Shown here piece by piece: positions 1-64,000 of a stretch of DNA of 64,000 bases. This stretch comes from Rhodospirillaceae bacterium. GTDB lineage: Bacteria > Pseudomonadota > Alphaproteobacteria > UBA8366 > Aestuariispiraceae. A program made the translations under genes and the position numbers. The stretch lies in NCBI GenBank assembly GCA_002709955.1, contig PAQY01000002.1, forward strand, positions 108,448-172,447, given 5' to 3'. Numbering within the stretch: position 1 is the first letter of the stretch; each line of letters begins with the position of its first letter. The notes beneath the pieces are model-generated. The model ran no database searches. It saw only the letters and a list, made by a program, of their open reading frames with translations, and was not told the origin of the DNA.

Positions 1-210
1 TCACCCTGAGGAGCGCAGCGTCTCGAAGGGTGACCTTTCTGGAAGCACTGCGCTACAGGCCCTCCTTCGCGACGGCACGTATGCGCCTCCTCAGGATGAG
101 AACGGTGCTTATGGTCAGAAGTGGAACGCCGTGACGCACCAGCCCCTCAGCGCCCTTCGCGCCTTCTCTGCGCCCTCTGCGGTTAACCTTTACCCTTCGT
201 CACATCCGCG
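1..210. repeat. composite intergenic repeat, copy 1 (left edge may be cut)
   Basis: This non-coding block is near-identical to 293-503. It starts with a semi-palindromic module (CACCCTGAGGAGC...TCTCGAAGGGTG), continues with an inverted relative of it (CCTTCGCGACGG...CTCCTCAGGATGAG, about 60-104), and ends with a module rich in GCGCC (CCCTCAGCGCCCTTCGCGCC, about 143-162) running into TCTGCGGTTAACC. Partial copies lie at 8796-9010 and 27101-27262. It begins at base 1, so it may extend further left. Similar GC-rich intergenic repeats are widespread in alphaproteobacteria. No ORF in it looks real. Confidence 0.85.
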
Positions 211-235
211 AAGGGCCACAGGCACCAATCGCGCC

Positions 236-292
236 TGCCGCCCTGGACCCCGGATCACGTCCGGGGTGACGATGTATTAGACAAATACTCTC
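236..292. repeat. short palindromic repeat module (CCCGGATCACGTCCGGG type)
   Basis: The dyad CCCCGGATCACGTCCGGGG (about 247-265) is followed by TGACGATGTAT. The same palindrome with AAG in place of ACG is at about 8812-8830, and a half-copy (AGTCCGGGGTGACGATG) is at 27104-27120. In all three places it immediately precedes a CACCCTGAGGAGCG module, so the two modules travel together. Confidence 0.8.
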
Positions 293-503
293 TCACCCTG
301 AGGAGCGCAGCGTCTCGAAGGGTGACCTTTCTGTAAGCACTGCGCTTACAGGCCCTCCTTCGAGACGGCGCGAATGCGCCTCCTCAGGATGAGAATGGTG
401 CTTATGGTCAGAAGTGGAACGCCGTGACGCACCAACCCCTCAGCGCCCTTCGCGCCTTCTCTGCGCCCTCTGCGGTTAACCTTTACCCCTCGTCACATCC
501 GCG
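293..503. repeat. composite intergenic repeat, copy 2 (tandem duplicate of 1-210)
   Basis: A second copy of the 1-210 block with about a dozen substitutions and one extra T, which gives a tandem period of about 292 bp. The two half-modules (about 294-325 and 357-397) are inverted relatives and could form a long hairpin. The following bases to about 525 (GCAGGCGGGTGTTCAGGGCG) recur in part at 8998-9008 and 27251-27267. It lies downstream of the transaminase gene, which ends at 550. Confidence 0.85.
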
Positions 504-549
504 CAGGCGGGTGTTCAGGGCGGCGCGCTCACGCGGTGAAGGATAGTGC

Positions 550-1872
550 CTACGCGACCTCTTTCAACACATCGCCCAGCATGCTGATCATATCGTCGAT
601 ATGGGATTTTTCAGCAATCAGAGGCGGAGAGAGGGCGATGATGTCGGCGGTGACGCGGATCATCAGGCCCTTGTTGAAGGCCTTGACCATGGCGTCATAA
701 CCGCGCTCTCCTGGAGCACCGGAGCGAGGGGCCAGTTCGACGGCGGCGACAAGGCCCATATTGCGAATGTCGATCACATTGGGCAGGCCTTTCAGCCCAT
801 GAATCGCATTCTCCAGATAGGGTTCCAGAGCCAGCGCGTTTTCAAACAACCCGTCTTCCTTATAGACGTCCATGGCGGCGACACCGGCAGCGGCCGCCAC
901 CGGGTGGCCGGAATAGGTATAGCCGTGGAACAGTTCAATCGCGGCGTCGGCGGAGTCCATCATCGTGTCATGGATCTTCTTGTTGGTCACAACTGCGCCC
1001 ATCGGGATGGTCGCATTGGTCAGGCCCTTGGCACAGGTGATGATGTCTGGAATAACGCCCAGGCGTTCTGCTGCTGTGGCATAACCCAGACGCCCAAAGG
1101 CGGTGATAACCTCATCAAAAATCAGCACGATGCCGTGCTTGTCACAGATTTCCCGAATGCGCTTCAGATAGCCTTTCGGGGGCAACAGCACACCGGTTGA
1201 GCCCGCCATGGGTTCCACGATAAAGGCCGCGATCGTGCTGGCATCATGCAGCGTGACCAGGCGTTCCAGATCATCGGCCAGATGGGCACCATATTCCGGT
1301 TCGCCCTTGGTATAAGCATTGTGTTCCAGGTCGTGGGTATGGCGCACATGGTCGGACCCGGCCAGCAAGGAGCCAAAATACATCCGGTTTTTGACAATAC
1401 CGCCAACGGAAATGCCGCCAAAGCCGGTGCCATGATAGCCCCGTTCGCGGCCCAACAGGCGGGTTCGGGTGCCCTGACCGCGGGCGCGCTGATAGGCCAG
1501 TGCGATCTTCAACGCGGTATCAGCGGATTCCGATCCAGAATTGGTGAAGAATACATGATCCAGGTCGGCGGGGAACATGTCGCGCATGCGGCTGGCCAGT
1601 TCGAAGGCCTTGGGATGGCCGAATTGGAAGGTCGGGGCAAAATCCAGCTGGGCGACCTGCTGTTGCACGGCCTCCACAATTTTCGGATTGGCATGACCGC
1701 AATTGACGCACCACAATCCAGCGGTGCCGTCCAGGATGTCTTTGCCCTCAGCGCTTTTGTAATACATGCCCTTGGCGGAGACCAGGATGCGCGGATCAGC
1801 CTTGAACCGGCGATTGGCGGTAAAGGGCATCCAAAAGGCGCTAAGGTCGTTCTGCTGCATCCCGTCGGGCAT
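550..1872 (-). CDS. omega-amino acid (beta-alanine)--pyruvate aminotransferase
   Basis: Class III PLP aminotransferase of 440 aa, full length for the omega-amino acid:pyruvate transaminase group. Visible motifs are the N-terminal substrate region FWMPFTANRRFK (13-24), NSGSESADTALK (111-122) for phosphate binding, FDEVITAFGR (252-261) with the PLP-pyridine Asp253, and Schiff-base Lys282 in CAKGLTNATIPMGAV. Family members move the amino group of beta-alanine or other omega-amino acids to pyruvate, giving malonate semialdehyde and alanine in the cytosol. The exact substrate is inferred from family likeness. Met5 is an alternative start. No methylmalonate-semialdehyde dehydrogenase gene, a frequent partner, is adjacent. 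Confidence 0.9.
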   Translation of the reverse strand: MPDGMQQNDLSAFWMPFTANRRFKADPRILVSAKGMYYKSAEGKDILDGTAGLWCVNCGHANPKIVEAVQQQVAQLDFAPTFQFGHPKAFELASRMRDMFPADLDHVFFTNSGSESADTALKIALAYQRARGQGTRTRLLGRERGYHGTGFGGISVGGIVKNRMYFGSLLAGSDHVRHTHDLEHNAYTKGEPEYGAHLADDLERLVTLHDASTIAAFIVEPMAGSTGVLLPPKGYLKRIREICDKHGIVLIFDEVITAFGRLGYATAAERLGVIPDIITCAKGLTNATIPMGAVVTNKKIHDTMMDSADAAIELFHGYTYSGHPVAAAAGVAAMDVYKEDGLFENALALEPYLENAIHGLKGLPNVIDIRNMGLVAAVELAPRSGAPGERGYDAMVKAFNKGLMIRVTADIIALSPPLIAEKSHIDDMISMLGDVLKEVA

Positions 1873-2103
1873 GTGTTTCCTCCAAAAAAAGTCATTACCG
1901 TAAGGGTAGGCAGTGTTTCAGCCATTTTGAACCCTCAAAAGACCCGATTTTGGTACTCCCTTTTTGTTGCCCGAGACAAGATGATTCTTTCTCACAGCAG
2001 TCGTGACCTATTGTGCGGTCTGGTCGGTCGCCATTCGCTGGCTTGTAGCAACCCGACTCTATCGCTAAAAAAGCACCTTAATGGGCGAAACAGGATTCCC
2101 GGT

Positions 2104-2745
2104 ATGGCGCTGCATCAAAACCTGTCTAATGGCATGCTGCTGGCATGGCCAACACCGATCCTGACACGCCGGATACAGGATGCCGATTTGCTGTCGGACC
2201 TGCGGCGCGTCATTCTTGACCGGGAACAGGCCTATCCGGATGGAATTGATCGTGCGCTGGTGAATGGCTGGCATTCCGATACGGATTTAATGAAATGGCC
2301 GGATCCGTCCATTGTAACTTTGAAGTCCATTATCAGCACCGGACTGGCTGATTTCATCAAGCAACTGAACAATGATAAGGGTTTCAGTGGCAAGGCGCAG
2401 GTAACCGCCTGGGCCAATATCAGCCGGCGGGGTGGATTTCATCGCCTGCACACGCATCATTCTTCCATGGTATCTGGCGTGTTTTATGTCGATACCGGCA
2501 CGCCGGATCCGGATGATACGCATTTCAATGGCACGATTTCGTTCCTGGATCCACGGCTGGCGGTTGAGATGATCCCGCTGCCGGGAAGCCCCTTTGGGGA
2601 AAAGCTGAAAGTTGAGCCCAGCCCCGGCCTTATGCTATTGTTCCCAAGCTGGCTGCAGCATTTCGTCGATCCCTTCCGTGGGGAGGGAACCCGCATCTCC
2701 ATCGCGTTTAATATTGGTCTGTATGGTGGCGATTCGGCCACCTAG
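2104..2745 (+). CDS. TIGR02466-type putative 2OG-Fe(II) oxygenase
   Basis: A 213-aa protein resembling the TIGR02466 / 2OG-FeII_Oxy_5 family, a double-stranded beta-helix fold proposed to use iron and 2-oxoglutarate. Supporting features are the His-rich stretch FHRLHTHHSS (112-121) followed by SGVFYVD, the strand ISFLDPR (145-151), FPSWLQHFVDPF (180-191) with a candidate distal His186, and RISIAFNI (197-204) with Arg197 suited to the 2OG carboxylate. The ATG at 2104 is preferred over the long upstream open frame because AGGA sits 8 nt before it and family homology begins there. Substrate unknown. It lies 33 bp upstream of purB on the same strand. Confidence 0.75.
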   Translation: MALHQNLSNGMLLAWPTPILTRRIQDADLLSDLRRVILDREQAYPDGIDRALVNGWHSDTDLMKWPDPSIVTLKSIISTGLADFIKQLNNDKGFSGKAQVTAWANISRRGGFHRLHTHHSSMVSGVFYVDTGTPDPDDTHFNGTISFLDPRLAVEMIPLPGSPFGEKLKVEPSPGLMLLFPSWLQHFVDPFRGEGTRISIAFNIGLYGGDSAT

Positions 2746-2778
2746 ATCGGTTTTGTTTCTCAAGGAATAGGAATTCAT

Positions 2779-4101
2779 ATGATCCCGCGTTACAGTCGCC
2801 CGGAAATGACCGCAATTTGGGAACCGTCCAACCGGTTCCACATCTGGTTTCTGATCGAAGCGCATGCCTGCGATGCCCTGGCGGAACGCGGCGTGATTCC
2901 GAAGTCAGCGGCAGAGTCGGTTTGGAAGAATGGCGACAAACCCTATACGCAGGCGCGCATCGACCGCATCGATGAGATTGAGCGCGAGACGAAACATGAT
3001 GTCATCGCCTTCCTGACGGAACTGTCGGAACATATTGGGGAAGACTCCCGCTTCGTGCATCAGGGCATGACGTCTTCAGATGTGCTGGATACATGCCTGG
3101 CGGTGCAACTGACCCAGGCGGCTGATATTCTGTTAGCGGATCTGGATCGGGTTCTGGCGGCGCTGAAATCCCGTGCGATCGAGCACAAGAATTCTGTCTG
3201 CATCGGTCGCTCACACGGCATTCATGCAGAGCCTACAACATTTGGCGTGAAACTGGCCGGCCATTTCGCCGCCTTTCAACGCAGCAAACAGCGGTTGCTG
3301 GCGGCGCGGGCGGATATTGCGACCTGTGCCATTTCCGGCGCGATTGGCAGCTTTGCCAATATCGATCCGTCGATTGAAGCCTATGTCGCAGACAAGCTGG
3401 GCCTGACGCCAGAGCCGATGTCGACACAAGTGATCCCGCGTGATCGTCATGCGGCCTTCTTTGCGACCCTGGCGGTGATTGCCGGATCGATTGAGAATCT
3501 GGCGATTGAAATTCGCCATTTGCAGCGCACCGAATTGCGCGAGGCCGAGGAGTTTTTCTCGCCTGGGCAAAAAGGGTCGTCGGCCATGCCCCATAAGCGC
3601 AATCCGGTGCTGACGGAAAACATGACGGGCCTGGCGCGCATGGTGCGGGCCTATGCTCTGCCAGCCCTGGAAAACATCGCGCTGTGGCATGAACGGGATA
3701 TTTCCCATTCTTCAGTGGAGCGCATGATTGGTCCAGACTCGACGGTAACGCTGGATTTTGCCCTGAACCGATTGGCGGGCGTGGTTGAGAAGCTGGTCGT
3801 ATATCCAGAAGAAATGATGGCGAATCTGAATCGCCTCGGCGGGTTGCACAATTCCCAGCGTGTCCTGTTGCAATTGACCCAGGCAGGAATGAGCCGAGAA
3901 GATGCCTATCGCACAGTACAGCGCAATGCTATGGAAAGCTGGAAAAACGGCACATCATTTCAGGAATTGCTGAAATCTGATAAGGATGTGGCACAGCATT
4001 TGAGTGATGATGCTATCGACGCACTCTTTGACATGGGCTACCACGTTAAGCATGTGGACACGATCCTGGACCGCGTATTTGCACAAGACAGCGCCGGTTA
4101 A
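2779..4101 (+). CDS. purB: adenylosuccinate lyase
   Basis: A fumarase/aspartase-superfamily lyase of 440 aa. It cleaves SAICAR to AICAR plus fumarate and adenylosuccinate to AMP plus fumarate in cytosolic purine synthesis. Visible: TSSDVLDT (98-105), the HGIHAEPTT segment (146-154) carrying the general-acid histidines, and the superfamily signature GSSAMPHKRNP (266-276) with the catalytic loop serines. AAGGAAT lies about 10 nt before the ATG. The other purine genes here (purC, S, Q, L) are 24 kb away on the minus strand. The next gene starts 7 nt after the stop codon, suggesting co-transcription. Confidence 0.97.
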   Translation: MIPRYSRPEMTAIWEPSNRFHIWFLIEAHACDALAERGVIPKSAAESVWKNGDKPYTQARIDRIDEIERETKHDVIAFLTELSEHIGEDSRFVHQGMTSSDVLDTCLAVQLTQAADILLADLDRVLAALKSRAIEHKNSVCIGRSHGIHAEPTTFGVKLAGHFAAFQRSKQRLLAARADIATCAISGAIGSFANIDPSIEAYVADKLGLTPEPMSTQVIPRDRHAAFFATLAVIAGSIENLAIEIRHLQRTELREAEEFFSPGQKGSSAMPHKRNPVLTENMTGLARMVRAYALPALENIALWHERDISHSSVERMIGPDSTVTLDFALNRLAGVVEKLVVYPEEMMANLNRLGGLHNSQRVLLQLTQAGMSREDAYRTVQRNAMESWKNGTSFQELLKSDKDVAQHLSDDAIDALFDMGYHVKHVDTILDRVFAQDSAG

Positions 4102-4108
4102 CACCTGG

Positions 4109-6202
4109 ATGCCCTGTCGTCGGACAGCCCGTGTGATTGTTGCAGGGCTGGTTGGCCTGGGCATTTTTCTGTCTGTCACGGGATCGGACAGCCTTGCACA
4201 ATCAACCGGCACCCCGGCCGATGACATTGCCAGGCCCAGCTTCAGCCCCCAGCGGGATACCTATCGCGCCAGCGAGGTTGATCCTGTAACCCTGGCGATC
4301 CTGTCAGATGCCTTATTGCGACTGCAGTTTCTAGCCGTTGCCGCACTTGAGTCAGAGGAAGATGTCGGGCTGGCCCAAAGCGGGGTCGTGCGTGCCTATC
4401 TGGCCCGGCGTCAGATGGATAAGGCAACAGAGATTGCAGAACGGATTGCTGATCCTGTGTGGCGCGCCAGATCCTTTCTGTGGATTTCTGACTATGTTCG
4501 AATTGTCCTGAAAGATGCCAGCGGGGCACGTGCCTGGATGGACCGCGCGGTTGCAGAAGTGCGGGATCAACCCCCGTCGAACCGTGTGACGGATACATAT
4601 GGAATTGCCGCCAACCGCCTGGCCCAAATGGGCGACCCTGACGCTGCGACCGCCACAGCGCAATTGATTGCAAGCCGTCAGGACCGGGTCAGAACATTGC
4701 GGGAAATCGCCTCGGTCATATTAGCCTCCAGCGATGATGAGGCGACGAGACAGGCTGTTGCAACCGTTCTGCGCCAGACCTTTGAGGAGGCCAGCCTGTT
4801 ACCCAAAACACAGGACTTGTCGCAGGCTTATCTGTTGATGGATATCGGGGCGGCACAGCTGGCGGCGGGGGATACAGCGGGTGCGCAAGTGTCCTTTGCG
4901 ACGGCACAGGTTGATATCATGAATGGGGCCAGCGATGTCCGGATGCCAGCCCTTATTCAACTGGCGGCCAAAATGGTTGAAGCGGGCAATCAGCGCGGCG
5001 GCATGATCGTCGTGCGCATGGTTCCAGAAGGGGCCTATCGGGCCGAGGCGTTAAGTGCGGTATCTGCCGCATTGGGGCGGCGCAATATCGACGCGGCTGT
5101 TCCTTTGTTCCGATTGGCTGAGGAAGAAATTGACCGAATTGAAGATCAATCCACCCGATTTCGCGCGATCACGTATCTGGTGGCGCGGGAAACGGAGATC
5201 GGACGCCTGAAAGATGCCTTTGAAACCGCGTTTAAGATCACCGAGGATGTGCCCCGCGCTGAGGCCCTTTTGGGCATGGGGCGCGTGCTGATCGATCAGG
5301 GCAAGCTGCCTGAAGCGTTGGTGCTGAAAGACTATATTCCCTATATCGGGATGCGGGCCCAGATCATGGCCGCAGTGGCCTTGGGGCGGGGGCTGGAGAA
5401 TGACCCCGAAGGGGCCAGCGCATTATTGGCCGAAGCGCTTGATCCGACTGGTTTCCCGACCTTGCCCGAATATGTGCCCGATGCCCTGGATGCCGTTCTC
5501 AGTGCCCAGATCAAGGTTGGGCTGGAAAGCGCGGATCAGGCGATCTTCAGCCGTGCCCGGGATTTGTCAGAAGTGCTGACAACGGATCTGGCAAAGGTGC
5601 GTGCCTTGGTTCAGGTTGCCATCGCAGAAGCCCGTCGGGGTCGAATCGAAGACGCCCAGAAAACCATCAGCGCAGCCTACCGCATTGCCTTTGAGAATAA
5701 AGGCGATCAAGGGTTCAATTCTGCTTTGCTGGCCATTTCCCTGGCGCAATTGGCAGCAGGGGACCTGCTGGGGGCCTATGATACGGCCGCGCGCATACCA
5801 GAGCCACCATTGGGCGTGGACCTGCCGCGCACGCCCGATGGTGGGTTTGATGTCCCCCGATATCAGGCTTTGATCCGCGTGGCGGCGGCGGCGGGTCGAT
5901 TGGGGGATCCCAATTTCGGGCAGGAGGTGACGGATAAAATCGGGGTCGATCCCGCCAAAGCCGTGGGCCTTGCCGCTGTGGCAATTGCGATGTCGAATCA
6001 ATCGGCGGATCTGATTGATGTCATCAATGATATTCGGGATGGGGCGTTGTTATCCCCCAACTATGAGGCGCTGGCACAAGATACGCCTGTTCCAGCGGCA
6101 CCATCTGATACCCCGACAACAGCGGATGCCCCGGCGGAGAGGCCGGAAAACTCCATGGAACAGGCACCAACCCTGGCACCCCTTCCTGAAACTGGGAATT
6201 AG
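4109..6202 (+). CDS. secreted alpha-helical repeat protein, function unknown
   Basis: A 697-aa protein, not recognised as a named family. It begins with MPCRRTARVIVAGLVGLG and a signal peptide likely cut near SLA-Q (30-31), so it should be periplasmic. The body consists of repeated 30-40 residue helical pairs of TPR-like character (for example AYLARRQMDKATEIAERI, DIGAAQLAAGDTAGAQ, LGMGRVLIDQGKLPEALV). The last 50 residues are a Pro/Thr/Ala-rich tail. The ORF is open back to 4004 inside purB, but the Met at 4109 directly precedes the signal peptide and is the likely start. No clear Shine-Dalgarno is seen, and the 7-nt gap to purB suggests translational coupling. Confidence 0.75.
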   Translation: MPCRRTARVIVAGLVGLGIFLSVTGSDSLAQSTGTPADDIARPSFSPQRDTYRASEVDPVTLAILSDALLRLQFLAVAALESEEDVGLAQSGVVRAYLARRQMDKATEIAERIADPVWRARSFLWISDYVRIVLKDASGARAWMDRAVAEVRDQPPSNRVTDTYGIAANRLAQMGDPDAATATAQLIASRQDRVRTLREIASVILASSDDEATRQAVATVLRQTFEEASLLPKTQDLSQAYLLMDIGAAQLAAGDTAGAQVSFATAQVDIMNGASDVRMPALIQLAAKMVEAGNQRGGMIVVRMVPEGAYRAEALSAVSAALGRRNIDAAVPLFRLAEEEIDRIEDQSTRFRAITYLVARETEIGRLKDAFETAFKITEDVPRAEALLGMGRVLIDQGKLPEALVLKDYIPYIGMRAQIMAAVALGRGLENDPEGASALLAEALDPTGFPTLPEYVPDALDAVLSAQIKVGLESADQAIFSRARDLSEVLTTDLAKVRALVQVAIAEARRGRIEDAQKTISAAYRIAFENKGDQGFNSALLAISLAQLAAGDLLGAYDTAARIPEPPLGVDLPRTPDGGFDVPRYQALIRVAAAAGRLGDPNFGQEVTDKIGVDPAKAVGLAAVAIAMSNQSADLIDVINDIRDGALLSPNYEALAQDTPVPAAPSDTPTTADAPAERPENSMEQAPTLAPLPETGN

Positions 6203-6221
6203 TGTGGTGCGCGTTTTCCGA

Positions 6222-6647
6222 CTATTCGAAATCGCTGAGATTGAGGCCCAACGCCTGACAGATTATTTCACACTGCGCCCGTTCACTGGGCAGCAATACG
6301 CCATCGACCTGGCCAACCGCCAGCGCGACCTTGACCAGCAGCACGGCATCGCCCGCATCGCTGTGACAATCCGTAATTGGTTTCAGGGCATCTTCGCGAC
6401 CCTTGGCGGGATCAGCCTTAATGGCTTCAATCGTTTCGTTGAACAGATCAATCGCTTCGTGCACATCGAAGATGCTCAGCCGGTCAATCGCATCGATGAT
6501 CTGATCCAGTCGCCCGCGTTCGGACAGGGAAACTTCCCCATCAGCAATCGCCATCAAGGCACAGGTCGCCATGCACGCTTCCAGAAATGGGCGATGCTTA
6601 TGACGCTCATATCGCTCTGCCAATGTTTGGCGCAATCCGTCCAGCAT
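6222..6647 (-). CDS. TerB-like (tellurite-resistance/DUF533-type) domain protein
   Basis: A soluble all-helical protein of 141 aa with the TerB hallmark ACALMAIADGEVSLSERGRLDQII: an acidic helix-turn (ADGEVS) resembling a metal-binding loop, echoed near the C-terminus as GQVDGVLLPSERAQ. TerB domains are linked to stress and metal-associated membrane complexes, but the role here is unknown. The start at MLDG is preferred to the ATG 12 nt upstream because a run of G (ATGGGGGG) lies just before it. It converges with the secreted repeat protein, with 19 nt between stops. A second TerB-like gene is at 24720-25145. Confidence 0.7.
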   Translation of the reverse strand: MLDGLRQTLAERYERHKHRPFLEACMATCALMAIADGEVSLSERGRLDQIIDAIDRLSIFDVHEAIDLFNETIEAIKADPAKGREDALKPITDCHSDAGDAVLLVKVALAVGQVDGVLLPSERAQCEIICQALGLNLSDFE

Positions 6648-6789
6648 TATACCCCCCATGATGCGTCCTGATCGTGCTTCTAGTTTGACCGCGCTTACAC
6701 CCGTTGGTCAAGTGACGGTAGCATGGCGAAGCCTGTCGCTTTTTCTGTAGTCGCATTTAAAATTTCAGGTAATCTGTTTGAACATTGAG

Positions 6790-6985
6790 CGGTTCCCATT
6801 AGGGGATCAAAAGGGAATTCGGTGCGGTGGAGATCTGGATCATGGTTGATCTGGATGCTGCCAAAGCCGAAGCTGCCCCCGCAACTGTAAGCGGCGAGCC
6901 GATCGCCCATTCATGCCACTGACACATTTTCGTCGGGAAGGCAGGGTGGTTCGGCATTGACCCGCAAGCCAGGAGACCTGCCGCT
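6790..6985 (+). promoter_or_regulatory. cobalamin (AdoCbl) riboswitch
   Basis: All conserved core elements of the B12 riboswitch are present in order: AGGGAATTCGGTG (about 6812-6824), GCTGCCCCCGCAACTGTAA (6872-6890), GCCACTG (6915-6921), CGGGAAGGC (6934-6942) and the B12-box tail AGCCAGGAGACCTGCC (6967-6982). Known members bind adenosyl- or methylcobalamin and repress downstream expression. The element ends about 50 nt before the ATG at 7036. A short helix, CCGGG (7007-7011) with CCCGG (7020-7024), ends exactly where the Shine-Dalgarno GGAGGAGG (7023-7030) begins, suggesting translational control. Confidence 0.93.
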
Positions 6986-7035
6986 CTTCACATTAAACCC
7001 AAACGACCGGGCGGGGTGCCCCGGAGGAGGTTACG

Positions 7036-7389
7036 ATGAGTGGATTGGCATATCCTGATTCTGCAACGCAAGACTCTTTTGCTTCGACGGTTCTGTCGAC
7101 AGACGTTCAACAAATAACAAAACTTGATCCCCAAAATTGCCTGGGTGGATTGTTTCATTGCGGCACCCCCCTGCCGGTTGGGGCGGCGGAAGATGCCGTG
7201 CTGTCCTGGTTGATGACATTGCCCGATGCAATGGATCCAGCGCGGGCGGCTGCAATCCTGGGACAAATGCCGCTTTTTGCACAGGCGGATCAGGGAGAAA
7301 CCGGTCGCCTTGCCACGCTGTTGCGGGAAATCGCCCAATATCCTGCAGAAAAACTGGCATCAGGGCGCCGCCGCCGCCCCCGAAACTAA
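7036..7389 (+). CDS. 117-aa protein of unknown function, downstream of the cobalamin riboswitch
   Basis: I do not recognise this protein. It has a strong Shine-Dalgarno (GGAGGAGG, 6 nt before the ATG) placed exactly after the B12 riboswitch, which supports it as the regulated gene. The sequence has a polar N-terminus, a centre with CLGGLFHCGTPLPVG (35-49; Cys35 and Cys42, His41), a helical stretch (VLSWLMTLPDAMDPARAAAIL, about 55-75), a second helix ending REIAQYPAEKL, and a basic tail RRRRPRN (111-117). No signal peptide or membrane helix is evident. It is not CbtA or CbtB, CobW or TonB-like. Regulation by B12 status is inferred from the riboswitch. Confidence 0.7.
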   Translation: MSGLAYPDSATQDSFASTVLSTDVQQITKLDPQNCLGGLFHCGTPLPVGAAEDAVLSWLMTLPDAMDPARAAAILGQMPLFAQADQGETGRLATLLREIAQYPAEKLASGRRRRPRN

Positions 7390-7429
7390 AGGCTATTGAC
7401 GATCCGGCCCAGGCTTTGTATCCCCTAGC

Positions 7430-7535
7430 CACTCCGTAGGGGAGTAGCCGCCCTTTTTATAGGGGCCTGTGTCAACATGCTTGGCAATTGCCATGGCACA
7501 GGCGGCCGGTCACGGTTTGGCAAGACCTATGGCGA
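7430..7535 (+). promoter_or_regulatory. yybP-ykoY (manganese-sensing) riboswitch
   Basis: The diagnostic motif TAGGGGAGTAGCCGCC (7437-7452) is followed by the second conserved arm GTCAACATGCTTGG (7471-7484) and closes with GGCAAGACCTATGG (7519-7532). The basal helix pairs CCGTAGG (7434-7440) with CCTATGG (7526-7532) through one G-U pair. Known yybP-ykoY elements bind Mn2+ and switch on exporters and UPF0016 genes. That matches the gene that follows. Confidence 0.9.
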
Positions 7536-7552
7536 TTCTGATCGGGTTCGGA

Positions 7553-7592
7553 GGGACCGGCCGTTCGGAGTCGTCATCTTGTCGCCGGTCCC
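7553..7592 (+). promoter_or_regulatory. expression-platform hairpin between Mn riboswitch and start codon
   Basis: The perfect 9-bp inverted repeat GGGACCGGC (7553-7561) / GCCGGTCCC (7584-7592) sits between the aptamer and the Shine-Dalgarno TTGGAGAG (about 7595-7602). The 3' arm abuts the ribosome binding site and is followed by CTTT. It could act as a weak terminator or mask translation initiation. Which of the two cannot be decided from sequence. Confidence 0.6.
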
Positions 7593-7606
7593 CTTTGGAG
7601 AGTTTC

Positions 7607-7885
7607 ATGCAGCCTTTTATTGCCATTTTTATCACTGTTTTCCTGGCGGAATTGGGGGACAAAACCCAGTTGGCGACGGTTCTGTTTGCCACGGATAAGG
7701 CGATGACGCCGATGGGTGTTTTCTGTGCCGCCGCTGCCGCCCTTATCGTTTCAACGGCCCTGGCCGTGTTTCTGGGTACAGTCGCCGAACGCACATTGAC
7801 CATGATCCCCTTGAAACTGATCGCGGGCTGCGGATTCGTAATCATGGGGCTGTGGAGTATCTATGATCACTTTCAGGGATCATAA
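7607..7885 (+). CDS. UPF0016/GDT1-family Mn2+ exporter, half-size (single-repeat) form
   Basis: A 92-aa membrane protein with one copy of the UPF0016 motif, ELGDKTQLATVL (15-26), near the end of the first helix. Further hydrophobic helices are at about 35-58 and 68-86. UPF0016 proteins (TMEM165/Gdt1, bacterial MneA/MntX) normally carry two inverted E-x-G-D-(K/R)-(T/S) repeats in about 190-210 aa and export Mn2+ or Ca2+. A single-repeat protein would have to dimerise. The start at 7607 follows GGAGAG and the Mn riboswitch; the longer open frame upstream is the riboswitch itself. No second half-gene is adjacent. Confidence 0.88.
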   Translation: MQPFIAIFITVFLAELGDKTQLATVLFATDKAMTPMGVFCAAAAALIVSTALAVFLGTVAERTLTMIPLKLIAGCGFVIMGLWSIYDHFQGS

Positions 7886-7889
7886 GGTT

Positions 7890-8684
7890 CTAGGCTGGTT
7901 TCCAGGTCAGGCACGTCTCTAACATGCGTTGCAAATGGGGGCGCACCGCGTTGGCCTTATCGTCCAGATAGGGCCAGGGCGCGCTTTCCTGCATATAGGT
8001 GATCTGGCTCAATTCCAACTGGATCGCATGAACATGATCTCGGGGAATGCCATAATTGCGCGTAATGTATCCGCCTTTGAACCGGCCATTCAGCACGGCC
8101 GTAAACCCTGTGGCGGCCTGTGCCTGTGCCAGCACGGCCTGGGCCAGATCTGGGGCGCAACTCTTGTCCATATTGGTGCCCAGATTAAAATCTGGCAGTC
8201 GACCGTCAAAGAAACGGGGAACCTGGGATGCAATCGAATGTGCATCCCACAATACCGCATGACCATGATCGCCTTTGATCCGGTCTAGTTCCTGTGCCAG
8301 GGCCGTGTGATAAGGCATCCAATAGCCATCAATCCGCCCCAAAACTTCCGCCATGTCAGGATCGATATCATCCTGATAAATCGCATCGCCTGAGAAAGTA
8401 TCAACCGGGACCAATCCTGTTGTCGCCTTTCCCGGATACAGATTTTCATCATCGGGGGGTCGATTCAGATCAATGACATATCGCGAATAGTCCGCGACAA
8501 GCACAGAGGCCCCCATGTCGACGGCAAAATCATACAGCCGATCCACATGCCAGTCCGTATCTGGCAGCAGCCTGGCAGCATCTGACAGGCGGTTTTGAAT
8601 TTCTTTGGGAACAGCAATCCCCGCATGTGGAATACTGATCAGAAGCGGCGCTGTGCCACGGTGAAGACGATAGTTTGACGACAT
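7890..8684 (-). CDS. hutG: N-formylglutamate deformylase (amidohydrolase)
   Basis: A 264-aa N-formylglutamate amidohydrolase of the HutG type (TIGR02017-like). It releases formate and glutamate in the last step of the five-step histidine degradation route. Family blocks seen: SIPHAG (17-22), DTDWHVDRLYD (42-52), DLNRPPDDENLYPG (72-85), the candidate metal-binding WDAHSI (146-151), and GGYITRNYG with the later QLELSQITYM. No other hut gene is in the window, so either the pathway genes lie elsewhere or the enzyme works on other N-formyl amino acids. It converges on the Mn exporter gene with only 4 nt between their stop codons. Confidence 0.9.
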   Translation of the reverse strand: MSSNYRLHRGTAPLLISIPHAGIAVPKEIQNRLSDAARLLPDTDWHVDRLYDFAVDMGASVLVADYSRYVIDLNRPPDDENLYPGKATTGLVPVDTFSGDAIYQDDIDPDMAEVLGRIDGYWMPYHTALAQELDRIKGDHGHAVLWDAHSIASQVPRFFDGRLPDFNLGTNMDKSCAPDLAQAVLAQAQAATGFTAVLNGRFKGGYITRNYGIPRDHVHAIQLELSQITYMQESAPWPYLDDKANAVRPHLQRMLETCLTWKPA

Positions 8685-8795
8685 TTTGCGAGATTACTTG
8701 TGTTCGTCGTTAAATCAATGACCTAACAATGTTATTTTTTCAGTTTTAAGAAGTTCTGTGTTTTTCCGGTATCGCACGCGCCCCCCAACACCCAA

Positions 8796-9010
8796 GCCTG
8801 CCGCCCTGGATCCCGGATCAAGTCCGGGATGACGATGTATGAGACAGACACACCCTCACCCTGAGGAGCGCAGCGTCTCGAAGGGTGAGGGGTGTTGAAG
8901 GTCAGACGCGGAACGACATAGGACACAAGTCCCTCAGCGCCCTTCGCGCCTTCTCTGCGCCCTCTGCGGTTAACCTTTACCCGCGCATCATACCCGCGCA
9001 GGCGGGTGGG
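8796..9010. repeat. composite intergenic repeat, copy 3 (partial)
   Basis: This fills most of the gap between hutG and the dienelactone hydrolase gene. The order is the palindrome CCCGGATCAAGTCCGGGATGACGATGTAT-like module (about 8813-8840), one CACCCTGAGGAGCGCAGCG half-module (8856-8887), then the CCCTCAGCGCCCTTCGCGCC module to TTAACCTTTACCC (8931-8982). The inverted second half-module seen in copies 1, 2 and 4 is missing, so this copy is an internal deletion derivative. Confidence 0.8.
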
Positions 9011-9040
9011 GCGCTGTCATCTGATCGTGAGTCCGGGCCG

Positions 9041-9703
9041 TCACAGGACCTTGTTTAGAAAATCGATTGTGCGTTCCCAGCTGACATCGGCTGCATTACG
9101 ATTGAACACGTCGCGGGTTTCGTTGAAAAATCCGTGTTCGCCATCGTATTCATGAATATCAACCGGGCTTTTTACGCCGGCCATATCCTTGCGCAATTGT
9201 TCAACCGCTTGTGGCGTGCACCAATCGTCCTTGGTTGCGAAATGCGCCTGGAAGGGGACGGTGATTTTAGCCGGATCGGCGGCTTCTTTCGGTGGAATGC
9301 CATAGAAGCACACACAGGCATCACATTCTGGGATCTTTACGCCAGCGATAATGGTCAAGGCACCGCCCATGCAAAAACCCATGACAGCCGCTTTTTTACC
9401 GGTTTTGGCTTTCAAATACTGAACGGCGCCACGGGTATCCTGTTCAGAGGCCCCGACCCAATCCAGGCCTGTCATCATATGGCTGGCCTCATCCGCATCC
9501 TGGGTCACCCGACCTTCATACAAGTCAGGGGCCAGGGCGGTATAGCCCGCAGCGGCGAAACGGTCTGCGACACCTTTGATCTGGTCGTTTAGGCCCCACC
9601 ATTCCTGCAATACGACAACGCTGCCCTTCGGCTCGCGTGCTGTTGCCAGATAGCCCTTGGCTTCCGTCCCATCCGGACAGATAAAGCTGATTAAAGCACC
9701 CAT
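9041..9703 (-). CDS. dienelactone hydrolase family protein
   Basis: An alpha/beta-hydrolase of 220 aa with the dienelactone hydrolase triad: nucleophile Cys111 in GFCMGG, Asp160 in ATKDDW, His190 in DGEHGFF, and Glu36 in LQEWWGLN, which holds the cysteine in the resting state of the family. The type enzyme opens dienelactones in chlorocatechol breakdown. An isolated gene with no aromatic-degradation neighbours more likely encodes a general carboxylesterase or lactonase. GGGAGAAAG precedes the ATG. Cytosolic, no signal peptide. Confidence 0.9.
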   Translation of the reverse strand: MGALISFICPDGTEAKGYLATAREPKGSVVVLQEWWGLNDQIKGVADRFAAAGYTALAPDLYEGRVTQDADEASHMMTGLDWVGASEQDTRGAVQYLKAKTGKKAAVMGFCMGGALTIIAGVKIPECDACVCFYGIPPKEAADPAKITVPFQAHFATKDDWCTPQAVEQLRKDMAGVKSPVDIHEYDGEHGFFNETRDVFNRNAADVSWERTIDFLNKVL

Positions 9704-9751
9704 GATCTTTCTCCCTGATCGCTGTGTTATCTGCCCTTACATATAGGGTTT

Positions 9752-10219
9752 TTAGGTCTCTTTTAAATAGGTCAGGGGCAGTGTCGTCGTTGCCTTGATT
9801 TCCTCCATTGCAAAGCTTGAGGAAACATCCGACAGGTCGATGGCGGAAATCAGGCGTTTGTAGAAGGCGTCATAGGCGGGGATATCCGGCACGACGACCT
9901 TCATCAGATAATCAATGTCACCGCTCATCCGGTGGAATTCGACGACTTCGGGCATGGATTGAACGACTTTGGCAAATTTCGTCAGCCAGTCCGCCGCATG
10001 GGTTTTGGTGCGGATCGATACGAAAACCGTTGTGCCAACCCCCAAAAGGTCGCGGTCCAACAGCGCGACGCGCTTTCGAATATATCCCGCTGCTTCTAAC
10101 TGTCGAACCCGCCGCCAGCAGGGGGTCGGGGACAGGCCAACCCTGTCCGCCAGATCTGCGGTAGAGAGCGCAGAATCTTCCTGCAAAGCGGCCAGAATTC
10201 GGTGATCGATTGCATCCAT
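9752..10219 (-). CDS. Lrp/AsnC-family transcriptional regulator
   Basis: A 155-aa feast/famine regulator. The N-terminal winged helix-turn-helix (about 3-55, with LSTADLADRVGLSPTPCWRRVRQLEAAG) starts the typical MDAIDHRIL way. A C-terminal RAM domain (about 68-145) contains GDIDYLMKVVVPD, which in this family forms an effector-binding, oligomerising sandwich. The effector is probably an amino acid but is not predictable. It is divergent from the DUF6356 gene across an AT-rich 160-bp gap that holds a nested palindrome centred near 10274, a good candidate for autoregulation. Confidence 0.93.
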   Translation of the reverse strand: MDAIDHRILAALQEDSALSTADLADRVGLSPTPCWRRVRQLEAAGYIRKRVALLDRDLLGVGTTVFVSIRTKTHAADWLTKFAKVVQSMPEVVEFHRMSGDIDYLMKVVVPDIPAYDAFYKRLISAIDLSDVSSSFAMEEIKATTTLPLTYLKET

Positions 10220-10252
10220 GATAGGGCCTAATAGTTTATTTTTTCATATTTA

Positions 10253-10295
10253 ATCAAAATTATAGCATATAAATTTATAAATTAGTTATTTTGAT
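10253..10295. promoter_or_regulatory. nested palindrome, candidate Lrp/AsnC operator
   Basis: The outer arms ATCAAAAT (10253-10260) and ATTTTGAT (10288-10295) are perfect reverse complements. Centred between them to within half a base is a perfect 12-bp palindrome, TATAAATTTATA (10268-10279). It sits 33 bp upstream of the Lrp/AsnC start and 84 bp upstream of the divergent DUF6356 start, in a strongly AT-rich stretch. The layout fits a dimer or octamer binding site of the adjacent regulator. Binding itself is inference. Confidence 0.65.
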
Positions 10296-10379
10296 AGCAT
10301 GTTTAGAAACAAATTTAGATGAATTTCGTAGATACTATTCTGAATAGACAAATCATTCTGCCGGAACAGGAGATACAAG

Positions 10380-10643
10380 ATGATCCGCACCGCCTTCACA
10401 CAGCACCCATCCTCAGTTGGGGAGACATATACGGAGCATATGGGAACCGCGCTCAGCTTTGCGGGACCTCTGTTGCTGGCGGGTTTCTGCTGTCTGGTGC
10501 ATTCGGTGCTGCCCTTCGCTTTTGAGAAGACGGGCAGTCGGATCATATCCGGGCTTCATACGCGCATGGTGACGAACCGGGTGAAGGCTCAAAACCGCCA
10601 GAATGTGGTGTCTGGCCCGTCAGAACTGATCTGGGAGATCTAA
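10380..10643 (+). CDS. DUF6356 family protein
   Basis: A small 87-aa protein of a conserved alphaproteobacterial type (DUF6356 as I recall it). Recognisable are the N-terminal F..HP.SVGE.Y.EHMG block (7-22), one hydrophobic helix (ALSFAGPLLLAGFCCLVHSVLPF, about 24-46) with an internal His, and TGSR...LH.RMV.NR (51-67). Probably an inner-membrane protein; function unknown. GGAG is 9 nt before the ATG. It is divergent from the Lrp/AsnC gene and may be its target. Confidence 0.75.
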   Translation: MIRTAFTQHPSSVGETYTEHMGTALSFAGPLLLAGFCCLVHSVLPFAFEKTGSRIISGLHTRMVTNRVKAQNRQNVVSGPSELIWEI

Positions 10644-10735
10644 CGCATCACGCGCCCGCGTGAGCTTAACAACCCAACGCATCACGCGCCCGCGTGAGCG
10701 AAAACAACCAAACCATCATGCGCCCGCGGCGCGGT
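10642..10735. repeat. tandem 34-35 bp repeat with GC-rich hairpins (terminator-like)
   Basis: Two near-identical units (AACGCATCACGCGCCCGCGTG at 10642 and 10676) each fold into TCACGC/GCGTGA with a GCCC loop. A decayed third unit at 10711 (ATCATGCGCCCGCGGCGC) includes the last codons and stop of ribF. It separates the convergent DUF6356 and ribF genes and may act as a bidirectional transcription end. There is no T-run, so an intrinsic terminator is not proved. Confidence 0.6.
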
Positions 10736-11666
10736 TGTCCAGGATGATCTTGGCTGCGTGACAGTCCTTTGCGATCTGGGCCTTTAGAGCATCCAGACCG
10801 TCGAACTTGCGTTCCCCCCGGATGAATTCGATCAGGGCGACCCGCATATGCGTGCCATAAAGATCGCGGTCGAAATCAAACAGATGGACTTCAAATTTCT
10901 CCGTCAGGCCATCGACGGTCGGGCGCATGCCCAGATTGGCAACGCCATCGCACCACACGGTTTCGCCCACGCGCCCGGTTTCCACGCCCACCCGAACGGC
11001 ATAGACGCCATAGGCGGGGCGGATATAGTCGCTCATATCCAGATTGGCGGTTGGAAATCCAATGGTGCGCCCGATTTGTGCCCCATGCAGCACTTCGCCT
11101 TCCACCTCGAAGGGGCGGCCCAGCAGCGCGGCGGCCTGGCCTGGTTCCCCGCTTTTCAAATAATCCCGAATGCGGGTTGAGGAATAGACTTCCCCCGTTG
11201 CCGCCGCTGCGGGGTCGATGATGCGGGTTTCAAATCGCGGGTCGGCGCGCAATGTGTCGGTATCGCCGGTGCGGCCCTTGCCGAATTTGAAATCATAGCC
11301 CACCACCAGAACACCAGTCCCCAAGGCCTTCACCAGAATTTCGTCAATAAAGGCCTGGGCATCCAGATTGGCCAAGGGCGTGTCGAAATTCAGGCAGATC
11401 AGCGAATCGATGCCAATGGCCTGCAGCAGATGCGCCTTGTTCCAGAATGGGGTCAACCGGAAGGGGGGATCGTCGGGCCGGAAGAATTCACGGGGATGCG
11501 GCTCGAAAGTCAGAACCGCAAGATCACGGCCCTGTGCTTCTGCGATTTCAGCGGCTTGGCCGATGACCGACTGGTGCCCGCGATGGACTCCGTCAAAATT
11601 TCCCAAAACAATCACGGCCCCGAAGCGCTCTGATGGATAATCTTTGGGTTCTCTAAAAATCTGCAT
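10716..11666 (-). CDS. ribF: bifunctional riboflavin kinase / FAD synthetase
   Basis: A 316-aa two-domain enzyme that phosphorylates riboflavin to FMN and adenylates FMN to FAD. The N-terminal nucleotidyltransferase domain shows GNFDGVHRGH (22-31), FEPHPREFF (54-62) and SSTRIRDYL (162-170). The C-terminal kinase domain (about 180-310) shows GRTIGFPTANL (199-209), YGVYAV and NLGMRPTV. Length is standard. No FMN riboswitch is seen upstream and no clear Shine-Dalgarno precedes the ATG. No rib neighbours. Confidence 0.95.
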   Translation of the reverse strand: MQIFREPKDYPSERFGAVIVLGNFDGVHRGHQSVIGQAAEIAEAQGRDLAVLTFEPHPREFFRPDDPPFRLTPFWNKAHLLQAIGIDSLICLNFDTPLANLDAQAFIDEILVKALGTGVLVVGYDFKFGKGRTGDTDTLRADPRFETRIIDPAAAATGEVYSSTRIRDYLKSGEPGQAAALLGRPFEVEGEVLHGAQIGRTIGFPTANLDMSDYIRPAYGVYAVRVGVETGRVGETVWCDGVANLGMRPTVDGLTEKFEVHLFDFDRDLYGTHMRVALIEFIRGERKFDGLDALKAQIAKDCHAAKIILDNRAAGA

Positions 11667-11782
11667 GAAGGCAAACCGATCCTGACTGCTATACTATTGT
11701 CAGAAGATAGCGAGTGAAGCGAGGTGGGGAAACCTTCCTGCGTCCCGCATCGATGCTTTATTTTTAAATACGAGGGCAGGAA

Positions 11783-12859
11783 ATGGGTGTTGGTCGTTGG
11801 TTGCTGGGCATGACATTCATTTTTGGATTGCTGAATGTCTCAGCCGCACTGGCACAGGACAATGATCTGACACAGAAAATAAAAGGATCCTTTGCGCAAG
11901 GAGAGTTAAAGGGCCTGCACAGTGTCCTGATCGTACACGGGGGAGAGACCCTTGCGGAGGTTTACTTTCCCGGTTTTGACCAGCGCCAAGGCCTGGATAT
12001 CGGCCGCATAGATCACAGTGCAACCAGCCTGCATGATGTGCGCAGCATCACAAAAAGCGTTACCGGTTTATTATATGGCATCGCCCTGTCGGAAGGTCTG
12101 GTGCCGGGGGTGGATGAGCCATTGATGGCGCAATTCCCGGCCTATCCGGATTTGATTGCCGATCCCGCCCGTAAGGACATTCTGGTGCGCCATGCCCTGA
12201 CCATGACGATGGGATTGAAATGGGATGAAACAGCGCCCTATACCAGCACCCGGAACAGTGAGATTGCAATGGCCTATGCGCCAGATCGCCAGCGCTATGC
12301 CCTGGAACAGCCAATCCTGTATCCCCCCGGTACGCATTGGACCTACAGCGGTGGGGCAGCCTCCCTTATCGGTGCCTTAATCGTCAGAGGGGCGGGGGTG
12401 CCGTTGGATGTTTACGCCAAACAGAAGCTGTTTGATCCCTTGGGCATCACGGATTTTGAGTGGCAGAAGCTGTCAAACGGGAAAACGGGGGCCTCGTCCG
12501 GGTTGCGTCTGACGACCCATGATCTGGCAAAGATCGGTCGCCTGATGATTGATAAGGGGGTTTGGCAGGGAAACCAGATCGTTCCGGCGGAATGGATTGA
12601 GCAATCGCTGACCCCCAGCATCATGACATCGTTGAATTTGCGATACGGATTCCTGTGGTGGCTGGCCAATGATGGCACGCCACCGGATTGGTTTGCGGGC
12701 TTTGGCAATGGGGGGCAGCGCCTGACGGTCAATCCAGGCAGGGATATGGTGGTCGTCATCTATGCCGGGAACTATAACAAGTCGGATGCTTGGAAGACCC
12801 CGACGAAAGTCATTCTGGATTTCGCAGTGCCAGCAATAGAGGCGCGACAGGCAGATTAG
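11783..12859 (+). CDS. exported serine hydrolase (class C beta-lactamase/esterase family)
   Basis: A 358-aa protein with a signal peptide (cleavage near AALAQ, residue 25), so periplasmic. The beta-lactamase/PBP-like fold motifs are SITK (88-91; nucleophile Ser88, Lys91) and YSG (188-190), with a C-terminal GNGGQR segment in place of the KTG box. The family includes esterases, peptidases and class C beta-lactamases. The lack of a canonical KTG and of an ampR neighbour makes resistance unlikely, so a general esterase or peptidase is the safer reading. GGCAGGAA precedes the ATG. Confidence 0.85.
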   Translation: MGVGRWLLGMTFIFGLLNVSAALAQDNDLTQKIKGSFAQGELKGLHSVLIVHGGETLAEVYFPGFDQRQGLDIGRIDHSATSLHDVRSITKSVTGLLYGIALSEGLVPGVDEPLMAQFPAYPDLIADPARKDILVRHALTMTMGLKWDETAPYTSTRNSEIAMAYAPDRQRYALEQPILYPPGTHWTYSGGAASLIGALIVRGAGVPLDVYAKQKLFDPLGITDFEWQKLSNGKTGASSGLRLTTHDLAKIGRLMIDKGVWQGNQIVPAEWIEQSLTPSIMTSLNLRYGFLWWLANDGTPPDWFAGFGNGGQRLTVNPGRDMVVVIYAGNYNKSDAWKTPTKVILDFAVPAIEARQAD

Positions 12860-12885
12860 AGCATCCTGCGCCTTCACATGATGGT

Positions 12886-13359
12886 TTAGGCTTTTGCGGC
12901 CTTGGCCTCTTCCTCGACGCGGCTGCGCACCATCATCTTGGCTTGTCCGTCGCAGACCAGCTTTTCACCGACAGAGGCAGTGGTCTTGCACACGATCCGC
13001 TTTTTCTCCGGGATGATTTCCAGGATGACTGCTTTTGCGGTGACGGTATCACCGGGGCGCACAGGGGCCAGGAATTTCAGGTCCTGGCTCAGATAGATAC
13101 AGCCCGGACCCGGCATTTTCATGCCCAGAACCGTCGAGATCAGACTGGCGGTCAGCATGCCATGGGCGATGCGGCCCTTAAACATCGTGTCGGCGGCGAA
13201 TTCCTCATTCACATGGACGGGGTTCATATCGCCCGTCACCCCGGAAAACAGCACAATGTCCGCTTCTGTGATGGTCTTGGCAAAGATCGCTGTCATGCCA
13301 ACGTAAAGGTCTTCGATAAAGAAACCATTCAGATCGGTGTGCAAACGCGGGCTGTCCAT
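12886..13359 (-). CDS. MaoC-like (R)-enoyl-CoA hydratase
   Basis: A hot-dog-fold protein of 157 aa with the hydratase-2 motif FSGVTGDMNPVHVNEEFA: catalytic Asp44 and His49. GRIAHGMLTASLIS follows, forming part of the substrate tunnel. Such enzymes hydrate trans-2-enoyl-CoA to (R)-3-hydroxyacyl-CoA (PhaJ type) or act on related acyl-CoAs. The start at MDSPRLH is preferred over the ATG 33 nt upstream because GAGGAG lies 7 nt before it. The pantetheine substrate chain length is not predictable. Confidence 0.88.
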   Translation of the reverse strand: MDSPRLHTDLNGFFIEDLYVGMTAIFAKTITEADIVLFSGVTGDMNPVHVNEEFAADTMFKGRIAHGMLTASLISTVLGMKMPGPGCIYLSQDLKFLAPVRPGDTVTAKAVILEIIPEKKRIVCKTTASVGEKLVCDGQAKMMVRSRVEEEAKAAKA

Positions 13360-13457
13360 GGAAAGCTCCTCAAAATAGGGTCTGGGCGTCACTGAAAGTC
13401 TTCACAAAGCGGCTTTATTGCATTGCAAACCTAAACGCTGTTCCGCAGCGCGGCAAG

Positions 13458-14882
13458 TCAGGAAGCTGCTGGGAACGCGCTGCCTTTTGGATCGATGGGA
13501 ACCGTGGTTGCCAGTCCGGTCGTTGATTCGAAGTGTCGTGCATGGGCCAGCAATCGCCCTTCGGCAAAGGGGGCACCAACCAGTTGCACCCCAACCGGCA
13601 GGCCATCGTCTGTAAAGCCCGCAGGGACAGAGATTGCGGGCAAGCCGGTCAGGGTGATGGCAGACACCATGGCCAGCCAATGGATATAGTTATCAAATGT
13701 CTGGTCATTGACCTGATCGACCCATAACTGTTCTGCCGGGTAGGGGGGCACAATGGCGGTCGGGCACAGGAAGGCGTCGAAATCCTGTTGGGTGAACAGA
13801 CGCACCGCATCGGCATGAATGGCCCCGCGCCAGCGTTGCGCCTGGGCGATGTCTTCGGCGGTCAGGCTGCGTCCATATTCATAATTCCAGATTACATCGT
13901 CTTTCAACAGGGCGCGGTGCTTTTCGTAATTATCCCGCTGTCCGTTCACGAATCCCAGTCCGCGCAATATCTTGAACGCCTCAATCGCATTGCTGAAATC
14001 CGGGCAGGTTTCGACCAGTTCTACACCCATATCTTCCAATTGTTTCAGCGCGTTGTTGAAGACCTTTTCTACGGCAGGATCGACGGGAATGATCCCACCC
14101 AGATCCAGACTATAGGCGATCCGGCGGGGTGGGGCCGCTGTGCGACAGGTCTGACGAAAGCTGGTATGGGGCAAGGGCTGGCTGATCGGGTCGCGGGGAT
14201 CCTGACCGGCCATGGCGTCCAGCATCAGCGCGGTGTCTTCCACAGTGCGCCCCATGGGTCCCTCAACACTCATCGTGCCAAACGGATCGCCTGGATTCAG
14301 GCGCGGCACGCGGCCCGGACTGGGGCGCAGCCCTACAATACCGCAAAAGCTGGCAGGCGTGCGCAGGCTGCCCCCCAGGTCGGACCCACTGGCCAGCCAG
14401 CATTGCCCGGTCGCCAGGGCGACCGCGGATCCGCCCGATGACCCGGCGCAGCTTTTGGAAAGATCCCAGGGGTTTCGCGTGATCCCAAAGACGGCGTTGA
14501 ACGTGTTTGCTCCGGCCCCAAATTCCGGCGTGTTGGTTTTCCCAATCAGGACGGCCCCATGCCGTTCCAAGTTGGTCACGGGGATGTCGGAGAAATTGGG
14601 GATGTAATCCTTGAAGATGGGGGAGCCATAAGTACAGCGCACGCCTTCCATTTCACTAAGGTCCTTGATCCCAACCGGCAGACCCGCCAGCAAGGTATTG
14701 CGGGACGCGGTCTTTGCCTGCTGTTCCGCCCGTTCTCTGCACAGGATGGGCGTCGCATTAACCGCACCATCCACCGCCTGTATCCGGTCATAGGCTGCGG
14801 CCAGCATTTCCTGTGGCGTGACGTCTCCCGCCTTCAGCATATCAACAGCGGCGCAGGCGGTCAGGTGGATCAGGTCGGTCAT
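13458..14882 (-). CDS. amidase signature family amidohydrolase
   Basis: A 474-aa amidase-signature enzyme. The Ser-cisSer-Lys triad is visible as Lys73 (GLPVGIKDL), cis-Ser148 (CAGSSGGSAVALATG) and nucleophile Ser172 (SDLGGSLRTPAS). It hydrolyses a carboxamide to acid and ammonia. It is not GatA: there is no gatB or gatC nearby and the C-terminal half is divergent. The start at MTDLIHL is taken because the longer frame upstream runs into the divergent GTPase gene. Substrate unknown. Confidence 0.9.
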   Translation of the reverse strand: MTDLIHLTACAAVDMLKAGDVTPQEMLAAAYDRIQAVDGAVNATPILCRERAEQQAKTASRNTLLAGLPVGIKDLSEMEGVRCTYGSPIFKDYIPNFSDIPVTNLERHGAVLIGKTNTPEFGAGANTFNAVFGITRNPWDLSKSCAGSSGGSAVALATGQCWLASGSDLGGSLRTPASFCGIVGLRPSPGRVPRLNPGDPFGTMSVEGPMGRTVEDTALMLDAMAGQDPRDPISQPLPHTSFRQTCRTAAPPRRIAYSLDLGGIIPVDPAVEKVFNNALKQLEDMGVELVETCPDFSNAIEAFKILRGLGFVNGQRDNYEKHRALLKDDVIWNYEYGRSLTAEDIAQAQRWRGAIHADAVRLFTQQDFDAFLCPTAIVPPYPAEQLWVDQVNDQTFDNYIHWLAMVSAITLTGLPAISVPAGFTDDGLPVGVQLVGAPFAEGRLLAHARHFESTTGLATTVPIDPKGSAFPAAS

Positions 14883-14965
14883 GATAGGGGCTTTCGATTG
14901 AAATTGTGATGCGGAGACCCTACACGGTAACTCCAGCGTAAATCCAGCCCGCTTCCGTGGAGACG

Positions 14966-16033
14966 ATGATGCAGAATGATACGGCCAATTCACCAGACTC
15001 TTCTGCCGGGCCAGAACGCCTGCCGGTCAGTGTGCTGACAGGATTTCTGGGATCGGGCAAGACCACGGTTCTGAATGCCCTGTTGAAGCATCCCGGCATG
15101 GGCCAGACGGCTGTGATCATTAATGAATTTGGGGAGGTCGGGATCGACAACCTGTTGGTTGAAACCGCCAGCGAAGACATGGTGGTGATGGAGTCCGGCT
15201 GTCTGTGCTGTAACATTCGGGGGGATCTGATTGAGACATTGCGGGGCCTGATCAAGCGGCGCTGGAACAAGGAAATTCCGGCCTTTAATCGGGTCGTGAT
15301 CGAAACCACAGGCCTGGCCGATCCAGCGCCCATCCTGCATACGCTGATGACGGACCCGGTCATTTCCACCCGGTATCGGCTGGATGGGGTCATTACAACG
15401 GTCGATGCCGTGAATGGGTCCGCGACCCTGGATGCACAGCCGGAAGCCGTGAAACAGGCCGCGGTCGCCGATCGTATCCTGCTGACCAAGACGGATTTGA
15501 TGGAACAGGGGTCTGACCTGATGGAACGGCTGCGGGTCATTAATCCGGCCGCCCCCGTCTTGCAGGTGATCCAGGGGGATATCGCGCCAGATGCTCTGTT
15601 TGGCACGGGCCTTTATGACCCTGGCACCAAGACACCCGATGTCGCCCAATGGCTTGCGGAAGAGGCCTATGACCAGGCATCTCAGCACGGCCATCATCAC
15701 CACCATGACCATGACAAGAATCGCCATGATGATCGCATTCGATCCTTTGTCATTCGGTATGATGCGCCCATCCCCTGGGATGCCTTCGTTGACTGGATTG
15801 AGGCATTGATTGCCACCCATGGCGCGAACCTGTTGCGCATGAAGGGAATTTTATATGTGGCAGAGGTCGATGGACCTGTCGCGGTTCATGGTGTTCAGCA
15901 TGTTTTTCACCCACCGGCGCTGTTGGCTGGCTGGGCAGAGGGAGAGACGCCCTCATCGCGTCTGGTGATTATCGCGCGGGATTTAAACAAAGATCCGGTT
16001 GAGAAGATGTTTCACGCCTTCATGGCGCAATAA
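14966..16033 (+). CDS. COG0523 (CobW/G3E) GTPase, putative metallochaperone
   Basis: A G3E P-loop GTPase of 355 aa. Motifs are Walker A GFLGSGKTT (26-34), the metal-binding CLCC (79-82), ETTG (113-116) and TKTD (174-177). A His/Asp-rich linker, HGHHHHHDHD (241-250), precedes the C-terminal CobW_C domain (about 258-350). Family members insert or traffic Zn, Co or other metals; the CxCC site and His loop support metal handling. Whether it serves B12 synthesis or Zn homeostasis is open, since no cob genes or Zur site are adjacent. The frame is open from a GTG at 14957, but GGAG fits the ATGs at 14966 or 14969. Confidence 0.9.
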   Translation: MMQNDTANSPDSSAGPERLPVSVLTGFLGSGKTTVLNALLKHPGMGQTAVIINEFGEVGIDNLLVETASEDMVVMESGCLCCNIRGDLIETLRGLIKRRWNKEIPAFNRVVIETTGLADPAPILHTLMTDPVISTRYRLDGVITTVDAVNGSATLDAQPEAVKQAAVADRILLTKTDLMEQGSDLMERLRVINPAAPVLQVIQGDIAPDALFGTGLYDPGTKTPDVAQWLAEEAYDQASQHGHHHHHDHDKNRHDDRIRSFVIRYDAPIPWDAFVDWIEALIATHGANLLRMKGILYVAEVDGPVAVHGVQHVFHPPALLAGWAEGETPSSRLVIIARDLNKDPVEKMFHAFMAQ

Positions 16034-16061
16034 CCAGTCAACCGTGTTCAATGTGCTATAT

Positions 16062-16910
16062 TCAGTTTCCGTGCAGGACGCGCTTCTGATCCTGCGCCAG
16101 CCCGGCCAGGACCTGTTCCAACTGTGACAGGCTGGCGGCGTCGTAACGGTCTTCCAGATGTTTGCGGCCCTGTTTGTCGAACAGGGTTTCGGCCAGTTCC
16201 TTATACAGGGCGGCCATCAGCTTGTGGAATTCCAGGTCACCAAAGCTCCAGGCCCGTTCTTCGTCGCTTTTTCCGGGCGGCATCACACGATCGAAATAGC
16301 TGACCATCCAGGCGCGGCGTTTACCGACATCCAGGAAATAGCGCGTGATATAGATCAGGATGTCATTGACCAGTATCTTGGCCATTGGGCGTTCGTGCAG
16401 GCTGTCCCAATCCAGCGATTGGCCTTCTTGCGCGCGAAGGCTTTCAATCATGGTTCGGGCGCGTTCTTCATATTCTTCAAACAGTTCAGGGCCAACCATC
16501 TGATGTAGGGCCTGGATAAAGGCGGGGATCATGCGCCGCGACAATGTACGACCCGGCACAGGCGGTTGGCCGCGTTCGGGCAGCAAGTGGACGAAGCGCG
16601 CGACAATCAACCGTTCCAACGGAAATTTTCGCATTTGGGCATAGAAAGCGTCTTCAAAATGATGCTGTAGGCCAATCCAGGTCGAATCGCACAGGCCTCG
16701 CAAAACGCTATCATTATCGTAGTTATAGGAATTCAGGACCGCGTTGATGTCACGGGACGCCAGTTTACCATCCCCCTTGGTTGCCTGTGCGGCCAGGCGG
16801 TCGGCCAGCAACTGACTGATGGTCCGGGCAAATTCTCCCAGCTTTTCAGCGCCTGCGCTGTGGGATGCGCTGTGTGCGGTGGTCCCTTTTGTCTGGTCAT
16901 CCTTGGCCAT
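16062..16910 (-). CDS. conserved hypothetical helical protein
   Basis: Not recognised. This 282-aa protein has a Ser/Ala/Lys-rich disordered N-terminus (1-22) followed by a mostly helical soluble body without signal peptide or membrane segment. Notable blocks are LNSYNYDNDSVLRGLCDSTW, LLPERGQPPVPGRTLSRRMIPAF and ITRYFLDVGKRRAWMVSYFDRVMPP. AAGGAT precedes the ATG. It is convergent with the GTPase gene and divergent from nadE. Base and codon use match the neighbours, so it looks like a resident, lineage-specific gene. Confidence 0.65.
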   Translation of the reverse strand: MAKDDQTKGTTAHSASHSAGAEKLGEFARTISQLLADRLAAQATKGDGKLASRDINAVLNSYNYDNDSVLRGLCDSTWIGLQHHFEDAFYAQMRKFPLERLIVARFVHLLPERGQPPVPGRTLSRRMIPAFIQALHQMVGPELFEEYEERARTMIESLRAQEGQSLDWDSLHERPMAKILVNDILIYITRYFLDVGKRRAWMVSYFDRVMPPGKSDEERAWSFGDLEFHKLMAALYKELAETLFDKQGRKHLEDRYDAASLSQLEQVLAGLAQDQKRVLHGN

Positions 16911-17035
16911 GTCAGATCCTTTGTTTCATCACCGTATAGGTATCGCCCTGCTGGGGGTTGATTTCAAGCGGTGCGAGCAAGATAGTCTCCCAGACTGTGG
17001 GTGATATGGCACCGCCAATAAAAGGAAAGAATTCA

Positions 17036-18718
17036 ATGACGGATCGTTTTGTTGTCGCCCTGGCGCAATTGAACCCGACGGTCGGGGATATTGCGGGCAA
17101 TGCACAGATGGTGCGTGACGCCCGGGCCCAGGCGGCGCAGGCCGGTGCGGATCTGTTGCTGCTGCCAGAATTGTTTTTGTCCGGATATCAGCCGGAAGAC
17201 CTGGTTTTGAAGCCCTTCTTTCTGGACAAGTTGGAAGAAGCCACTGCCGCCTTAGCGGCCGAAACGGCGGATGGCGGCCCCGATGTCCTGTTGACGACAC
17301 CCTGGCGGGGGGAAATGCCAGGTAAATTGGCGTATAATGCAGTTCTGTTGTTGTCTGGCGGGCGTATTGTCACGGAACGCTATAAGTATGATTTGCCCAA
17401 CTATGGCGTTTTTGATGAAAAGCGTGTGTTTCAGTCCGGCCCGCTGCCAGGGCCGATGAATATACGGGGCGTGCGCATTGGTGTGCCAATCTGTGAGGAT
17501 ATCTGGACACCCGATGTCATTGAATGTCTGGAAGAGTCTGGTGCGGAAATTCTGCTGGTCCCCAATGGCAGTCCCTATGATGATGCTAAGGAAGATGTGC
17601 GCCTGCAATTGGTCATGGAACGGGTCACGGAAAGTGGCCTGCCGCTGGCCTATCTGAACCAGGTCGGGGGCCAGGACGAACTGGTCTATGACGGGGCGTC
17701 CTTTGTCGTGAATGCAGATTTCAGCTTGGCAATTCAGATGCCTGCTTATGAAAGCTGTATGACAATTGCGACCTTCGAACGGTCGGATACGGGCTGGAAA
17801 TGCCTGCCAGGGGATCAAACCGCCCCGCCAGAACGGTTGGAATCGATCTATCGCGCCATGGTTCTGGGGCTGCGCGACTATGTTCAGAAGAATGGCTTTC
17901 CCGGCGTTGTTCTGGGCATGTCGGGCGGGATCGACAGTGCTTTGTCAGCGGCGGTCGCCGTGGATGCGCTGGGTCCCGATGCGGTTCATTGTGTGATGAT
18001 GCCATCGCCCTATACCAGTCAGGACAGTCTGGATGATGCCGCGGCGGCCTGTGCCCTGCTGGGAACCCGTCTGGATCAGGTCAATATCGGGCCTGCAATG
18101 GATGCCTTTCAGCAGATGCTGGCCCCGCTTTTCGGAAACACGGAAAGCGGCGTGACAGAGGAGAATATCCAATCCCGGTCCCGGGGTGTGACCCTGATGG
18201 CGATATCCAACAAGCTGGGTGCTATGGTGCTGACGACCGGCAATAAGTCGGAAATGTCGACCGGGTATGCGACCCTGTATGGGGATATGTGCGGCGGCTA
18301 TTCGGTGTTGAAGGATATCTATAAAACCGATGTCTTTGCCCTGTGCGAATGGCGGAACAAGGGACTTTCCAGCGGGAATGATACGCTTCTGAAAGGTCCA
18401 AAGGGGCCGGTCATGCCCCAGCGGATCATTACCAAACCCCCCTCGGCGGAACTGAAACCCGATCAACAGGATGCAGACACGCTGCCCCCCTATGATCAGT
18501 TGGACGACATCCTGCATTGCCTGATCGAAAAGGAAATGTCGGTGCCGGAAATTGCCGAACGGGGGCATGCGCCGGAACTGGTGCAACGGGTCTGGCGCAT
18601 GTTGGACCTGGCGGAATATAAACGCCGCCAGGCCCCACCGGGGGTTAAAATCACGGCGCGGTCCTTTGGGCGAGAGCGCCGCTATCCCATCACCAATTCG
18701 TTCCGGAAAATTCTGTGA
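17036..18718 (+). CDS. nadE: glutamine-dependent NAD+ synthetase
   Basis: A 560-aa fusion of an N-terminal nitrilase-type glutaminase and a C-terminal NAD synthetase, which makes NAD+ from deamido-NAD+, ATP and glutamine. Glutaminase triad: Glu45 (LPELFLSGY), Lys117 region (ERYKYDLPNYGVFDE), Cys153 (GVPICEDIW). Synthetase: PP-loop MSGGIDSAL (295-303) and TTGNKSEMSTGY further on. AAAGGAAAG precedes the ATG at 17036. The next gene starts with a GTG overlapping this stop codon (GTGA), so the two are translationally coupled. Confidence 0.96.
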   Translation: MTDRFVVALAQLNPTVGDIAGNAQMVRDARAQAAQAGADLLLLPELFLSGYQPEDLVLKPFFLDKLEEATAALAAETADGGPDVLLTTPWRGEMPGKLAYNAVLLLSGGRIVTERYKYDLPNYGVFDEKRVFQSGPLPGPMNIRGVRIGVPICEDIWTPDVIECLEESGAEILLVPNGSPYDDAKEDVRLQLVMERVTESGLPLAYLNQVGGQDELVYDGASFVVNADFSLAIQMPAYESCMTIATFERSDTGWKCLPGDQTAPPERLESIYRAMVLGLRDYVQKNGFPGVVLGMSGGIDSALSAAVAVDALGPDAVHCVMMPSPYTSQDSLDDAAAACALLGTRLDQVNIGPAMDAFQQMLAPLFGNTESGVTEENIQSRSRGVTLMAISNKLGAMVLTTGNKSEMSTGYATLYGDMCGGYSVLKDIYKTDVFALCEWRNKGLSSGNDTLLKGPKGPVMPQRIITKPPSAELKPDQQDADTLPPYDQLDDILHCLIEKEMSVPEIAERGHAPELVQRVWRMLDLAEYKRRQAPPGVKITARSFGRERRYPITNSFRKIL

Positions 18719-19356
18719 TCATCTTTGATTGTGATGGTGTTCTGGTGGATACGGAACGCCTGTCGAACCGTATCCTGGCGGAACAGATCACCCGCGCCGG
18801 GCATCCGATGACGACGGAAGAATCCATTCGCCGTTATAAAGGCGGGCGCATTCGAACCCTTCCGCCCTTGATTGAGGCGGAATTCAATCTGAAATTACCC
18901 GATGACTGGTTGGATCAGTTCTTTGCCCGGCAATTCGCGGCATTGGAGGCAGAAACACAGGCTATTCCCGGCGTGTCTGATGTTGTGGATCAATTGATCG
19001 CCAAAGGAACCGGCTTTTGCGTCGCCAGTCAGGCGTCTGTTGCCAAAATGCGCATTACCTTGGGGCGCAGCGGGTTATGGGATCGTGTTGAGGGGCGCAT
19101 TTTTTCCGCCGATATGGTCGAAAGACCAAAGCCCTTTCCGGATTTATTCCTGCATGCTGCTGATACTATGGGTTGGCCCGCACGGCAGGTCACAGTGATT
19201 GAGGATTCGACGACCGGCGTTCGGGCCGCTGTTGCTGCTGGCATGCGGGTGATCGGGTTCTGTCGGGACACAAATCCGGATGAATTGCGCGCCGCCGGGG
19301 CATCTGATCTGGCTCAGGACATGGCGGGTGTCTCAGTCCTTTTAGGTCTGCTGTAA
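18715..19356 (+). CDS. HAD-superfamily phosphatase (beta-phosphoglucomutase/GS1 type)
   Basis: A 213-aa HAD hydrolase with motif [11 protein letters not shown] (5-14; Asp5 nucleophile, Asp7), a helical cap domain (about 15-85), motif II around CVASQAS, KP of motif III in [10 protein letters not shown], and motif [14 protein letters not shown]. This subgroup includes phosphoglycolate, sugar-phosphate and nucleotide phosphatases; the substrate is unknown. Translation starts at a GTG overlapping the nadE stop. Its 3' end overlaps the convergent aat gene by 15 bp. Confidence 0.9.
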
Positions 19357-19986
19357 GTACCTTGATATTTCACCCTCTTCGTAATGTGCGAAGAAACTGG
19401 CATCATAATTCAGGGCGTCAGACAACAGGGGGCGATAATCGCTGCGGGGCACTTCTTTGGCCCCAAACCTTTCCAGATGCTTTGTCACAAACTGTGTGTC
19501 CAGCAGGCGGAATCCAGCGAATGTCAGGCGGGCGACCAGATGGCACAGGGCGATTTTACTGGCATCGCGTTCGCGGGAAAACATGCTTTCGCCAAAATAG
19601 GCACTGCCCAGGGTGACGCCATATAATCCACCAATCAATCTTTCGCCGTCCCAGACCTCAACAGAATGGGCATGGTCCATGCGATGCAGCGCGGTGTACA
19701 GGGTTAAAATCTTGTCATTGATCCAGGTGCGCGGGCGACGGTCTGATGATTCGGCACAACCATCCATAACCCCTTCAAAATCCTGATCAAAGGTCACCCG
19801 ATATCGATTTGACCGCAGGGTCTTGGCCAGGCGTTTGGGGACGTGGAACCCATCCAGGGGGATAACGCCCCGAATGCGGGGATCAATCCAGAACAGGTCC
19901 GGATCATCCCTGTCTTCGGCCATGGGAAACACCCCAATGGCATAGGCGCGCAACAGCATATCAGGCGTTAGGTCAAGCGGTTCCAT
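19342..19986 (-). CDS. aat: leucyl/phenylalanyl-tRNA--protein transferase
   Basis: A 214-aa L/F-transferase that adds Leu or Phe from aminoacyl-tRNA to proteins with N-terminal Arg or Lys, marking them for ClpS/ClpAP. Family blocks: [10 protein letters not shown] (14-23), [48 protein letters not shown] and [26 protein letters not shown] precedes the ATG. It is the last gene of aroQ-accB-accC-aat, an order I recall as common in alphaproteobacteria. clpS and clpA are also in this window. Confidence 0.95.
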
Positions 19987-20042
19987 ACTGCCCCTTTGAC
20001 ACGCGTTTCGCGCTTATCAGGCGGCTGGATTGGCCCAGCGGC

Positions 20043-21383
20043 CTATTTCAGGCCCATCCATTTTTCCAGCCAATGGATGTCATAGTCTCCGTCAATAAAA
20101 CGCTTCTGTGCAATAATTTTCTGATGCAAGGGAATGGTCGTGCTGATCCCGCCAATGACATATTCGTCCAGGGCGCGGCGCATCCGCATCAGGCATTCAT
20201 TGCGGTTCGCCCCATGGGCGATCAGCTTGGAAACCAGGCTGTCATAATAGGGGGGGACGCGATAGCCGGAATATAATTGGCTGTCGACACGAATACCCAA
20301 CCCGCCCGGCGCATGATAGTCGGTGATCTGACCAGGCGTCGGCATAAAGGTTTCGGGGTTTTCCGCCGTGATGCGACATTCAATGGCGTGACCATTAATC
20401 TTTATCTGGTCCTGGGTGTAGGCCAAAGGCATGCCCGCTGCGACCTTGATCTGTTCGCGCACCAGATCGATGCCACAAACCATTTCAGAAATCGGATGTT
20501 CAACCTGCAGTCGGGTGTTCATTTCGATGAAAAAGAACTCACCATCCTCATACAGGAATTCAATCGTCCCGGCACCGCGATAGCTCAGTTTGGAAATGGC
20601 GGTGTTGACGATTTCCCCAATCTGCTTGCGTTGGGCTGTATTCAGCGCAGGCGAGGGGGCTTCTTCAATGACCTTCTGGTGTCGGCGCTGCACGGAACAA
20701 TCGCGCTCTCCCAGATTGATGCTGTTGCCCTGACCATCGCCCAGAACCTGGACTTCAATATGGCGGGGGTGGCTCAGATACCGTTCCATGTAAACAGTGT
20801 CATCACCAAAGGCGGCCTTGGCCTCCGTGCGGCAGATGGCCCAGGCCTGTGCCACATCTTCCAGCTTGGTCGCGACCTTCATCCCGCGCCCACCGCCACC
20901 AGACGCAGCCTTGATGATCAATGGAAAGCCGATTTCTTTGGCTAACCGCAGGGCATCTTCTTGGGTATCAACCGATCCGTCAGAGCCGGGAACAACAGGA
21001 ATGCCCAACCGTTTGGCGGCATCTTTTGCAGCGACCTTGTCACCCATAACACGGATATGTTCGGGCGTTGGGCCGATAAAGGTGATGCCGTGATCTTCCA
21101 CCATCTGGGCAAAACGCGCATTTTCAGACAGGAAACCAACACCAGGATGGATCGCATCCGCCCGGGTCAGCGTTGCTGCCGTCAGGATGGCTGGAATGTT
21201 CAGATAACTGTCTTTGGGCGCAGGCGGCCCAATGCAAATCGCTTCATCCGCCAGTCGGACATGCATGGCATCGGTATCAGCCGTGGAATGCACCGCCACC
21301 GTCTGAATGCCCATTTCCTTACAGGCGCGGTGGATTCTAAGCGCGATTTCGCCGCGATTTGCGATGAGTACCTTTTCAAACAT
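20043..21383 (-). CDS. accC: acetyl-CoA carboxylase, biotin carboxylase subunit
   Basis: A 446-aa ATP-grasp enzyme that carboxylates biotin on AccB in the first step of fatty-acid synthesis. Visible are FEKVLIANRGEIALR at the N-terminus, the glycine-rich lid SGGGGRGMKVA, the YMERYLSHPRHIEVQVLGD segment, the catalytic ERDCSVQRRHQKVIEEAPS, and EMNTRLQVEHPISEMVCGIDLV. Length is typical. It lies 20 bp downstream of accB on the same strand, and TGGAGC precedes the ATG. Confidence 0.98.
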   Translation of the reverse strand: MFEKVLIANRGEIALRIHRACKEMGIQTVAVHSTADTDAMHVRLADEAICIGPPAPKDSYLNIPAILTAATLTRADAIHPGVGFLSENARFAQMVEDHGITFIGPTPEHIRVMGDKVAAKDAAKRLGIPVVPGSDGSVDTQEDALRLAKEIGFPLIIKAASGGGGRGMKVATKLEDVAQAWAICRTEAKAAFGDDTVYMERYLSHPRHIEVQVLGDGQGNSINLGERDCSVQRRHQKVIEEAPSPALNTAQRKQIGEIVNTAISKLSYRGAGTIEFLYEDGEFFFIEMNTRLQVEHPISEMVCGIDLVREQIKVAAGMPLAYTQDQIKINGHAIECRITAENPETFMPTPGQITDYHAPGGLGIRVDSQLYSGYRVPPYYDSLVSKLIAHGANRNECLMRMRRALDEYVIGGISTTIPLHQKIIAQKRFIDGDYDIHWLEKWMGLK

Positions 21384-21403
21384 GTGGCGTCAGCTCCAGG
21401 TCG

Positions 21404-21856
21404 TCATTCGATGACCAACAGGGCTTCACCGAATTCCACCGGTTCGCCATCTGCCACCAGGATCTGCGTTACCGTACCGGCCTTTGGGGCGGGAATCTGG
21501 TTCATCACCTTCATCGCTTCGATGATCAGAACCGTATCGCCTGCGGCGACCTTGGACCCGACAGAAACAAAATTTGCGGCACCTGGCTGGGGTGACAGAT
21601 AGGCCGTTCCCACCATGGGTGCCTTGATCGCACCTGGATGATTGCTGGCGGTTTCCGCCGTGGTCGCCGCCACGGCTGCACTGGGTGCCGCCGCTGCTAT
21701 TGGCGCGGGCCCGGCCGCATAAACCGGTGCACCACCGCCGCGCTGCAACCGCAGTTTCGTGTCATCTTCTTCAACAACCAGTTCCGTCAGGCCTTTATCA
21801 GCCATCAGGTCCGCCAGTTTTTCGATCAGTTCAATATCGACGTCGAGTTTCGCCAT
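21404..21856 (-). CDS. accB: acetyl-CoA carboxylase, biotin carboxyl carrier protein
   Basis: A 150-aa BCCP. The N-terminal helix-strand domain (1-42) is joined by an Ala/Pro linker (about 44-72) to the C-terminal biotinyl domain. Biotin attaches to Lys116 in the canonical EAMKVMNQI, and the thumb-containing PLVGTAYLSP-like stretch (80-90) precedes it. It carries carboxybiotin between AccC and the AccAD transferase, whose genes are not in the window. Located between aroQ and accC in the same operon. Confidence 0.97.
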   Translation of the reverse strand: MAKLDVDIELIEKLADLMADKGLTELVVEEDDTKLRLQRGGGAPVYAAGPAPIAAAAPSAAVAATTAETASNHPGAIKAPMVGTAYLSPQPGAANFVSVGSKVAAGDTVLIIEAMKVMNQIPAPKAGTVTQILVADGEPVEFGEALLVIE

Positions 21857-21936
21857 CGGGGCAACCCATCCCTTTTATCAATTACTGTAAGTCCAACACC
21901 CTTGTACAAGGGTTCGGGCGGTCAGAAAAGGCGTGA

Positions 21937-22389
21937 TCACGCCTCAATGTCAGCAACGATCTCCGCCATGGCCTCCAGGGCCAGGCGATAGCCCGTTGTT
22001 CCCAGTCCACAGATCATTCCCACCGCAATCGGCGCGATCATACTGTTATGGCGAAATTCTTCCCGCGCATGAATGTTTGAGATATGCACCTCAATGATCG
22101 GCAATTCCGCGACACTTAACGCATCGCGCAAGGCGACCGATGTGTGGGTCAGCCCACCGGCATTGATGATGATGCCGCGGTGGGTGTCGCGGGCCTGGTG
22201 GCACCAATCGATCAATTGACCTTCCGAATTTGACTGTCGGCAGTCGACCGCAAGGCCAAACCGTTTTCCAGCTTCGCGGCAGTCGGCTTCCAGATCAGCC
22301 AGGGTGGTCGCCCCATAGATTGCCGGTTCACGCTTGCCCAGCATGTTCAGGTTCGGTCCGTTCAGGATCAGGATTGGTATGTCGACCAT
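21937..22389 (-). CDS. aroQ: type II 3-dehydroquinate dehydratase
   Basis: A 150-aa shikimate-pathway enzyme that dehydrates 3-dehydroquinate to 3-dehydroshikimate, forming dodecamers. Visible: [18 protein letters not shown] with Arg20 and catalytic Tyr25, [11 protein letters not shown] (52-62), [16 protein letters not shown] (75-90) and [17 protein letters not shown] (100-116) with catalytic His102. The start MVDIPILIL is chosen over an ATG 45 nt upstream since homology begins here. First gene of the aroQ-accB-accC-aat run; an 80-bp gap separates it from accB. Confidence 0.96.
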
Positions 22390-22485
22390 TGCCTGCCACT
22401 CGCAAGATGTTGGAACGTCTTCTGAAGCTGACACTATATCAGGAGTCTTGTTCCGGCAATCATGATGGCATGATCCCGCATCCCG

Positions 22486-23235
22486 TCAGCTTTTCCGGGC
22501 AACCGCGATGATTTCCGGGCGATCATCAGCGACAGGGTTGCCGTCCCAATCCCCATACAGGGCGACCTGTGCAAACCCGGCCTTGTTCAATTGGGCCAGG
22601 ACTTCATCGACTTCCAGATAGCGCAGATGCCCAATTCCCATATGCTTGGTGCCATCGGGGAAGGCAAAGTGGGTTTCATAGGAAACGCGGTTTCGCGAGC
22701 CCTCAACAATGTCATTATGCACCGCGACGGTCCCGATGCCGTCCACGGTAATTTCTTCATAGCTGATATCGGGTGTCCATGTGCGCCAGCTTGCACAGGC
22801 TGGATTGCGTGTTTCAAAGGCCAGCGTGCCATCCGGGGTCAGAAGCGTGAAAAAGTTGTTCAGCGCGGCCTCAACATCCACGTCATTCAGGAAGACTTGA
22901 AAGGCATGGCCCGACATGACGATCAGATCAACGGGATCTGTCAGCGTCAGGCTGGACGCATCGTCCAGGCACCATGTCACACGGTCCCCATCGGGGCGGT
23001 TCCGGGCGATGTCCAGCATGGCCGGGGCGGGATCTGCGCCGATCACTGTATGACCGCGCCGCGCCAGTTCGACGGCCAGCAGTCCCGTGCCACAGCCCAT
23101 ATCCAGGATGCGCTTGGGTAAATGGCCCGCCAATTCCGTATAGAATTGTTGATCCGCCGCCCAGGGGTTCAGGGTGTCATAGACCTGTGCTAAACGGGGG
23201 TCAGTATAGAAGATTTCCGGCTGTGTCTTTGTCAT
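22486..23235 (-). CDS. class I SAM-dependent methyltransferase
   Basis: A 249-aa Rossmann-fold methyltransferase. Motif I ILDMGCGTGLLAVEL (43-57), the acidic end of strand 2 (VIGADPAPAMLDIA) and the strand-4 region DLIVMSGHAFQVFLND are clear, followed by a FETRNPA block typical of small-molecule methyltransferases. Start at MTKTQPEIF; the ORF is open 36 nt further upstream. Substrate unknown. It is a single gene between aroQ and a small hypothetical gene. Confidence 0.85.
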   Translation of the reverse strand: MTKTQPEIFYTDPRLAQVYDTLNPWAADQQFYTELAGHLPKRILDMGCGTGLLAVELARRGHTVIGADPAPAMLDIARNRPDGDRVTWCLDDASSLTLTDPVDLIVMSGHAFQVFLNDVDVEAALNNFFTLLTPDGTLAFETRNPACASWRTWTPDISYEEITVDGIGTVAVHNDIVEGSRNRVSYETHFAFPDGTKHMGIGHLRYLEVDEVLAQLNKAGFAQVALYGDWDGNPVADDRPEIIAVARKS

Positions 23236-23313
23236 GGCCTGAACCATAGCAAGCCAGACGAGGCACCGCAAAATCAGGTGACGACGGTCTATAAAATCCG
23301 ATGAAAACTGTGA

Positions 23314-23523
23314 CTAATTTGCGCGCTTGTGTGCTTTGGCGACACGGTCTGCGACGGCGCGCCAGACCCGGTGCCCTTCGCGATCACCAACGTCCTTGAA
23401 TGTCTGGGCGCGGGCCATGGCCATGTCTTTTGCAGACGCCCCACGGGCGCGATACAGGCCCGTTGCAAATAGCTCAATATCCGCGTCCGGTGTCTTCCAG
23501 GCGGTGGCTTGTTGATCGCTCAT
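23314..23523 (-). CDS. small conserved hypothetical protein (69 aa)
   Basis: Not recognised. This short, charged, helical protein starts MSDQQATAWKTPDADIELF, has a central GLYRARGASAKDMAMARAQ and ends in a basic AVADRVAKAHKRAN tail. No signal or membrane segment. The start at 23523 (MSDQQ) is preferred to the frame's first ATG, 15 nt upstream. Codon use is like that of the neighbours. The coding assignment is moderate because of its length. Confidence 0.5.
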   Translation of the reverse strand: MSDQQATAWKTPDADIELFATGLYRARGASAKDMAMARAQTFKDVGDREGHRVWRAVADRVAKAHKRAN

Positions 23524-23698
23524 TAGCATTAATCCCATGCTATTGATGTGGATGAATCTATGATTCGTGTAGACAGTATCGTCTTTTTTTCCGTTTCTGC
23601 AACAAAGTCGTCACGGACGGAATGTCGCAACCAGTGACGCTAGCTGCGACCGGATGTACACAGCCAATGACAGTGCAATCTGCGCGCACGGAAAGATC

Positions 23699-24499
23699 TT
23701 ATTTCCCAGTAAAGACGGGCGGGCGCTTTTCCATGAAGGCATTGACGCCTTCGCGATAGTCAGCGCTGCGCCCCGCCTTGCGCTGGCTGTCGCGTTCCAG
23801 ATCCAGTTGGGTTTCCAGGCTGTTATGGGCCGCAGCGACAATTGCACGCTTGGTCAGGCCATAACCAAAGGTCGGACCCTTTGCCAGTCCCAATGCCATG
23901 TCGCGCGCCGTCTTCATCAAGACATCGTCTTCCACACATTTCCAGATCAGGCCCCAATCCGCAGCCGTTTCCGCAGGAAGCTTTTCACCCAAAAGGGCCA
24001 GTCCCTTGGCCCGCGCGACACCAATCCGGTTGGTCAGTGTCCAGGTTCCCCCCGCATCGGGCACCAGCCCCAGCTTGCTGAAGGCCTGAATGAAACTGGC
24101 GGATTTTCCAGCCAGAACAATGTCACAGGCCAGGGCGACATTCGCGCCTGCGCCCGCTGCGACGCCATTCACGGCGCAAACGACCGGAATATCCATGCCG
24201 GAAATCGCACGGATCAATGGGTTATACAGCGTATCAAGGGTGTCGCCTAAATCGGGTGGTTCCGCATTGGGATCATTCGGGTCCACCCGTCGGTTAGATA
24301 AATCCTGGCCGGCACAGAATCCGCGCCCAGCCCCAGTCAACAGCAGGCATCGGATTGTATCATCCGCAATGGCGCGTTGCAGGACATCGGCGACATCCGC
24401 ATGCATCTGCGCGTTGAAGGAATTCAGTTTATCCGGGCGGTTGAGCGTGATCGTTCCAATGTTGTCCGAAACCTCGAACAGGATGGTTTCGTATGTCAT
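23699..24499 (-). CDS. enoyl-CoA hydratase/isomerase family protein (PaaG-like)
   Basis: A crotonase-fold protein of 266 aa. The oxyanion-hole stretches FCAGQDLSNR (61-70) and GVAAGAGANVALACD (112-126) are clear. GLVPDAGGTW (144-153) with Asp148 matches the PaaG/epoxyphenylacetyl-CoA isomerase subgroup, which uses Asp in place of the hydratase Glu. It could isomerise a ring epoxide-CoA or an enoyl-CoA. No other paa genes are near, so a general enoyl-CoA isomerase remains possible. Start MTYETILF follows GGAAGGAAA by about 10 nt; an in-frame ATG lies 30 nt upstream. Confidence 0.88.
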   Translation of the reverse strand: MTYETILFEVSDNIGTITLNRPDKLNSFNAQMHADVADVLQRAIADDTIRCLLLTGAGRGFCAGQDLSNRRVDPNDPNAEPPDLGDTLDTLYNPLIRAISGMDIPVVCAVNGVAAGAGANVALACDIVLAGKSASFIQAFSKLGLVPDAGGTWTLTNRIGVARAKGLALLGEKLPAETAADWGLIWKCVEDDVLMKTARDMALGLAKGPTFGYGLTKRAIVAAAHNSLETQLDLERDSQRKAGRSADYREGVNAFMEKRPPVFTGK

Positions 24500-24719
24500 T
24501 ACTGGCAGTTTCCTTCCCCGGAATATCAACAGTGCGGTGCTTGAATGAGCCTTAAAATGATACGAGCCTAGAGGGACTGCAAGGAATTTGGTATCGCACC
24601 CCCCAATTCAATATCCGGTGAAAGACCGTTTGTTCTGGCAATCACACTGTCAGGTGACCCGAATTGGAGGCGTTCCCCATGGCATCTCCCCTTATTGAAG
24701 GCGCACCAAACTCTATCCG

Positions 24720-25145
24720 TCAGCTTTCAACAACAGCCTTAACCTGTTCCCGGTGCAGATCATCATTGTTTCCGGCTGCTAACAGGGCGTGGCCGGTAAC
24801 GGAAAGCTCTTCCAGTTTGGACATGGTCTGGGGTTCGATTTTCAGTTCTTTGGCCAGGTCGTCGAAGACATAGCGTTCTGTCGAATCGATGGTCAGGTCG
24901 GCCTGGGCCAGGACCAGCAGTTCATACATTACGATGCGGCGGGCCTTTCGCGATGTTAAGACGCCCAGATTGTCGTTGGACAACAGGTCTTTTGCCTCAA
25001 CGCTCAAGGATTGGCCCAGTTCCGCTTCGACGCGGTCAATGGCGGCCTGCTCGTGGGGTTCCAGCTTCCAGTCGGCAAGGACCATGCGCTTGGCCAGCGC
25101 CATGAACATGCGGCGCTGTTCGACCGACAATTCTTTCAGAAACAT
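24720..25145 (-). CDS. TerB-like domain protein (second copy type)
   Basis: A 141-aa all-helical protein. Two acidic helix-turn elements, VLADWKLEPHEQAAIDRVEAEL (22-43) and AQADLTIDSTERYVFDDLAKEL (80-101), are spaced as in TerB/DUF533-like domains. It has the same length as the TerB-like protein at 6222-6647 but little direct identity. Cytosolic. Function unknown; stress or metal linkage is family-level only. GGAAGGACC directly precedes the ATG. Confidence 0.6.
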   Translation of the reverse strand: MFLKELSVEQRRMFMALAKRMVLADWKLEPHEQAAIDRVEAELGQSLSVEAKDLLSNDNLGVLTSRKARRIVMYELLVLAQADLTIDSTERYVFDDLAKELKIEPQTMSKLEELSVTGHALLAAGNNDDLHREQVKAVVES

Positions 25146-25211
25146 GGTCCTTCCCCCGTATAACTGTTCTGGTCGGCATCATAGCCCAGAGTCTGACTGG
25201 GGCAAGGGGTG

Positions 25212-25409
25212 TCAGGGGTTTACCGCGACCAGGGCGATGCCCAGGCGGTGTTCCAAATCCTTCACGGCGGCAACATCTGCATCGTCCAGTGGGGCTGGCT
25301 TCAACTCGACCGGCTTCATTGCGACCAAAGGATGCCCCAACTTGCTTTCCAGCGCCTTGATGGCGGAAAGATCCTGTTCCTTCAAATTGGCAAAAGCGTA
25401 ATAGGCCAT
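25212..25409 (-). CDS. 65-aa protein with internal duplication
   Basis: Not recognised as a named family. Residues 14-33 (LSAIKALESKLGHPLVAMKP) and 46-65 (VAAVKDLEHRLGIALVAVNP) align without gaps over 20 positions with 10 identities, so the protein is two helix-turn-strand units joined by a Pro-rich linker (34-45). A strong GAGGAGA lies 8 nt before the ATG. The motif resembles short cytosolic beta-alpha units and has no membrane or signal segment. It lies 66 bp downstream of the TerB-like gene. Confidence 0.65.
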   Translation of the reverse strand: MAYYAFANLKEQDLSAIKALESKLGHPLVAMKPVELKPAPLDDADVAAVKDLEHRLGIALVAVNP

Positions 25410-25506
25410 GATGATTTCTCCTCACAGTGTGACGGGGGGCTGAAACCACAGTCCCGCCTCTCATGGCCTATTATAGGCTATAGAGTCTGTTACTGGATGA
25501 TGAAAA

Positions 25507-25806
25507 TTAAACGGGGGGTGCCAATCCTTCGATCAGGATGGATGATCCCGTGGTGCTGGCATGGCGAATCCCCACAATTTCCTGATATTCCGGGGAATGA
25601 TACCAGCCCTTGGCGGTTGCCATATCCGGGAATTCCAGCACCACGATGCGATTGGGTTTCCAGTCCCCCTCCATCGTCTCATAGGCACCACCGCGCACCA
25701 GATAGCGCCCGCCATGGGCTGTAATCGTGGCGGGGGCCTGTGCGGTATAGGATTTATAGGTTTCTGGATCGGTAACTGCGATATTGGCGATGAAATAGGC
25801 TTTCAT
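25507..25806 (-). CDS. DUF1330 family protein
   Basis: A 99-aa ferredoxin-like (dimeric alpha-beta barrel) protein. The DUF1330 pattern is clear: AYFIANIAVTDPETYKSY at the N-terminus, GGRYLVRGG (32-40), RIVVLEFPDMATAKGWYHSPEYQ (53-75) and a C-terminal SSILIEGL. The function of the family is not established; the fold is shared with small monooxygenases and stress proteins. AGAGGAAAAA precedes the ATG. Confidence 0.88.
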   Translation of the reverse strand: MKAYFIANIAVTDPETYKSYTAQAPATITAHGGRYLVRGGAYETMEGDWKPNRIVVLEFPDMATAKGWYHSPEYQEIVGIRHASTTGSSILIEGLAPPV

Positions 25807-25939
25807 GGGTTTTTCCTCTTATCCAGGGGGCAGAATTTCTTTGACGCTTCTGACTTGCTCAGGCTCAGTTTCGACCGAGTTCAGAGGGTAAGTAAATAGG
25901 TTTGCGGATGGCTTTGCCAGGGAAGAAGGAGCACAGCAT

Positions 25940-27079
25940 ATGACGAAATCAACATTGGATCCCAGGACATTGGCGGCGCAGGCTTTGGGATGGGAAGACC
26001 CGACATCGGGTGCGGTGGTTCCCCCGATACAGCTGTCCACGACTTTCACCCGGCGGGAGGACTATGGCCCGCGTGATGCTGTTTATATTCGCCCTGATTC
26101 GCCCAATGCCGCCCATGCGGAGGCTGTGCTGGCGGAACTGGAAGGGGCCCCGACAGCGGCCAGTTTCGGGTCGGGCATGGCGGCCTGTACGGCAGCCTTT
26201 CACGCCCTGGAGCCGGGCGATCACATTGTTTGTGCGCGCACCGTCTATCATGGTGTCATCGCCTGGCTGGAAGATTTCGCAGAAGCGCGGGGCCTGACCT
26301 ATTCCTTTTTCCCCAATACGGATCTGGCGGCATTGCAGGCGGCTATTCAGCCTGGAAAGACCAAGCTGGTCTGGATCGAAACCCCATCAAACCCGATGTG
26401 GACGGTGATTGATATTGCCGCAGCAGCCGACATCGCCCATGCCGCAGGTGCCCAACTTGCCGTGGATTCCACCTGCGCCAGTCCTGTACTGACACGTCCG
26501 CTGGCATTGGGGGCAGATCTGGTCTGTCATTCGGCGACAAAATATCTGGGCGGGCATTCTGATGTGTTGGCCGGCCTGTTGGCCCCCCGGGAAATCACCC
26601 CCCTGTGGGAGCGTATTCTGCTGCATCGGAAATATGCCGGCCCCATGCTGGGCGCGATGGAGGCATATCTGCTGGTACGGGGGATGCGCACGCTGTTCCT
26701 GCGGGTTGAGCGTCAATGCGAGAACGCTATGGCCGTGGCGCGGTTCCTGTCACATCACCCAAATGTCGAAACAGTCCGCTATCCCGGCCTGCAAAGTGAT
26801 CCCGGTCATGCAATTGCGGCAAAACAGATGCAGGGGGGCTTTGGTGGCATGCTGTCATTTCAGCCCAAAGGCGGCGCGAAACAGGCGATCCAAACCGTCC
26901 TGAACTGCAAGCTTCTGAAACCCGCCACGTCATTGGGCGGGGTTGAAAGCCTGATCGAACATCGCAAGACGTCGGAAGGGTCTATCAAAACGGAGACACC
27001 GGAAAACCTGATCCGTGTGTCTGTTGGCATCGAGTCCCCAGACGACCTGATTGCAGATCTTAATCAGGCCTTGGGCTGA
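25940..27079 (+). CDS. trans-sulfuration PLP enzyme (cystathionine gamma-synthase/lyase family)
   Basis: A 379-aa Cys/Met-metabolism PLP enzyme, a little short for the family. Cofactor and active-site residues: the YxR phosphate motif from the partner subunit (Tyr49, Arg51 in AVYIRPDSPN), SFGSGMAA (75-82), ETPSNPMW (147-154), AVDSTCASP (174-182) and Schiff-base Lys201 in HSATKYLGGHSDVL. Members include MetB, MetC, cystathionine gamma-lyase and methionine gamma-lyase; sequence alone does not separate them here. Note RPDSPN where most members have R..NPT. GAAGGAG precedes the ATG. Single gene. Confidence 0.88.
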   Translation: MTKSTLDPRTLAAQALGWEDPTSGAVVPPIQLSTTFTRREDYGPRDAVYIRPDSPNAAHAEAVLAELEGAPTAASFGSGMAACTAAFHALEPGDHIVCARTVYHGVIAWLEDFAEARGLTYSFFPNTDLAALQAAIQPGKTKLVWIETPSNPMWTVIDIAAAADIAHAAGAQLAVDSTCASPVLTRPLALGADLVCHSATKYLGGHSDVLAGLLAPREITPLWERILLHRKYAGPMLGAMEAYLLVRGMRTLFLRVERQCENAMAVARFLSHHPNVETVRYPGLQSDPGHAIAAKQMQGGFGGMLSFQPKGGAKQAIQTVLNCKLLKPATSLGGVESLIEHRKTSEGSIKTETPENLIRVSVGIESPDDLIADLNQALG

Positions 27080-27100
27080 CGGTACCGCTCCATCGTTCGT

Positions 27101-27262
27101 GATAGTCCGGGGTGACGATGGATATAACAAAGTCACGCTCACCCTGAGGAGCGTAGCGTCTCGAAGGGTGATCATTCTGTAAGCACCGTGCTTCCAGCGC
27201 ATCCTTCGAGACGGCGCTAACGCGCCTCCTCAGGATGAGAATGGAACACGGCGGGTATTCAG
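27101..27262. repeat. composite intergenic repeat, copy 4
   Basis: Between the PLP enzyme and grxD. It has a half palindrome module (AGTCCGGGGTGACGATG, 27104-27120), then CACCCTGAGGAGCGTAGCGTC (27140-27160) with its inverted partner (TCCTTCGAGACGGCGC...CTCCTCAGGATGAGA, 27202-27240). The third (GCGCC) module is absent. The two half-modules could pair into a long hairpin between the convergent genes. Confidence 0.8.
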
Positions 27263-27291
27263 GGGCGGTATGACTACAGTTGAAACGGGCG

Positions 27292-27630
27292 TTAAGCCTG
27301 AATCTGAACGTCGATGCCGTGGGTGCTGAGCATTTCGGTCAGTTCGCCCGTTTCAAACATTTCGCGGATGATGTCACAGCCACCGACAAATTCGCCTTTA
27401 ACGTATAATTGCGGAATGGTTGGCCAGCTGGAATATTCCTTAATGCCTTCACGGATTGCCATGTCATCCAGGACGTTTACGCCCTTGAACGGTACGTTGA
27501 GGTGATTGAGCACCTGCACGACGGCGGCAGAGAAACCACATTGTGGGAATACGGGCGTGCCTTTCATGAACAGGACGACATCGCCGCTGTTCACTTCACT
27601 GGAAATCTTGCTTCTGGTTTGGTCATCCAT
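27292..27630 (-). CDS. grxD: monothiol glutaredoxin, Grx4/GrxD type
   Basis: A 112-aa CGFS-type monothiol glutaredoxin. The active site FMKGTPVFPQCGFS has Cys31, and glutathione-contacting WPTIPQLYVKGEFVGGCDI follows. Such proteins bind [2Fe-2S] clusters with glutathione as dimers or with BolA partners and deliver clusters or sense iron. The gene next upstream on the same strand encodes a BolA protein, the standard partner. AAGGATCC precedes the ATG. It may be the last gene of the pur-bolA-grxD run. Confidence 0.95.
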   Translation of the reverse strand: MDDQTRSKISSEVNSGDVVLFMKGTPVFPQCGFSAAVVQVLNHLNVPFKGVNVLDDMAIREGIKEYSSWPTIPQLYVKGEFVGGCDIIREMFETGELTEMLSTHGIDVQIQA

Positions 27631-27706
27631 GATTGGATCCTTTCAAATATAGTGGGCAAGGGGGCGGCGCGGTGGCCTGCCCGTGTCGGGGGTCTGTCGT
27701 GTGTGA

Positions 27707-27946
27707 TCAGGCGTCTTCGGGCACAGCGGTTTGCAGGGCCAGGGCATGCAATTCATTGCCCATACGCCCCTGCAGCGCGGCATAGACCATCTGGTGCTGT
27801 TGCACGCGGGACTTTCCCGAAAATGCTGCGGATTTCACGAAGGCGGAGTAGTGATCACCATCACCCCGCAGATCATTGATGACAACATCGGCATCCGGCA
27901 GGGCTTCTTTGATAAACCGTTCAATGTCACCGGCGCTCATGGGCAT
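27707..27946 (-). CDS. BolA family protein
   Basis: A 79-aa BolA/IbaG-type protein. The class II KH-like fold is indicated by DADVVINDLRGDGDHYSAFVKS, SGKSRVQQHQMVYAAL and a C-terminal ELHALALQT. The conserved histidine of HALAL and the upstream His are cluster ligands in BolA-Grx complexes. Encoded next to grxD and 30 bp after purL, it probably works with GrxD in Fe-S handling. GGGAGC precedes the ATG. Confidence 0.93.
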   Translation of the reverse strand: MPMSAGDIERFIKEALPDADVVINDLRGDGDHYSAFVKSAAFSGKSRVQQHQMVYAALQGRMGNELHALALQTAVPEDA

Positions 27947-27976
27947 AATAAAGCTCCCTTTCGATCTTCTTGCGGC

Positions 27977-30190
27977 TCACGCAGACCAGGACGCCCCAGC
28001 CATGTAATTTGGCAGCGGCGCATCATGGGTGTGAGCCAAGTCTTCCACCGATATGGTATCGCCCCCTGGCAGCGTCAACGCGGTTCCAAAGGATATACCG
28101 ACCCGTTGTGCCGGTACGCCCACTTTTTCGCATGCCGCCAGGACAGCGGCTTCGTCTTTTGTCGCGACAAGATAGCGCGCTTGGTCTTCGCCGTACAGCC
28201 ATGCGTGAAGGGCAATGTTTGAGGGCGCGGCATCCATCGTCACGCCGACCCCTCCAGCGATGGCCATATCCGCCAGGGCAACGGCCAGACCGCCATCGGA
28301 CAGGTCATGACAGGCGGCCACATGACCGCCTGTAATCAACTGGCGAACGCAATCGCCATTGCGGCGTTCTGCGGTCAGGTCAACTGGCGGCGGGGCACCA
28401 TCGGTGCGGTTCATAAGATCACGCATGAAGATCGACTGGCCCAGATGACCCTTGGTCTCCCCAATCAGGATCAGGCTTAAACCCGCCTCTGGAATGGCAA
28501 GGCCGACAGACAGTGCCGCGTCTGCGATCATGCCAACGCCGCCGATGACAGGCGTGGGCAAAATCGCCACACCATTGGTTTCATTATACAGCGACACATT
28601 GCCCGATACGACCGGGAAGTCCAGTGCCAGGGCCGCAGCGGTCATGCCTTTGATACAGCCGACAAACTGACCCATGATGCGGGGCCGCTCCGGATTGCCG
28701 AAATTCATATTATTGGTGATCGCCAATGGGGTCGCGCCGGTCGCGGTAATATTGCGCCAGGCTTCCGCCACGGCCTGGGCACCGCCGGTTTCCGGTTCGG
28801 CAAAACAATAGCGCGGCGTGCAGTCGGTGGTCGCCGCCAAGGCCTTCTTCTGGCCCGGCAGGCGCACAATCGCGGCATCCGCTGCGCCAGGCGTCTTTAC
28901 AGACTCACCCCCGATCAGGTGATCATATTGTTCCCAGATCCAACGGCGAGAGCACAGATCGGGCGACCCGATCAGGCGTTTCAGCGCCTCGCTCATGCTC
29001 ATATCTGCTGGGATCGATGTATCCACATCGCCCGCCTTCGGGGTTGGTTCCCAAGGGCGCTCATACAAAGGCGAGGCCTCAACCAGCGGTGCGACGGGAA
29101 TTTCCCCTGCCAGATCGCCATGCCACATCAGGGTCAGGTTGCCGGTATCGGTGACGCGCCCAACGACGGCGAAATCTAGTTCCCATTTGTCGAAAATCGC
29201 CTTGGCCTCAGCTTCGCGCCCTGGTTTCAGGACCATCAGCATGCGCTCCTGGCTTTCCGACAGCATCAATTCATAGGGGGTCATGCCCTCTTCGCGCATC
29301 GGCACCTTATCCAGCGCCAGTTCAATGCCAACGCCGCCCTTGTCTGCCATTTCCACAGAAGAAGAGGTTAGGCCCGCAGCCCCCATATCCTGGATCGACA
29401 CAATCGCGTCGGTTGCCATCAGTTCCAGGCAGGCTTCCAACAACAGCTTTTCGGTGAAGGGGTCGCCGACCTGGACGGTAGGGCGTTTTTCTTCGGAATC
29501 TTCCGTGAATTCTGCGGAGGCCATGGTCGCGCCATGGATACCGTCGCGCCCAGTCTTGGACCCGACATAGACCACCGGATTGCCGATGCCAGACGCCTTT
29601 GAATAGAAAATCTTGTCACTGCGGGCCAGGCCGACCGTCATCGCATTGACCAGGATATTGCCATTATAGGCCTTGTCGAAATTGACTTCCCCACCAACGG
29701 TCGGAATGCCCATACAATTGCCATAGCCACCGATGCCGGCCACGACGCCCGACACCAGATGGCGGGTTTTGGCATGGCTGGGATCGCCAAAGCGCAGCGC
29801 GTTCAGATTGGCGATTGGCCGCGCGCCCATGGTGAAGACATCACGCATAATGCCGCCCACACCGGTCGCAGCGCCCTGATAGGGTTCGATGAAGCTGGGG
29901 TGATTGTGGCTTTCGATCTTGAACACGGCGGTATCGCCATCGCCGATATCGATCACGCCTGCATTCTCACCCGGACCCTGGATCACCTGGGGACCGCTGG
30001 TCGGCAATGTCTTCAGCCAGAAGCGCGAGGATTTATAGGAACAATGTTCCGACCACATGACGGAGAAAATGCCCAACTCCGTGATATTTGGCGCGCGTCC
30101 CAGAATGTTCAGAACGATCTGGTATTCATCCGTGGTCAGGCCATGTTCGGCGACGATTTCCGGGGTAATTTCGACTTCGGCAAGAGACAT
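27977..30190 (-). CDS. purL: phosphoribosylformylglycinamidine synthase, subunit PurL
   Basis: A 737-aa small-type PurL that converts FGAR to FGAM using ammonia from PurQ, with PurS as the bridging third subunit. Features: [15 protein letters not shown] near the N-terminus (substrate and ATP region), [29 protein letters not shown] with the metal and nucleotide loops, [27 protein letters not shown], and a second pseudo-symmetric half with [10 protein letters not shown] and [21 protein letters not shown] precedes the ATG. purQ and purS lie just upstream on the same strand, separated by a DUF2237 gene. Confidence 0.98.
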
Positions 30191-30317
30191 GAACTTCCCT
30201 TTGGCTGGCGGCGGCGGAGAGGGGGTAAGTGCGGCGATTTCCTAGCGCGACTCCGCCGGAAATGCAAAGCGGAACCGCGATGAATGCAGGATCAAATGTC
30301 CAAATGGGCCCTAAACG

Positions 30318-30710
30318 CTAGACCAGATCGATCGCATGGGCCTTCAGGGCGATGAAGTCACAGACTTCCAGGGCCCGTTCATGGGTCGACAGCAACACAA
30401 CCTTGGGCGCAAATCCCGCCTGATAGGCCTCCTGCCAGCGCGCCGCACACAGGCACCACTGATCGCCGGGTTTTAGGCCCGCAAAGCCATATTCCGGCAC
30501 CGGCGTCGACAGGTCATTGCCCCGCGCCCGCGAAAAGGCCAGAAAGTCCGCTGTCATCTGCACACAAACCGTATGGGACCCGATATCTTCCGGCCCGGTA
30601 TTGCAACATCCATCGCGATAGAACCCTGTCACGGGATCAACCGAACACGGCATCAAGGGCTGTCCAAAGACATTACGGGCTGGATGGGTCGTGCCGTTGG
30701 AAAGGCTCAC
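30318..30710 (-). CDS. DUF2237 family protein within the purine operon
   Basis: About 130 aa with the DUF2237 signature: NVFGQPLMPCSVDPVTGFYRDGCCNTGPEDIGSHTVC and FSRARGNDLSTPVPEYGFAGLKPGDQWCLCAARWQEA. The many conserved Cys (CCNTGPED, WCLCAARW) suggest metal or cluster binding, but the function is unknown. The frame is open to 30785 within purQ, yet a GTG at 30710 has GAGGA 7 nt before it and family homology begins there, so that start is preferred. Position between purQ and purL suggests co-transcription. Confidence 0.85.
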   Translation of the reverse strand: MSLSNGTTHPARNVFGQPLMPCSVDPVTGFYRDGCCNTGPEDIGSHTVCVQMTADFLAFSRARGNDLSTPVPEYGFAGLKPGDQWCLCAARWQEAYQAGFAPKVVLLSTHERALEVCDFIALKAHAIDLV

Positions 30711-30759
30711 GGAGGCTTCCTCATATTGTCTTAGTGAAGGCGACACGTTGAAATCTGGT

Positions 30760-31446
30760 TCAGGCGGTGCCAGCCAACCCGGCAAACATCTTCAGGCCTT
30801 CAACACCGCCCGCCAGGGCGTCGATGGCATTTTCGGGGTGGGGCATCATGCCCATGACATTGCCAGACTCGTTCAGGATACCGGCGATGTTGCGTTGGGA
30901 TCCGTTCAGGTTGGTGGTCGCATCGACCAGACCGGCGGCATTGCTGTAGCGGAAGACGACACGCCCGCCGCCTTCCAGGCGGTCCAGCGTGTCTTCATCG
31001 GCGAAATAGTTACCCTCGTTATGGGCAACGGCGACCTTGATCACATCGCCCTGATTCAGGCTGCCGGTGAAGGGCGCATGGCTGCGTTCACAGCGGATAT
31101 GGGTCATCTTGCAGATGAATTTCAGGCCCGCATTGCGCATCAATACGCCAGGCAGCATGCCGGTTTCGGTCAGGACCTGAAAGCCATTGCACACGCCCAG
31201 AACAGCCACGCCGCGTTCCGCCTGTTGTTTCACCGCGCGCATGATCGGGGAATTGCCCGCCATCGCGCCACAGCGCAGATAATCACCATAGGAAAAACCA
31301 CCGGGTACAACGATCAGGTCATAACCGGCCAGATCGCTTTCCCCATGCCAGATGAGGTCGGGCTTGCTGCCGCTGGCCTTTTCAATCGCAGCCGCCATAT
31401 CGCGTTCGCGGTTGGTACCGGGAAAGACGGTGATTGCGGTTTTCAT
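30760..31446 (-). CDS. purQ: phosphoribosylformylglycinamidine synthase, glutaminase subunit PurQ
   Basis: A 228-aa class I glutamine amidotransferase that supplies ammonia to PurL. The nucleophile Cys86 lies in [24 protein letters not shown] (49-60) forms the oxyanion region and the His/Glu pair sits in MMPHPENA near the C-terminus. The N-terminal PGTNRERD matches PurQ. It begins 9 nt after the purS stop. Confidence 0.97.
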
Positions 31447-31454
31447 GGTCTGGA

Positions 31455-31697
31455 TTACTCCACAATCTCGATTGCGTAGTCTTCAATGACCGTATTGGCC
31501 AACAGCTTGCGGCACATCTCGTCCAGTTTGGCCTGGGCCGCCTTGCGGTCGGTTTCAGCCAGTTCGACTTCGATCAGCTTGCCCTGGCGTACCTCACCAA
31601 TGCCGTCAAAGCCCAGCCCTTCCAGCGCATGGCCGATGGCCTTACCCTGAGGGTCCAACACGCCGCGTTTCAGGGTGACGGTGACATTGGCTTTCAT
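31455..31697 (-). CDS. purS: phosphoribosylformylglycinamidine synthase, subunit PurS
   Basis: An 80-aa subunit that joins PurL and PurQ. The typical start [40 protein letters not shown] and the C-terminal [13 protein letters not shown] are present. AGGAGT precedes the ATG. It is the second gene of purC-purS-purQ, 67 bp downstream of purC. Confidence 0.97.
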
Positions 31698-31764
31698 CTA
31701 AGCATACTCCTGATCGTCTGACTTGGTCGGTTCTTTACGCTGATTCTAATGCCACAAAGCAGAA

Positions 31765-32529
31765 TTAGGTCGGCTCGCCATCGATATTTTCAACAGTGCC
31801 ACTTTCTGGCAGGACACCCAGGCGTCGTGCCACTTCGCGATAGGCGTCTTCCACATTGCCCAGATCGCGACGGAAGCGGTCCTTGTCCATCTTCTCGTTG
31901 GTCAGCGTGTCCCACAGGCGCATATTGTCCGGGCTCAATTCATCCGCCAGGACAATGCGCACATCGCCGTTTTCGTCATAGATACGCCCGAATTCCAGCT
32001 TGAAATCGATCAGCTTGATGCCGATGCCGATAAACAGGCCGGACAGGAAATCGTTCACGCGCAGCGACATCGCCAGGAAATCGTCAATGTCCTGGGGGCT
32101 GGCCCAGCCAAAGGCTGTGATATGTTCTTCGGAAATCAGCGGATCGCCCAATTCGTCCGATTTATAGCAATATTCGACGATGGACCGGGGCAGGGGCGTG
32201 CCTTCCGGAATGCCCAGACGCTTGGCCATAGAGCCCGCGGCGACATTGCGGATGACAACTTCCACCGGAATGATCTCAACTTCGCGGATCAACTGTTCGC
32301 GCATGTTCAGGCGGCGGATGAAATGGGTCGGAATGCCCAGATCCTGCAGGCGCAACATCAGAAATTCGGAAATCCGATTGTTCAGCACGCCCTTGCCGGT
32401 GATCGTGCCTTTTTTCTGATTATTGAATGCCGTGGCATCGTCTTTGAAATAGGCGACCAGGGTGCCGGGTTCCGGCCCCTCGAAAATCACCTTTGCTTTG
32501 CCTTCGTAGATTTGTCTGCGTCGCGCCAT
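31765..32529 (-). CDS. purC: SAICAR synthetase
   Basis: A 254-aa enzyme that joins CAIR and aspartate using ATP. Blocks: [13 protein letters not shown] (phosphate loop), [44 protein letters not shown], and [33 protein letters not shown] near the C-terminus. The start [11 protein letters not shown] gives the usual family length; an ATG-like frame upstream is not needed. Likely the first gene of the minus-strand purine operon. Confidence 0.97.
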
Positions 32530-32791
32530 GAGTATGGACCCGCCTCTTACCGCCTGGGGAATATCTATACGCTGCGTATAGCAACCGACCCCGACTTTCA
32601 CAATCGCCGTTTTGTCCTGTCTGGTGTCTGTGACGTTTCAAAGTCAGAAAAAATAAAATAGCGCTGGTCCGCTTTGACCATGGCATCAGTCGTTGAACCT
32701 GGGGCGCGAAACGATTACATAAGCGGTGAATGATGCGCCGGGGGTCGACCCCGCTTTAAGGATTTTGACCAGAGATTAGGGAAACAGACCC

Positions 32792-33115
32792 ATGAGCCAG
32801 TTTAATGACCGCGAAAAGGCCTTTGAGAACAAGGCCAGCCACGATAAGGAATTGGATTTTAAGGCAATGGCCCGCCGCAACAAGTTGCTGGGCCTGTGGG
32901 CTGCGGAACTGATGGGCTTGGACGGCGATGCCGCGCAAGCCTATGCTCAGGAAGTCGTCATCGCGGATTTTGAAGAAGTTGGCGACGATGACGTTATGCG
33001 CAAGGTTCTTGGGGATTTGCAGGCCAAGGGCGTGGAGACGACCGAACATCTGGTGCGGGAACGTATGACCGCCCTGTTGTCTGTCGCCCGAGCACAGGTC
33101 ACCAGCGCCAGCTAA
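32792..33115 (+). CDS. F1F0-ATPase inhibitor, zeta subunit (DUF1476)
   Basis: A 107-aa four-helix protein of the DUF1476 family: FNDREKAFENKASHDKELDFKAMARRNKLLGLWAAELMGL is diagnostic. In Paracoccus denitrificans the zeta subunit inserts its N-terminus into F1 to block ATP hydrolysis while allowing synthesis, and the family is confined to alphaproteobacteria. No ATP synthase genes are nearby, as is usual. It overlaps the convergent unknown gene by 4 bp. Confidence 0.92.
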   Translation: MSQFNDREKAFENKASHDKELDFKAMARRNKLLGLWAAELMGLDGDAAQAYAQEVVIADFEEVGDDDVMRKVLGDLQAKGVETTEHLVRERMTALLSVARAQVTSAS

Positions 33116-33501
33116 GCCTGATTTTTGGACAGGGCGGCCAGGGCCTCATCGCTCAGGCTGTCCATCCAGGCAATCAGCACCATACCGGTCTGTGCTAAAT
33201 AGTGCAGGAATTCCGGTTCTTTACCTGCCTCCACCAACAGTAGGTACAGCAGGGCGTGGTCTGTGTTCTTGCACAGCGCCGGGCGCAGTCCCTGACGGGG
33301 CAGGGTGCCGTTTAGCGAATTGCAGGCATAATAGCCAAAATCCTTTCGCGTCACGTCAAAAGCTGTTTGGGTTTGACCCTCAGCCTGGAACGTTACCTGC
33401 TGGTTCGGGGCCAGATGAACCGATCCGCAATCCTGCAATTCGATCTCTCCATCCTGGCCGACATGAAACAGGCGTGGCGGAATTTTTGGCGAAAAGGTCA
33501 T
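33112..33501 (-). CDS. conserved hypothetical protein (129 aa)
   Basis: Not recognised. A soluble protein with a beta-rich first half (RLFHVGQDGEIELQDCGSVHLAPNQQVTFQ), a central KDFGYYACNSLNGTLPRQGLRPALC segment with two Cys, and a helical C-terminus (LLYLLLVEAGKEPEFLHYL). No signal peptide. Convergent 4-bp overlap with the ATPase zeta gene. The pairing is worth checking in other genomes. Confidence 0.65.
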   Translation of the reverse strand: MTFSPKIPPRLFHVGQDGEIELQDCGSVHLAPNQQVTFQAEGQTQTAFDVTRKDFGYYACNSLNGTLPRQGLRPALCKNTDHALLYLLLVEAGKEPEFLHYLAQTGMVLIAWMDSLSDEALAALSKNQA

Positions 33502-33722
33502 TCTGGATCCTTGCTTTATAGACTTCGAACCTAAAGAAAATCTTGGGGTTCTCTGCGGAAATCCTTTTAAACCCCTTTGAATGCACTTGAAACGAACAAT
33601 ATAATCATGTGCAGTGGAGCGTGTGAATGAGACGATGGTCTATACTTCTTCACGATGACGATGGAGCGACCCGTAACGGGACTATCATGACGGTTTGGGA
33701 CAGGAAAAACGTGGCATTTCAT

Positions 33723-34103
33723 ATGCGATCAGAACTGGCGCAAATACGGCCGGTGCGATCCGGTCCGGGCGAAGATGATCAGGATAACGACGATGGCGGT
33801 ATGGGCGGGCCTGGGACGGGTGTTGTCACCAAGACCCGCGCCAAAACCAAAAAACCGTCCATGTATAAAGTCCTGATGCTGAATGACGACTATACGCCCA
33901 TGGAATTCGTAATCTATGTGCTGGAGCGTTTCTTTGGCAAAACGCGGGAAGAGGCGACACAGGTCATGTTGCATGTCCATAACCGTGGCGTCGGAATATG
34001 CGGCGTGTTCACCTATGAAGTTGCGGAAACTAAGGCGACGCAGGTGATGGATGCGGCCCGAAAGGAAGGGCATCCGCTGCAATGTACCCTGGAAAAAGAA
34101 TAG
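33723..34103 (+). CDS. clpS: ATP-dependent Clp protease adaptor ClpS
   Basis: An N-recognin adaptor that binds proteins with Leu, Phe, Tyr or Trp at the N-terminus and hands them to ClpA. The substrate pocket [14 protein letters not shown] and the Met/His shelf [14 protein letters not shown] are clear, ending with [20 protein letters not shown] and LQCTLEKE. An acidic, Gly-rich flexible N-terminal extension (about 1-45) precedes the core. Start uncertain: ATGs at 33627, 33687 and 33723 share the frame and none has a good Shine-Dalgarno; the shortest of these is given. Confidence 0.93.
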
Positions 34104-34166
34104 GGAAAATTTTGATACGGTGATCAAGTGGGCGTCTAGCAAAAGACTTGGTCAAAAAAAGAATAG

Positions 34167-34239
34167 GTCGGCATCTTTAAAGTTCTGTTAAGCCGACTCA
34201 GTTTAAAGTCAGTACCGGTAAATATCTGTTTGTTTACCG
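34167..34239 (+). promoter_or_regulatory. two inverted repeats between clpS and clpA
   Basis: The 172-bp gap holds GTCGGC (34167-34172) / GCCGAC (34192-34197) and CGGTAAA (34216-34222) / TTTACCG (34233-34239), both perfect. The second lies 37 bp before the clpA start. Either could be an operator or an mRNA hairpin controlling clpA separately from clpS. No T-run follows, so they do not look like intrinsic terminators. Confidence 0.4.
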
Positions 34240-34275
34240 TTGAGATATACCCTGGTTGGAAGGAGACCGCATCGC

Positions 34276-36603
34276 ATGTTGTCAAAATCACTGGAACAAA
34301 CGTTGCACCGGGCTCTTTCAATGGCGGGGGAGCGCAGCCACGAATATGCGACATTGGAACATCTGCTGCTCGCCCTGACGGAAGATCAAGACGGCCTGGC
34401 CGTCATGCGCGCCTGTGGTGTTGATGTCGAAAAACTGGTCGGTAATCTGGCAGATTACATCGATAACGACCTCAGCAATCTGGTGACGCTGCTCAGCGAA
34501 GATCCAAAGCCCACGGCTGGTTTTCAGCGTGTGCTTCAGCGCGCCGCCATTCATGTGCAATCGTCCGGTCGGGAAGAAGTGACCGGTGCCAATGTGCTGG
34601 TTGCGATCTTTTCAGAGCGGGAAAGCCACGCTGTCTATTTCTTGCAATTACAGGATATGACACGCTTTGACGCGGTGAATTACATTTCTCACGGCATCGC
34701 GAAGGTGCCGGGTCAGGAAACAGATTCCACTGCAAAACCCGGCCCATCGGGCATTGATGAAGATGCGAAGGCCGAAGAAGTCAATAAAAGCGGGCATGAG
34801 GCGCTGGACACCTATTGCGTTGACCTGAATAAGAAAGCGGGCCTGGGCAAGATCGATCCTTTGATCGGGCGTGTTCAGGAAGTGGAGCGGGTCATTCAGG
34901 TGCTGTGCCGCCGGACGAAAAATAATCCGCTGCTGGTCGGCGATCCGGGCGTGGGCAAGACCGCGATTGCAGAAGGCCTGGCCAAGCGTATCGTTGATTT
35001 GGATGTGCCGGACGTTCTGGCGACCTGCACAATCTTTTCCCTGGATATGGGCGCTCTGTTGGCGGGAACCCGCTATCGCGGTGATTTCGAAGAACGCCTG
35101 AAGGCGGTCATGAAAGAAATTGAGGCAACCCCCGGTGCCATCCTGTTCATTGACGAAATCCACACGGTGATCGGGGCCGGCGCGACCACAGGCGGGGCGA
35201 TGGATGCCTCCAACCTGTTGAAGCCCGCCTTGCAGAACGGGTCGCTGCGGTGCATCGGGTCGACCACCTATAAAGAATATCGCGGTCATTTTGAGAAGGA
35301 TCGGGCACTGGCGCGTCGCTTCCAGAAAATTGATGTGGCCGAACCGTCAGTCGAAGATGCGATTAAGATCCTGATGGGGCTGAAACCCTATTACGAGGAA
35401 CATCACGGCGTGAAATATACGCTGGATGCGATCAAGACAGCGGTTGAACTGTCGTCACGCTATATCAATGACCGCAAACTGCCGGATAAGGCGATTGATG
35501 TGATTGATGAAGTTGGCGCGGCCCAGATGCTGTTGGCGGAAAGCCGCCGCAAAAAGCAGATCGGCACAAGGGATGTCGAAGCCGTCGTGGCCAAAATCGC
35601 CCGTATCCCCCCGAAACAGGTCAGCCGCGATGATCGCGATGCCTTATCAACGCTGGATAGTGATCTGCGCACCATGGTTTATGGTCAGGATGCCGCGATT
35701 GAGGCCTTGTCGTCTGCAATCAAGCTGTCGCGTGCCGGGCTGCGCGAACAGGATAAGCCGATTGGCAGCTATCTCTTCTCTGGTCCGACCGGTGTCGGGA
35801 AAACCGAAGTTGCCAAGCAATTGGCCCGCACGCTGGGTGTTGAGCTCAAACGCTTCGACATGTCGGAATATATGGAACGTCACTCAATCTCCCGTTTGAT
35901 TGGTGCGCCTCCCGGTTATGTCGGGTTCGATCAGGGCGGCCTGTTGACCGATGCGATTGACCAGACGCCCCATTGCGTCCTGTTGCTGGACGAGATTGAA
36001 AAGGCACATCCGGATCTGTTCAACGTGCTGCTGCAGGTCATGGATTACGGCAAATTGACCGATAACAACGGCAAGACCGTTGATTTCCGCAATGTCGTGC
36101 TGATCATGACCACCAATGCCGGGGCCGCCGATATGGCCAAGTCCGCGATTGGCTTTGGACGCAGTATGCGGGAAGGTGAGGACACCGCCGCCATTGAGCG
36201 GATGTTCACGCCGGAATTCCGCAATCGACTGGATGCGATCATCCCGTTTGCCTCTCTGCCCAAAGATGTCATCGGGCGCGTGGTGGATAAGTTTGTTATC
36301 CAACTGGAAGCACAACTGGCCGATCGCGATGTCACCATCGATCTGACCGACGAGGCACGCTTGTGGCTGGGCGAGAAAGGCTACAGCGACAAATACGGGG
36401 CCCGTCCGCTGGCCCGCGTCATCCAGGAAAGCATCAAGCGGCCATTGGCGGAAGAACTGTTGTTCGGCAAGCTGGCCAATGGTGGGACCGTTCTGGTCGA
36501 TGTCGACAAGGCCGAAGACAAGCTGCGCTTTGCATTTCCCGATGCGGGCAAGGCGAAGAAGCCGAAGTCCAAGAAAAAGGGCAAGACTGGCGAACAGGCG
36601 TAG
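34276..36603 (+). CDS. clpA: ATP-dependent Clp protease ATP-binding subunit ClpA
   Basis: A 775-aa AAA+ unfoldase. The N-domain (1-145, starting [20 protein letters not shown]) binds ClpS. D1 carries Walker [10 protein letters not shown] and Walker [11 protein letters not shown]2 carries GPTGVGKTE and [13 protein letters not shown]. The loop SAIGFGRS contains the IGF tripeptide that docks on ClpP. The C-terminal tail is Lys-rich ([10 protein letters not shown]). The frame opens earlier, but ATG 34276 has AAGGAG upstream and matches ClpA. Part of the clpS-clpA unit. Confidence 0.97.
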
Positions 36604-36661
36604 TTAGGTTCTAGCGGCACCTTTTGTTGGTCTGACAGCATTGTTTTGAGGTTCGAACAAG

Positions 36662-36695
36662 TCCCTGCGCACAGGCGTGGGGATTTGTTTCTTTT
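36662..36695 (+). terminator. intrinsic terminator after clpA
   Basis: TCCCTGCG (36662-36669) pairs with CGTGGGGA (36676-36683) through two G-U pairs, followed by TTTGTTTCTTTT. It lies 60 bp after the clpA stop. Confidence 0.65.
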
Positions 36696-36968
36696 GGGCA
36701 AGCATGCGACATAAATTTGAATGGAATTGGGAGTAAAACGAAATGCAGACTGATATGGTTGATTTACAGTGCGAAGCGAATAGATGGCTTTGTTAGGACT
36801 TTAATTGTATTACGATAGACAATGGATACGAGTAGAGGTCGAAAACATGGTTAATGCACATCATAAGGATTGAGTGATTCTGGGGATTCGAATACTATTT
36901 TCCTTTGGGGCCTTTATAATATCGGTGGTGTGGCAACTAATAATTTTGGTGTGAAGTGTAGACGACCT
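36696..36968. other. AT-rich intergenic stretch
   Basis: About 270 bp with no convincing gene. Composition is clearly AT-richer than the flanks. A TTG at 36870 opens the downstream frame, but its AAGGA is too close to be useful. It probably holds the promoter of the next gene; I see no clear -35/-10 pair. Confidence 0.5.
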
Positions 36969-38144
36969 ATGAAAAAGACCAGTAAAGAGTTTCGCAATAT
37001 GGGGAATCTGTCGAATATCACATCGACATCCCGCGTTCTAAATTTAAACCTGCTGACCCAGCGCTTGTTAAAGACAGAAGGTGAGCATGAGACTTTCTTT
37101 AAGAATAAATCTTTAAATAACACATTGATTTTAAAGTCAATCGTTCAGCCAGCAGACAAAATTGCTTTCAGCATTTCGCAGGACAATGCGACCAAATTGT
37201 TTAAGCCCTTTGACCGGAATGACCTGGCCCAAGGGGGGCTATTTGCCTTTATAGCGCAGCCAAACCTTATGAAGGCGCTGCAGGAGTATTTTGGTTTCCA
37301 ACCGGATGATAATGAGAATAACGACCGGGATATGGCGATCCTGCAAGAATTGGATCGCATCCCGTCCTTGGATCCTTTCTTGCTGCGGGAGAAGATGACG
37401 GAATTGGGGGTGACGGTTGATAAATCCTACTTCCAGATTGATGAAATGGAATGGAGCCGGATAAAGGATCGGATCATTTCCGACTTCGTGCCCTTGGCCC
37501 AAATGGCGTTTGGGGAGAAGGGCAAGAATGATGCGGCGCGCTCTCTTGCCGATAAGATCTGGGATCCAAAACAAACCCAATTGCTAAAACCAATTTTGAA
37601 AACGCTGGATATTCCAGAAGACAAGGCCAGCGAGATCATCTTCTCCTGGAAGGGATTGCTGTATTACAAGTATCAGGCGCAGGATTCCCATGCGGATCTG
37701 GTTAAAATGCTTAATGAGATAGAATCAGCGCGAATTTATGGGTATTCCTCTATCGAACAGAAGGGGGAGACGCAGAAAACCATCCGGGCGATCCGGGCGT
37801 CTTTTACCGAAGACTGGAAGCTGTGCCACAGGCATCTGGCCAGTTATGAAAAGAACTACATCGAACAGTTCGTGGGCAAACAAAACCCGCAGGCGTTAAA
37901 GCAAACCTTGATGAATGCCAGCGAGATTTTTGATGTCCTGGGCACAGTTATCGGGTCGACCAAGCATTGCGTCAGCTATTGGCGTTATTTCTCTGGCAGC
38001 CGCATTGGGGGCCGTATTGCGGCGGATGATTTTGATGCTTTGCTGGATGATTTCCGCAAGGGAACGGGTCTGGCAACGATGGCGCGTGCACCAACAGAGC
38101 GCGCGATTTCCATGGACGATGATCCAAAAGCTGTTAAGGCATAA
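36969..38144 (+). CDS. conserved hypothetical protein (about 391 aa), AT-rich 5' part
   Basis: Not assigned to a named family. The N-terminus is Ser/Thr/Asn-rich (LSNITSTSRVLNLNLLTQRLL). The middle contains LDRIPSLDPFLLREKMTELG, a block I recall from other alphaproteobacterial proteins of unknown function. The rest is helical, with SWKGLLYYKYQAQ and CVSYWRYFSGSRIGGR. No signal peptide or membrane helix. The first 250 bp of the gene are AT-richer than the surroundings, hinting at a different history. The start may be ATG 36969 or 36999. Confidence 0.65.
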   Translation: MKKTSKEFRNMGNLSNITSTSRVLNLNLLTQRLLKTEGEHETFFKNKSLNNTLILKSIVQPADKIAFSISQDNATKLFKPFDRNDLAQGGLFAFIAQPNLMKALQEYFGFQPDDNENNDRDMAILQELDRIPSLDPFLLREKMTELGVTVDKSYFQIDEMEWSRIKDRIISDFVPLAQMAFGEKGKNDAARSLADKIWDPKQTQLLKPILKTLDIPEDKASEIIFSWKGLLYYKYQAQDSHADLVKMLNEIESARIYGYSSIEQKGETQKTIRAIRASFTEDWKLCHRHLASYEKNYIEQFVGKQNPQALKQTLMNASEIFDVLGTVIGSTKHCVSYWRYFSGSRIGGRIAADDFDALLDDFRKGTGLATMARAPTERAISMDDDPKAVKA

Positions 38145-38200
38145 CCGCGCACCACACCAGAGTATCCTGAATATGATCAGGCAGGCGATCGCATGATACG

Positions 38201-38704
38201 CTAAGCATCGCGGTTTTCGCGATCCTCTGCCGTTTTGACCGCCTTATCCTGCATGCGCTGGGCAATTTCTTCTTCTATGCCTTGGCGCTGTTCAGGGGTC
38301 ATCTGGGCCAAGTCCTGTTCTGTTATGCCCATTTCTTTCAGGATCGCATCCCGAATGCGCTCTGCCGGGGTCTTTTCCATGTACTCCAGAAACGCCTTTT
38401 CCGTATCTGTGGGCTGATAGGGATCGGCGTTCGCGGGTGGTTGTTTCGGTTGGCTGGTGTTGCTTTCCTGTGCAGCCAGCAGGGTCGATTGTGTGCCTGA
38501 TGACAACAAACCAGCGGTGTTTGTCAAAATCGTTGGGGGTGCATTTTCTGCGGCCAAGCTGTTGCTAGACAAGCCATTGGTCCCCGGGCCAGTCGCCGGG
38601 GCACGGTTTGTTTTATCCGACGCAGCGACGGGAGTGTTCGCGGTGGGCGAAAACAAGCCTGTATAGGCCGTTTGGATAGAGTATCCTGCTGAAATGGATG
38701 TCAT
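38201..38704 (-). CDS. hypothetical protein with disordered N-terminus and acidic helical C-terminus
   Basis: A 167-aa protein, unrecognised. Residues 1-90 are low-complexity Ser/Thr/Ala/Asn/Pro (ISAGYSIQTAYTGLFSPTAN). The last 70 form charged helices with MEKTPAERIRDAILKEMGITEQDLAQMTPEQRQ, a motif seen in small alphaproteobacterial proteins of unknown role. The start MTSISAGY is preferred to the TTG 12 nt upstream since GAGG lies 6 nt before it. Cytosolic or exported by a non-classical route is not decidable. Confidence 0.6.
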   Translation of the reverse strand: MTSISAGYSIQTAYTGLFSPTANTPVAASDKTNRAPATGPGTNGLSSNSLAAENAPPTILTNTAGLLSSGTQSTLLAAQESNTSQPKQPPANADPYQPTDTEKAFLEYMEKTPAERIRDAILKEMGITEQDLAQMTPEQRQGIEEEIAQRMQDKAVKTAEDRENRDA

Positions 38705-38782
38705 GGACTGCCTCAAGCCATCTGAATTTTCTTAAAATCAGACAAGCAAGAGTCAGGCCAATTGATGAATTTTATCCCCGTG

Positions 38783-39409
38783 TCAGGCCTGTGGAACTGT
38801 TGCTTGAATGGCATCGATCAGGGGCTGGTCCAGATCTGTCATACATTGATCGTACAGAATAACCATCAGGTCCCGGCGAACCGCCAATTCCGCTGGAACA
38901 AGGTCTTCATTGGTGGCGGTGTAATAGCCCAGTGCAAAATGCTGAATCAGGGAAAATTCCAGGGGCGAGCGCAGGAAAGTCTTGGGCGGTGGGCCGAACA
39001 CCACGGAACACGCCGCGTCGAACAACATCGGCGTTGGGTTTTCCAGCGGTGTTTCCAGCGGGGTCGGAATGGTCTTTTCCAGGGCGGTCAAATAACTGTC
39101 TGCCGGGGTATTGCGACACTGTTCAATCAATCCCGGGATGATGTCAGAACGATTGGCGATTTCCAATAATTGCAGGCCGTCCTCTTTCCCCTTGGCGGTG
39201 TAAAAGCCCAGCATGAATGTAACAACCATGGGCATTTCGGTCATGGGGCGAAGGAAGGCTGGTTCTTCCTGTTGGAACAGGGCCTGACAGGATTCCGTAA
39301 AGAACGGCTTTGTGTCCTGTGCCCTAGCGTCTGTCTGGGGCAGGCACAGAAAAGCCATGGTGATTGCCAGTAAAAACGGTACGGTGCGGTCCATTCGGAC
39401 TCTAAACAT
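38783..39409 (-). CDS. exported protein with two HdeA-like repeats
   Basis: A 208-aa protein with a signal peptide (MDRTVPFLLAITMAFLCLPQT..., cut near ARAQD, about residue 31). The mature part shows two related units: CQALF...FLRPMTEMPMVVTFMLGFYTA...IPGLIEQC and CSVVFGPPPKTFLRSPLEFSLIQHFALGYYTA...MVILYDQC. Each unit has one Cys near its start and one near its end, like the disulfide of HdeA/HdeB acid-stress chaperones, plus a GFYTA/GYYTA motif. HdeA likeness is my inference. GGAAGAG precedes the ATG. Confidence 0.65.
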   Translation of the reverse strand: MFRVRMDRTVPFLLAITMAFLCLPQTDARAQDTKPFFTESCQALFQQEEPAFLRPMTEMPMVVTFMLGFYTAKGKEDGLQLLEIANRSDIIPGLIEQCRNTPADSYLTALEKTIPTPLETPLENPTPMLFDAACSVVFGPPPKTFLRSPLEFSLIQHFALGYYTATNEDLVPAELAVRRDLMVILYDQCMTDLDQPLIDAIQATVPQA

Positions 39410-39432
39410 AAGAAAAACTCTTCCTTCCCTCT

Positions 39433-41097
39433 TTAAAGTGCAACGCTGACATTGCCCAGGCGTTCGGACAGTTTCATGTTTTCTGAATAGTCGACAGGGA
39501 TGGCGATTAATGCCGGGCCTTCCTGGGCGAAAGCTTCTTTCAGCGTTGGGATGATTTGATCGGTTGCCGTGATTTCCTTACCCCACATGCCAAAGCTGTG
39601 GGCCAATTGAACGAAATCCGGATTGTTAAAGGCCAATGGAGAATGCCGTCCCTGAAAGCCCGTCTGTTGCTTCCATTTAATCAGGCCATATTCCCCATCG
39701 CACCAGATCATGGCGACGACATTCAGCTTCAGGCGCACGGCTGTTTCCAACTCCTGCACATTCATCATGAAGCCCGCATCCCCAGAAATCGACAGGACCT
39801 TTTTATCGGGAAAGGCCATTTTAGCCCCGATGGAGCCCGGCATGGCAAAGCCCATCGTGCAGAACCCGTTGGATATCAGGCAGGTATTGGGTTCCATGCA
39901 CTGATAGTGGCGGGCAATCCACATTTTATGGGCACCGACATCGGACAGCAGGATATCTTCTGGTCCCATGAATTCACGCACATCCCACAAGATTTTCTGT
40001 GGTTTGACCGGAACGGCCGTGTCGTCCTTTTGGGCCGCAAATTCTTCGGACATGATGTTGCGTAGGGCCTGACGGTCGGCGATGTTGAACAAGGGCATGC
40101 GGTCGGCATACATATTGTTCACGGCTTCGTTCAACTGCCACAGGGCATCGGCCAGATCGCCCACAACTTCCACCGTTGCCTGATAGTCGCGGTCGACCTC
40201 GGCAGGGCTGAAGTCGATATGGATGATCTTCTTGCTGTCCTTGTTGCTGCGGTTCCAGGCGGAAGGCGCATATTCAACCAGGTCATAGCCACAGGAAATC
40301 ACCAGGTCTGCATCATCGAAGGCCAAATTGTTATAATCCCCTGATCCCAGACCCATGGTGAACAGGCAATGGGGATCATCCATGGGGACCGCGCCCTTAC
40401 CCATGAAGGTATTCACAACGCCAATCCCGGTTTTCGTTGCAAGACGGAACAGTTGTTTTGCAGCCCGCTTTCGGATCGCGCCATTGCCCGCCAGGATGAT
40501 CGGGTTCTTGGCTTCCCCGATCAGGCGCGCGGCCTCTGCAATCGCCTTATAGTCTGCGCCGGGGCGACGGACTTTGCGGGCAGGCATGGGGGCATCGTCA
40601 ACGTCGTGCTTTGCAATGTCTTCTGGCAGTTCAATGACGCATACGCCCGGCTTTTCGGTTTCCGCCAGTTTGAAGGCCTTGCGCACCACTTCTGTAATAT
40701 TGCCAGCAGAGGTAATGGATTGCGCCCATTTGGAGATCGGTCGCATCATCGCAACGGAATCCATATTCTGATGGCTTTCCTTATGCAGGCGCTTGGTGGA
40801 TCCCTGACCAATGATCGCGACGACGGGGGCGCGATCCATATTGGCATCCGCCAGACCGGTCACCAGATTGGTTGCACCGGGCCCTAATGTCGACAGGCAG
40901 ACCCCGGCCTTGCCCGTCAGTCGACCATAACTGTCAGCCATAAAGGCCGCTGCCTGTTCATGACGGCATAGGATGAAGTCGATTTTGGAATCCATCAGGG
41001 CGATCATCAGATCGGCATTTTCTTCACCCGGTACGCCATAGATACGCTCAACGCCTTCTTCTTCCAGGCATTTAACAAACAGTTCAGCGGCTTTCAT
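39433..41097 (-). CDS. acetolactate synthase-like thiamine-diphosphate enzyme (catabolic AlsS type)
   Basis: A 554-aa TPP enzyme. Catalytic Glu47 is in CRHEQAAAFMAD, followed by TGKAGVCLSTLGPGATNL. The TPP-binding GDAGFMMN with a downstream ELETAVRLKLN is typical of acetolactate synthases. No small regulatory subunit (ilvH/ilvN) is adjacent, and an FAD-binding arginine stretch is not obvious, which favours the catabolic type that condenses two pyruvates to acetolactate. Other oxo-acid decarboxylases remain possible. AAGGAACG precedes the ATG. Confidence 0.85.
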   Translation of the reverse strand: MKAAELFVKCLEEEGVERIYGVPGEENADLMIALMDSKIDFILCRHEQAAAFMADSYGRLTGKAGVCLSTLGPGATNLVTGLADANMDRAPVVAIIGQGSTKRLHKESHQNMDSVAMMRPISKWAQSITSAGNITEVVRKAFKLAETEKPGVCVIELPEDIAKHDVDDAPMPARKVRRPGADYKAIAEAARLIGEAKNPIILAGNGAIRKRAAKQLFRLATKTGIGVVNTFMGKGAVPMDDPHCLFTMGLGSGDYNNLAFDDADLVISCGYDLVEYAPSAWNRSNKDSKKIIHIDFSPAEVDRDYQATVEVVGDLADALWQLNEAVNNMYADRMPLFNIADRQALRNIMSEEFAAQKDDTAVPVKPQKILWDVREFMGPEDILLSDVGAHKMWIARHYQCMEPNTCLISNGFCTMGFAMPGSIGAKMAFPDKKVLSISGDAGFMMNVQELETAVRLKLNVVAMIWCDGEYGLIKWKQQTGFQGRHSPLAFNNPDFVQLAHSFGMWGKEITATDQIIPTLKEAFAQEGPALIAIPVDYSENMKLSERLGNVSVAL

Positions 41098-41123
41098 ATA
41101 CGTTCCTTAAAGGCGTGAGGAGG

Positions 41124-41552
41124 TTAGCCGCCAGACATTTTTGTATTGCGGGCGCGGACTTCAGACGGCCATCTGCTTTTTATATAGGACAGCACGGCAA
41201 TGATTTCAGCGTCTGTAAGTTTTTTCTCAAAGGCAGGCATATCTGTTTTGTAATCGGGCCCGGCGAATTTTTGAATCCCGTATTTGGTCATCTCAAAAAT
41301 CTGTGTTTCGGAATGATGCCAGGTATGCCCTGTCTCATCTTGGGGCGGGGCGGGTAGTTTTCCATCTGCGTTACGCACATTCCAATTCGGTTGTCCTTCC
41401 AAGTTTGGACCGTGACAGGCTGCGCATTCCGAATCATAGATCACCTTCCCCAGCTTCACAAAGGTTGGATCGTCGGGCAGAAGGATTGTCTCAGCGCGGG
41501 CGAAGTTGGCGGCAGTCATTAATAAGACAATCAAGGGCAGGGCTAGTTTCAT
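41124..41552 (-). CDS. periplasmic c-type cytochrome linked to copper regulator
   Basis: A 142-aa class I-like cytochrome c with a signal peptide (cut near FARA-ET, residue 20). Haem attaches at CAACH (43-47), and Met105 in KTDMPAF is the likely axial ligand. The ATG follows GGAGATTC and overlaps the stop of the CueR-like gene by 4 bp (ATGA), so it is translationally coupled and probably copper-induced. A role in periplasmic copper oxidation or as an electron donor is inference. Confidence 0.88.
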   Translation of the reverse strand: MKLALPLIVLLMTAANFARAETILLPDDPTFVKLGKVIYDSECAACHGPNLEGQPNWNVRNADGKLPAPPQDETGHTWHHSETQIFEMTKYGIQKFAGPDYKTDMPAFEKKLTDAEIIAVLSYIKSRWPSEVRARNTKMSGG

Positions 41553-41941
41553 AGAGAATCTCCAGCGAGAGAATTGAGAATAGGACAGGACGGGCGGTGA
41601 TCGCCGTCGCAACAGTGAATCAAATGCGCAAGAGTTTTGCGCATGTCTTTCAGAACATTAATCTTATCGTCGATTTCATCGAGATGCTTGCTGGCAATGG
41701 CCTTTACCTCTGCACTGGTGCGATTGGCATCGGAATACAGGCTCAGCAGGGTTCGGCATTCCTCAATTGAAAAGCCCAAATCCCGTGCGCGCTTCAGAAA
41801 TTGTAGGGTCGCGATATGATCATTGCTAAAATCACGATAACCATTATCGGCCCGATCCGGCACCAGCAAAGCGATTTCTTCATAATAGCGCAGCGTCTTT
41901 GCGGGCAGGCCGGTTTGTTGGGCGGCGTCTGAGATATTCAT
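41549..41941 (-). CDS. cueR: MerR-family Cu(I)-responsive regulator (CueR/HmrR type)
   Basis: A 130-aa MerR activator. The helix-turn-helix (4-38) reads NISDAAQQTGLPAKTLRYYEEI with a wing NGYRDFSN. The metal loop CDGDHRPSC has Cys111 and Cys119 with seven residues between, as in CueR, and NRTSAEVK keeps the Ser (76) that marks monovalent-ion sensors. The start at MNISDA lies inside a longer frame; a promoter with a 19-bp spacer sits at 41967-41997 just upstream, which rules out the longer form. Divergent from copA. Confidence 0.92.
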   Translation of the reverse strand: MNISDAAQQTGLPAKTLRYYEEIALLVPDRADNGYRDFSNDHIATLQFLKRARDLGFSIEECRTLLSLYSDANRTSAEVKAIASKHLDEIDDKINVLKDMRKTLAHLIHCCDGDHRPSCPILNSLAGDSL

Positions 41942-41966
41942 CTTTGCGGCTCCTGTTCCGATCACT

Positions 41967-41997
41967 TCTATAAAGGTTCCCCTTACAGGAAGGTCAA
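41967..41997 (-). promoter_or_regulatory. MerR-type promoter/operator of the cueR-cytochrome unit
   Basis: Read on the minus strand: -35 TTGACC, 19-bp spacer, -10 TATAGA. The over-long 19-bp spacer, typical of MerR-activated promoters, holds the imperfect dyad CCTTCC...GGAACC. Confidence 0.8.
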
Positions 41998-42021
41998 GCA
42001 TTCAAGATTATAAATGACCCC

Positions 42022-42052
42022 TTGACCTTCCTGTTACTGGAACCCCCACATT
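42022..42052 (+). promoter_or_regulatory. MerR-type promoter/operator of copA
   Basis: Read on the plus strand: -35 TTGACC (42022-42027), dyad CCTTCC...GGAACC inside a 19-bp spacer, and a poor -10 (CACATT). The first 12 bases (TTGACCTTCCTG) are identical to those of the divergent cueR promoter, so one regulator should act on both. Confidence 0.75.
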
Positions 42053-42077
42053 CGAGGCAGTCTAAAGGAGCTACGCG

Positions 42078-44249
42078 ATGACTGTGATCAGTCTGGATAT
42101 TGATGGTATGACCTGTGCGGGCTGTGCCGGACGGGTAGAAAAGGCGCTGAAATCGGTGGATGGTGTTTCGACAGCCCAGGTTAATCTGGCGCTGGAAAAG
42201 GCCTCGATTGAAGGAAGCGCCCCTCCGGAAACGCTGATCAAGGCGGTGGAGCGCGCAGGCTATACCGCCTGGTACCTTGAAGATGTCGATCCAGACGTCC
42301 GGGAAGCGTCCCAACGTGCAACAGAGCGTCAGGCCTGGCTGTGGCTGCTCGTTGCGGTCGTTCTGACCCTCCCTTTTCTGATTCAAATGATCGGTATGGT
42401 CTTGGGTCAGCATTGGATGCTGCCCTATTGGCTGGAACCCATCCTGGCCGCGCCTGTCGTGTTTGGGGCGGGTTGGACCTTTTATAAGGGTGCATGGCAT
42501 GCGGTTGTGACCCGCACGGGCACGATGGACCTTTTGGTCGCCATGGGGACGGGGGCCGCATTCTTTTTCAGCCTGTGGCTGGTTTTCAGCCAGGGGATCG
42601 CGGCACAAGGCCATCTGTATTTTGAAGCCGCCGCCGTGATTGTGACGCTGGTTCTGTTTGGCAAACGCCTGGAATCCCGCGCCAAAAAGAGCACCAGCGA
42701 GGCGATCCGGGGCCTGATGGCCCTGACCCCTGATGAAGTCTGTCGCATCACACAGTCTGGCGAGGAAGAGACCGTCCCCCTGACGGCGATTGCGGTTGGT
42801 GATGTCCTGCGGGTGCGCCCAGGGGAGCGTATTCCTGTCGATGGCCGCATTCTGGACGGCACAACCAGCATCGATGAATCGCTGATCACCGGGGAAAGTG
42901 TTGCTGTTGCGAAGTCCCAAGGCGATCCTGTTGTCGGCGGCGCGATCAATGGTGATGGCCTGCTGAGGATAGAGGCGACGGCGGTCGGTAAGGACACGAC
43001 CCTGGCAAAGATTGTGCGGTTGGTAGAGCGCGCGCAAAGCGGCAAGGCCCCAATGCAACGGCTGGTCGATCGTGTCAGCGCGATCTTTGTGCCGATCGTT
43101 CTGGGGATTGCTGGTGTCACCTTTATCGGTTGGATGGTCGCTGGTGGCGGGTTTGAAACCGCCCTGATTGCGGCGGTATCGGTTCTGGTCATTGCCTGTC
43201 CCTGTGCGCTGGGACTTGCAACGCCAACCGCAATTGTGGCCGGGACCGGGGCTGCGGCGAAGGCCGGGATTCTGATCAAGGATGTCGAGGCGATGGAGCG
43301 TGCCGCCCATATCGATACCGTCCTGTTTGATAAGACCGGTACCGTGACGGTGGGGCAGCCGCGCCTGGCCCAAACACAATTGGTGTGGGAAGGCGATCCG
43401 GATGCGATTCTGGCCCTTGCTGTTGCCTTGCAACGCGGCAGTGACCATCCCCTGGCAGACGCCTTCCGGGCAGCCTATGACGGTCAGGCGTCCACCCTGA
43501 AGTCGCCACAGCAGTTCCGCAACCATCCGGGGGAGGGTGTGTCCGGGACACTGGACGGTCATGCGCTGGTTCTGGGGAACCGGGCGGCGATGGCACGGTC
43601 AAAGATTGCACTGACACAGGCGATAGAAACACATGCCGCAGCGATGGAGGAAGAGGGAGAGACCGTCGCCTTCCTGGCAAAGGAGGGCGAATTGATCGCC
43701 TGGTTTGGCCTGATCGATGCGCCGCGTCCAGAGGCGCAGGATGCCATCGCCAAACTGACAGCCCAGGGTATTCGGGTCGGCCTGTTATCGGGGGACAGCC
43801 AGGCTGTGGCCCAGCGTATTGCCGCCATGGTCGGCATTACCGATGTTACCGCCGGGGTGAAACCTGATCGTAAGGTGAAGGCTGTAAAGACCTTGCAGGA
43901 TGCGGGGCGACGGGTTGCGATGGTGGGCGATGGAATCAATGACGCGCCCGCCCTGGTTCAGGCTGATCTGGGGCTGGCGATGGGGACAGGAACCGACATC
44001 GCCCTGGATGCGGCCCCGGTGACGCTGATGCGCGCGGATTTGAATCTGGTACCGGCAGCCTTGGATATTTGCCGCCGTACCGTTCGGAAAATCCATCACA
44101 ATCTGTTCTGGGCCTTTTTCTACAATGTCGTGGGCCTGCCCTTGGCGGCATTGGGCTATCTGAGCCCAGAGATAGCAGGCGCCGCCATGGCGATGAGTTC
44201 CGTCAGCGTTGTCACCAGTTCCCTGCTGTTGCGGCGCTGGCACCCTTAA
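42078..44249 (+). CDS. copA: Cu(I)-exporting P1B-type ATPase
   Basis: A 723-aa P1B ATPase with one N-terminal heavy-metal domain (GMTCAGC, Cys13 and Cys16), eight predicted membrane helices, the transmembrane Cu site CPC (374-376, in IACPCALGLATP), phosphorylated Asp418 in DKTGT, and GDGINDAPAL in the hinge. The motif set points to Cu(I)/Ag(I) export from the cytosol. AAAGGAG precedes the ATG at 42078. It shares a divergent regulatory region with the CueR-like gene. Its stop overlaps the convergent MAPEG gene by 4 bp. Confidence 0.96.
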   Translation: MTVISLDIDGMTCAGCAGRVEKALKSVDGVSTAQVNLALEKASIEGSAPPETLIKAVERAGYTAWYLEDVDPDVREASQRATERQAWLWLLVAVVLTLPFLIQMIGMVLGQHWMLPYWLEPILAAPVVFGAGWTFYKGAWHAVVTRTGTMDLLVAMGTGAAFFFSLWLVFSQGIAAQGHLYFEAAAVIVTLVLFGKRLESRAKKSTSEAIRGLMALTPDEVCRITQSGEEETVPLTAIAVGDVLRVRPGERIPVDGRILDGTTSIDESLITGESVAVAKSQGDPVVGGAINGDGLLRIEATAVGKDTTLAKIVRLVERAQSGKAPMQRLVDRVSAIFVPIVLGIAGVTFIGWMVAGGGFETALIAAVSVLVIACPCALGLATPTAIVAGTGAAAKAGILIKDVEAMERAAHIDTVLFDKTGTVTVGQPRLAQTQLVWEGDPDAILALAVALQRGSDHPLADAFRAAYDGQASTLKSPQQFRNHPGEGVSGTLDGHALVLGNRAAMARSKIALTQAIETHAAAMEEEGETVAFLAKEGELIAWFGLIDAPRPEAQDAIAKLTAQGIRVGLLSGDSQAVAQRIAAMVGITDVTAGVKPDRKVKAVKTLQDAGRRVAMVGDGINDAPALVQADLGLAMGTGTDIALDAAPVTLMRADLNLVPAALDICRRTVRKIHHNLFWAFFYNVVGLPLAALGYLSPEIAGAAMAMSSVSVVTSSLLLRRWHP

Positions 44250-44647
44250 ATCAGCAATGCCGGTATTGTCAGGATCAGGCCGTACACGGCGCTGAGGATC
44301 AGGGTGGCGACGGTCATGACGGTTGAGATAACCCGCAGGCGCATTTGTAGCTTGGTCGTGCCCGTAACGCGCAGGGATTGGGAATGGAGTATCCGCGCCA
44401 GGACCAGCACGATGCCCGCAAGATGCAGATAATAGATTGATCCGGACACGGTTTCGATCATCAGCATCAAAATCAGGATCATTGGCACCCATTCGACAAA
44501 ATTGCCAAAGGTGCGGATACGGGCGATCAATTCCGGGTCCCCGCCATCGCCCAGGCTGACCCGCGTGCGGCCGCGCTGTCCAGGAATACGCAAACCCAGG
44601 GCGGCCATTATCAGGGCCAGAAGGCAGGCATAAAACAATGTGATCAC
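44246..44647 (-). CDS. MAPEG family membrane protein
   Basis: A 133-aa four-helix inner-membrane protein. MAPEG marks: LRIPGQRGRTRVSLGDGGDPELIARIRTFGNFVEWVP and LARILHSQSLRV. Bacterial members are glutathione-linked or of unknown role. It starts at a GTG with GAGGAGATAAATC before it. It follows the TetR gene by 21 bp on the same strand, as the third gene of the flavoenzyme-tetR-MAPEG unit. Confidence 0.88.
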   Translation of the reverse strand: MITLFYACLLALIMAALGLRIPGQRGRTRVSLGDGGDPELIARIRTFGNFVEWVPMILILMLMIETVSGSIYYLHLAGIVLVLARILHSQSLRVTGTTKLQMRLRVISTVMTVATLILSAVYGLILTIPALLI

Positions 44648-44668
44648 GATTTATCTCCTCGAAAGTTC

Positions 44669-45313
44669 TTACGAGGTGGGGTGTGCGTTGGATTTTGCAA
44701 AGGAAATAAATCGGTCCAGGGCTTCCTGGCTGGGAACCTCGCCGGTGAAGCCGATCAGATAGTTGCGGCTGTGGGCCAGGCGTTCGTCCAGCGTTTCTGC
44801 GATGTCGAGGGCGTAATAGCCGATTTGCATATAGTACAGAATGCGGGCGCGGATGAAGGAGTCGCTGGCGTCAAAGCCATGGCGCTGAAACATCTTGGTC
44901 AGGGCCTGCATGCGGATATCGTCGGATTGATCGACCACGCGACGGATTTCCGGGTCGCGCCTGGACCATTCCCGGATCGCAAAATCCAGTTTTGGATCAA
45001 ATAACGTGGAATCCAGAAAGCATTCAAAAACCGCCAGAACGGAGTCCGTAATACTGGGGCAGGGGCGTTCCGCCCGCGACACGATGGCAGCGGTGTTGGT
45101 TCCCGCCCAAATTTCCAGCAAGGCCGCCAGCAGGTCTTCCCGGCTTTGAAAATACCAATAGAAGCTGGACCGGGAGACCTGAAGGGACTGGCTTAACGGC
45201 AGGATTTTGACCTGTTCGACACCATCGGAAATCAGTGTCTTCAGGGCCAGGTCGATCCAATCCTGCCGCGTTGCCTTGGTATGGGGGGCGGGCGATTGTC
45301 CTTCCGGGCTCAC
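44669..45313 (-). CDS. TetR-family transcriptional regulator
   Basis: A 214-aa TetR regulator. The N-terminal helix-turn-helix (about 15-62) includes ILPLSQSLQVSRSSFYWYFQSREDLLAALLE. The C-terminal ligand domain is unrelated to named subtypes. Translation starts at a GTG that overlaps the stop of the flavoenzyme gene (GTGA), so the two are coupled. It probably controls its own operon; no palindromic operator was found in the 96 bp upstream of the flavoenzyme. Confidence 0.92.
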   Translation of the reverse strand: MSPEGQSPAPHTKATRQDWIDLALKTLISDGVEQVKILPLSQSLQVSRSSFYWYFQSREDLLAALLEIWAGTNTAAIVSRAERPCPSITDSVLAVFECFLDSTLFDPKLDFAIREWSRRDPEIRRVVDQSDDIRMQALTKMFQRHGFDASDSFIRARILYYMQIGYYALDIAETLDERLAHSRNYLIGFTGEVPSQEALDRFISFAKSNAHPTS

Positions 45314-47724
45314 AGCCGCATCCGCGCGCCATCAGGGTCATAAGGGGATGGGGCAATCACCTTCGCCTTCCGCTCCACCCCGACCACATGGACGGTCAAT
45401 TCCGTGCCCGACTGAGTGAAGGGACGTTCAACCAGGGCCATAGCCAGGCTAGTCCCGATGGTATGCCCATAGCCGCCCGATGTGACATAGCCAACCCTTA
45501 CCCCATCCTGCCAGACCGGCTCATAGCCGCTGACTTCTGCATCCGGGCTGTCGATGGCAAGCGTGACCAAGCAGGTCGCCGCCCCGCCTGCATCCCGTTC
45601 CGCCAGTGCGGCCTTGCGTCCAATGAAATCGGGTTTCTGCCAGTCGATCCATCGGTCCATGCCGGTCTGGCCGGGGGTATAGCCTTGCGTGAATTCCCGC
45701 GACCATATGCCAAAGCTCTTTTCCAGGCGCAGCGCGTTCATGGCATAGAAGCCATACTCCCGCATCCCCTGGTCCGATCCCGCGTCCAGCAGCATTTCAC
45801 GAAGGGCGATATGTTCGACCGCGGGCACGTTGATTTCATACCCCAATTCGCCACAGACCGATAGGCGTGCAACCTTGGCCCGGATCAGACCGATATCCAG
45901 CTCCATACAGCCCATGAAGGGCAGGGCGGTATGGCTGATATCCTGATGGGTCAGTTTTTCCAGAACCTTGCGAGAGTTTGGCCCGGCGAGGGAGAATCCA
46001 ACCATGGCATCGGAAATATCCCGCACGGTAACGTCGCCGGACCGATGATCCTGGAACCAGCGCATATGCCAGGCCCGCAGGTAATAGGATCCCATGATCC
46101 ACCAGGTACCATCCCCCCAGTTAAAGACGGTCAGGTCGCCTTTCAGGCGGCCTTCCGGGGACAGCATCGGGGCCAGCTTGGCGCGGCCCGGTTTGGGCAG
46201 GCGGCTTGCCATGATCGTGTTCAACCAGGTCTCAGCCTCAGGGCCGGACACCTCAAAACGGGAGAAGCCGGAAATATCCAACAGACCCACTGTTTCCCGC
46301 ACGGCCTTGCATTCTTCGGCAACCACATCGAAGGCGTTGGAGCGTTTCAGGGTCGGTGTTTCTTCAAAGCCCGGCGGGCCAAACATCAGGGGGACTTCCA
46401 ACCCCCAGCTGCATCCCCACTTCGCCCCGGCGGCAGTCATCGCGTCATAGGCAGGGGCCTTCTTCAGCGGACGACCGGCGGGCAGTTGCTCATTTGGATA
46501 GGTCATGACGAAGCGCCGGGAATAAAACTGTCCGGTTGTCTGTTTGATGTATTCACGGTTCGACGCAAAGGCCCCATAGCGTGCGATATCCATGGGCCAG
46601 GCGTCGGCCTCAGGCTCCCCATGGATCATCCATTCTGCCAGGGATTTCCCGACACCACCCCCTTGCAGGAAGCCCGCCATAACCCCACAGGCCAGCCAAT
46701 AATTGCGCTTTCCAGGGACGGGTCCAACTAAGGGGTTTCCGTCTGGAGAAAATGTAAAAGCACCATTTACCCAACGCTTTACACCAACTTCTTGAAGGCA
46801 TGGATAACGTTTAAATCCCAGCGTCAGTTCGGTTTCAATTCGGTCGAAATCTTCCTGGATCAGCTCAAACCCATAGTCCCAGGGCGCGCCATCCATGTTC
46901 CAATGTTTGTGTTCAACTTCGTAGATTCCCAGCAAGACCCCCTTCTGATCCTGACGCAGATAGGTAAAACCTTCCAGGTCGACGGTCATCGGGACTTCAA
47001 AATCCAGCGCTTCGATTTCGGGGATTGAATCTGTCACCAGATAATGGTGTTCCAGGGGGGATAGTGGCAGGTCCAGACCGACCATGCGCCCCACTTGCTT
47101 GGCCCATAGGCCACCGGCATTGACCACATGTTCTGCGTGTATTGTTCCCTTTTCTGTGACGACATCCCAACTGCCATCGGGGCGCTGGATCAACTCCTCA
47201 ACCTTGTTGTTTTCGATCACCTCTGCGCCGCGCATCTTCGCTGCCTTGGCATAGGCATGCACCGTGCCGGTCGTGTCGATATAGCCCTCGCGGTCAGCCC
47301 ACAGGCCCCCGATCACGCCAGTCACATCCATGATGGGGCATCGGGCTTTGATCTCTTCCGGGGTCATCAGGTGGCAATCTTCAATGCCGATGGTCTGGAA
47401 AATACGATAGGCCGATTGCAGCCATTCCCATCGTGCAGGCGCGGAAGCAACGGTGATACCGCCCGTCATATGCAGGCCGATATCCTGACCGCTTTCCTTT
47501 TCAATCTCAGCCAGCAGGTCGATGGTATAGGCCTGCAGGGCCGCCATGTTCGGATCGGCGTTCAGCGCGTGAATGCCCCCCGCTGCATGCCAGGAGGATC
47601 CCGCCGTCAGGATTGAGCGTTCGACCAGCGCCACATCGGTCCAGCCGAATTTCGCCAGATGATACAGAACAGACGCCCCAACGACGCCCCCGCCAATAAC
47701 CACGACCCGATACTGCGATTTCAT
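45310..47724 (-). CDS. dimethylglycine/sarcosine dehydrogenase-like flavoprotein
   Basis: An 804-aa fusion: N-terminal DAO-type FAD oxidoreductase (VVVIGGGVVGASVLYHLAK, GxGxxG at 11-16) and C-terminal GcvT-like folate-binding domains (LDISGFSRFEVSGPEAETWLNTI, GYEINVP, GMDRWIDWQKPDFIGRKAAL). His46 in TAGSSWHAAGG matches the His that binds FAD covalently in dimethylglycine dehydrogenase. Family members oxidise N-methyl groups of dimethylglycine, sarcosine or similar amines to formaldehyde or methylene-THF. The substrate is inferred. AGGGGAGC precedes the ATG; tetR and MAPEG follow. Confidence 0.9.
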   Translation of the reverse strand: MKSQYRVVVIGGGVVGASVLYHLAKFGWTDVALVERSILTAGSSWHAAGGIHALNADPNMAALQAYTIDLLAEIEKESGQDIGLHMTGGITVASAPARWEWLQSAYRIFQTIGIEDCHLMTPEEIKARCPIMDVTGVIGGLWADREGYIDTTGTVHAYAKAAKMRGAEVIENNKVEELIQRPDGSWDVVTEKGTIHAEHVVNAGGLWAKQVGRMVGLDLPLSPLEHHYLVTDSIPEIEALDFEVPMTVDLEGFTYLRQDQKGVLLGIYEVEHKHWNMDGAPWDYGFELIQEDFDRIETELTLGFKRYPCLQEVGVKRWVNGAFTFSPDGNPLVGPVPGKRNYWLACGVMAGFLQGGGVGKSLAEWMIHGEPEADAWPMDIARYGAFASNREYIKQTTGQFYSRRFVMTYPNEQLPAGRPLKKAPAYDAMTAAGAKWGCSWGLEVPLMFGPPGFEETPTLKRSNAFDVVAEECKAVRETVGLLDISGFSRFEVSGPEAETWLNTIMASRLPKPGRAKLAPMLSPEGRLKGDLTVFNWGDGTWWIMGSYYLRAWHMRWFQDHRSGDVTVRDISDAMVGFSLAGPNSRKVLEKLTHQDISHTALPFMGCMELDIGLIRAKVARLSVCGELGYEINVPAVEHIALREMLLDAGSDQGMREYGFYAMNALRLEKSFGIWSREFTQGYTPGQTGMDRWIDWQKPDFIGRKAALAERDAGGAATCLVTLAIDSPDAEVSGYEPVWQDGVRVGYVTSGGYGHTIGTSLAMALVERPFTQSGTELTVHVVGVERKAKVIAPSPYDPDGARMRL

Positions 47725-47820
47725 CCGACTGCTCCCCTGTGCTTAAAGTCTTGTGCCTAAAGTTGTTTGAAAAACCTTAGCAGCTTCTTTTTCAGAGTCT
47801 AGACATAAGTGTACAGGGCG

Positions 47821-48258
47821 TCAGATCAGGCCCAGAAGCAACAGATACAGCGCGATATAACGTCCCGTCTTTGCGATCGTGACGATGATCAGAAAGGGCA
47901 GGATGGGTTCGCGCAGGACGCCTGCGACCACCGTCAACGGGTCGCCGATGAAGGGGGCCCAACTGAGCAGCAGCGACCATTTACCCCAGCGGTGATACCA
48001 TTCCGTGGCGCGGATCAGGGATTTGGGGTCCTGTTTCGTCCAGAACCGCCCGCGTAACTTGTCCAGACTGCGCCCAATCCCCCAATTGATCACGGCCCCC
48101 AACACATTTCCGATACTGGCGACGGTCAACAGCAGGAATGCGGATTGATCGCCCGCCAGCAGCAGGGCGGTCAGCACGGCTTCGGATTGCAGGGGAAGGA
48201 TGGTCGCAGCGATCAGCGCCGACAGGAACAGGCCGGAATAGGCGACAAGGTCCGACAT
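47821..48258 (-). CDS. YqaA/DedA-like (SNARE-associated) membrane protein
   Basis: A 145-aa small membrane protein of the YqaA type (VTT/DedA superfamily). Hydrophobic helices run at about 8-28, 35-60 and 95-145. Re-entrant-loop residues are in ASIGNVLGAVINWGIGR and the motif FIGDPLTVVAGVLR. Related proteins move polyprenyl phosphate or other lipids; the function here is unknown. It begins 6 nt after bluB, last of rluB-rsmD-bluB-yqaA. Confidence 0.87.
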   Translation of the reverse strand: MSDLVAYSGLFLSALIAATILPLQSEAVLTALLLAGDQSAFLLLTVASIGNVLGAVINWGIGRSLDKLRGRFWTKQDPKSLIRATEWYHRWGKWSLLLSWAPFIGDPLTVVAGVLREPILPFLIIVTIAKTGRYIALYLLLLGLI

Positions 48259-48264
48259 ACGCGG

Positions 48265-48897
48265 TCAGCGCCGAAAAACGCGCTGTAACAGGGGGGAACG
48301 ATGTTCCCAGCCCGCTCGCTCTAATTCCGGTGTGTCGGTTTCCTGCTGCGGATAACCGATGCACAGATAGGCGATGAAGCGCCAGTCTTTTGGGACATCC
48401 AGGGCGTCTGAGACGTCATCCGGGTTCAGGATCGACAGCCATCCCAGACCGATCCCTTCGGCCCGTGCTGCCAGCCATAGGGTCTGGATCGCCCCAACTG
48501 TTGAGAAATCCAGTGTTTCCGGCATGGTCTGTCGGCCCAGGCCGCCACCCTGATCGGGGTCGGGATCACAGAAGACCGCCAGATGCACCGGTGCCTGATC
48601 CAGCCCGGCCAGTTTCAATGTCGCATAAAGTTCTGCCCGGTCCCCATCCAGCCCGTCCAGCGCGGCCTTGTTATGGATTTCAAACGAAGCCCGGATTGCT
48701 GCGCGGGGGGCGTCCTTTTCAACCAGCACGAACCGCCAGGGCTGGCTGAGGCCGACAGAAGGGGCCTGATCGGCAATTGCCAGCAATCTATCCAGCGCGT
48801 CGGGGGGCAGCGGGTCGGTCCTGAAATGCCGCACATCCCGTCGCCAGGTGAAAAGGTCCCGCAATTTTGTGCGAAATTCTGCATCAAAATCCGGCAT
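48265..48897 (-). CDS. bluB: 5,6-dimethylbenzimidazole synthase
   Basis: A 210-aa nitroreductase-fold protein that cannibalises FMN with O2 to make the DMB lower ligand of vitamin B12. BluB marks: FTWRRDVRHFRTDPLP (16-31), APSVGLSQPWRFVLV (45-59) and the C-terminal GWLSILNPDDVSDALDVPKDWRFIAYLCIGYP. It starts 2 nt after rsmD and is followed by yqaA, so it is cotranscribed with RNA-modification genes. It shows that this organism makes or completes cobalamin, which fits the B12 riboswitch at 6790. Confidence 0.95.
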   Translation of the reverse strand: MPDFDAEFRTKLRDLFTWRRDVRHFRTDPLPPDALDRLLAIADQAPSVGLSQPWRFVLVEKDAPRAAIRASFEIHNKAALDGLDGDRAELYATLKLAGLDQAPVHLAVFCDPDPDQGGGLGRQTMPETLDFSTVGAIQTLWLAARAEGIGLGWLSILNPDDVSDALDVPKDWRFIAYLCIGYPQQETDTPELERAGWEHRSPLLQRVFRR

Positions 48898-48899
48898 GG

Positions 48900-49457
48900 T
48901 TATCCCTGTGCAGGTTCCAGAAAGATAAACCGGGTCGCGCCATAGCGACGGTCATCAATGACATCAAATCTGGACGGGCAGTCAAACGGGGCCTTGGGGT
49001 GCAGTTGCAGCACCGCCAGTCCATCGGTCGCCAGCCACCCTTTCTGATGGGCGGCGACCAGGCTGTTTTCGACCACCAGATCCCGATAGGGCGGGTCAAA
49101 GAAGATCAGGCCGCAGGGGGATTTTGCGGTGGGTGGCTTGGTGGCGTCCTTGTTCAGGATCGTGGTGGCCTCGCGGAAGCGGGCCTTATTGATATTGGTG
49201 CTTAAAACCTTTGACGCTGCGGGATCGTTTTCCAGAAAGCAGCAGTGGCGCGCTCCCCGGCTTAAAGCTTCCAGGCCCAAAGCCCCGGTCCCCGCAAAGA
49301 AATCAGCAACGGGGCGATCCTGCCATTTTTTGGCATGTTTGGGCGTGGCAAGGATGTTGAACAGGGATTCCCGCGCCCGTTCTGATGTGGGGCGGGTTGT
49401 GGTGCCTTCTGGCGCATCCAGATACAGCCCACGGCGGCTACCGGCGACGATCCGCAT
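48900..49457 (-). CDS. rsmD: 16S rRNA (guanine-966-N2)-methyltransferase
   Basis: A 185-aa methyltransferase that modifies G966 of 16S rRNA. Start MRIVAGSRRGLYL, RPTSERARESLFNIL, SAM motif FFAGTGALGLEALSRGA and the catalytic (D/N)PPY motif FFDPPYRDL are all present. GAGGAAAA precedes the ATG. Its first 20 bp overlap the end of rluB in another frame. Confidence 0.95.
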   Translation of the reverse strand: MRIVAGSRRGLYLDAPEGTTTRPTSERARESLFNILATPKHAKKWQDRPVADFFAGTGALGLEALSRGARHCCFLENDPAASKVLSTNINKARFREATTILNKDATKPPTAKSPCGLIFFDPPYRDLVVENSLVAAHQKGWLATDGLAVLQLHPKAPFDCPSRFDVIDDRRYGATRFIFLEPAQG

Positions 49458-50628
49458 TCGGTTTTCCTCGTTTCGGGCCTATCCGGGCACCAGATTTCGT
49501 TCCCTCGCTGACCGTTTCTACGGAATGTCTTTGAGGTGTTGGTTTCGCCCCAGCTGGTTTTACCCCGGCTGGTTTAACCCCGGCTGGTTTAACACCTGAA
49601 GGTTTCGGGCTTGAACCACGGCCAGGACCCTGCTTCGCATTCCCCTCTGGCTTGGCATATCGTGTGATGCGGGTGCCCGTTGGCTTGGCCGGTCGGGATG
49701 GCTTGTTTGCCGCATTTGGCGTGTCAGGTGCGACTTTCGCGCCCGCCTCCGCTGGGGCATCTGCCGAACGGTTTCTGGACTTATGCAGGGGTTTCTTATG
49801 GGGTTTCGGTTTGGCTTTGGCCTTGGCCCATTTGGCCTGGCCCTTGCGGCTTTCCCCGCCGACAGTATCGCGCAGCATCTTGGCAGAGACTTCTTCCACC
49901 CCACCGCGTGTTAGTGTGCTTAACTGAAAAGGCCCATAAGCGACGCGGATCAGGCGGTTGACCGGGTAATCCAGATATTCCATGACCTTGCGGATTTCGC
50001 GGTTTTTGCCTTCAGTCAGGGACACGGAAACCCAGGCATTCGCACCTTTCTGGCTTTCCAGTTCCGCCCGGATTTCGCCATAGCGGATGCCTTCAACCGT
50101 GACGCCATTGGCGACCGTATCCAGCTTTTCCTGGCTGACATAGCCATGGACGCGCACACGATAGCGCCGGATCCATCCTGTCGCGGGCAGTTCCAGCCGA
50201 CGCGCCAGGTCGCCATCATTGGTCAACAGCAACAGGCCTTCAGAATTTAAATCCAGCCGCCCGATGCTGACAACGCGCGGCATTTCCGGGGGCAGGCGTT
50301 CAAAGATATTGGCACGGCCTTTCTCATCCTTAGCCGTGACGACCAGGCCGGGTGGCTTATTGTAACGCCACAGGCGCGCAGCCTGTGCTTCAGGCAGGGG
50401 TTTTCCATCCACGACCACAATGTCGTCAGGCCCAACATTCAGCGCAGGGCTGTCGATCAGTGTGCCATTGACGGAGACGCGCCCGTCTTCGATCCAGCGT
50501 TCCGCGTCGCGTCTGGAACACAGGCCAGCCCGGGCAATTCGTTTGGCCAGACGCTGGGTCTCGCCGCCCGTCGGATCGGTGGCGTGATCGGGCATTTCAT
50601 TTTCGAGGGGATTGTGTGGATCGCTCAT
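49438..50628 (-). CDS. rluB: pseudouridine synthase RluB with long basic tail
   Basis: A 396-aa RsuA-family synthase that makes pseudouridine in 23S rRNA (position 2605 in E. coli). S4 RNA-binding domain about 25-75 (LAKRIARAGLCSRRDAERWIEDGRVSVNG); catalytic Asp126 in GRLDLNSEGLLLL; then RVAYGPFQLSTLTRGGVEEVS. Past residue 265 a Lys/Pro/Ala-rich tail of about 130 aa includes VKPAG repeats encoded by a 15-bp tandem repeat. The tail, probably disordered and RNA-binding, is longer than in the E. coli protein. Start MSDPHNP; a longer open frame lies upstream. Confidence 0.93.
   Translation of the reverse strand: MSDPHNPLENEMPDHATDPTGGETQRLAKRIARAGLCSRRDAERWIEDGRVSVNGTLIDSPALNVGPDDIVVVDGKPLPEAQAARLWRYNKPPGLVVTAKDEKGRANIFERLPPEMPRVVSIGRLDLNSEGLLLLTNDGDLARRLELPATGWIRRYRVRVHGYVSQEKLDTVANGVTVEGIRYGEIRAELESQKGANAWVSVSLTEGKNREIRKVMEYLDYPVNRLIRVAYGPFQLSTLTRGGVEEVSAKMLRDTVGGESRKGQAKWAKAKAKPKPHKKPLHKSRNRSADAPAEAGAKVAPDTPNAANKPSRPAKPTGTRITRYAKPEGNAKQGPGRGSSPKPSGVKPAGVKPAGVKPAGAKPTPQRHSVETVSEGTKSGARIGPKRGKPNADRRR
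49541..49600. repeat. 15-bp tandem repeat in the rluB tail
   Basis: Four units of the type TGGTTT(A/T)ACCCCGGC at 49541, 49556, 49571 and 49586, exactly in phase, encode VKPAG pentapeptides on the minus strand. Unit changes are mostly synonymous or conservative. Such in-frame repeats can vary in number between strains. Confidence 0.85.
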
Positions 50629-50744
50629 AGCGTTGCGCTTGCTGCCCGTGTTACAGACTAAACAGGATTGTGGCCCAGCCATACCCGCCACAGCGGCTTG
50701 CGGCAAGCCACGCTGTTTGCTGGCCTTCAGATAGGATGCACAAA

Positions 50745-51206
50745 ATGACCCCGGAAGTCCAAGACGATCCAATGTCGCTTGCTTTTCAAGAAGCAGAGGC
50801 CGCTGCCGCCCGGGGCGAGGTGCCAGTCGGTGCTGTCGTGGTCGAGGCCGGAACAGGCCGCATCCTGGCCCGCGCCGGTAATCGGGTGGAAATGGATAAG
50901 GATCCGTCGGGCCATGCAGAAATACTTGCGATACGGGCGGCCTGTCAGGTCCGGGGGGATGCCCGGCTGCCGGATTGTGATTTGTATGTGACGCTGGAAC
51001 CTTGTGCGATGTGTGCGACGGCGGCTGCCCATGCGCGGCTGCGGCGCATTATTTTTGGGGCCTATGATCCCAAGGGCGGTGGCATCGAACATGGCGCGCG
51101 CATTTTTCAGCGGGAAACCTGTCATCATCAATGTGAGATTGTGGGGGGCGTGCAGGAAAATCGCGCGGCCACCCTGTTGCGGACATTCTTTGCCGCAAAA
51201 CGCTAA
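50745..51206 (+). CDS. tadA: tRNA-specific adenosine deaminase
   Basis: A 153-aa cytidine-deaminase-fold enzyme that converts A34 to inosine in tRNA-Arg(ACG). Zinc ligands and proton shuttle are in HAE (57-59) and PCAMC (86-90; Cys87 and Cys90), followed by ARLRRIIFGAYDPKGGG. The start at MTPEVQ has AGGA 8 nt before it; an ATG 9 nt upstream is an alternative. Divergent from rluB, 116 bp between starts. Confidence 0.95.
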   Translation: MTPEVQDDPMSLAFQEAEAAAARGEVPVGAVVVEAGTGRILARAGNRVEMDKDPSGHAEILAIRAACQVRGDARLPDCDLYVTLEPCAMCATAAAHARLRRIIFGAYDPKGGGIEHGARIFQRETCHHQCEIVGGVQENRAATLLRTFFAAKR

Positions 51207-51725
51207 TGCGGCTGCCCCGGGGTTGCCTGTTCGGGGTCTGCGTGTTCGGGGTCTGCGTGTTCAGGATTTGCGGTGGCTGGTGATGAAAAACCAAGTCCCC
51301 TGCCTGAGGGTGGGGAGGGTCGGCAGGGGACCTGGTAATTCCATTTGATTGGTCGAAACCAAGCAAAGAACCTAACGGGGCTTGATTTGCGATCAGGTGA
51401 CTGACCCACGTTAAGTTACAGATGGCACTCCAAGATACGTGCCACTCTGGATATCGTGATCTGGGTTTTTACAAAGTGTTCTAGGCATCTGATAAATAAC
51501 GATAAAAAAGACGTAATCTGATCACGAAAACGTGTTCTGATTGGTAATGCGAAGCGATTGCTTTTTCCGTTTTTAAAATGCGTTGCAAATTGCGAATTAT
51601 TTCTGAAATTGCAAAATCTTACTCTGCGTATTTTCTACACTGGGGGATTTCCATCTCAATCCCTATATGCTGCACTGACCTATAGGGTGACCTGGGCGAT
51701 AGATGACTGAATAGGGAGCGCGCTG
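51207..51725. other. 519-bp intergenic region with a hairpin, a short tandem repeat and AT-rich DNA
   Basis: No gene is seen. Just after tadA are 2.4 copies of a 15-bp unit (GTTCGGGGTCTGCGT, 51229-51265). A perfect 10-bp inverted repeat follows, GTCCCCTGCC (51295-51304) / GGCAGGGGAC (51322-51331), without a T-run. From about 51400 the DNA becomes AT-rich and probably holds the promoter for the M48 protease. Confidence 0.6.
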
Positions 51726-53324
51726 GTGAAAACAATAAATCAAACAAATCGGATTGGTGGACATCAATTCAGATCACATAGCGCTGTCGCAGGCGGGATG
51801 TGTGGCTTTGGATGCACACACCATTCCCCGGCCAAGGCAGAAGCTGGATTGGCGGCCACCCGTCGTGGAGTTTTGCGCCTTGGACTGTCAGGCGCGGCGG
51901 CGGCTGGACTGGCGGGGTGTTCGACCAATCGCGCAACTGGGCAAAGCACGTTGACCGGGTTCAGTTCGCTGGACGATGACAAGAAGATCGGCGCACAGCA
52001 GCACCCGGAACTGGTGAAATCCTTTGGCGGTGAATATGACGATCCAGCCCTGAATGCCTATGTCCAGAAATTGGGGGAACGTCTGGCCCAACATGCGGAA
52101 TATCAGGAATTCACCTATCGTTTTACCATCGTCAATTCCTGGATTATCAATGCTTTCGCCCTTCCTGGCGGGTATTGCTATGTATCGCGCGGTCTGGTCG
52201 CCCTGGCGTCCAGCGAGGCAGAGCTGGCCGGGGTCATGGCGCATGAAATCGGTCATGTGAATGCGCGCCACACCGCCCAGCGGATCGCGCAATCGCAACT
52301 TGCCCAGGGTTTGCTGTTGGGGGCCGTGCTGCTGACAGGCCAAAGCTCCATCGGGAATGTCGGCGGGCAGGTCGCAAATTCGGTCTTGAAAAGCTTCTCG
52401 CGTGAACAAGAGCTGGAGGCGGATTCTCTGGGCATCCGCTATATGTCTGCCAGCGGGTATGATCCGGAAGCAATGGTTGGGTTCCTGGATACCCTACGCG
52501 ATCATTCAATCGTACAGGCGGAACAGAGGGGCCTTCCAGCAAGCACGGTCGATGAATCCAATATCAACGCGACTCACCCCCGAACGATTGAACGGGTTCA
52601 GAAAGCCCAAGCTCTGGCGGGGCAATATGCCCAACCCGGACAGGTCGCCAATCGCGATGCCTATCTGGATCAGGTTAATGGCATATTGTATGGCGACGAC
52701 CCGGAACAGGGTCTGGTGCGGGGGACGGAATTCCTGCACCCGACGCTCAGGATTCGGTTTCAGGTTCCCGATGGGTTTAACATCACCAACACACCCGATG
52801 CCGTTATCGCAGAAAAGCCGAATGTGAAGGCCGCAATCGTATTTGATGGTGCCAAACGCAAAACCGGCGATGTCTATAGCTATCTGACCCAGGAATGGGG
52901 GAAGGGCGCCAATATCGGGGATTTGGCCCGCATCGACATTAATGGAAATCAGGCCGCCACGGGGGCCTTGCGCCTGCAAGGTCAGGATTATCGCATCATC
53001 GCCATTCAGGGGGATGGCAATCAGATTTATCGGTTCCGGTTTATATCCGATCCGTCTGTCACGGCCTCCCTGAACACGGTCTTTCGCGAAACAACCTATT
53101 CCTTCCGCTTCCTGTCCGCACAGGAGGCTGCGCTGATTGACCCATATCGCATGATTGTTGTGCCCATCACCCCCCAGGATACGGTCGCATCGCTGGCCAA
53201 TGGCTATCCAGAGGGAACCTACAGTCAGGCCTATTTCCGGGTGATGAATGATTTGAAGGCAACCACGCCCCTGCCGAAATCCGGCAAGGCCAAGGTGGTA
53301 ATCGGGGGACCGAAAATTTCTTAG
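51726..53324 (+). CDS. M48-family metalloprotease lipoprotein (possible Tat export)
   Basis: A 532-aa Zn-protease resembling BepA/YcaL-type M48 proteins. The zinc motif is HEIGH (173-177), with Glu231 in EQELEADSLG as third ligand. A lipobox LAGC places Cys65 as the lipidated residue. TRRGVLRLGL just before it has a twin-arginine look, so export may be by Tat. Residues 1-45 are an unusual polar extension with several Cys and His. The C-terminal half (about 330-530) is a beta-rich domain. Starts at GTG after GGGAG. Likely acts in outer-membrane quality control. Confidence 0.88.
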   Translation: MKTINQTNRIGGHQFRSHSAVAGGMCGFGCTHHSPAKAEAGLAATRRGVLRLGLSGAAAAGLAGCSTNRATGQSTLTGFSSLDDDKKIGAQQHPELVKSFGGEYDDPALNAYVQKLGERLAQHAEYQEFTYRFTIVNSWIINAFALPGGYCYVSRGLVALASSEAELAGVMAHEIGHVNARHTAQRIAQSQLAQGLLLGAVLLTGQSSIGNVGGQVANSVLKSFSREQELEADSLGIRYMSASGYDPEAMVGFLDTLRDHSIVQAEQRGLPASTVDESNINATHPRTIERVQKAQALAGQYAQPGQVANRDAYLDQVNGILYGDDPEQGLVRGTEFLHPTLRIRFQVPDGFNITNTPDAVIAEKPNVKAAIVFDGAKRKTGDVYSYLTQEWGKGANIGDLARIDINGNQAATGALRLQGQDYRIIAIQGDGNQIYRFRFISDPSVTASLNTVFRETTYSFRFLSAQEAALIDPYRMIVVPITPQDTVASLANGYPEGTYSQAYFRVMNDLKATTPLPKSGKAKVVIGGPKIS

Positions 53325-53351
53325 TGCGTAAGTCTGTTAAGGCAGGTCCGG

Positions 53352-54161
53352 TCAAGGAAGGGCATAGGTCAGGGACGCCCAATGGCTCAGCCAGGGTGTT
53401 CCATAAGACGCAGGCGCTTCCCTGAAATGTACTGCATTGACCAGATAAGGACCTGACCCCAGAAAGGGCAGTTGGGCCTGCCCCTGTGTATCTGTCTGAA
53501 CCTTAACGATTTTCAGGGTCTCATTCTGACCATAGAACACTGTGATCTGTGTGTTGGGTGCAGGGGCCCCGTTCCACAGCAATTGCACCGTGATGTCTTG
53601 TACTTCAGGGGTCGTATAAGGGTTTGTCAGGGCGACCAGTTCAAAGGGCATGCCGCTGGGTGCGTCCTGGCCGACCCCGTCACCAACCGCGATCAGGGCC
53701 TTTGCGCACCGGATATAGGATTCGGTCACATCATCCGGCGAAAGGCCCATTTCCTGATGACGGGACAGGGGAGGGTCCAGACCGACATCGATCAGATAAT
53801 CCGCAAATTCCTGCCATTCTTCGAATTGAACGGTCTTGGCCTTGGACTGATAGATCACGCGGTGCAGGCCCGGTCTGCGGGGCGTTACATTCAGCGGTGG
53901 AATATCACCCGGCAGGCCCTCTACAGGGCGCAAACCATCCGCATCGATGATCTCAAACCGGTCAAACAGATGGGGCAGGTAATAATCCCGAACGCCCTTG
54001 AAATTCGTGCCGGTTTTGGTGTGCCCGATAATCGCCTGATCCGGGTCGACGTTATAGGAGTCGGCTTCGATCCAGAATTCATGGCTATGGGCGGGGCTTG
54101 CCAGAAGCAGCGCCGCGATTAGGATCGTCGACAGATTACCAGGGGTCCAACGGGTAGGCAC
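53352..54161 (-). CDS. DUF4198-like periplasmic protein
   Basis: About 269 aa, exported: signal peptide LSTILIAALLLASPAHSHEFW cut near AHS-HE, so the mature protein begins with His-Glu. Beta-rich DUF4198-like body with NTQITVFYGQNETLKIVKVQTDTQGQAQLPF near the end, a carboxypeptidase-regulatory/CNA-B-like fold. Such proteins often sit by TonB receptors or Ni/Co transporters. The GTG at 54161 has GAGG 8 nt upstream and avoids overlap with the divergent gene; ATGs at 54182 and 54203 are alternatives. Confidence 0.75.
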   Translation of the reverse strand: MPTRWTPGNLSTILIAALLLASPAHSHEFWIEADSYNVDPDQAIIGHTKTGTNFKGVRDYYLPHLFDRFEIIDADGLRPVEGLPGDIPPLNVTPRRPGLHRVIYQSKAKTVQFEEWQEFADYLIDVGLDPPLSRHQEMGLSPDDVTESYIRCAKALIAVGDGVGQDAPSGMPFELVALTNPYTTPEVQDITVQLLWNGAPAPNTQITVFYGQNETLKIVKVQTDTQGQAQLPFLGSGPYLVNAVHFREAPASYGTPWLSHWASLTYALP

Positions 54162-54231
54162 TTTTATGTCCTCGCAACGCATACGATTTTGCTTATCAGA
54201 CATCTTGGTTGGTGCCTGGGGGAAAGGCAAT

Positions 54232-55338
54232 GTGGCGTTCGTTCTTCTGTTCTGTCTGCTTTTCCCGCTGCCTGTGCAGGCCCATGAAATCAAACCAAGC
54301 CTGGCGACGGTGACGCTGGACCCGGATGGTACCTATCGCGTCGTTGTTATCACCAATCTGGAAGTATTGATCGCGGGCGTCAATGGTGCCCACAGCAATA
54401 CAAAGGATGCGCCCCAGGCGGATCAATATGACCATTTAAGAACCCTGTCGCCTGAAGCGCTGGAAGCGGCCTTTCGGCCGTTCGAGGAACGCTTTCTTGG
54501 CAATGCGGTGCTGCGGTTTGACGGTGTTGTGACCCGACCCCAGGACGTCATGTTGACCATTCCACCGGTCGGCGATCTGGACCTGCCGCGCGAAAGCATC
54601 ATTGTCCTGTCAGGTAGAATTCCAGCCGGGGCCACGGGTATGACCTGGCAATGGAATGCAGATTTCGGGTCCAGTGTCATTCGTGCCCCCGCCGAGTCCC
54701 AAGATATTTATGCGGCCTGGCTTCAGAATGGTCAGGAAAGTGCGGTCATTCCGGTGGAAGGCCCGCCGGTACGGACCTTCTGGCAGGCCGCCTGGGACTT
54801 TTTCATGGTTGGCTATACCCATATCCTGCCCAAGGGATTGGACCATATCCTTTTTGTCGTTGGCCTGTTCTTGCTCAGCCCGTCGATACGTCCGCTGGTG
54901 TGGCAGATCACGGCCTTTACCGTCGCCCATTCAGTGACCCTGGCATTGGGCATGCTGGGCCTATTGACCCTGTCGCCCAACATCGTTGAACCCCTGATCG
55001 CCGCCAGCATTGTCTTTGTGTGCATCGAAAACCTGATGACCAGCCGCCTGCATCCCTGGCGTCCCGTGATTGTGTTCGGTTTCGGGCTGTTACACGGGCT
55101 AGGCTTCGCGGGGGTGCTGAAAGAAATTGGCCTGGGGGAGGGGGATTTCATCACCGGCCTGATCGCCTTTAATCTGGGGGTCGAGGCGGGGCAATTGTCC
55201 ATCGTTGCCGCCTGTTTTGTCGCGGTCTATGGCGTCATGCGGTACCCCTGGTATCGTCAGGCGGTTACCATTCCCGCATCTGTCGCCATTGGGGCGATTG
55301 CGACCTGGTGGACGGTGGAGCGGATTTTCTTCTCATAA
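54232..55338 (+). CDS. HupE/UreJ-like (HupE_UreJ_2) membrane protein
   Basis: A 368-aa protein with a signal peptide (start VAFVLLFCLLFPLPVQA, mature end AHEIKPSLA), a 150-aa periplasmic beta domain, and a C-terminal six-helix HupE/UreJ_2 domain with YTHILPKGLDHILFVVGLFLL, FTVAHSVTLALG and HGLGFAGVLKEIG. The His/Asp-bearing helices resemble Ni2+ permeases, so Ni or Co passage is likely but unproved. The GTG at 54232 follows GGGGGAAAGG, favoured over the ATG at 54166. Divergent from DUF4198. Confidence 0.82.
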   Translation: MAFVLLFCLLFPLPVQAHEIKPSLATVTLDPDGTYRVVVITNLEVLIAGVNGAHSNTKDAPQADQYDHLRTLSPEALEAAFRPFEERFLGNAVLRFDGVVTRPQDVMLTIPPVGDLDLPRESIIVLSGRIPAGATGMTWQWNADFGSSVIRAPAESQDIYAAWLQNGQESAVIPVEGPPVRTFWQAAWDFFMVGYTHILPKGLDHILFVVGLFLLSPSIRPLVWQITAFTVAHSVTLALGMLGLLTLSPNIVEPLIAASIVFVCIENLMTSRLHPWRPVIVFGFGLLHGLGFAGVLKEIGLGEGDFITGLIAFNLGVEAGQLSIVAACFVAVYGVMRYPWYRQAVTIPASVAIGAIATWWTVERIFFS

Positions 55339-55423
55339 TCGCAAGAAGCGGGTGGGGCGATGACGGCCAAGGCGATAGAACAGAGGCACATCCAATGAAT
55401 GAGAAATCCGGTGAGGAATGAAG

Positions 55424-56305
55424 ATGAGCGATGATCTGGAACAACAGCGGGACTATATCCGCATTGGAAAGGCCCTGGCCCATATTGCCGATACCTGGGG
55501 ACAGCATCGCCCAAGCCTGTCGGAACTGGCGCAGGAATGTGAGATGAGCGAATTTCACTTTCAGCGCGTGTTTCAGCGCTGGGTCGGTCTCAGCCCCAAG
55601 AAATTCCTCAGCGTGGTCAGTCTGGAACAAGCCAAGCAGGCGCTGGATGGTCAGGCCGATCTGTTGAATGCCAGTTTCGATGCAGGCCTGTCTGGCCCGG
55701 GTCGATTGCATGATCTGTTTGTGACTTTCGAGGCGATGACGCCCGGTGAATATAAGCGCGCGGCCGATGGGCTGACCATCCGCTGGGCCTGGCATGACGG
55801 GATATTTGGCCCCACCCTGGTGCTGGCGACCGAACGGGGGTTGTGCGGTCTGGCCTTTCTTGACGCCCGCGGGCATCAGGGGTGTTTTGACGATATGGCG
55901 TCCCGGTGGCCGCAGGCCCGGCTGGTGGAAGACCCTGTTTTCACAAAGACCTATATGGATCGCATTTTTGCAGAACCGGGACAGCGCCCCAATGATGAGG
56001 GAATCCGACTGTTGCTGAAGGGGACAGAATTTCAGGTGAAGGTCTGGGAAGCCCTGATGCGCATTCAGCCCGGCGATTACACGACCTATGGCAGTCTGGC
56101 GGAATATATCGGATTGCCGAAAGGGGCGTCGCGCGCCATTGGCACGGCGGTGGGCGCCAATCCGATAAGCTGGCTGATCCCATGCCATCGCGTGGTGCGC
56201 AGTTCGGGCATGCTGGGCGGTTATCGATGGGGCCTGCCGCGTAAGGTGGCGATGATGGGTTTTGAGAGGTCCGGTCAGGGTTTGCGATTGGATCTGGCGG
56301 GTTAA
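55424..56305 (+). CDS. Ada-like AraC/methylated-DNA--cysteine methyltransferase fusion
   Basis: A 293-aa fusion of an AraC-type helix-turn-helix (about 12-112) and an O6-alkylguanine DNA alkyltransferase domain. The acceptor Cys254 is in the canonical PCHRVV, with GTEFQVKVWEALMRI and ASRAIGTAVGANP before it. The N-terminal zinc/phosphotriester domain of E. coli Ada is absent, so it should repair O6-methylguanine but cannot be activated by phosphotriester transfer. GAGG precedes ATG 55424 by 7 nt; another ATG is 6 nt upstream. Confidence 0.92.
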   Translation: MSDDLEQQRDYIRIGKALAHIADTWGQHRPSLSELAQECEMSEFHFQRVFQRWVGLSPKKFLSVVSLEQAKQALDGQADLLNASFDAGLSGPGRLHDLFVTFEAMTPGEYKRAADGLTIRWAWHDGIFGPTLVLATERGLCGLAFLDARGHQGCFDDMASRWPQARLVEDPVFTKTYMDRIFAEPGQRPNDEGIRLLLKGTEFQVKVWEALMRIQPGDYTTYGSLAEYIGLPKGASRAIGTAVGANPISWLIPCHRVVRSSGMLGGYRWGLPRKVAMMGFERSGQGLRLDLAG

Positions 56306-56406
56306 TCGCCCTTGACCCCACCATTGTGATACAGGTCGTCTTTGTGATCGTCTTTCTGGTTTGCCCGGTCTAGTCTGCCCCTCCTAAAGCAATGCCGTGG
56401 GGCGCT

Positions 56407-57660
56407 ATGAATTCGCAATATCGATCCATTGGGACAATCCTGCTGGGATCCGCAATCGTGTTCCTGGGCTATGGCCTTATGGTGACACTGTTGCCGATCC
56501 GCGCGCAGTTGGAAGGGTTCGGCAGTTCCGCCATTGGTCTGATGGGGTCGGCGTATTTCGTTGGCTTCGTGATCGGCTGTATTGTCGGGCCAAAAGTTGT
56601 CCAGGCGGTCGGGCATACCCGTGCCTTTGCAGGCTTTGCTGCCCTTGTGGCCGCCTTGACGCTAATATTTCCCATGGTGGTCGATCCTTGGACCTGGACG
56701 ATCCTGCGCGGCATCAGCGGTATCTGTCTGGCCGTTGTCTATATGGTGATTGAAAGCTGGCTGAACGAACAGGCGACCAACCGGATTCGCGGCACCGTCC
56801 TGTCGCTGTATATTATCATTGGAAATCTGGCGACAATCGGCGGCCAGCAGATGGTGGCATTGTCCGATACGCAATCCTATGTGCTGTTTTCGCTGGTGGC
56901 GATCCTGGTCGCGATTTCCCTGGTGCCGGTATCCTTGGCCCCGGTGCGGGAACCAGATCAGATCCCAACCGCGAAATTGCGCATTGCACGCTTGTACAAG
57001 CTGTCGCCTACCGGCTTTGTCGGATGCATCCTGGTTGGTGTTGCAGACGGGGCATTCTGGACATTTGGTCCCGTCTTTGCGCAAACCCGCGGCTTGCCGG
57101 TGTCGGAAATTGCCTTGTTCATGGGGGCCTTCATGGTGGGGGGGACCATCTTGCAATGGCCTTTGGGCTGGCTGTCTGATCGCATCGACCGGCGCATCGT
57201 GATCGGGCTGTGTGCGACCGCAACGATCGGGACCGGTCTGGCCCTGGCATTCTGGAACCCGCCATCCCCTTGGATGGGATTGGCGCTGGCGCTTGTTCAT
57301 GGTGGGGTCATGACGCCAATCTACGCCCTGTGCATCGCCCATTCCAACGATTTCGCACCGAATGAGGAAATGGTGGAAGTCTCCAGCGGATTGCTGCTGA
57401 TCTATGGTGTTGGTGCTGCCCTGGGGCCGATTGCCCTGGGGCCATTGATGGATCGATTTGGGGCAGGCAGCCTGTTTGTCATGATCGCGATTATTTTTGC
57501 CAGCCTTGCACTGTTCTCCCTGTATCGCATTACCAAACATCGCGTCGCAGCGGCGGAAACCCGCACCCCCTTTGCCCCTGTCCCGAAATCATCGCAATCG
57601 GTCTATGCACTGGAAACAGATGATGAGGATGAAGAGGTCATTACCGAATTGGGGAAATAA
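56407..57660 (+). CDS. MFS transporter (YcaD-like)
   Basis: A 417-aa major facilitator with 12 predicted helices. MFS motif A-like GWLSDRIDRRIVIGL in the middle loop; first half MVTLLPIRAQLEGFGSSAIGLMGSAYFVGFVIGC and VYMVIESWLNEQATNRIRGTVLSLY match the YcaD subgroup. The C-terminal tail is acidic (ETDDEDEEVITE). Substrate unknown. Start MNSQYRS at 56407; an ATG 15 nt upstream is possible. Confidence 0.9.
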   Translation: MNSQYRSIGTILLGSAIVFLGYGLMVTLLPIRAQLEGFGSSAIGLMGSAYFVGFVIGCIVGPKVVQAVGHTRAFAGFAALVAALTLIFPMVVDPWTWTILRGISGICLAVVYMVIESWLNEQATNRIRGTVLSLYIIIGNLATIGGQQMVALSDTQSYVLFSLVAILVAISLVPVSLAPVREPDQIPTAKLRIARLYKLSPTGFVGCILVGVADGAFWTFGPVFAQTRGLPVSEIALFMGAFMVGGTILQWPLGWLSDRIDRRIVIGLCATATIGTGLALAFWNPPSPWMGLALALVHGGVMTPIYALCIAHSNDFAPNEEMVEVSSGLLLIYGVGAALGPIALGPLMDRFGAGSLFVMIAIIFASLALFSLYRITKHRVAAAETRTPFAPVPKSSQSVYALETDDEDEEVITELGK

Positions 57661-57712
57661 ACCTGCATTCGTCACAGGTGACAGGAAAAGCCGACTGCGG
57701 TAAGGTCCATTC

Positions 57713-58237
57713 ATGGCAAAAAACGTACAAATATCGTGCAGCTATCAAGTAGAGGAAGACCGCATCCTAATGCGGGCCCGCCTGCAGGATAAGGATGCGC
57801 GCATGTGGATGACGCGGCGGATGACGCTGCAATTCCTGGCGTCCATTGGGAAGATATTCGATCATCTGACCGGGACAGAAGCGCAACCAACAGAGCAACG
57901 CCAAGCGGTCAACGAATTCCGCCGCGAATCCGCGATGAGCACGGCCAATTTCAACCAACCCTATGAGGAAGAAGGCCTGGTTCCGTTTCCAGCGGACGGC
58001 CCGATGCTGGTGAAGAAATTAAACGTCGCCGCCTTGAAGACGGGCGGGGTTCAACTGACCCTGACAGGTAACGGCCCGGATGGGGTGCGATTGAATTTGG
58101 GGGAAAAGGAACTGCACGCGGTCGTTCACATGCTCAATCAAACAGCGGAAAAGGCGCAATGGGCACTGGGCGCGCATCTGACGAAATCAACGGGTGTCAC
58201 GGTTGCCGGACCCGCAAAGCCCCGCGTGGTGAACTGA
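57713..58237 (+). CDS. conserved hypothetical protein (174 aa)
   Basis: Not recognised. Soluble, mixed alpha/beta: MAKNVQISCSYQVEEDRILMRARLQDKDARMWMTRRMTLQFL at the start, then an acidic linker (about 65-95) and a C-terminal half with VQLTLTGNGPDGVRLNLGEKELHAVVHMLNQ. The start resembles a beta-hairpin followed by a helix. AAGG lies 7 nt before the ATG. It is 52 bp after the MFS gene and convergent with the TPR protein. Confidence 0.65.
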   Translation: MAKNVQISCSYQVEEDRILMRARLQDKDARMWMTRRMTLQFLASIGKIFDHLTGTEAQPTEQRQAVNEFRRESAMSTANFNQPYEEEGLVPFPADGPMLVKKLNVAALKTGGVQLTLTGNGPDGVRLNLGEKELHAVVHMLNQTAEKAQWALGAHLTKSTGVTVAGPAKPRVVN

Positions 58238-58254
58238 ACATCTTTATTGGATTG

Positions 58255-59064
58255 TTATTCTTGGGCTGGCGTCTGGGGGTTTTTAACATCCAGAAGCTCC
58301 AGGTTTCGCCTTGCATCCTCTGCCGCCGGGCGGCCATCGTGTTTCGCAATCAGGTGAACCCAATCCTGGCGTGCCGCATCCAGATTTCCGGCCAGTCGAT
58401 ACAGAATGCCCCGTTCCAGCAAGGCCTCCGCATTATCCGGGTCACGGGATAGGGCGCGATTGGCATCGTCCATCGCCAGATCATTGGCTTCTACAAAGCG
58501 ATAGGCGCTGGCGCGATAGACATAGGCAACGGGATCGTCCGGGTTGATTTCAATCGCATGATTCAGGTCGTCAATGGCGTCCCAATAGTTCTTTCGCTCC
58601 GCCAGAACCATGGCACGGTCTATCAGAATGGGGGCCGAATCCGGGCTTAGTTCCAGGGCGGCGGTCTGTGCTGTATAGGCGCGGTCCAGATCCTCCGCCT
58701 CCATCCAGGCAATGCCTGCATGGGCAAGGATGCTGGCCACCGTATCGGCAGAGGCATCGTCTGGCATCATCCGGGCGATTTCTTCGAAACGCTGCGCTGC
58801 CTCTGCATAGTTGCCCAGCATCATCAGCGCGGCGGCGGCACAGTGGCGGGCCGGAATACCGCCCCCCATGTCAAGCATGCTCAATGCCCGTTCAAAGGCC
58901 GCGCTGGGATCGATGCGGGTCAATTGCATACAGGCCCGATAGTCCTGCTGTTTTTCTGTGACAATCCCCTGGGCCAGGCTTGGCGTTACCCATACCAGGC
59001 ACAATGCCAGCGCAAGGGCGCGCAGCAATGGGGAACGCAGACTGTATTGATGCGATGTCTTCAT
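58255..59064 (-). CDS. exported TPR-repeat protein
   Basis: A 269-aa protein with a signal peptide (cut near SLAQG, about 31), so periplasmic. Four to five TPR motifs follow: GNYAEAAQRFEEIARMMPDD, EDLDRAYTAQTAALELSPDS, KNYWDAIDDLNHAIEINPDD, NDLAMDDANRALSRDPDN and GNLDAARQDWVHLI. TPR arrays bind protein partners; the partner is unknown. Confidence 0.87.
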   Translation of the reverse strand: MKTSHQYSLRSPLLRALALALCLVWVTPSLAQGIVTEKQQDYRACMQLTRIDPSAAFERALSMLDMGGGIPARHCAAAALMMLGNYAEAAQRFEEIARMMPDDASADTVASILAHAGIAWMEAEDLDRAYTAQTAALELSPDSAPILIDRAMVLAERKNYWDAIDDLNHAIEINPDDPVAYVYRASAYRFVEANDLAMDDANRALSRDPDNAEALLERGILYRLAGNLDAARQDWVHLIAKHDGRPAAEDARRNLELLDVKNPQTPAQE

Positions 59065-59166
59065 TTGCCTAAGGTCGGGTCAGCCGTCGGGGAAGGCAAG
59101 ACCTTCCAATGGTTGGAGGAAGAAAAATTCTGAACCGCGTCAGTTTGATCCTGTGGAGCGCCTGTT

Positions 59167-60045
59167 ATGTCTGACCCTGTTGCTATTCCTCATTTGTTTG
59201 TCTTTGGATTGGGCTACAGCGCCATGGCTTTTGCGTCGGCGCTGAGGGAAACCGGCACGCGGATCAGTGCGACCTGCCGCAGTGCTGAAAAGCAAGCCGC
59301 CCTGATTGCACAGGGGATCGACGCCCATATGTTTGATCGGGACCATCCACTGGATGATGCCGGTCGGGCAGCCCTGGATCAGGCCAGTCATCTGCTGTCT
59401 TCAGTCCCACCCGATGATCAGGGCGATCCTGTAATAGACCAGCACGCCCAGGATATTCTGAAGGCAGCGCCCTTTGAGTGGATCGGATATCTGTCAACGA
59501 CAGGCGTTTATGGCGATTGTGATGGGGATTGGGTGGATGAAACAGCCCCTATGACCCCGTCCGGGACACGGGGGCAACGCCGGGTCGATGCCGAAGCCGC
59601 CTGGTTCGCCCTGGCACAGGCGGGTCCGGTGCACAGTTTTCGGCTGGCCGGTATCTATGGGCCGGGACGCAGCGCCCTGGATACGGTGCGCCAGGGGCGG
59701 GCACGGCGGGTCGTGAAACCGGGTCAGGTTTTCAGCCGCATTCATATTGATGACATCACCAATATCCTGCTGGCCTCTGCAGCGCGGCCCAATCCAGGGG
59801 CGGCCTATAATTGCTGTGATGATGAGGCGGCCCCACCGCAGGATGTGATCACCTATGCCTGTGAGTTGCTGGGCGTCACGCCGCCGCCGGAAATCCCGTT
59901 TGAGGAAGCGGACCTGTCCCCCATGGCGAAAAGCTTCTATCGCGACAACAAGCGGGTCAGCAATAAGCGCATCAAGGATGAACTGGGCGTCACCCTGCGC
60001 TGGCCAAACTATCGCGATGCCTTGGTGGCGATGCTGTCGTCCTAA
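59167..60045 (+). CDS. NAD-dependent epimerase/dehydratase-like protein (YeeZ type)
   Basis: A 292-aa atypical SDR resembling YeeZ. The dinucleotide motif is GLGYSAMAFASAL (15-27). WIGYLSTTGVYGD holds the Ser/Tyr region, and FRLAGIYGPGRSALD follows with IHIDDITNILLAS later. Members are NAD(P)-binding proteins with unclear substrates. GGAG is 8 nt before the ATG. Single gene. Confidence 0.87.
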   Translation: MSDPVAIPHLFVFGLGYSAMAFASALRETGTRISATCRSAEKQAALIAQGIDAHMFDRDHPLDDAGRAALDQASHLLSSVPPDDQGDPVIDQHAQDILKAAPFEWIGYLSTTGVYGDCDGDWVDETAPMTPSGTRGQRRVDAEAAWFALAQAGPVHSFRLAGIYGPGRSALDTVRQGRARRVVKPGQVFSRIHIDDITNILLASAARPNPGAAYNCCDDEAAPPQDVITYACELLGVTPPPEIPFEEADLSPMAKSFYRDNKRVSNKRIKDELGVTLRWPNYRDALVAMLSS

Positions 60046-60127
60046 GACAGTCTGCGGTAAAACTTATATTATTTTGCACGTATATCATGTATTGTTATGC
60101 GGATGATGATCTCTGCGGAGAGACCCG

Positions 60128-61129
60128 ATGCCCTATATTGATGCGGCCTTGGCCTTTGCATTGTCGATGCTGGCCATCGCGATTCTTGTGAACAATCTGA
60201 TTATCTTTGTCGTGAAACCGCGAAAGAAACGTGTCATGGCGCAGGCTGTTCGACATTTCGCGGAAAAGGAATTGGTGAATGTCTTTCAGCGTGAATGCGA
60301 AAAGCTGAAGAAATCATCGCCTGGCATAACGTCAACCGCGCTGCTTGCCAGCCTGACGGAACTTCAGCAGAACCTGCTTGAAAATGGCACCGGCCTGACG
60401 CCTGCCGTCCCGCGCGGTAATGGCACGAACGACATTCAGACCAAAAATATTCGGGGGGAGGACATTGTTTCTGTTCCTGCGGATGAACTAGTCAATCTGA
60501 TCAAGCGAAGCGCGTTTGGAAAAATGCTGGTGGAAGAAGTTGGCGATCAAGCTGAATTGGTTTTCGACAGCTTTTTCAATAAATATGAAGGGGTTCGGAC
60601 CATTTTCCGCGAAACGACCCGGCGTTATGCGACACAGGTTTCCATGATCGCGGGGGTGCTGGTCGCGCTCGCCTTGAACGTCAATGCCTTCACAATGGTT
60701 ACAGTTTACATTGGCGATAAGCAGGCGCGCTCCGCCATTATCGCCCAATCTGAGGCCATAGCGATGGAGGCGCAAAAGGCAATAATCGCGGATTGTCGTG
60801 CCAAGCCCGCGACTGAATTTGACGCCTGTCTTGCAAACAGTCTTGTCACTAAGGCGACCTTGGAAAGGCAGAAAGATCAATTGTCTGAGATGATACCAAT
60901 GGGCTGGAACGGGGAGACCCTTCAGGAGATTGCGACATCAATCAAAGACACGATTTGTGATCAGTTTCTGTATTATTTCCTGGGCTGCCTTTTAACCGGC
61001 GTTTTGGCTGGGCTTGGAACACCCTTCTGGTTCGATGCGGTGCGCAGTATTACAAATTTCACACGCGCGATATCTGGGAAGTCGCCTGACCCCAATACGG
61101 TTGATCACCCCGTCAAGGCACCCCAATAG
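60128..61129 (+). CDS. three-helix inner-membrane protein, unknown function
   Basis: A 333-aa protein with helices at about 7-28, 172-194 and 286-306. Motifs VSMIAGVLVALALNVNAF and GTPFWFDAVRSITNF match a widespread bacterial membrane-protein type I recall, in which an FWFD box follows the last helix; function not known to me. A soluble segment lies between helices 2 and 3 with two Cys (DCRAKPATEFDAC). GGAGAG precedes the ATG. It overlaps the convergent hydrolase gene by 17 bp. Confidence 0.8.
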   Translation: MPYIDAALAFALSMLAIAILVNNLIIFVVKPRKKRVMAQAVRHFAEKELVNVFQRECEKLKKSSPGITSTALLASLTELQQNLLENGTGLTPAVPRGNGTNDIQTKNIRGEDIVSVPADELVNLIKRSAFGKMLVEEVGDQAELVFDSFFNKYEGVRTIFRETTRRYATQVSMIAGVLVALALNVNAFTMVTVYIGDKQARSAIIAQSEAIAMEAQKAIIADCRAKPATEFDACLANSLVTKATLERQKDQLSEMIPMGWNGETLQEIATSIKDTICDQFLYYFLGCLLTGVLAGLGTPFWFDAVRSITNFTRAISGKSPDPNTVDHPVKAPQ

Positions 61130-61922
61130 CGGTTTGCACTGCCTGCCACAGCCTGTCCAAATCTGGCGCAGTCGATAGGCGATGGTCACCGCCTTCGATG
61201 GTGGTCAATGTCACAGGGTCACCCTGCACCCAATCGGCAACCGCCTGGGCATGGGTCAAGGGGACGACCTCATCTTTGGTACCATGCAGGATGGTGACAG
61301 GCCCATCGACCCGAACCGGGGGACCGTCCAGCACTTCATGGTTTACGCTCTCCTCAATCAGCTTTGCCGTAATCGGATAGGGGTCATCTTCAAATTCAGA
61401 TGGGCGATACCAGACTCCCGTCTTCTGCAAATCAACCTTCGCCTGTTTGGGCAATTGCGGCAGCATCAGTTTTCTGGGGAAATCCGGGGCAGGGGCGACC
61501 AGCACCAGTCCTGCGACGCGCGCAACGCGATCCCGTGCCAGCATCAGCGCCATCCAGGCCCCCATCGAGGAGCCGACGAGTATTTGTGGTCCGGTGCAGA
61601 TCTGATCAAAAATCAGTTTGGCATCGCAATACCAGTCGCCAATCGTGCCATCTGCGAAGGCTCCGCCGCTCAACCCATGACCGCCATAGTCGAATCGGGT
61701 GAATGCCATGCCTGCCTGTTCGCATTTCTGGTGCAGGAATTCGGCCTTGCCCCCATCCATATTGGAATGAAATCCGCCACAGAACAGAATGCCTGCCGGG
61801 CGGATGGTGGATTGAGGCCGAAGGTCTGGCCTTGTCTTGTGCGCGATATGCCGGTATGCGATTTTTCTGGGTCCGGTGCTTCCAAATTCTGGCTGTTCTA
61901 GATAGTCTAGGGCAGATGTCAC
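61113..61922 (-). CDS. alpha/beta-hydrolase (ABHD10-like esterase)
   Basis: A 269-aa alpha/beta hydrolase. Nucleophile Ser119 in GSSMG, Asp217 in HGTKDEVVPL and His247 in GGDHRLS; oxyanion-side GGFHSNMDGGKA (49-60) as in ABHD10-type palmitoyl-thioesterases and acyl-glucuronide esterases. Substrate unproved. Divergent from the GT4 gene. Confidence 0.88.
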   Translation of the reverse strand: MTSALDYLEQPEFGSTGPRKIAYRHIAHKTRPDLRPQSTIRPAGILFCGGFHSNMDGGKAEFLHQKCEQAGMAFTRFDYGGHGLSGGAFADGTIGDWYCDAKLIFDQICTGPQILVGSSMGAWMALMLARDRVARVAGLVLVAPAPDFPRKLMLPQLPKQAKVDLQKTGVWYRPSEFEDDPYPITAKLIEESVNHEVLDGPPVRVDGPVTILHGTKDEVVPLTHAQAVADWVQGDPVTLTTIEGGDHRLSTAPDLDRLWQAVQTAIGVP

Positions 61923-61972
61923 GGGGCGTGCCTATATTGGGTCTGATTTGGGCCTTGGATTGGAATGTTATT

Positions 61973-63166
61973 GTGACTAACACAGAAAATGCCGCGCAGG
62001 AAACACCCGATGGCTCATATCAGGGAACCGTGCTGCAAGTCCTGCCAGCCCTGGTGACCGGTGGTGTTGAACGGGGCACGATTGATGTCGCTGTTGCCCT
62101 GAAAGCAGCTGGTTTCCGGGCGCTTGTCGCCTCATCCGGCGGCCCGATGACACGGGAACTGACGCGGGCTGGAATTGAACATATCGAATTGCCCCTGGCA
62201 TCCAAAAGCTATTTCACGATGCGCCGCAATGCCGACCACCTGGCCCGTATCATCCGGGAACAGAAGGTCGACATCATTCATGCGCGCAGCCGCGCCCCGG
62301 CCTGGAGCGCCTATTGGGCAGCACAGGAAACCAAGGCCCATTTCGTTACCACCTTTCACGGGACCTATAATTTCAGCAATCCCTTAAAGCGTTATTATAA
62401 TTCCGTGATGACCAAGGCGGATCGGGTGATTGCGATCAGTGAATTCATTCGCCGTCATATCCAGGAACATTACCGGATGGATGGCACGAAAATCCGGGTA
62501 ATCCATCGCGGCATCGATATCGATCTGTACTCTGGAGAAAATGTCTCCGCCGAGCGCTTGATCCGGTTGTCCGAGCGGTGGCGGCTGCCCGATGGGGTGC
62601 CGGTCATCATGTTGCCGGGTCGCATGACGCGCTGGAAGGGTCAGACATTGTTGTTGCGCGCCCTATCGCAAATGTCGGTGCGCACGGTGCGCTGCTTGCT
62701 GGTTGGGGATGCCCAGGGTCGCGACGGTTTCGTGCGGGAGGTTGAACAACTGGCAAAACGCCTGGGCGTCGATGGCGTTGTCCATGCGGTGGGGGGCTGT
62801 GATGATATGCCCGCAGCCTTGAAACTGGCGGATATCGTCGTATCAGCTTCCACAGACCCGGAAGGGTTCGGGCGGGTCGCCGTTGAAGGGCAGGCCATGG
62901 GCCGTGTGGTTGTCGCCCCCCGTCATGGTGCAGCGGTTGAGCAGATTGAAGACGGGCATAACGGGTTCCTGTTCCGTCCAGGCGATGCGTTTGATCTGGC
63001 GAACAAGCTGGATTACGCGCTGGAGATCGGGGCATCCCGGCGTCAGGAAATCGGCGCTGCGGGCATTGAAAATGCGCGCCAGAAGTTCACCAAACTGGGA
63101 ATGTGCGCGGCAACGCTGGATGTTTACTGTGAATTGCTGAAGGCCCCGGCGGCCAGTGCGGCCTGA
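61973..63166 (+). CDS. GT4-family glycosyltransferase
   Basis: About 397 aa with two Rossmann domains. Start region VLQVLPALVTGGVERGTIDVA is the acceptor-side GT4 motif; HARSRAPAWSA and TFHGTYNFSN follow; the donor-binding EGFGRVAVEGQAMG with its EX7E pair and PGRMTRWKGQ are in the C-terminal half. Probably LPS or surface glycan synthesis with the next gene. GTG 61973 is preferred to ATG 61916, which would overlap the divergent start. Confidence 0.88.
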   Translation: MTNTENAAQETPDGSYQGTVLQVLPALVTGGVERGTIDVAVALKAAGFRALVASSGGPMTRELTRAGIEHIELPLASKSYFTMRRNADHLARIIREQKVDIIHARSRAPAWSAYWAAQETKAHFVTTFHGTYNFSNPLKRYYNSVMTKADRVIAISEFIRRHIQEHYRMDGTKIRVIHRGIDIDLYSGENVSAERLIRLSERWRLPDGVPVIMLPGRMTRWKGQTLLLRALSQMSVRTVRCLLVGDAQGRDGFVREVEQLAKRLGVDGVVHAVGGCDDMPAALKLADIVVSASTDPEGFGRVAVEGQAMGRVVVAPRHGAAVEQIEDGHNGFLFRPGDAFDLANKLDYALEIGASRRQEIGAAGIENARQKFTKLGMCAATLDVYCELLKAPAASAA

Positions 63167-63170
63167 TCGC

Positions 63171-64000
63171 ATGGTTTCCCTGCCGCAGAACCTGGATCGG
63201 GTTTTGGTCATCAAGCTGGGCGCCTTGGGGGATTTCGTTCAGGCGATGGGTCCTTTCCAGGCCATTCGTGCGGCCCTGCCACAGGCACAGATCACCCTGT
63301 TGACGACCAGGCCCTTCGTTGAATTGGCGACACTATCCGGCTGGTTTGATCAGGTTTGGACCGATCAGCGGCCCCGGTCGATTCCAGGCTATTGGGCCTT
63401 GCGACGGCAATTGCTGGCGGGACGGTTTGATATGATCTTTGATCTGCAAACCTCGGACCGGTCCGGCAATTATTGGCGTATGTTATGGCCGCACCGGCCC
63501 TTGATTTCCGGTATTGTGAAGGGCGCGTCCCATCCCCATGCCAATCCTGATCGCAATCAGATGCACACGCTGGAACGACAGCGCGATCAACTGGCCATGG
63601 CGGGAATTACGACGGTTCCTGCCCCCCATGTCGACTGGATGCAGGGTGACATCCAGGGCCTGAACATGCCCGACAGGTTTGGCCTGATCGTGCCGGGCGG
63701 GTCGGCGCATCGCCCGGACAAGCGTTGGCCGGCAGATCGTTTCGCCAGCCTGGCCCAGAACTGGGCGCAGGCGGGGCTGACGCCAGTGATTATCGGGACC
63801 AGGGCAGATTCAGACTGGACGTGCGTGGTTGCCCAGGCCTGTCCGCAGGCAATTGACCTGACCGGCCGGACGGAGCTTTTCCAACTGGCCAGCCTGTGTC
63901 GCCGGGCGGAGATTGCGGTGGGCAATGATACAGGCCCCATGCATCTGGCCGCTGTGGCAGGATGTCCCTGTCTGGTGCTGTATTCCAAGGCGTCTGATCC
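63171..64000 (+). CDS. GT9-family (heptosyltransferase-like) glycosyltransferase, partial
   Basis: Runs off the right edge after 276 codons. N-terminus has RVLVIKLGALGDFVQAMGP (GT9 start motif). Further on are VPGGSAHRPDKRWPADRFASLA and the donor-site GNDTGPMHLAAVAGCP. Members add heptose or similar sugars to LPS core. The ATG lies 5 nt after the stop codon of the GT4 gene, so both are likely cotranscribed. The C-terminal end is not in the window. Confidence 0.9.
   Translation, partial: MVSLPQNLDRVLVIKLGALGDFVQAMGPFQAIRAALPQAQITLLTTRPFVELATLSGWFDQVWTDQRPRSIPGYWALRRQLLAGRFDMIFDLQTSDRSGNYWRMLWPHRPLISGIVKGASHPHANPDRNQMHTLERQRDQLAMAGITTVPAPHVDWMQGDIQGLNMPDRFGLIVPGGSAHRPDKRWPADRFASLAQNWAQAGLTPVIIGTRADSDWTCVVAQACPQAIDLTGRTELFQLASLCRRAEIAVGNDTGPMHLAAVAGCPCLVLYSKASD

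Follow-up and report, generated by a model that had tools for sequence, protein, structure and literature searches.

We report that a gene for a 117-amino-acid (aa) protein, which lies directly behind a Cobalamin (B12) riboswitch, is a strong candidate for membership of the B12 regulon across several alphaproteobacterial families, and that the small-protein family it represents appears to be undescribed; we place the probability of this reading at roughly 0.85. The gene was analysed in a window of 64,000 nucleotides, by which we mean the whole stretch of DNA under study. Exactly two Rfam matches above the gathering thresholds occur in this entire 64-kb window, namely a cobalamin aptamer (RF00174) that spans the complete model (positions 1-189 of 189) and a manganese riboswitch (RF00080). 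A preliminary description of the same DNA had placed a complete B12 riboswitch directly ahead of the small gene and a Mn riboswitch ahead of a UPF0016 gene. Both assignments are borne out by the Rfam covariance models, whose cut-offs the two RNA elements far exceed, and by the match of the second protein to the GDT1 family (Table 1). The aptamer loop is named L5 and the platform hairpin P13.

Table 1. Features of the riboswitch region, in positions of the window
Feature	Position	Strand	Support or detail
Cobalamin (B12) riboswitch aptamer, RF00174	6773-6999	+	124.1 bits against a cut-off of 31.5; E 1.1e-30
Part of aptamer loop L5, CCCCGC	6877-6882	+	Sequence; complement found in the expression platform
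Expression-platform hairpin	7007-7024	+	Stem 7007-7011 with 7020-7024; GCGGGG at 7011-7016
Shine-Dalgarno sequence GGAGGAGG of the small gene	7023-7030	+	Sequence
ORF of the 117-aa protein, unnamed family	7036-7389	+	117 codons, ATG start, behind the B12 riboswitch
Promoter-like pair, TTGACG (7396-7401), 17-base spacer, TATCCC (7419-7424)	7396-7424	+	Putative, from sequence
Manganese (yybP-ykoY) riboswitch, RF00080	7432-7591	+	67.5 bits against a cut-off of 45; full model
UPF0016/GDT1 protein, single-domain, 92 aa	7607-7885 (including stop)	+	PF01169, 67.3 bits against a cut-off of 27

The 117-aa open reading frame (ORF) is a selected gene. Comparison of G000, G002 and G004, the three closest genomes, gave a dN/dS of 0.08-0.12 over the entire gene. 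The ratio is 0.48-0.64 in the first 30 residues and about 0.05 in the core (residue 30 onward), a value that two of the pairs allowed us to compute. A further pair, G003 and G005, gave values of 0.08 for the whole gene, 0.06 for the core and 0.15 for the N-terminal part (16 codons). The core of the protein is thus under strong selection and its N-terminal part is looser, and the frame proposed from the window is conserved by purifying selection. Family members share an Asp-Pro near residue 31, a Leu-x-Trp-...-Leu-Pro segment, an Asp-Pro-Ala-x-Ala-Ala motif and a Leu-Leu helix, and most of them have an arginine-rich end. The invariant or nearly invariant columns hold Trp, Leu, Ala, Pro, Asp, Arg and the start Met; Cys and His are absent from these columns, and 11 of 25 riboswitch-led members are free of Cys altogether. 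The last 20 residues carry a net positive charge in all 42 members known when the charges were counted, with an acidic remainder in most; the f126 members found later lie outside this count, and in some of them (L110-L112) the basic tail is weak by eye.

None of the profile libraries searched (Pfam, NCBIfam and PHROGs) names the family of the 117-aa protein. For 25 members, Pfam and NCBIfam returned no match above a curated cut-off (best E 0.0021), and each of the five families listed matched one member only, below its cut-off. Such profile matches of single members at E 0.002-0.1, LcrG-type and others, were taken as chance. Nothing usable was obtained from PHROGs with four family members or from PDB sequences with two family profiles, and the family was found neither in plasmid records (tblastn with two members) nor in viral contigs. 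Two AlphaFold models are all-helix, with mean pLDDT values of 78.8 and 78.1. A Foldseek comparison of both models with the PDB gave no match at E ≤0.001; the matches listed all had E >1 and TM <0.4 and were disregarded. DUF1127 comprises small arginine-rich proteins, of which RNA-binding examples exist. The 117-aa family likewise is small, alphaproteobacterial and equipped with a basic, arginine-rich end, but it is longer and its body is mostly acidic. Identity with DUF1127 was rejected, as none of the 25 members scanned had a Pfam match to that family.

Homologues of the 117-aa protein do exist in relatives of the organism, and with all searches pooled the family gene was found in 86 different genomes. 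A search of relatives matched 10 of 98 genomes, the window's own included, and a class-wide profile search matched 20 of 386; a second draw, which overlapped with the first, yielded 23 of 385. Profile searches by family gave 3/17 genomes in f19, 15/17 in f41, 23/23 in f149 and 13/31 in f126. A phylum search returned 21 matches in 299 genomes, all of them in the window's class; the listing of this draw gives no count of genomes beyond that class. Upstream DNA was examined in 74 of the 86 genomes. The other 12 are G469, whose locus (L085) stops at a contig edge, and 11 genomes without a fetched locus (G495, G479, G480, G708, G664, G772, G712, G768, G710, G774 and G687).

We counted a riboswitch as paired with the gene when it lay upstream on the same strand, with at most about 200 bases between the end of the aptamer and the matched part of the gene. 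By this definition a cobalamin riboswitch precedes 45 of the 74 homologues examined and is absent from 29. The 45 loci come from five families, with 10 in f1 (the family of the window), 9 in f41, 13 in f149, 12 in f126 and 1 in f19. Following the order of the searches, the pairing is present in the window's own genome, in all 9 other relatives, in 10 of 16 further class-wide matches and in none of the 6 further matches of the second class draw. Among the further matches of the later searches, it occurs in 5 of 9 evaluable f41 loci, 10 of 17 fetched f149 loci, 10 of 11 f126 loci and none of 5 fetched f26 loci; all 10 f26 members examined are without the riboswitch. The position of the gene behind B12 riboswitches elsewhere makes a stronger case than the preliminary description could have made from the window itself.

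Twenty of the 29 riboswitch-free loci were rescanned at E values up to 1, and no cobalamin match emerged (a microRNA-family match at L070 was below its cut-off and was disregarded). As a control, cobalamin riboswitches were found elsewhere in 7 of 8 riboswitch-free homologue genomes tested. On a tree of 41 members, which omits G451 and predates the f149, f126 and phylum searches, the riboswitch label requires 4 changes, compared with a mean of 13.0 for shuffled labels, and none of 500 shuffles was as low. The label is therefore confined to a few clades. A homologue with the riboswitch (L032) and one without it (L040) lie behind the same methyltransferase gene (43% identical over 228 alignment columns), a pair that shows a gain or loss of the riboswitch at a retained locus. 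The 25 riboswitch genomes known when these elements were counted contain 101 cobalamin riboswitches in total, about one in four of which precedes a gene of the 117-aa family. As there are few cobalamin riboswitches in a genome of several million bases, the same riboswitch neighbour in five families would be hard to explain through chance.

The geometry of the pairing is conserved as well. In 37 of the 45 riboswitch loci the family frame begins 53-60 bases after the invariant aptamer sequence CCAGGAGACC; the 37 comprise sets of 19 and 18 loci, the second of which was scanned only from 45 bases onward. The others are L042 and L087-L089, which have a leader ORF, L114, which has a rough anchor, and L115, L117 and L118, for which the start was not worked out. 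At L042 (approximately 1338-1746) and L087-L089 (approximately 1350-1500 on the gene strand), the start controlled by the switch apparently opens a short ORF (25-29 codons). The family gene lies behind it in another frame and apparently begins at, or overlaps, the stop of the short ORF. A conserved block separates the aptamer from the start codon, and in the window it reads CCGGGCGGGGTGCCCCGGAGGAGG. It contains the platform hairpin, on whose loop side the GCGGGG is the exact complement of the L5 sequence CCCCGC, and the 3' side of this hairpin (7020-7024) overlaps the beginning of the Shine-Dalgarno sequence.

A hairpin complementary to L5 was found ahead of the start in all 43 riboswitch loci that could be anchored. 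We required at least 4 pairs and at least 4 loop bases complementary to L5, and found 4-6 bases complementary to the consensus L5, one consensus being applied to all loci; L5 was read individually in the first 25 loci only. L114 and L116, which are without an anchor, were left out, and the rows for L042, L012 and L013 from the first anchoring were not used, L042 being reread. Compared with letter shuffles of the same sequences, fewer than 5 of 100 did as well in 29 of the 43 loci, and 5 or more did so in 14 (53 in L080). The hairpin of the window was equalled by 2 of 100 letter shuffles. In isolation, the segment 6985-7060 has a best free fold that differs from the hairpin and folds no better than shuffles (z 0.99). 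The absence of the hairpin from the isolated fold may be expected if the aptamer is needed for its formation.

A kissing loop between the aptamer and a platform hairpin is the design of translational B12 riboswitches such as that of btuB, in which the ligand-bound form blocks the ribosome, and ligand binding lowers expression in the Cobalamin riboswitch class at large. The element in the window resembles the btuB type in its full-length aptamer and in the complementarity of its pre-start hairpin loop to L5. It differs in that it precedes an unnamed small protein and not a gene for a transporter, for B12 biosynthesis or for a B12-independent isozyme. By analogy, we infer that ligand binding shuts the 117-aa gene. 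When adenosylcobalamin is plentiful, it would be bound by the aptamer, and L5 would then kiss the loop of the hairpin ahead of the gene. This contact would hold the hairpin shut and block the Shine-Dalgarno sequence. When B12 is scarce, the 117-aa protein would be made, alongside the receptor and the cobalt transporter that are encoded behind the other two B12 riboswitches of the genome.

These other two riboswitches precede a gene for a BtuB-like TonB receptor and a cbtB-cbtA pair. The receptor sequence is partial and scored 171.5 bits with TIGR01779, under the full-length cut-off, and its gene is separated from the riboswitch by about 330 bases, in which there is another small ORF. No match to the B12-independent methionine synthase MetE (PF08267) was found in the window's genome, and 37 of the 39 genomes searched with this domain, a set that also takes in genomes lacking the gene or the switch, show none; B12 supply thus probably matters to the bacteria searched. 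Presence of MetE was considered as a separator of riboswitch and non-riboswitch genomes and was discarded, since one genome of each kind has it.

At 14 of the 45 loci with a riboswitch, a recognised B12 or cobalt gene stands behind the small gene on the same strand. These genes are cobW at 10 loci, all in f126, cbtB and cbtA at 3 loci in the f41 genera g310 and g313, and metE at the f19 locus. The DNA available downstream of the gene at the other 31 loci showed no cobW, cbtBA or metE. Among loci without a seen riboswitch, 1 of 30 has such a gene, a cobW at L113 in f126, a locus that was counted as riboswitch-free. Two CobW proteins were tested and scored well above the cut-off of TIGR02475, the other CobW proteins being assigned by 57-72% identity, and the CbtA, CbtB and MetE models scored above their cut-offs where tested. 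The arrangement in g310 and g313 recalls the CbtB/CbtA operon, which is also preceded by a B12 switch, with the small gene placed between switch and cbtBA; the family itself differs, as none of 25 members matched CbtB or CbtA in Pfam or NCBIfam.

Its place ahead of cobW at 10 and of cbtBA at 3 of the 45 loci would fit a small protein that carries cobalt or a corrinoid in partnership with CobW or CbtAB. We regard such a carrier as unlikely, however: a metal carrier is disfavoured because the family has no conserved Cys or His, many riboswitch-led members being Cys-free, and most of the riboswitch loci have no cobW, cbtBA or metE behind them. The ORF could also be a translated leader or coupling device for downstream genes, with an idle product. 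It is the first recognisable gene past the switch in the 45 loci, and the short ORFs at the switch-controlled starts of L042 and L087-L089, with the family gene in another frame, would be compatible with leader translation. The strong purifying selection on the core nevertheless argues for a working product, and copies without a known B12 gene behind them occur in f1, f149 and most of f41, which leaves the leader as the least probable of the explanations considered here, and very improbable in itself.

The neighbourhoods of the riboswitch-free homologues were inspected for a common theme, and none emerged; the neighbours, judged by eye, were a glnE-like gene, a methyltransferase and a DUF3047-like protein. 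In f26, the riboswitch-free homologues L041 and L067-L070 follow the glnE-like gene (by eye), a hint that the role of the family may be general or connected with nitrogen. In the f41 genus g55 (L009, L027-L029, L079 and L080), the B12-controlled gene is divergent from an Rfam serC leader (RF00517), such that two RNA leaders stand back to back.

The second half of the region is a familiar pair. According to PMC7380456, a UPF0016 member is present in 333 of the strains screened there, and in 328 of these 333 its gene is governed by yybP-ykoY; the paper also describes three-span UPF0016 members from prokaryotes for which homo- or heterodimers are predicted. The RNA and gene families in the window are the same, and the only notable departure from the known pair is that in three genomes it follows a gene under B12 control. 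For the UPF0016 ORF, the ATG at 7607 was judged the best start (the mechanical ORF list begins at a GTG at 7469). By its translation, the 92-aa protein has one ELGDKT motif, where the family expects one or two motifs of the form E-x-G-D-K/R-S/T. None of 200 shuffles folds as well as the segment 7425-7625 (z -4.28), and in the lowest-energy fold of the Mn element a 5' CUCC pairs with the GGAG of the ribosome-binding site. Manganese riboswitches as a class bind Mn2+ and raise expression; since the best fold here pairs the ribosome-binding site, the direction of switching is not readable from the anatomy. By eye, the CUCC of the Mn element (7432-7602) can alternatively pair with an internal GGGAG, a possible either-or switch.

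Among 14 genomes of the window's family, 7 contain RF00080. Three of these (G000, G002 and G004) carry it behind the small gene. The other four (G001, G006, G008 and G012) carry it at a different place, where by eye a UPF0016-type gene comes next. The Mn-led UPF0016 gene encodes two motifs in G001, G008 and G012, and its start resembles the short form in G006 (by eye). Likewise, at L072, L076 and L077 the Mn-controlled UPF0016 protein has two motifs by eye, compared with the 92-aa single-motif protein of the window's clade.

The preliminary description had further proposed that transcripts dependent on B12 may run into the Mn element and thereby couple Mn export to B12 status, a link that we now consider distinctly improbable. 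Read-through would be helped by the short gap of 42 bases (7390-7431) between the stop of the 117-aa ORF and the Mn element, in which a scan found no terminator-like site, and the arrangement is retained in G000, G002 and G004. Yet the serial order is confined to these 3 of the 14 family genomes, and in four others the Mn riboswitch stands elsewhere with a UPF0016-type gene of its own. The gap moreover contains a promoter-like pair, TTGACG-N17/18-TAT, whose hexamer ends are kept in the window, G004 and G002 as the spacer varies (18 bases in G002). The pair ends 7 bases ahead of the Mn element, and the sequence suggests that it may be the element's own promoter; a strict sigma-70 consensus scan of 6650-7950, the same one that was read for terminators, reported no promoter, the gap pair included. 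Finally, the B12 switch looks translational, in which case the transcript level need not track B12 strongly. We conclude that the Mn riboswitch forms an ordinary unit of its own with the UPF0016 gene, and that the serial order is a lineage-specific neighbourhood, the Mn unit having presumably come to adjoin the B12 unit in one lineage.

Returning to the 117-aa protein as a B12-regulon candidate, its own activity can be framed only tentatively. Its basic tail and small size lead us to suppose that it might be a helical adaptor or regulator that would help the cell to save or re-route B12 or cobalt in shortage, its tail possibly binding nucleic acid. It is similarly conceivable, and a guess of the same order, that the protein is a dedicated effector of B12 starvation, neither transporter, biosynthetic enzyme nor replacement isozyme, which would act on RNA, the ribosome or an enzyme. 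Such an effector might have originated, on the same tentative reading, when a small-protein family of the alphaproteobacteria, acidic in its body and basic in its tail, came under the control of B12 riboswitches. As 29 of 74 homologues, including all 10 from f26, are without the riboswitch, the basic function of the family need not concern B12. The riboswitch-free homologues suggest that its B12 role is younger or narrower than the family itself.

The mode of regulation outlined here would be new only in its target, and as a proposal from sequence it is well supported by comparison. In PMC3766115, roles in the cobalamin regulon are sorted into B12 biosynthesis, transport of B12 or its precursors, cobalt transport and isozymes, with others grouped as miscellaneous. 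B12 elements ahead of genes without known relatives are mentioned in the available part of PMC2211319, where the text leaves these genes unnamed, and our search of open-licence PubMed Central found no publication naming such a B12-riboswitch-led gene. The gene is tractable, as it is small and most of its riboswitch loci have no known B12 gene behind it. A conserved, domain-less small protein behind B12 switches in five families suggests that the response to B12 shortage in these bacteria may include a further activity.
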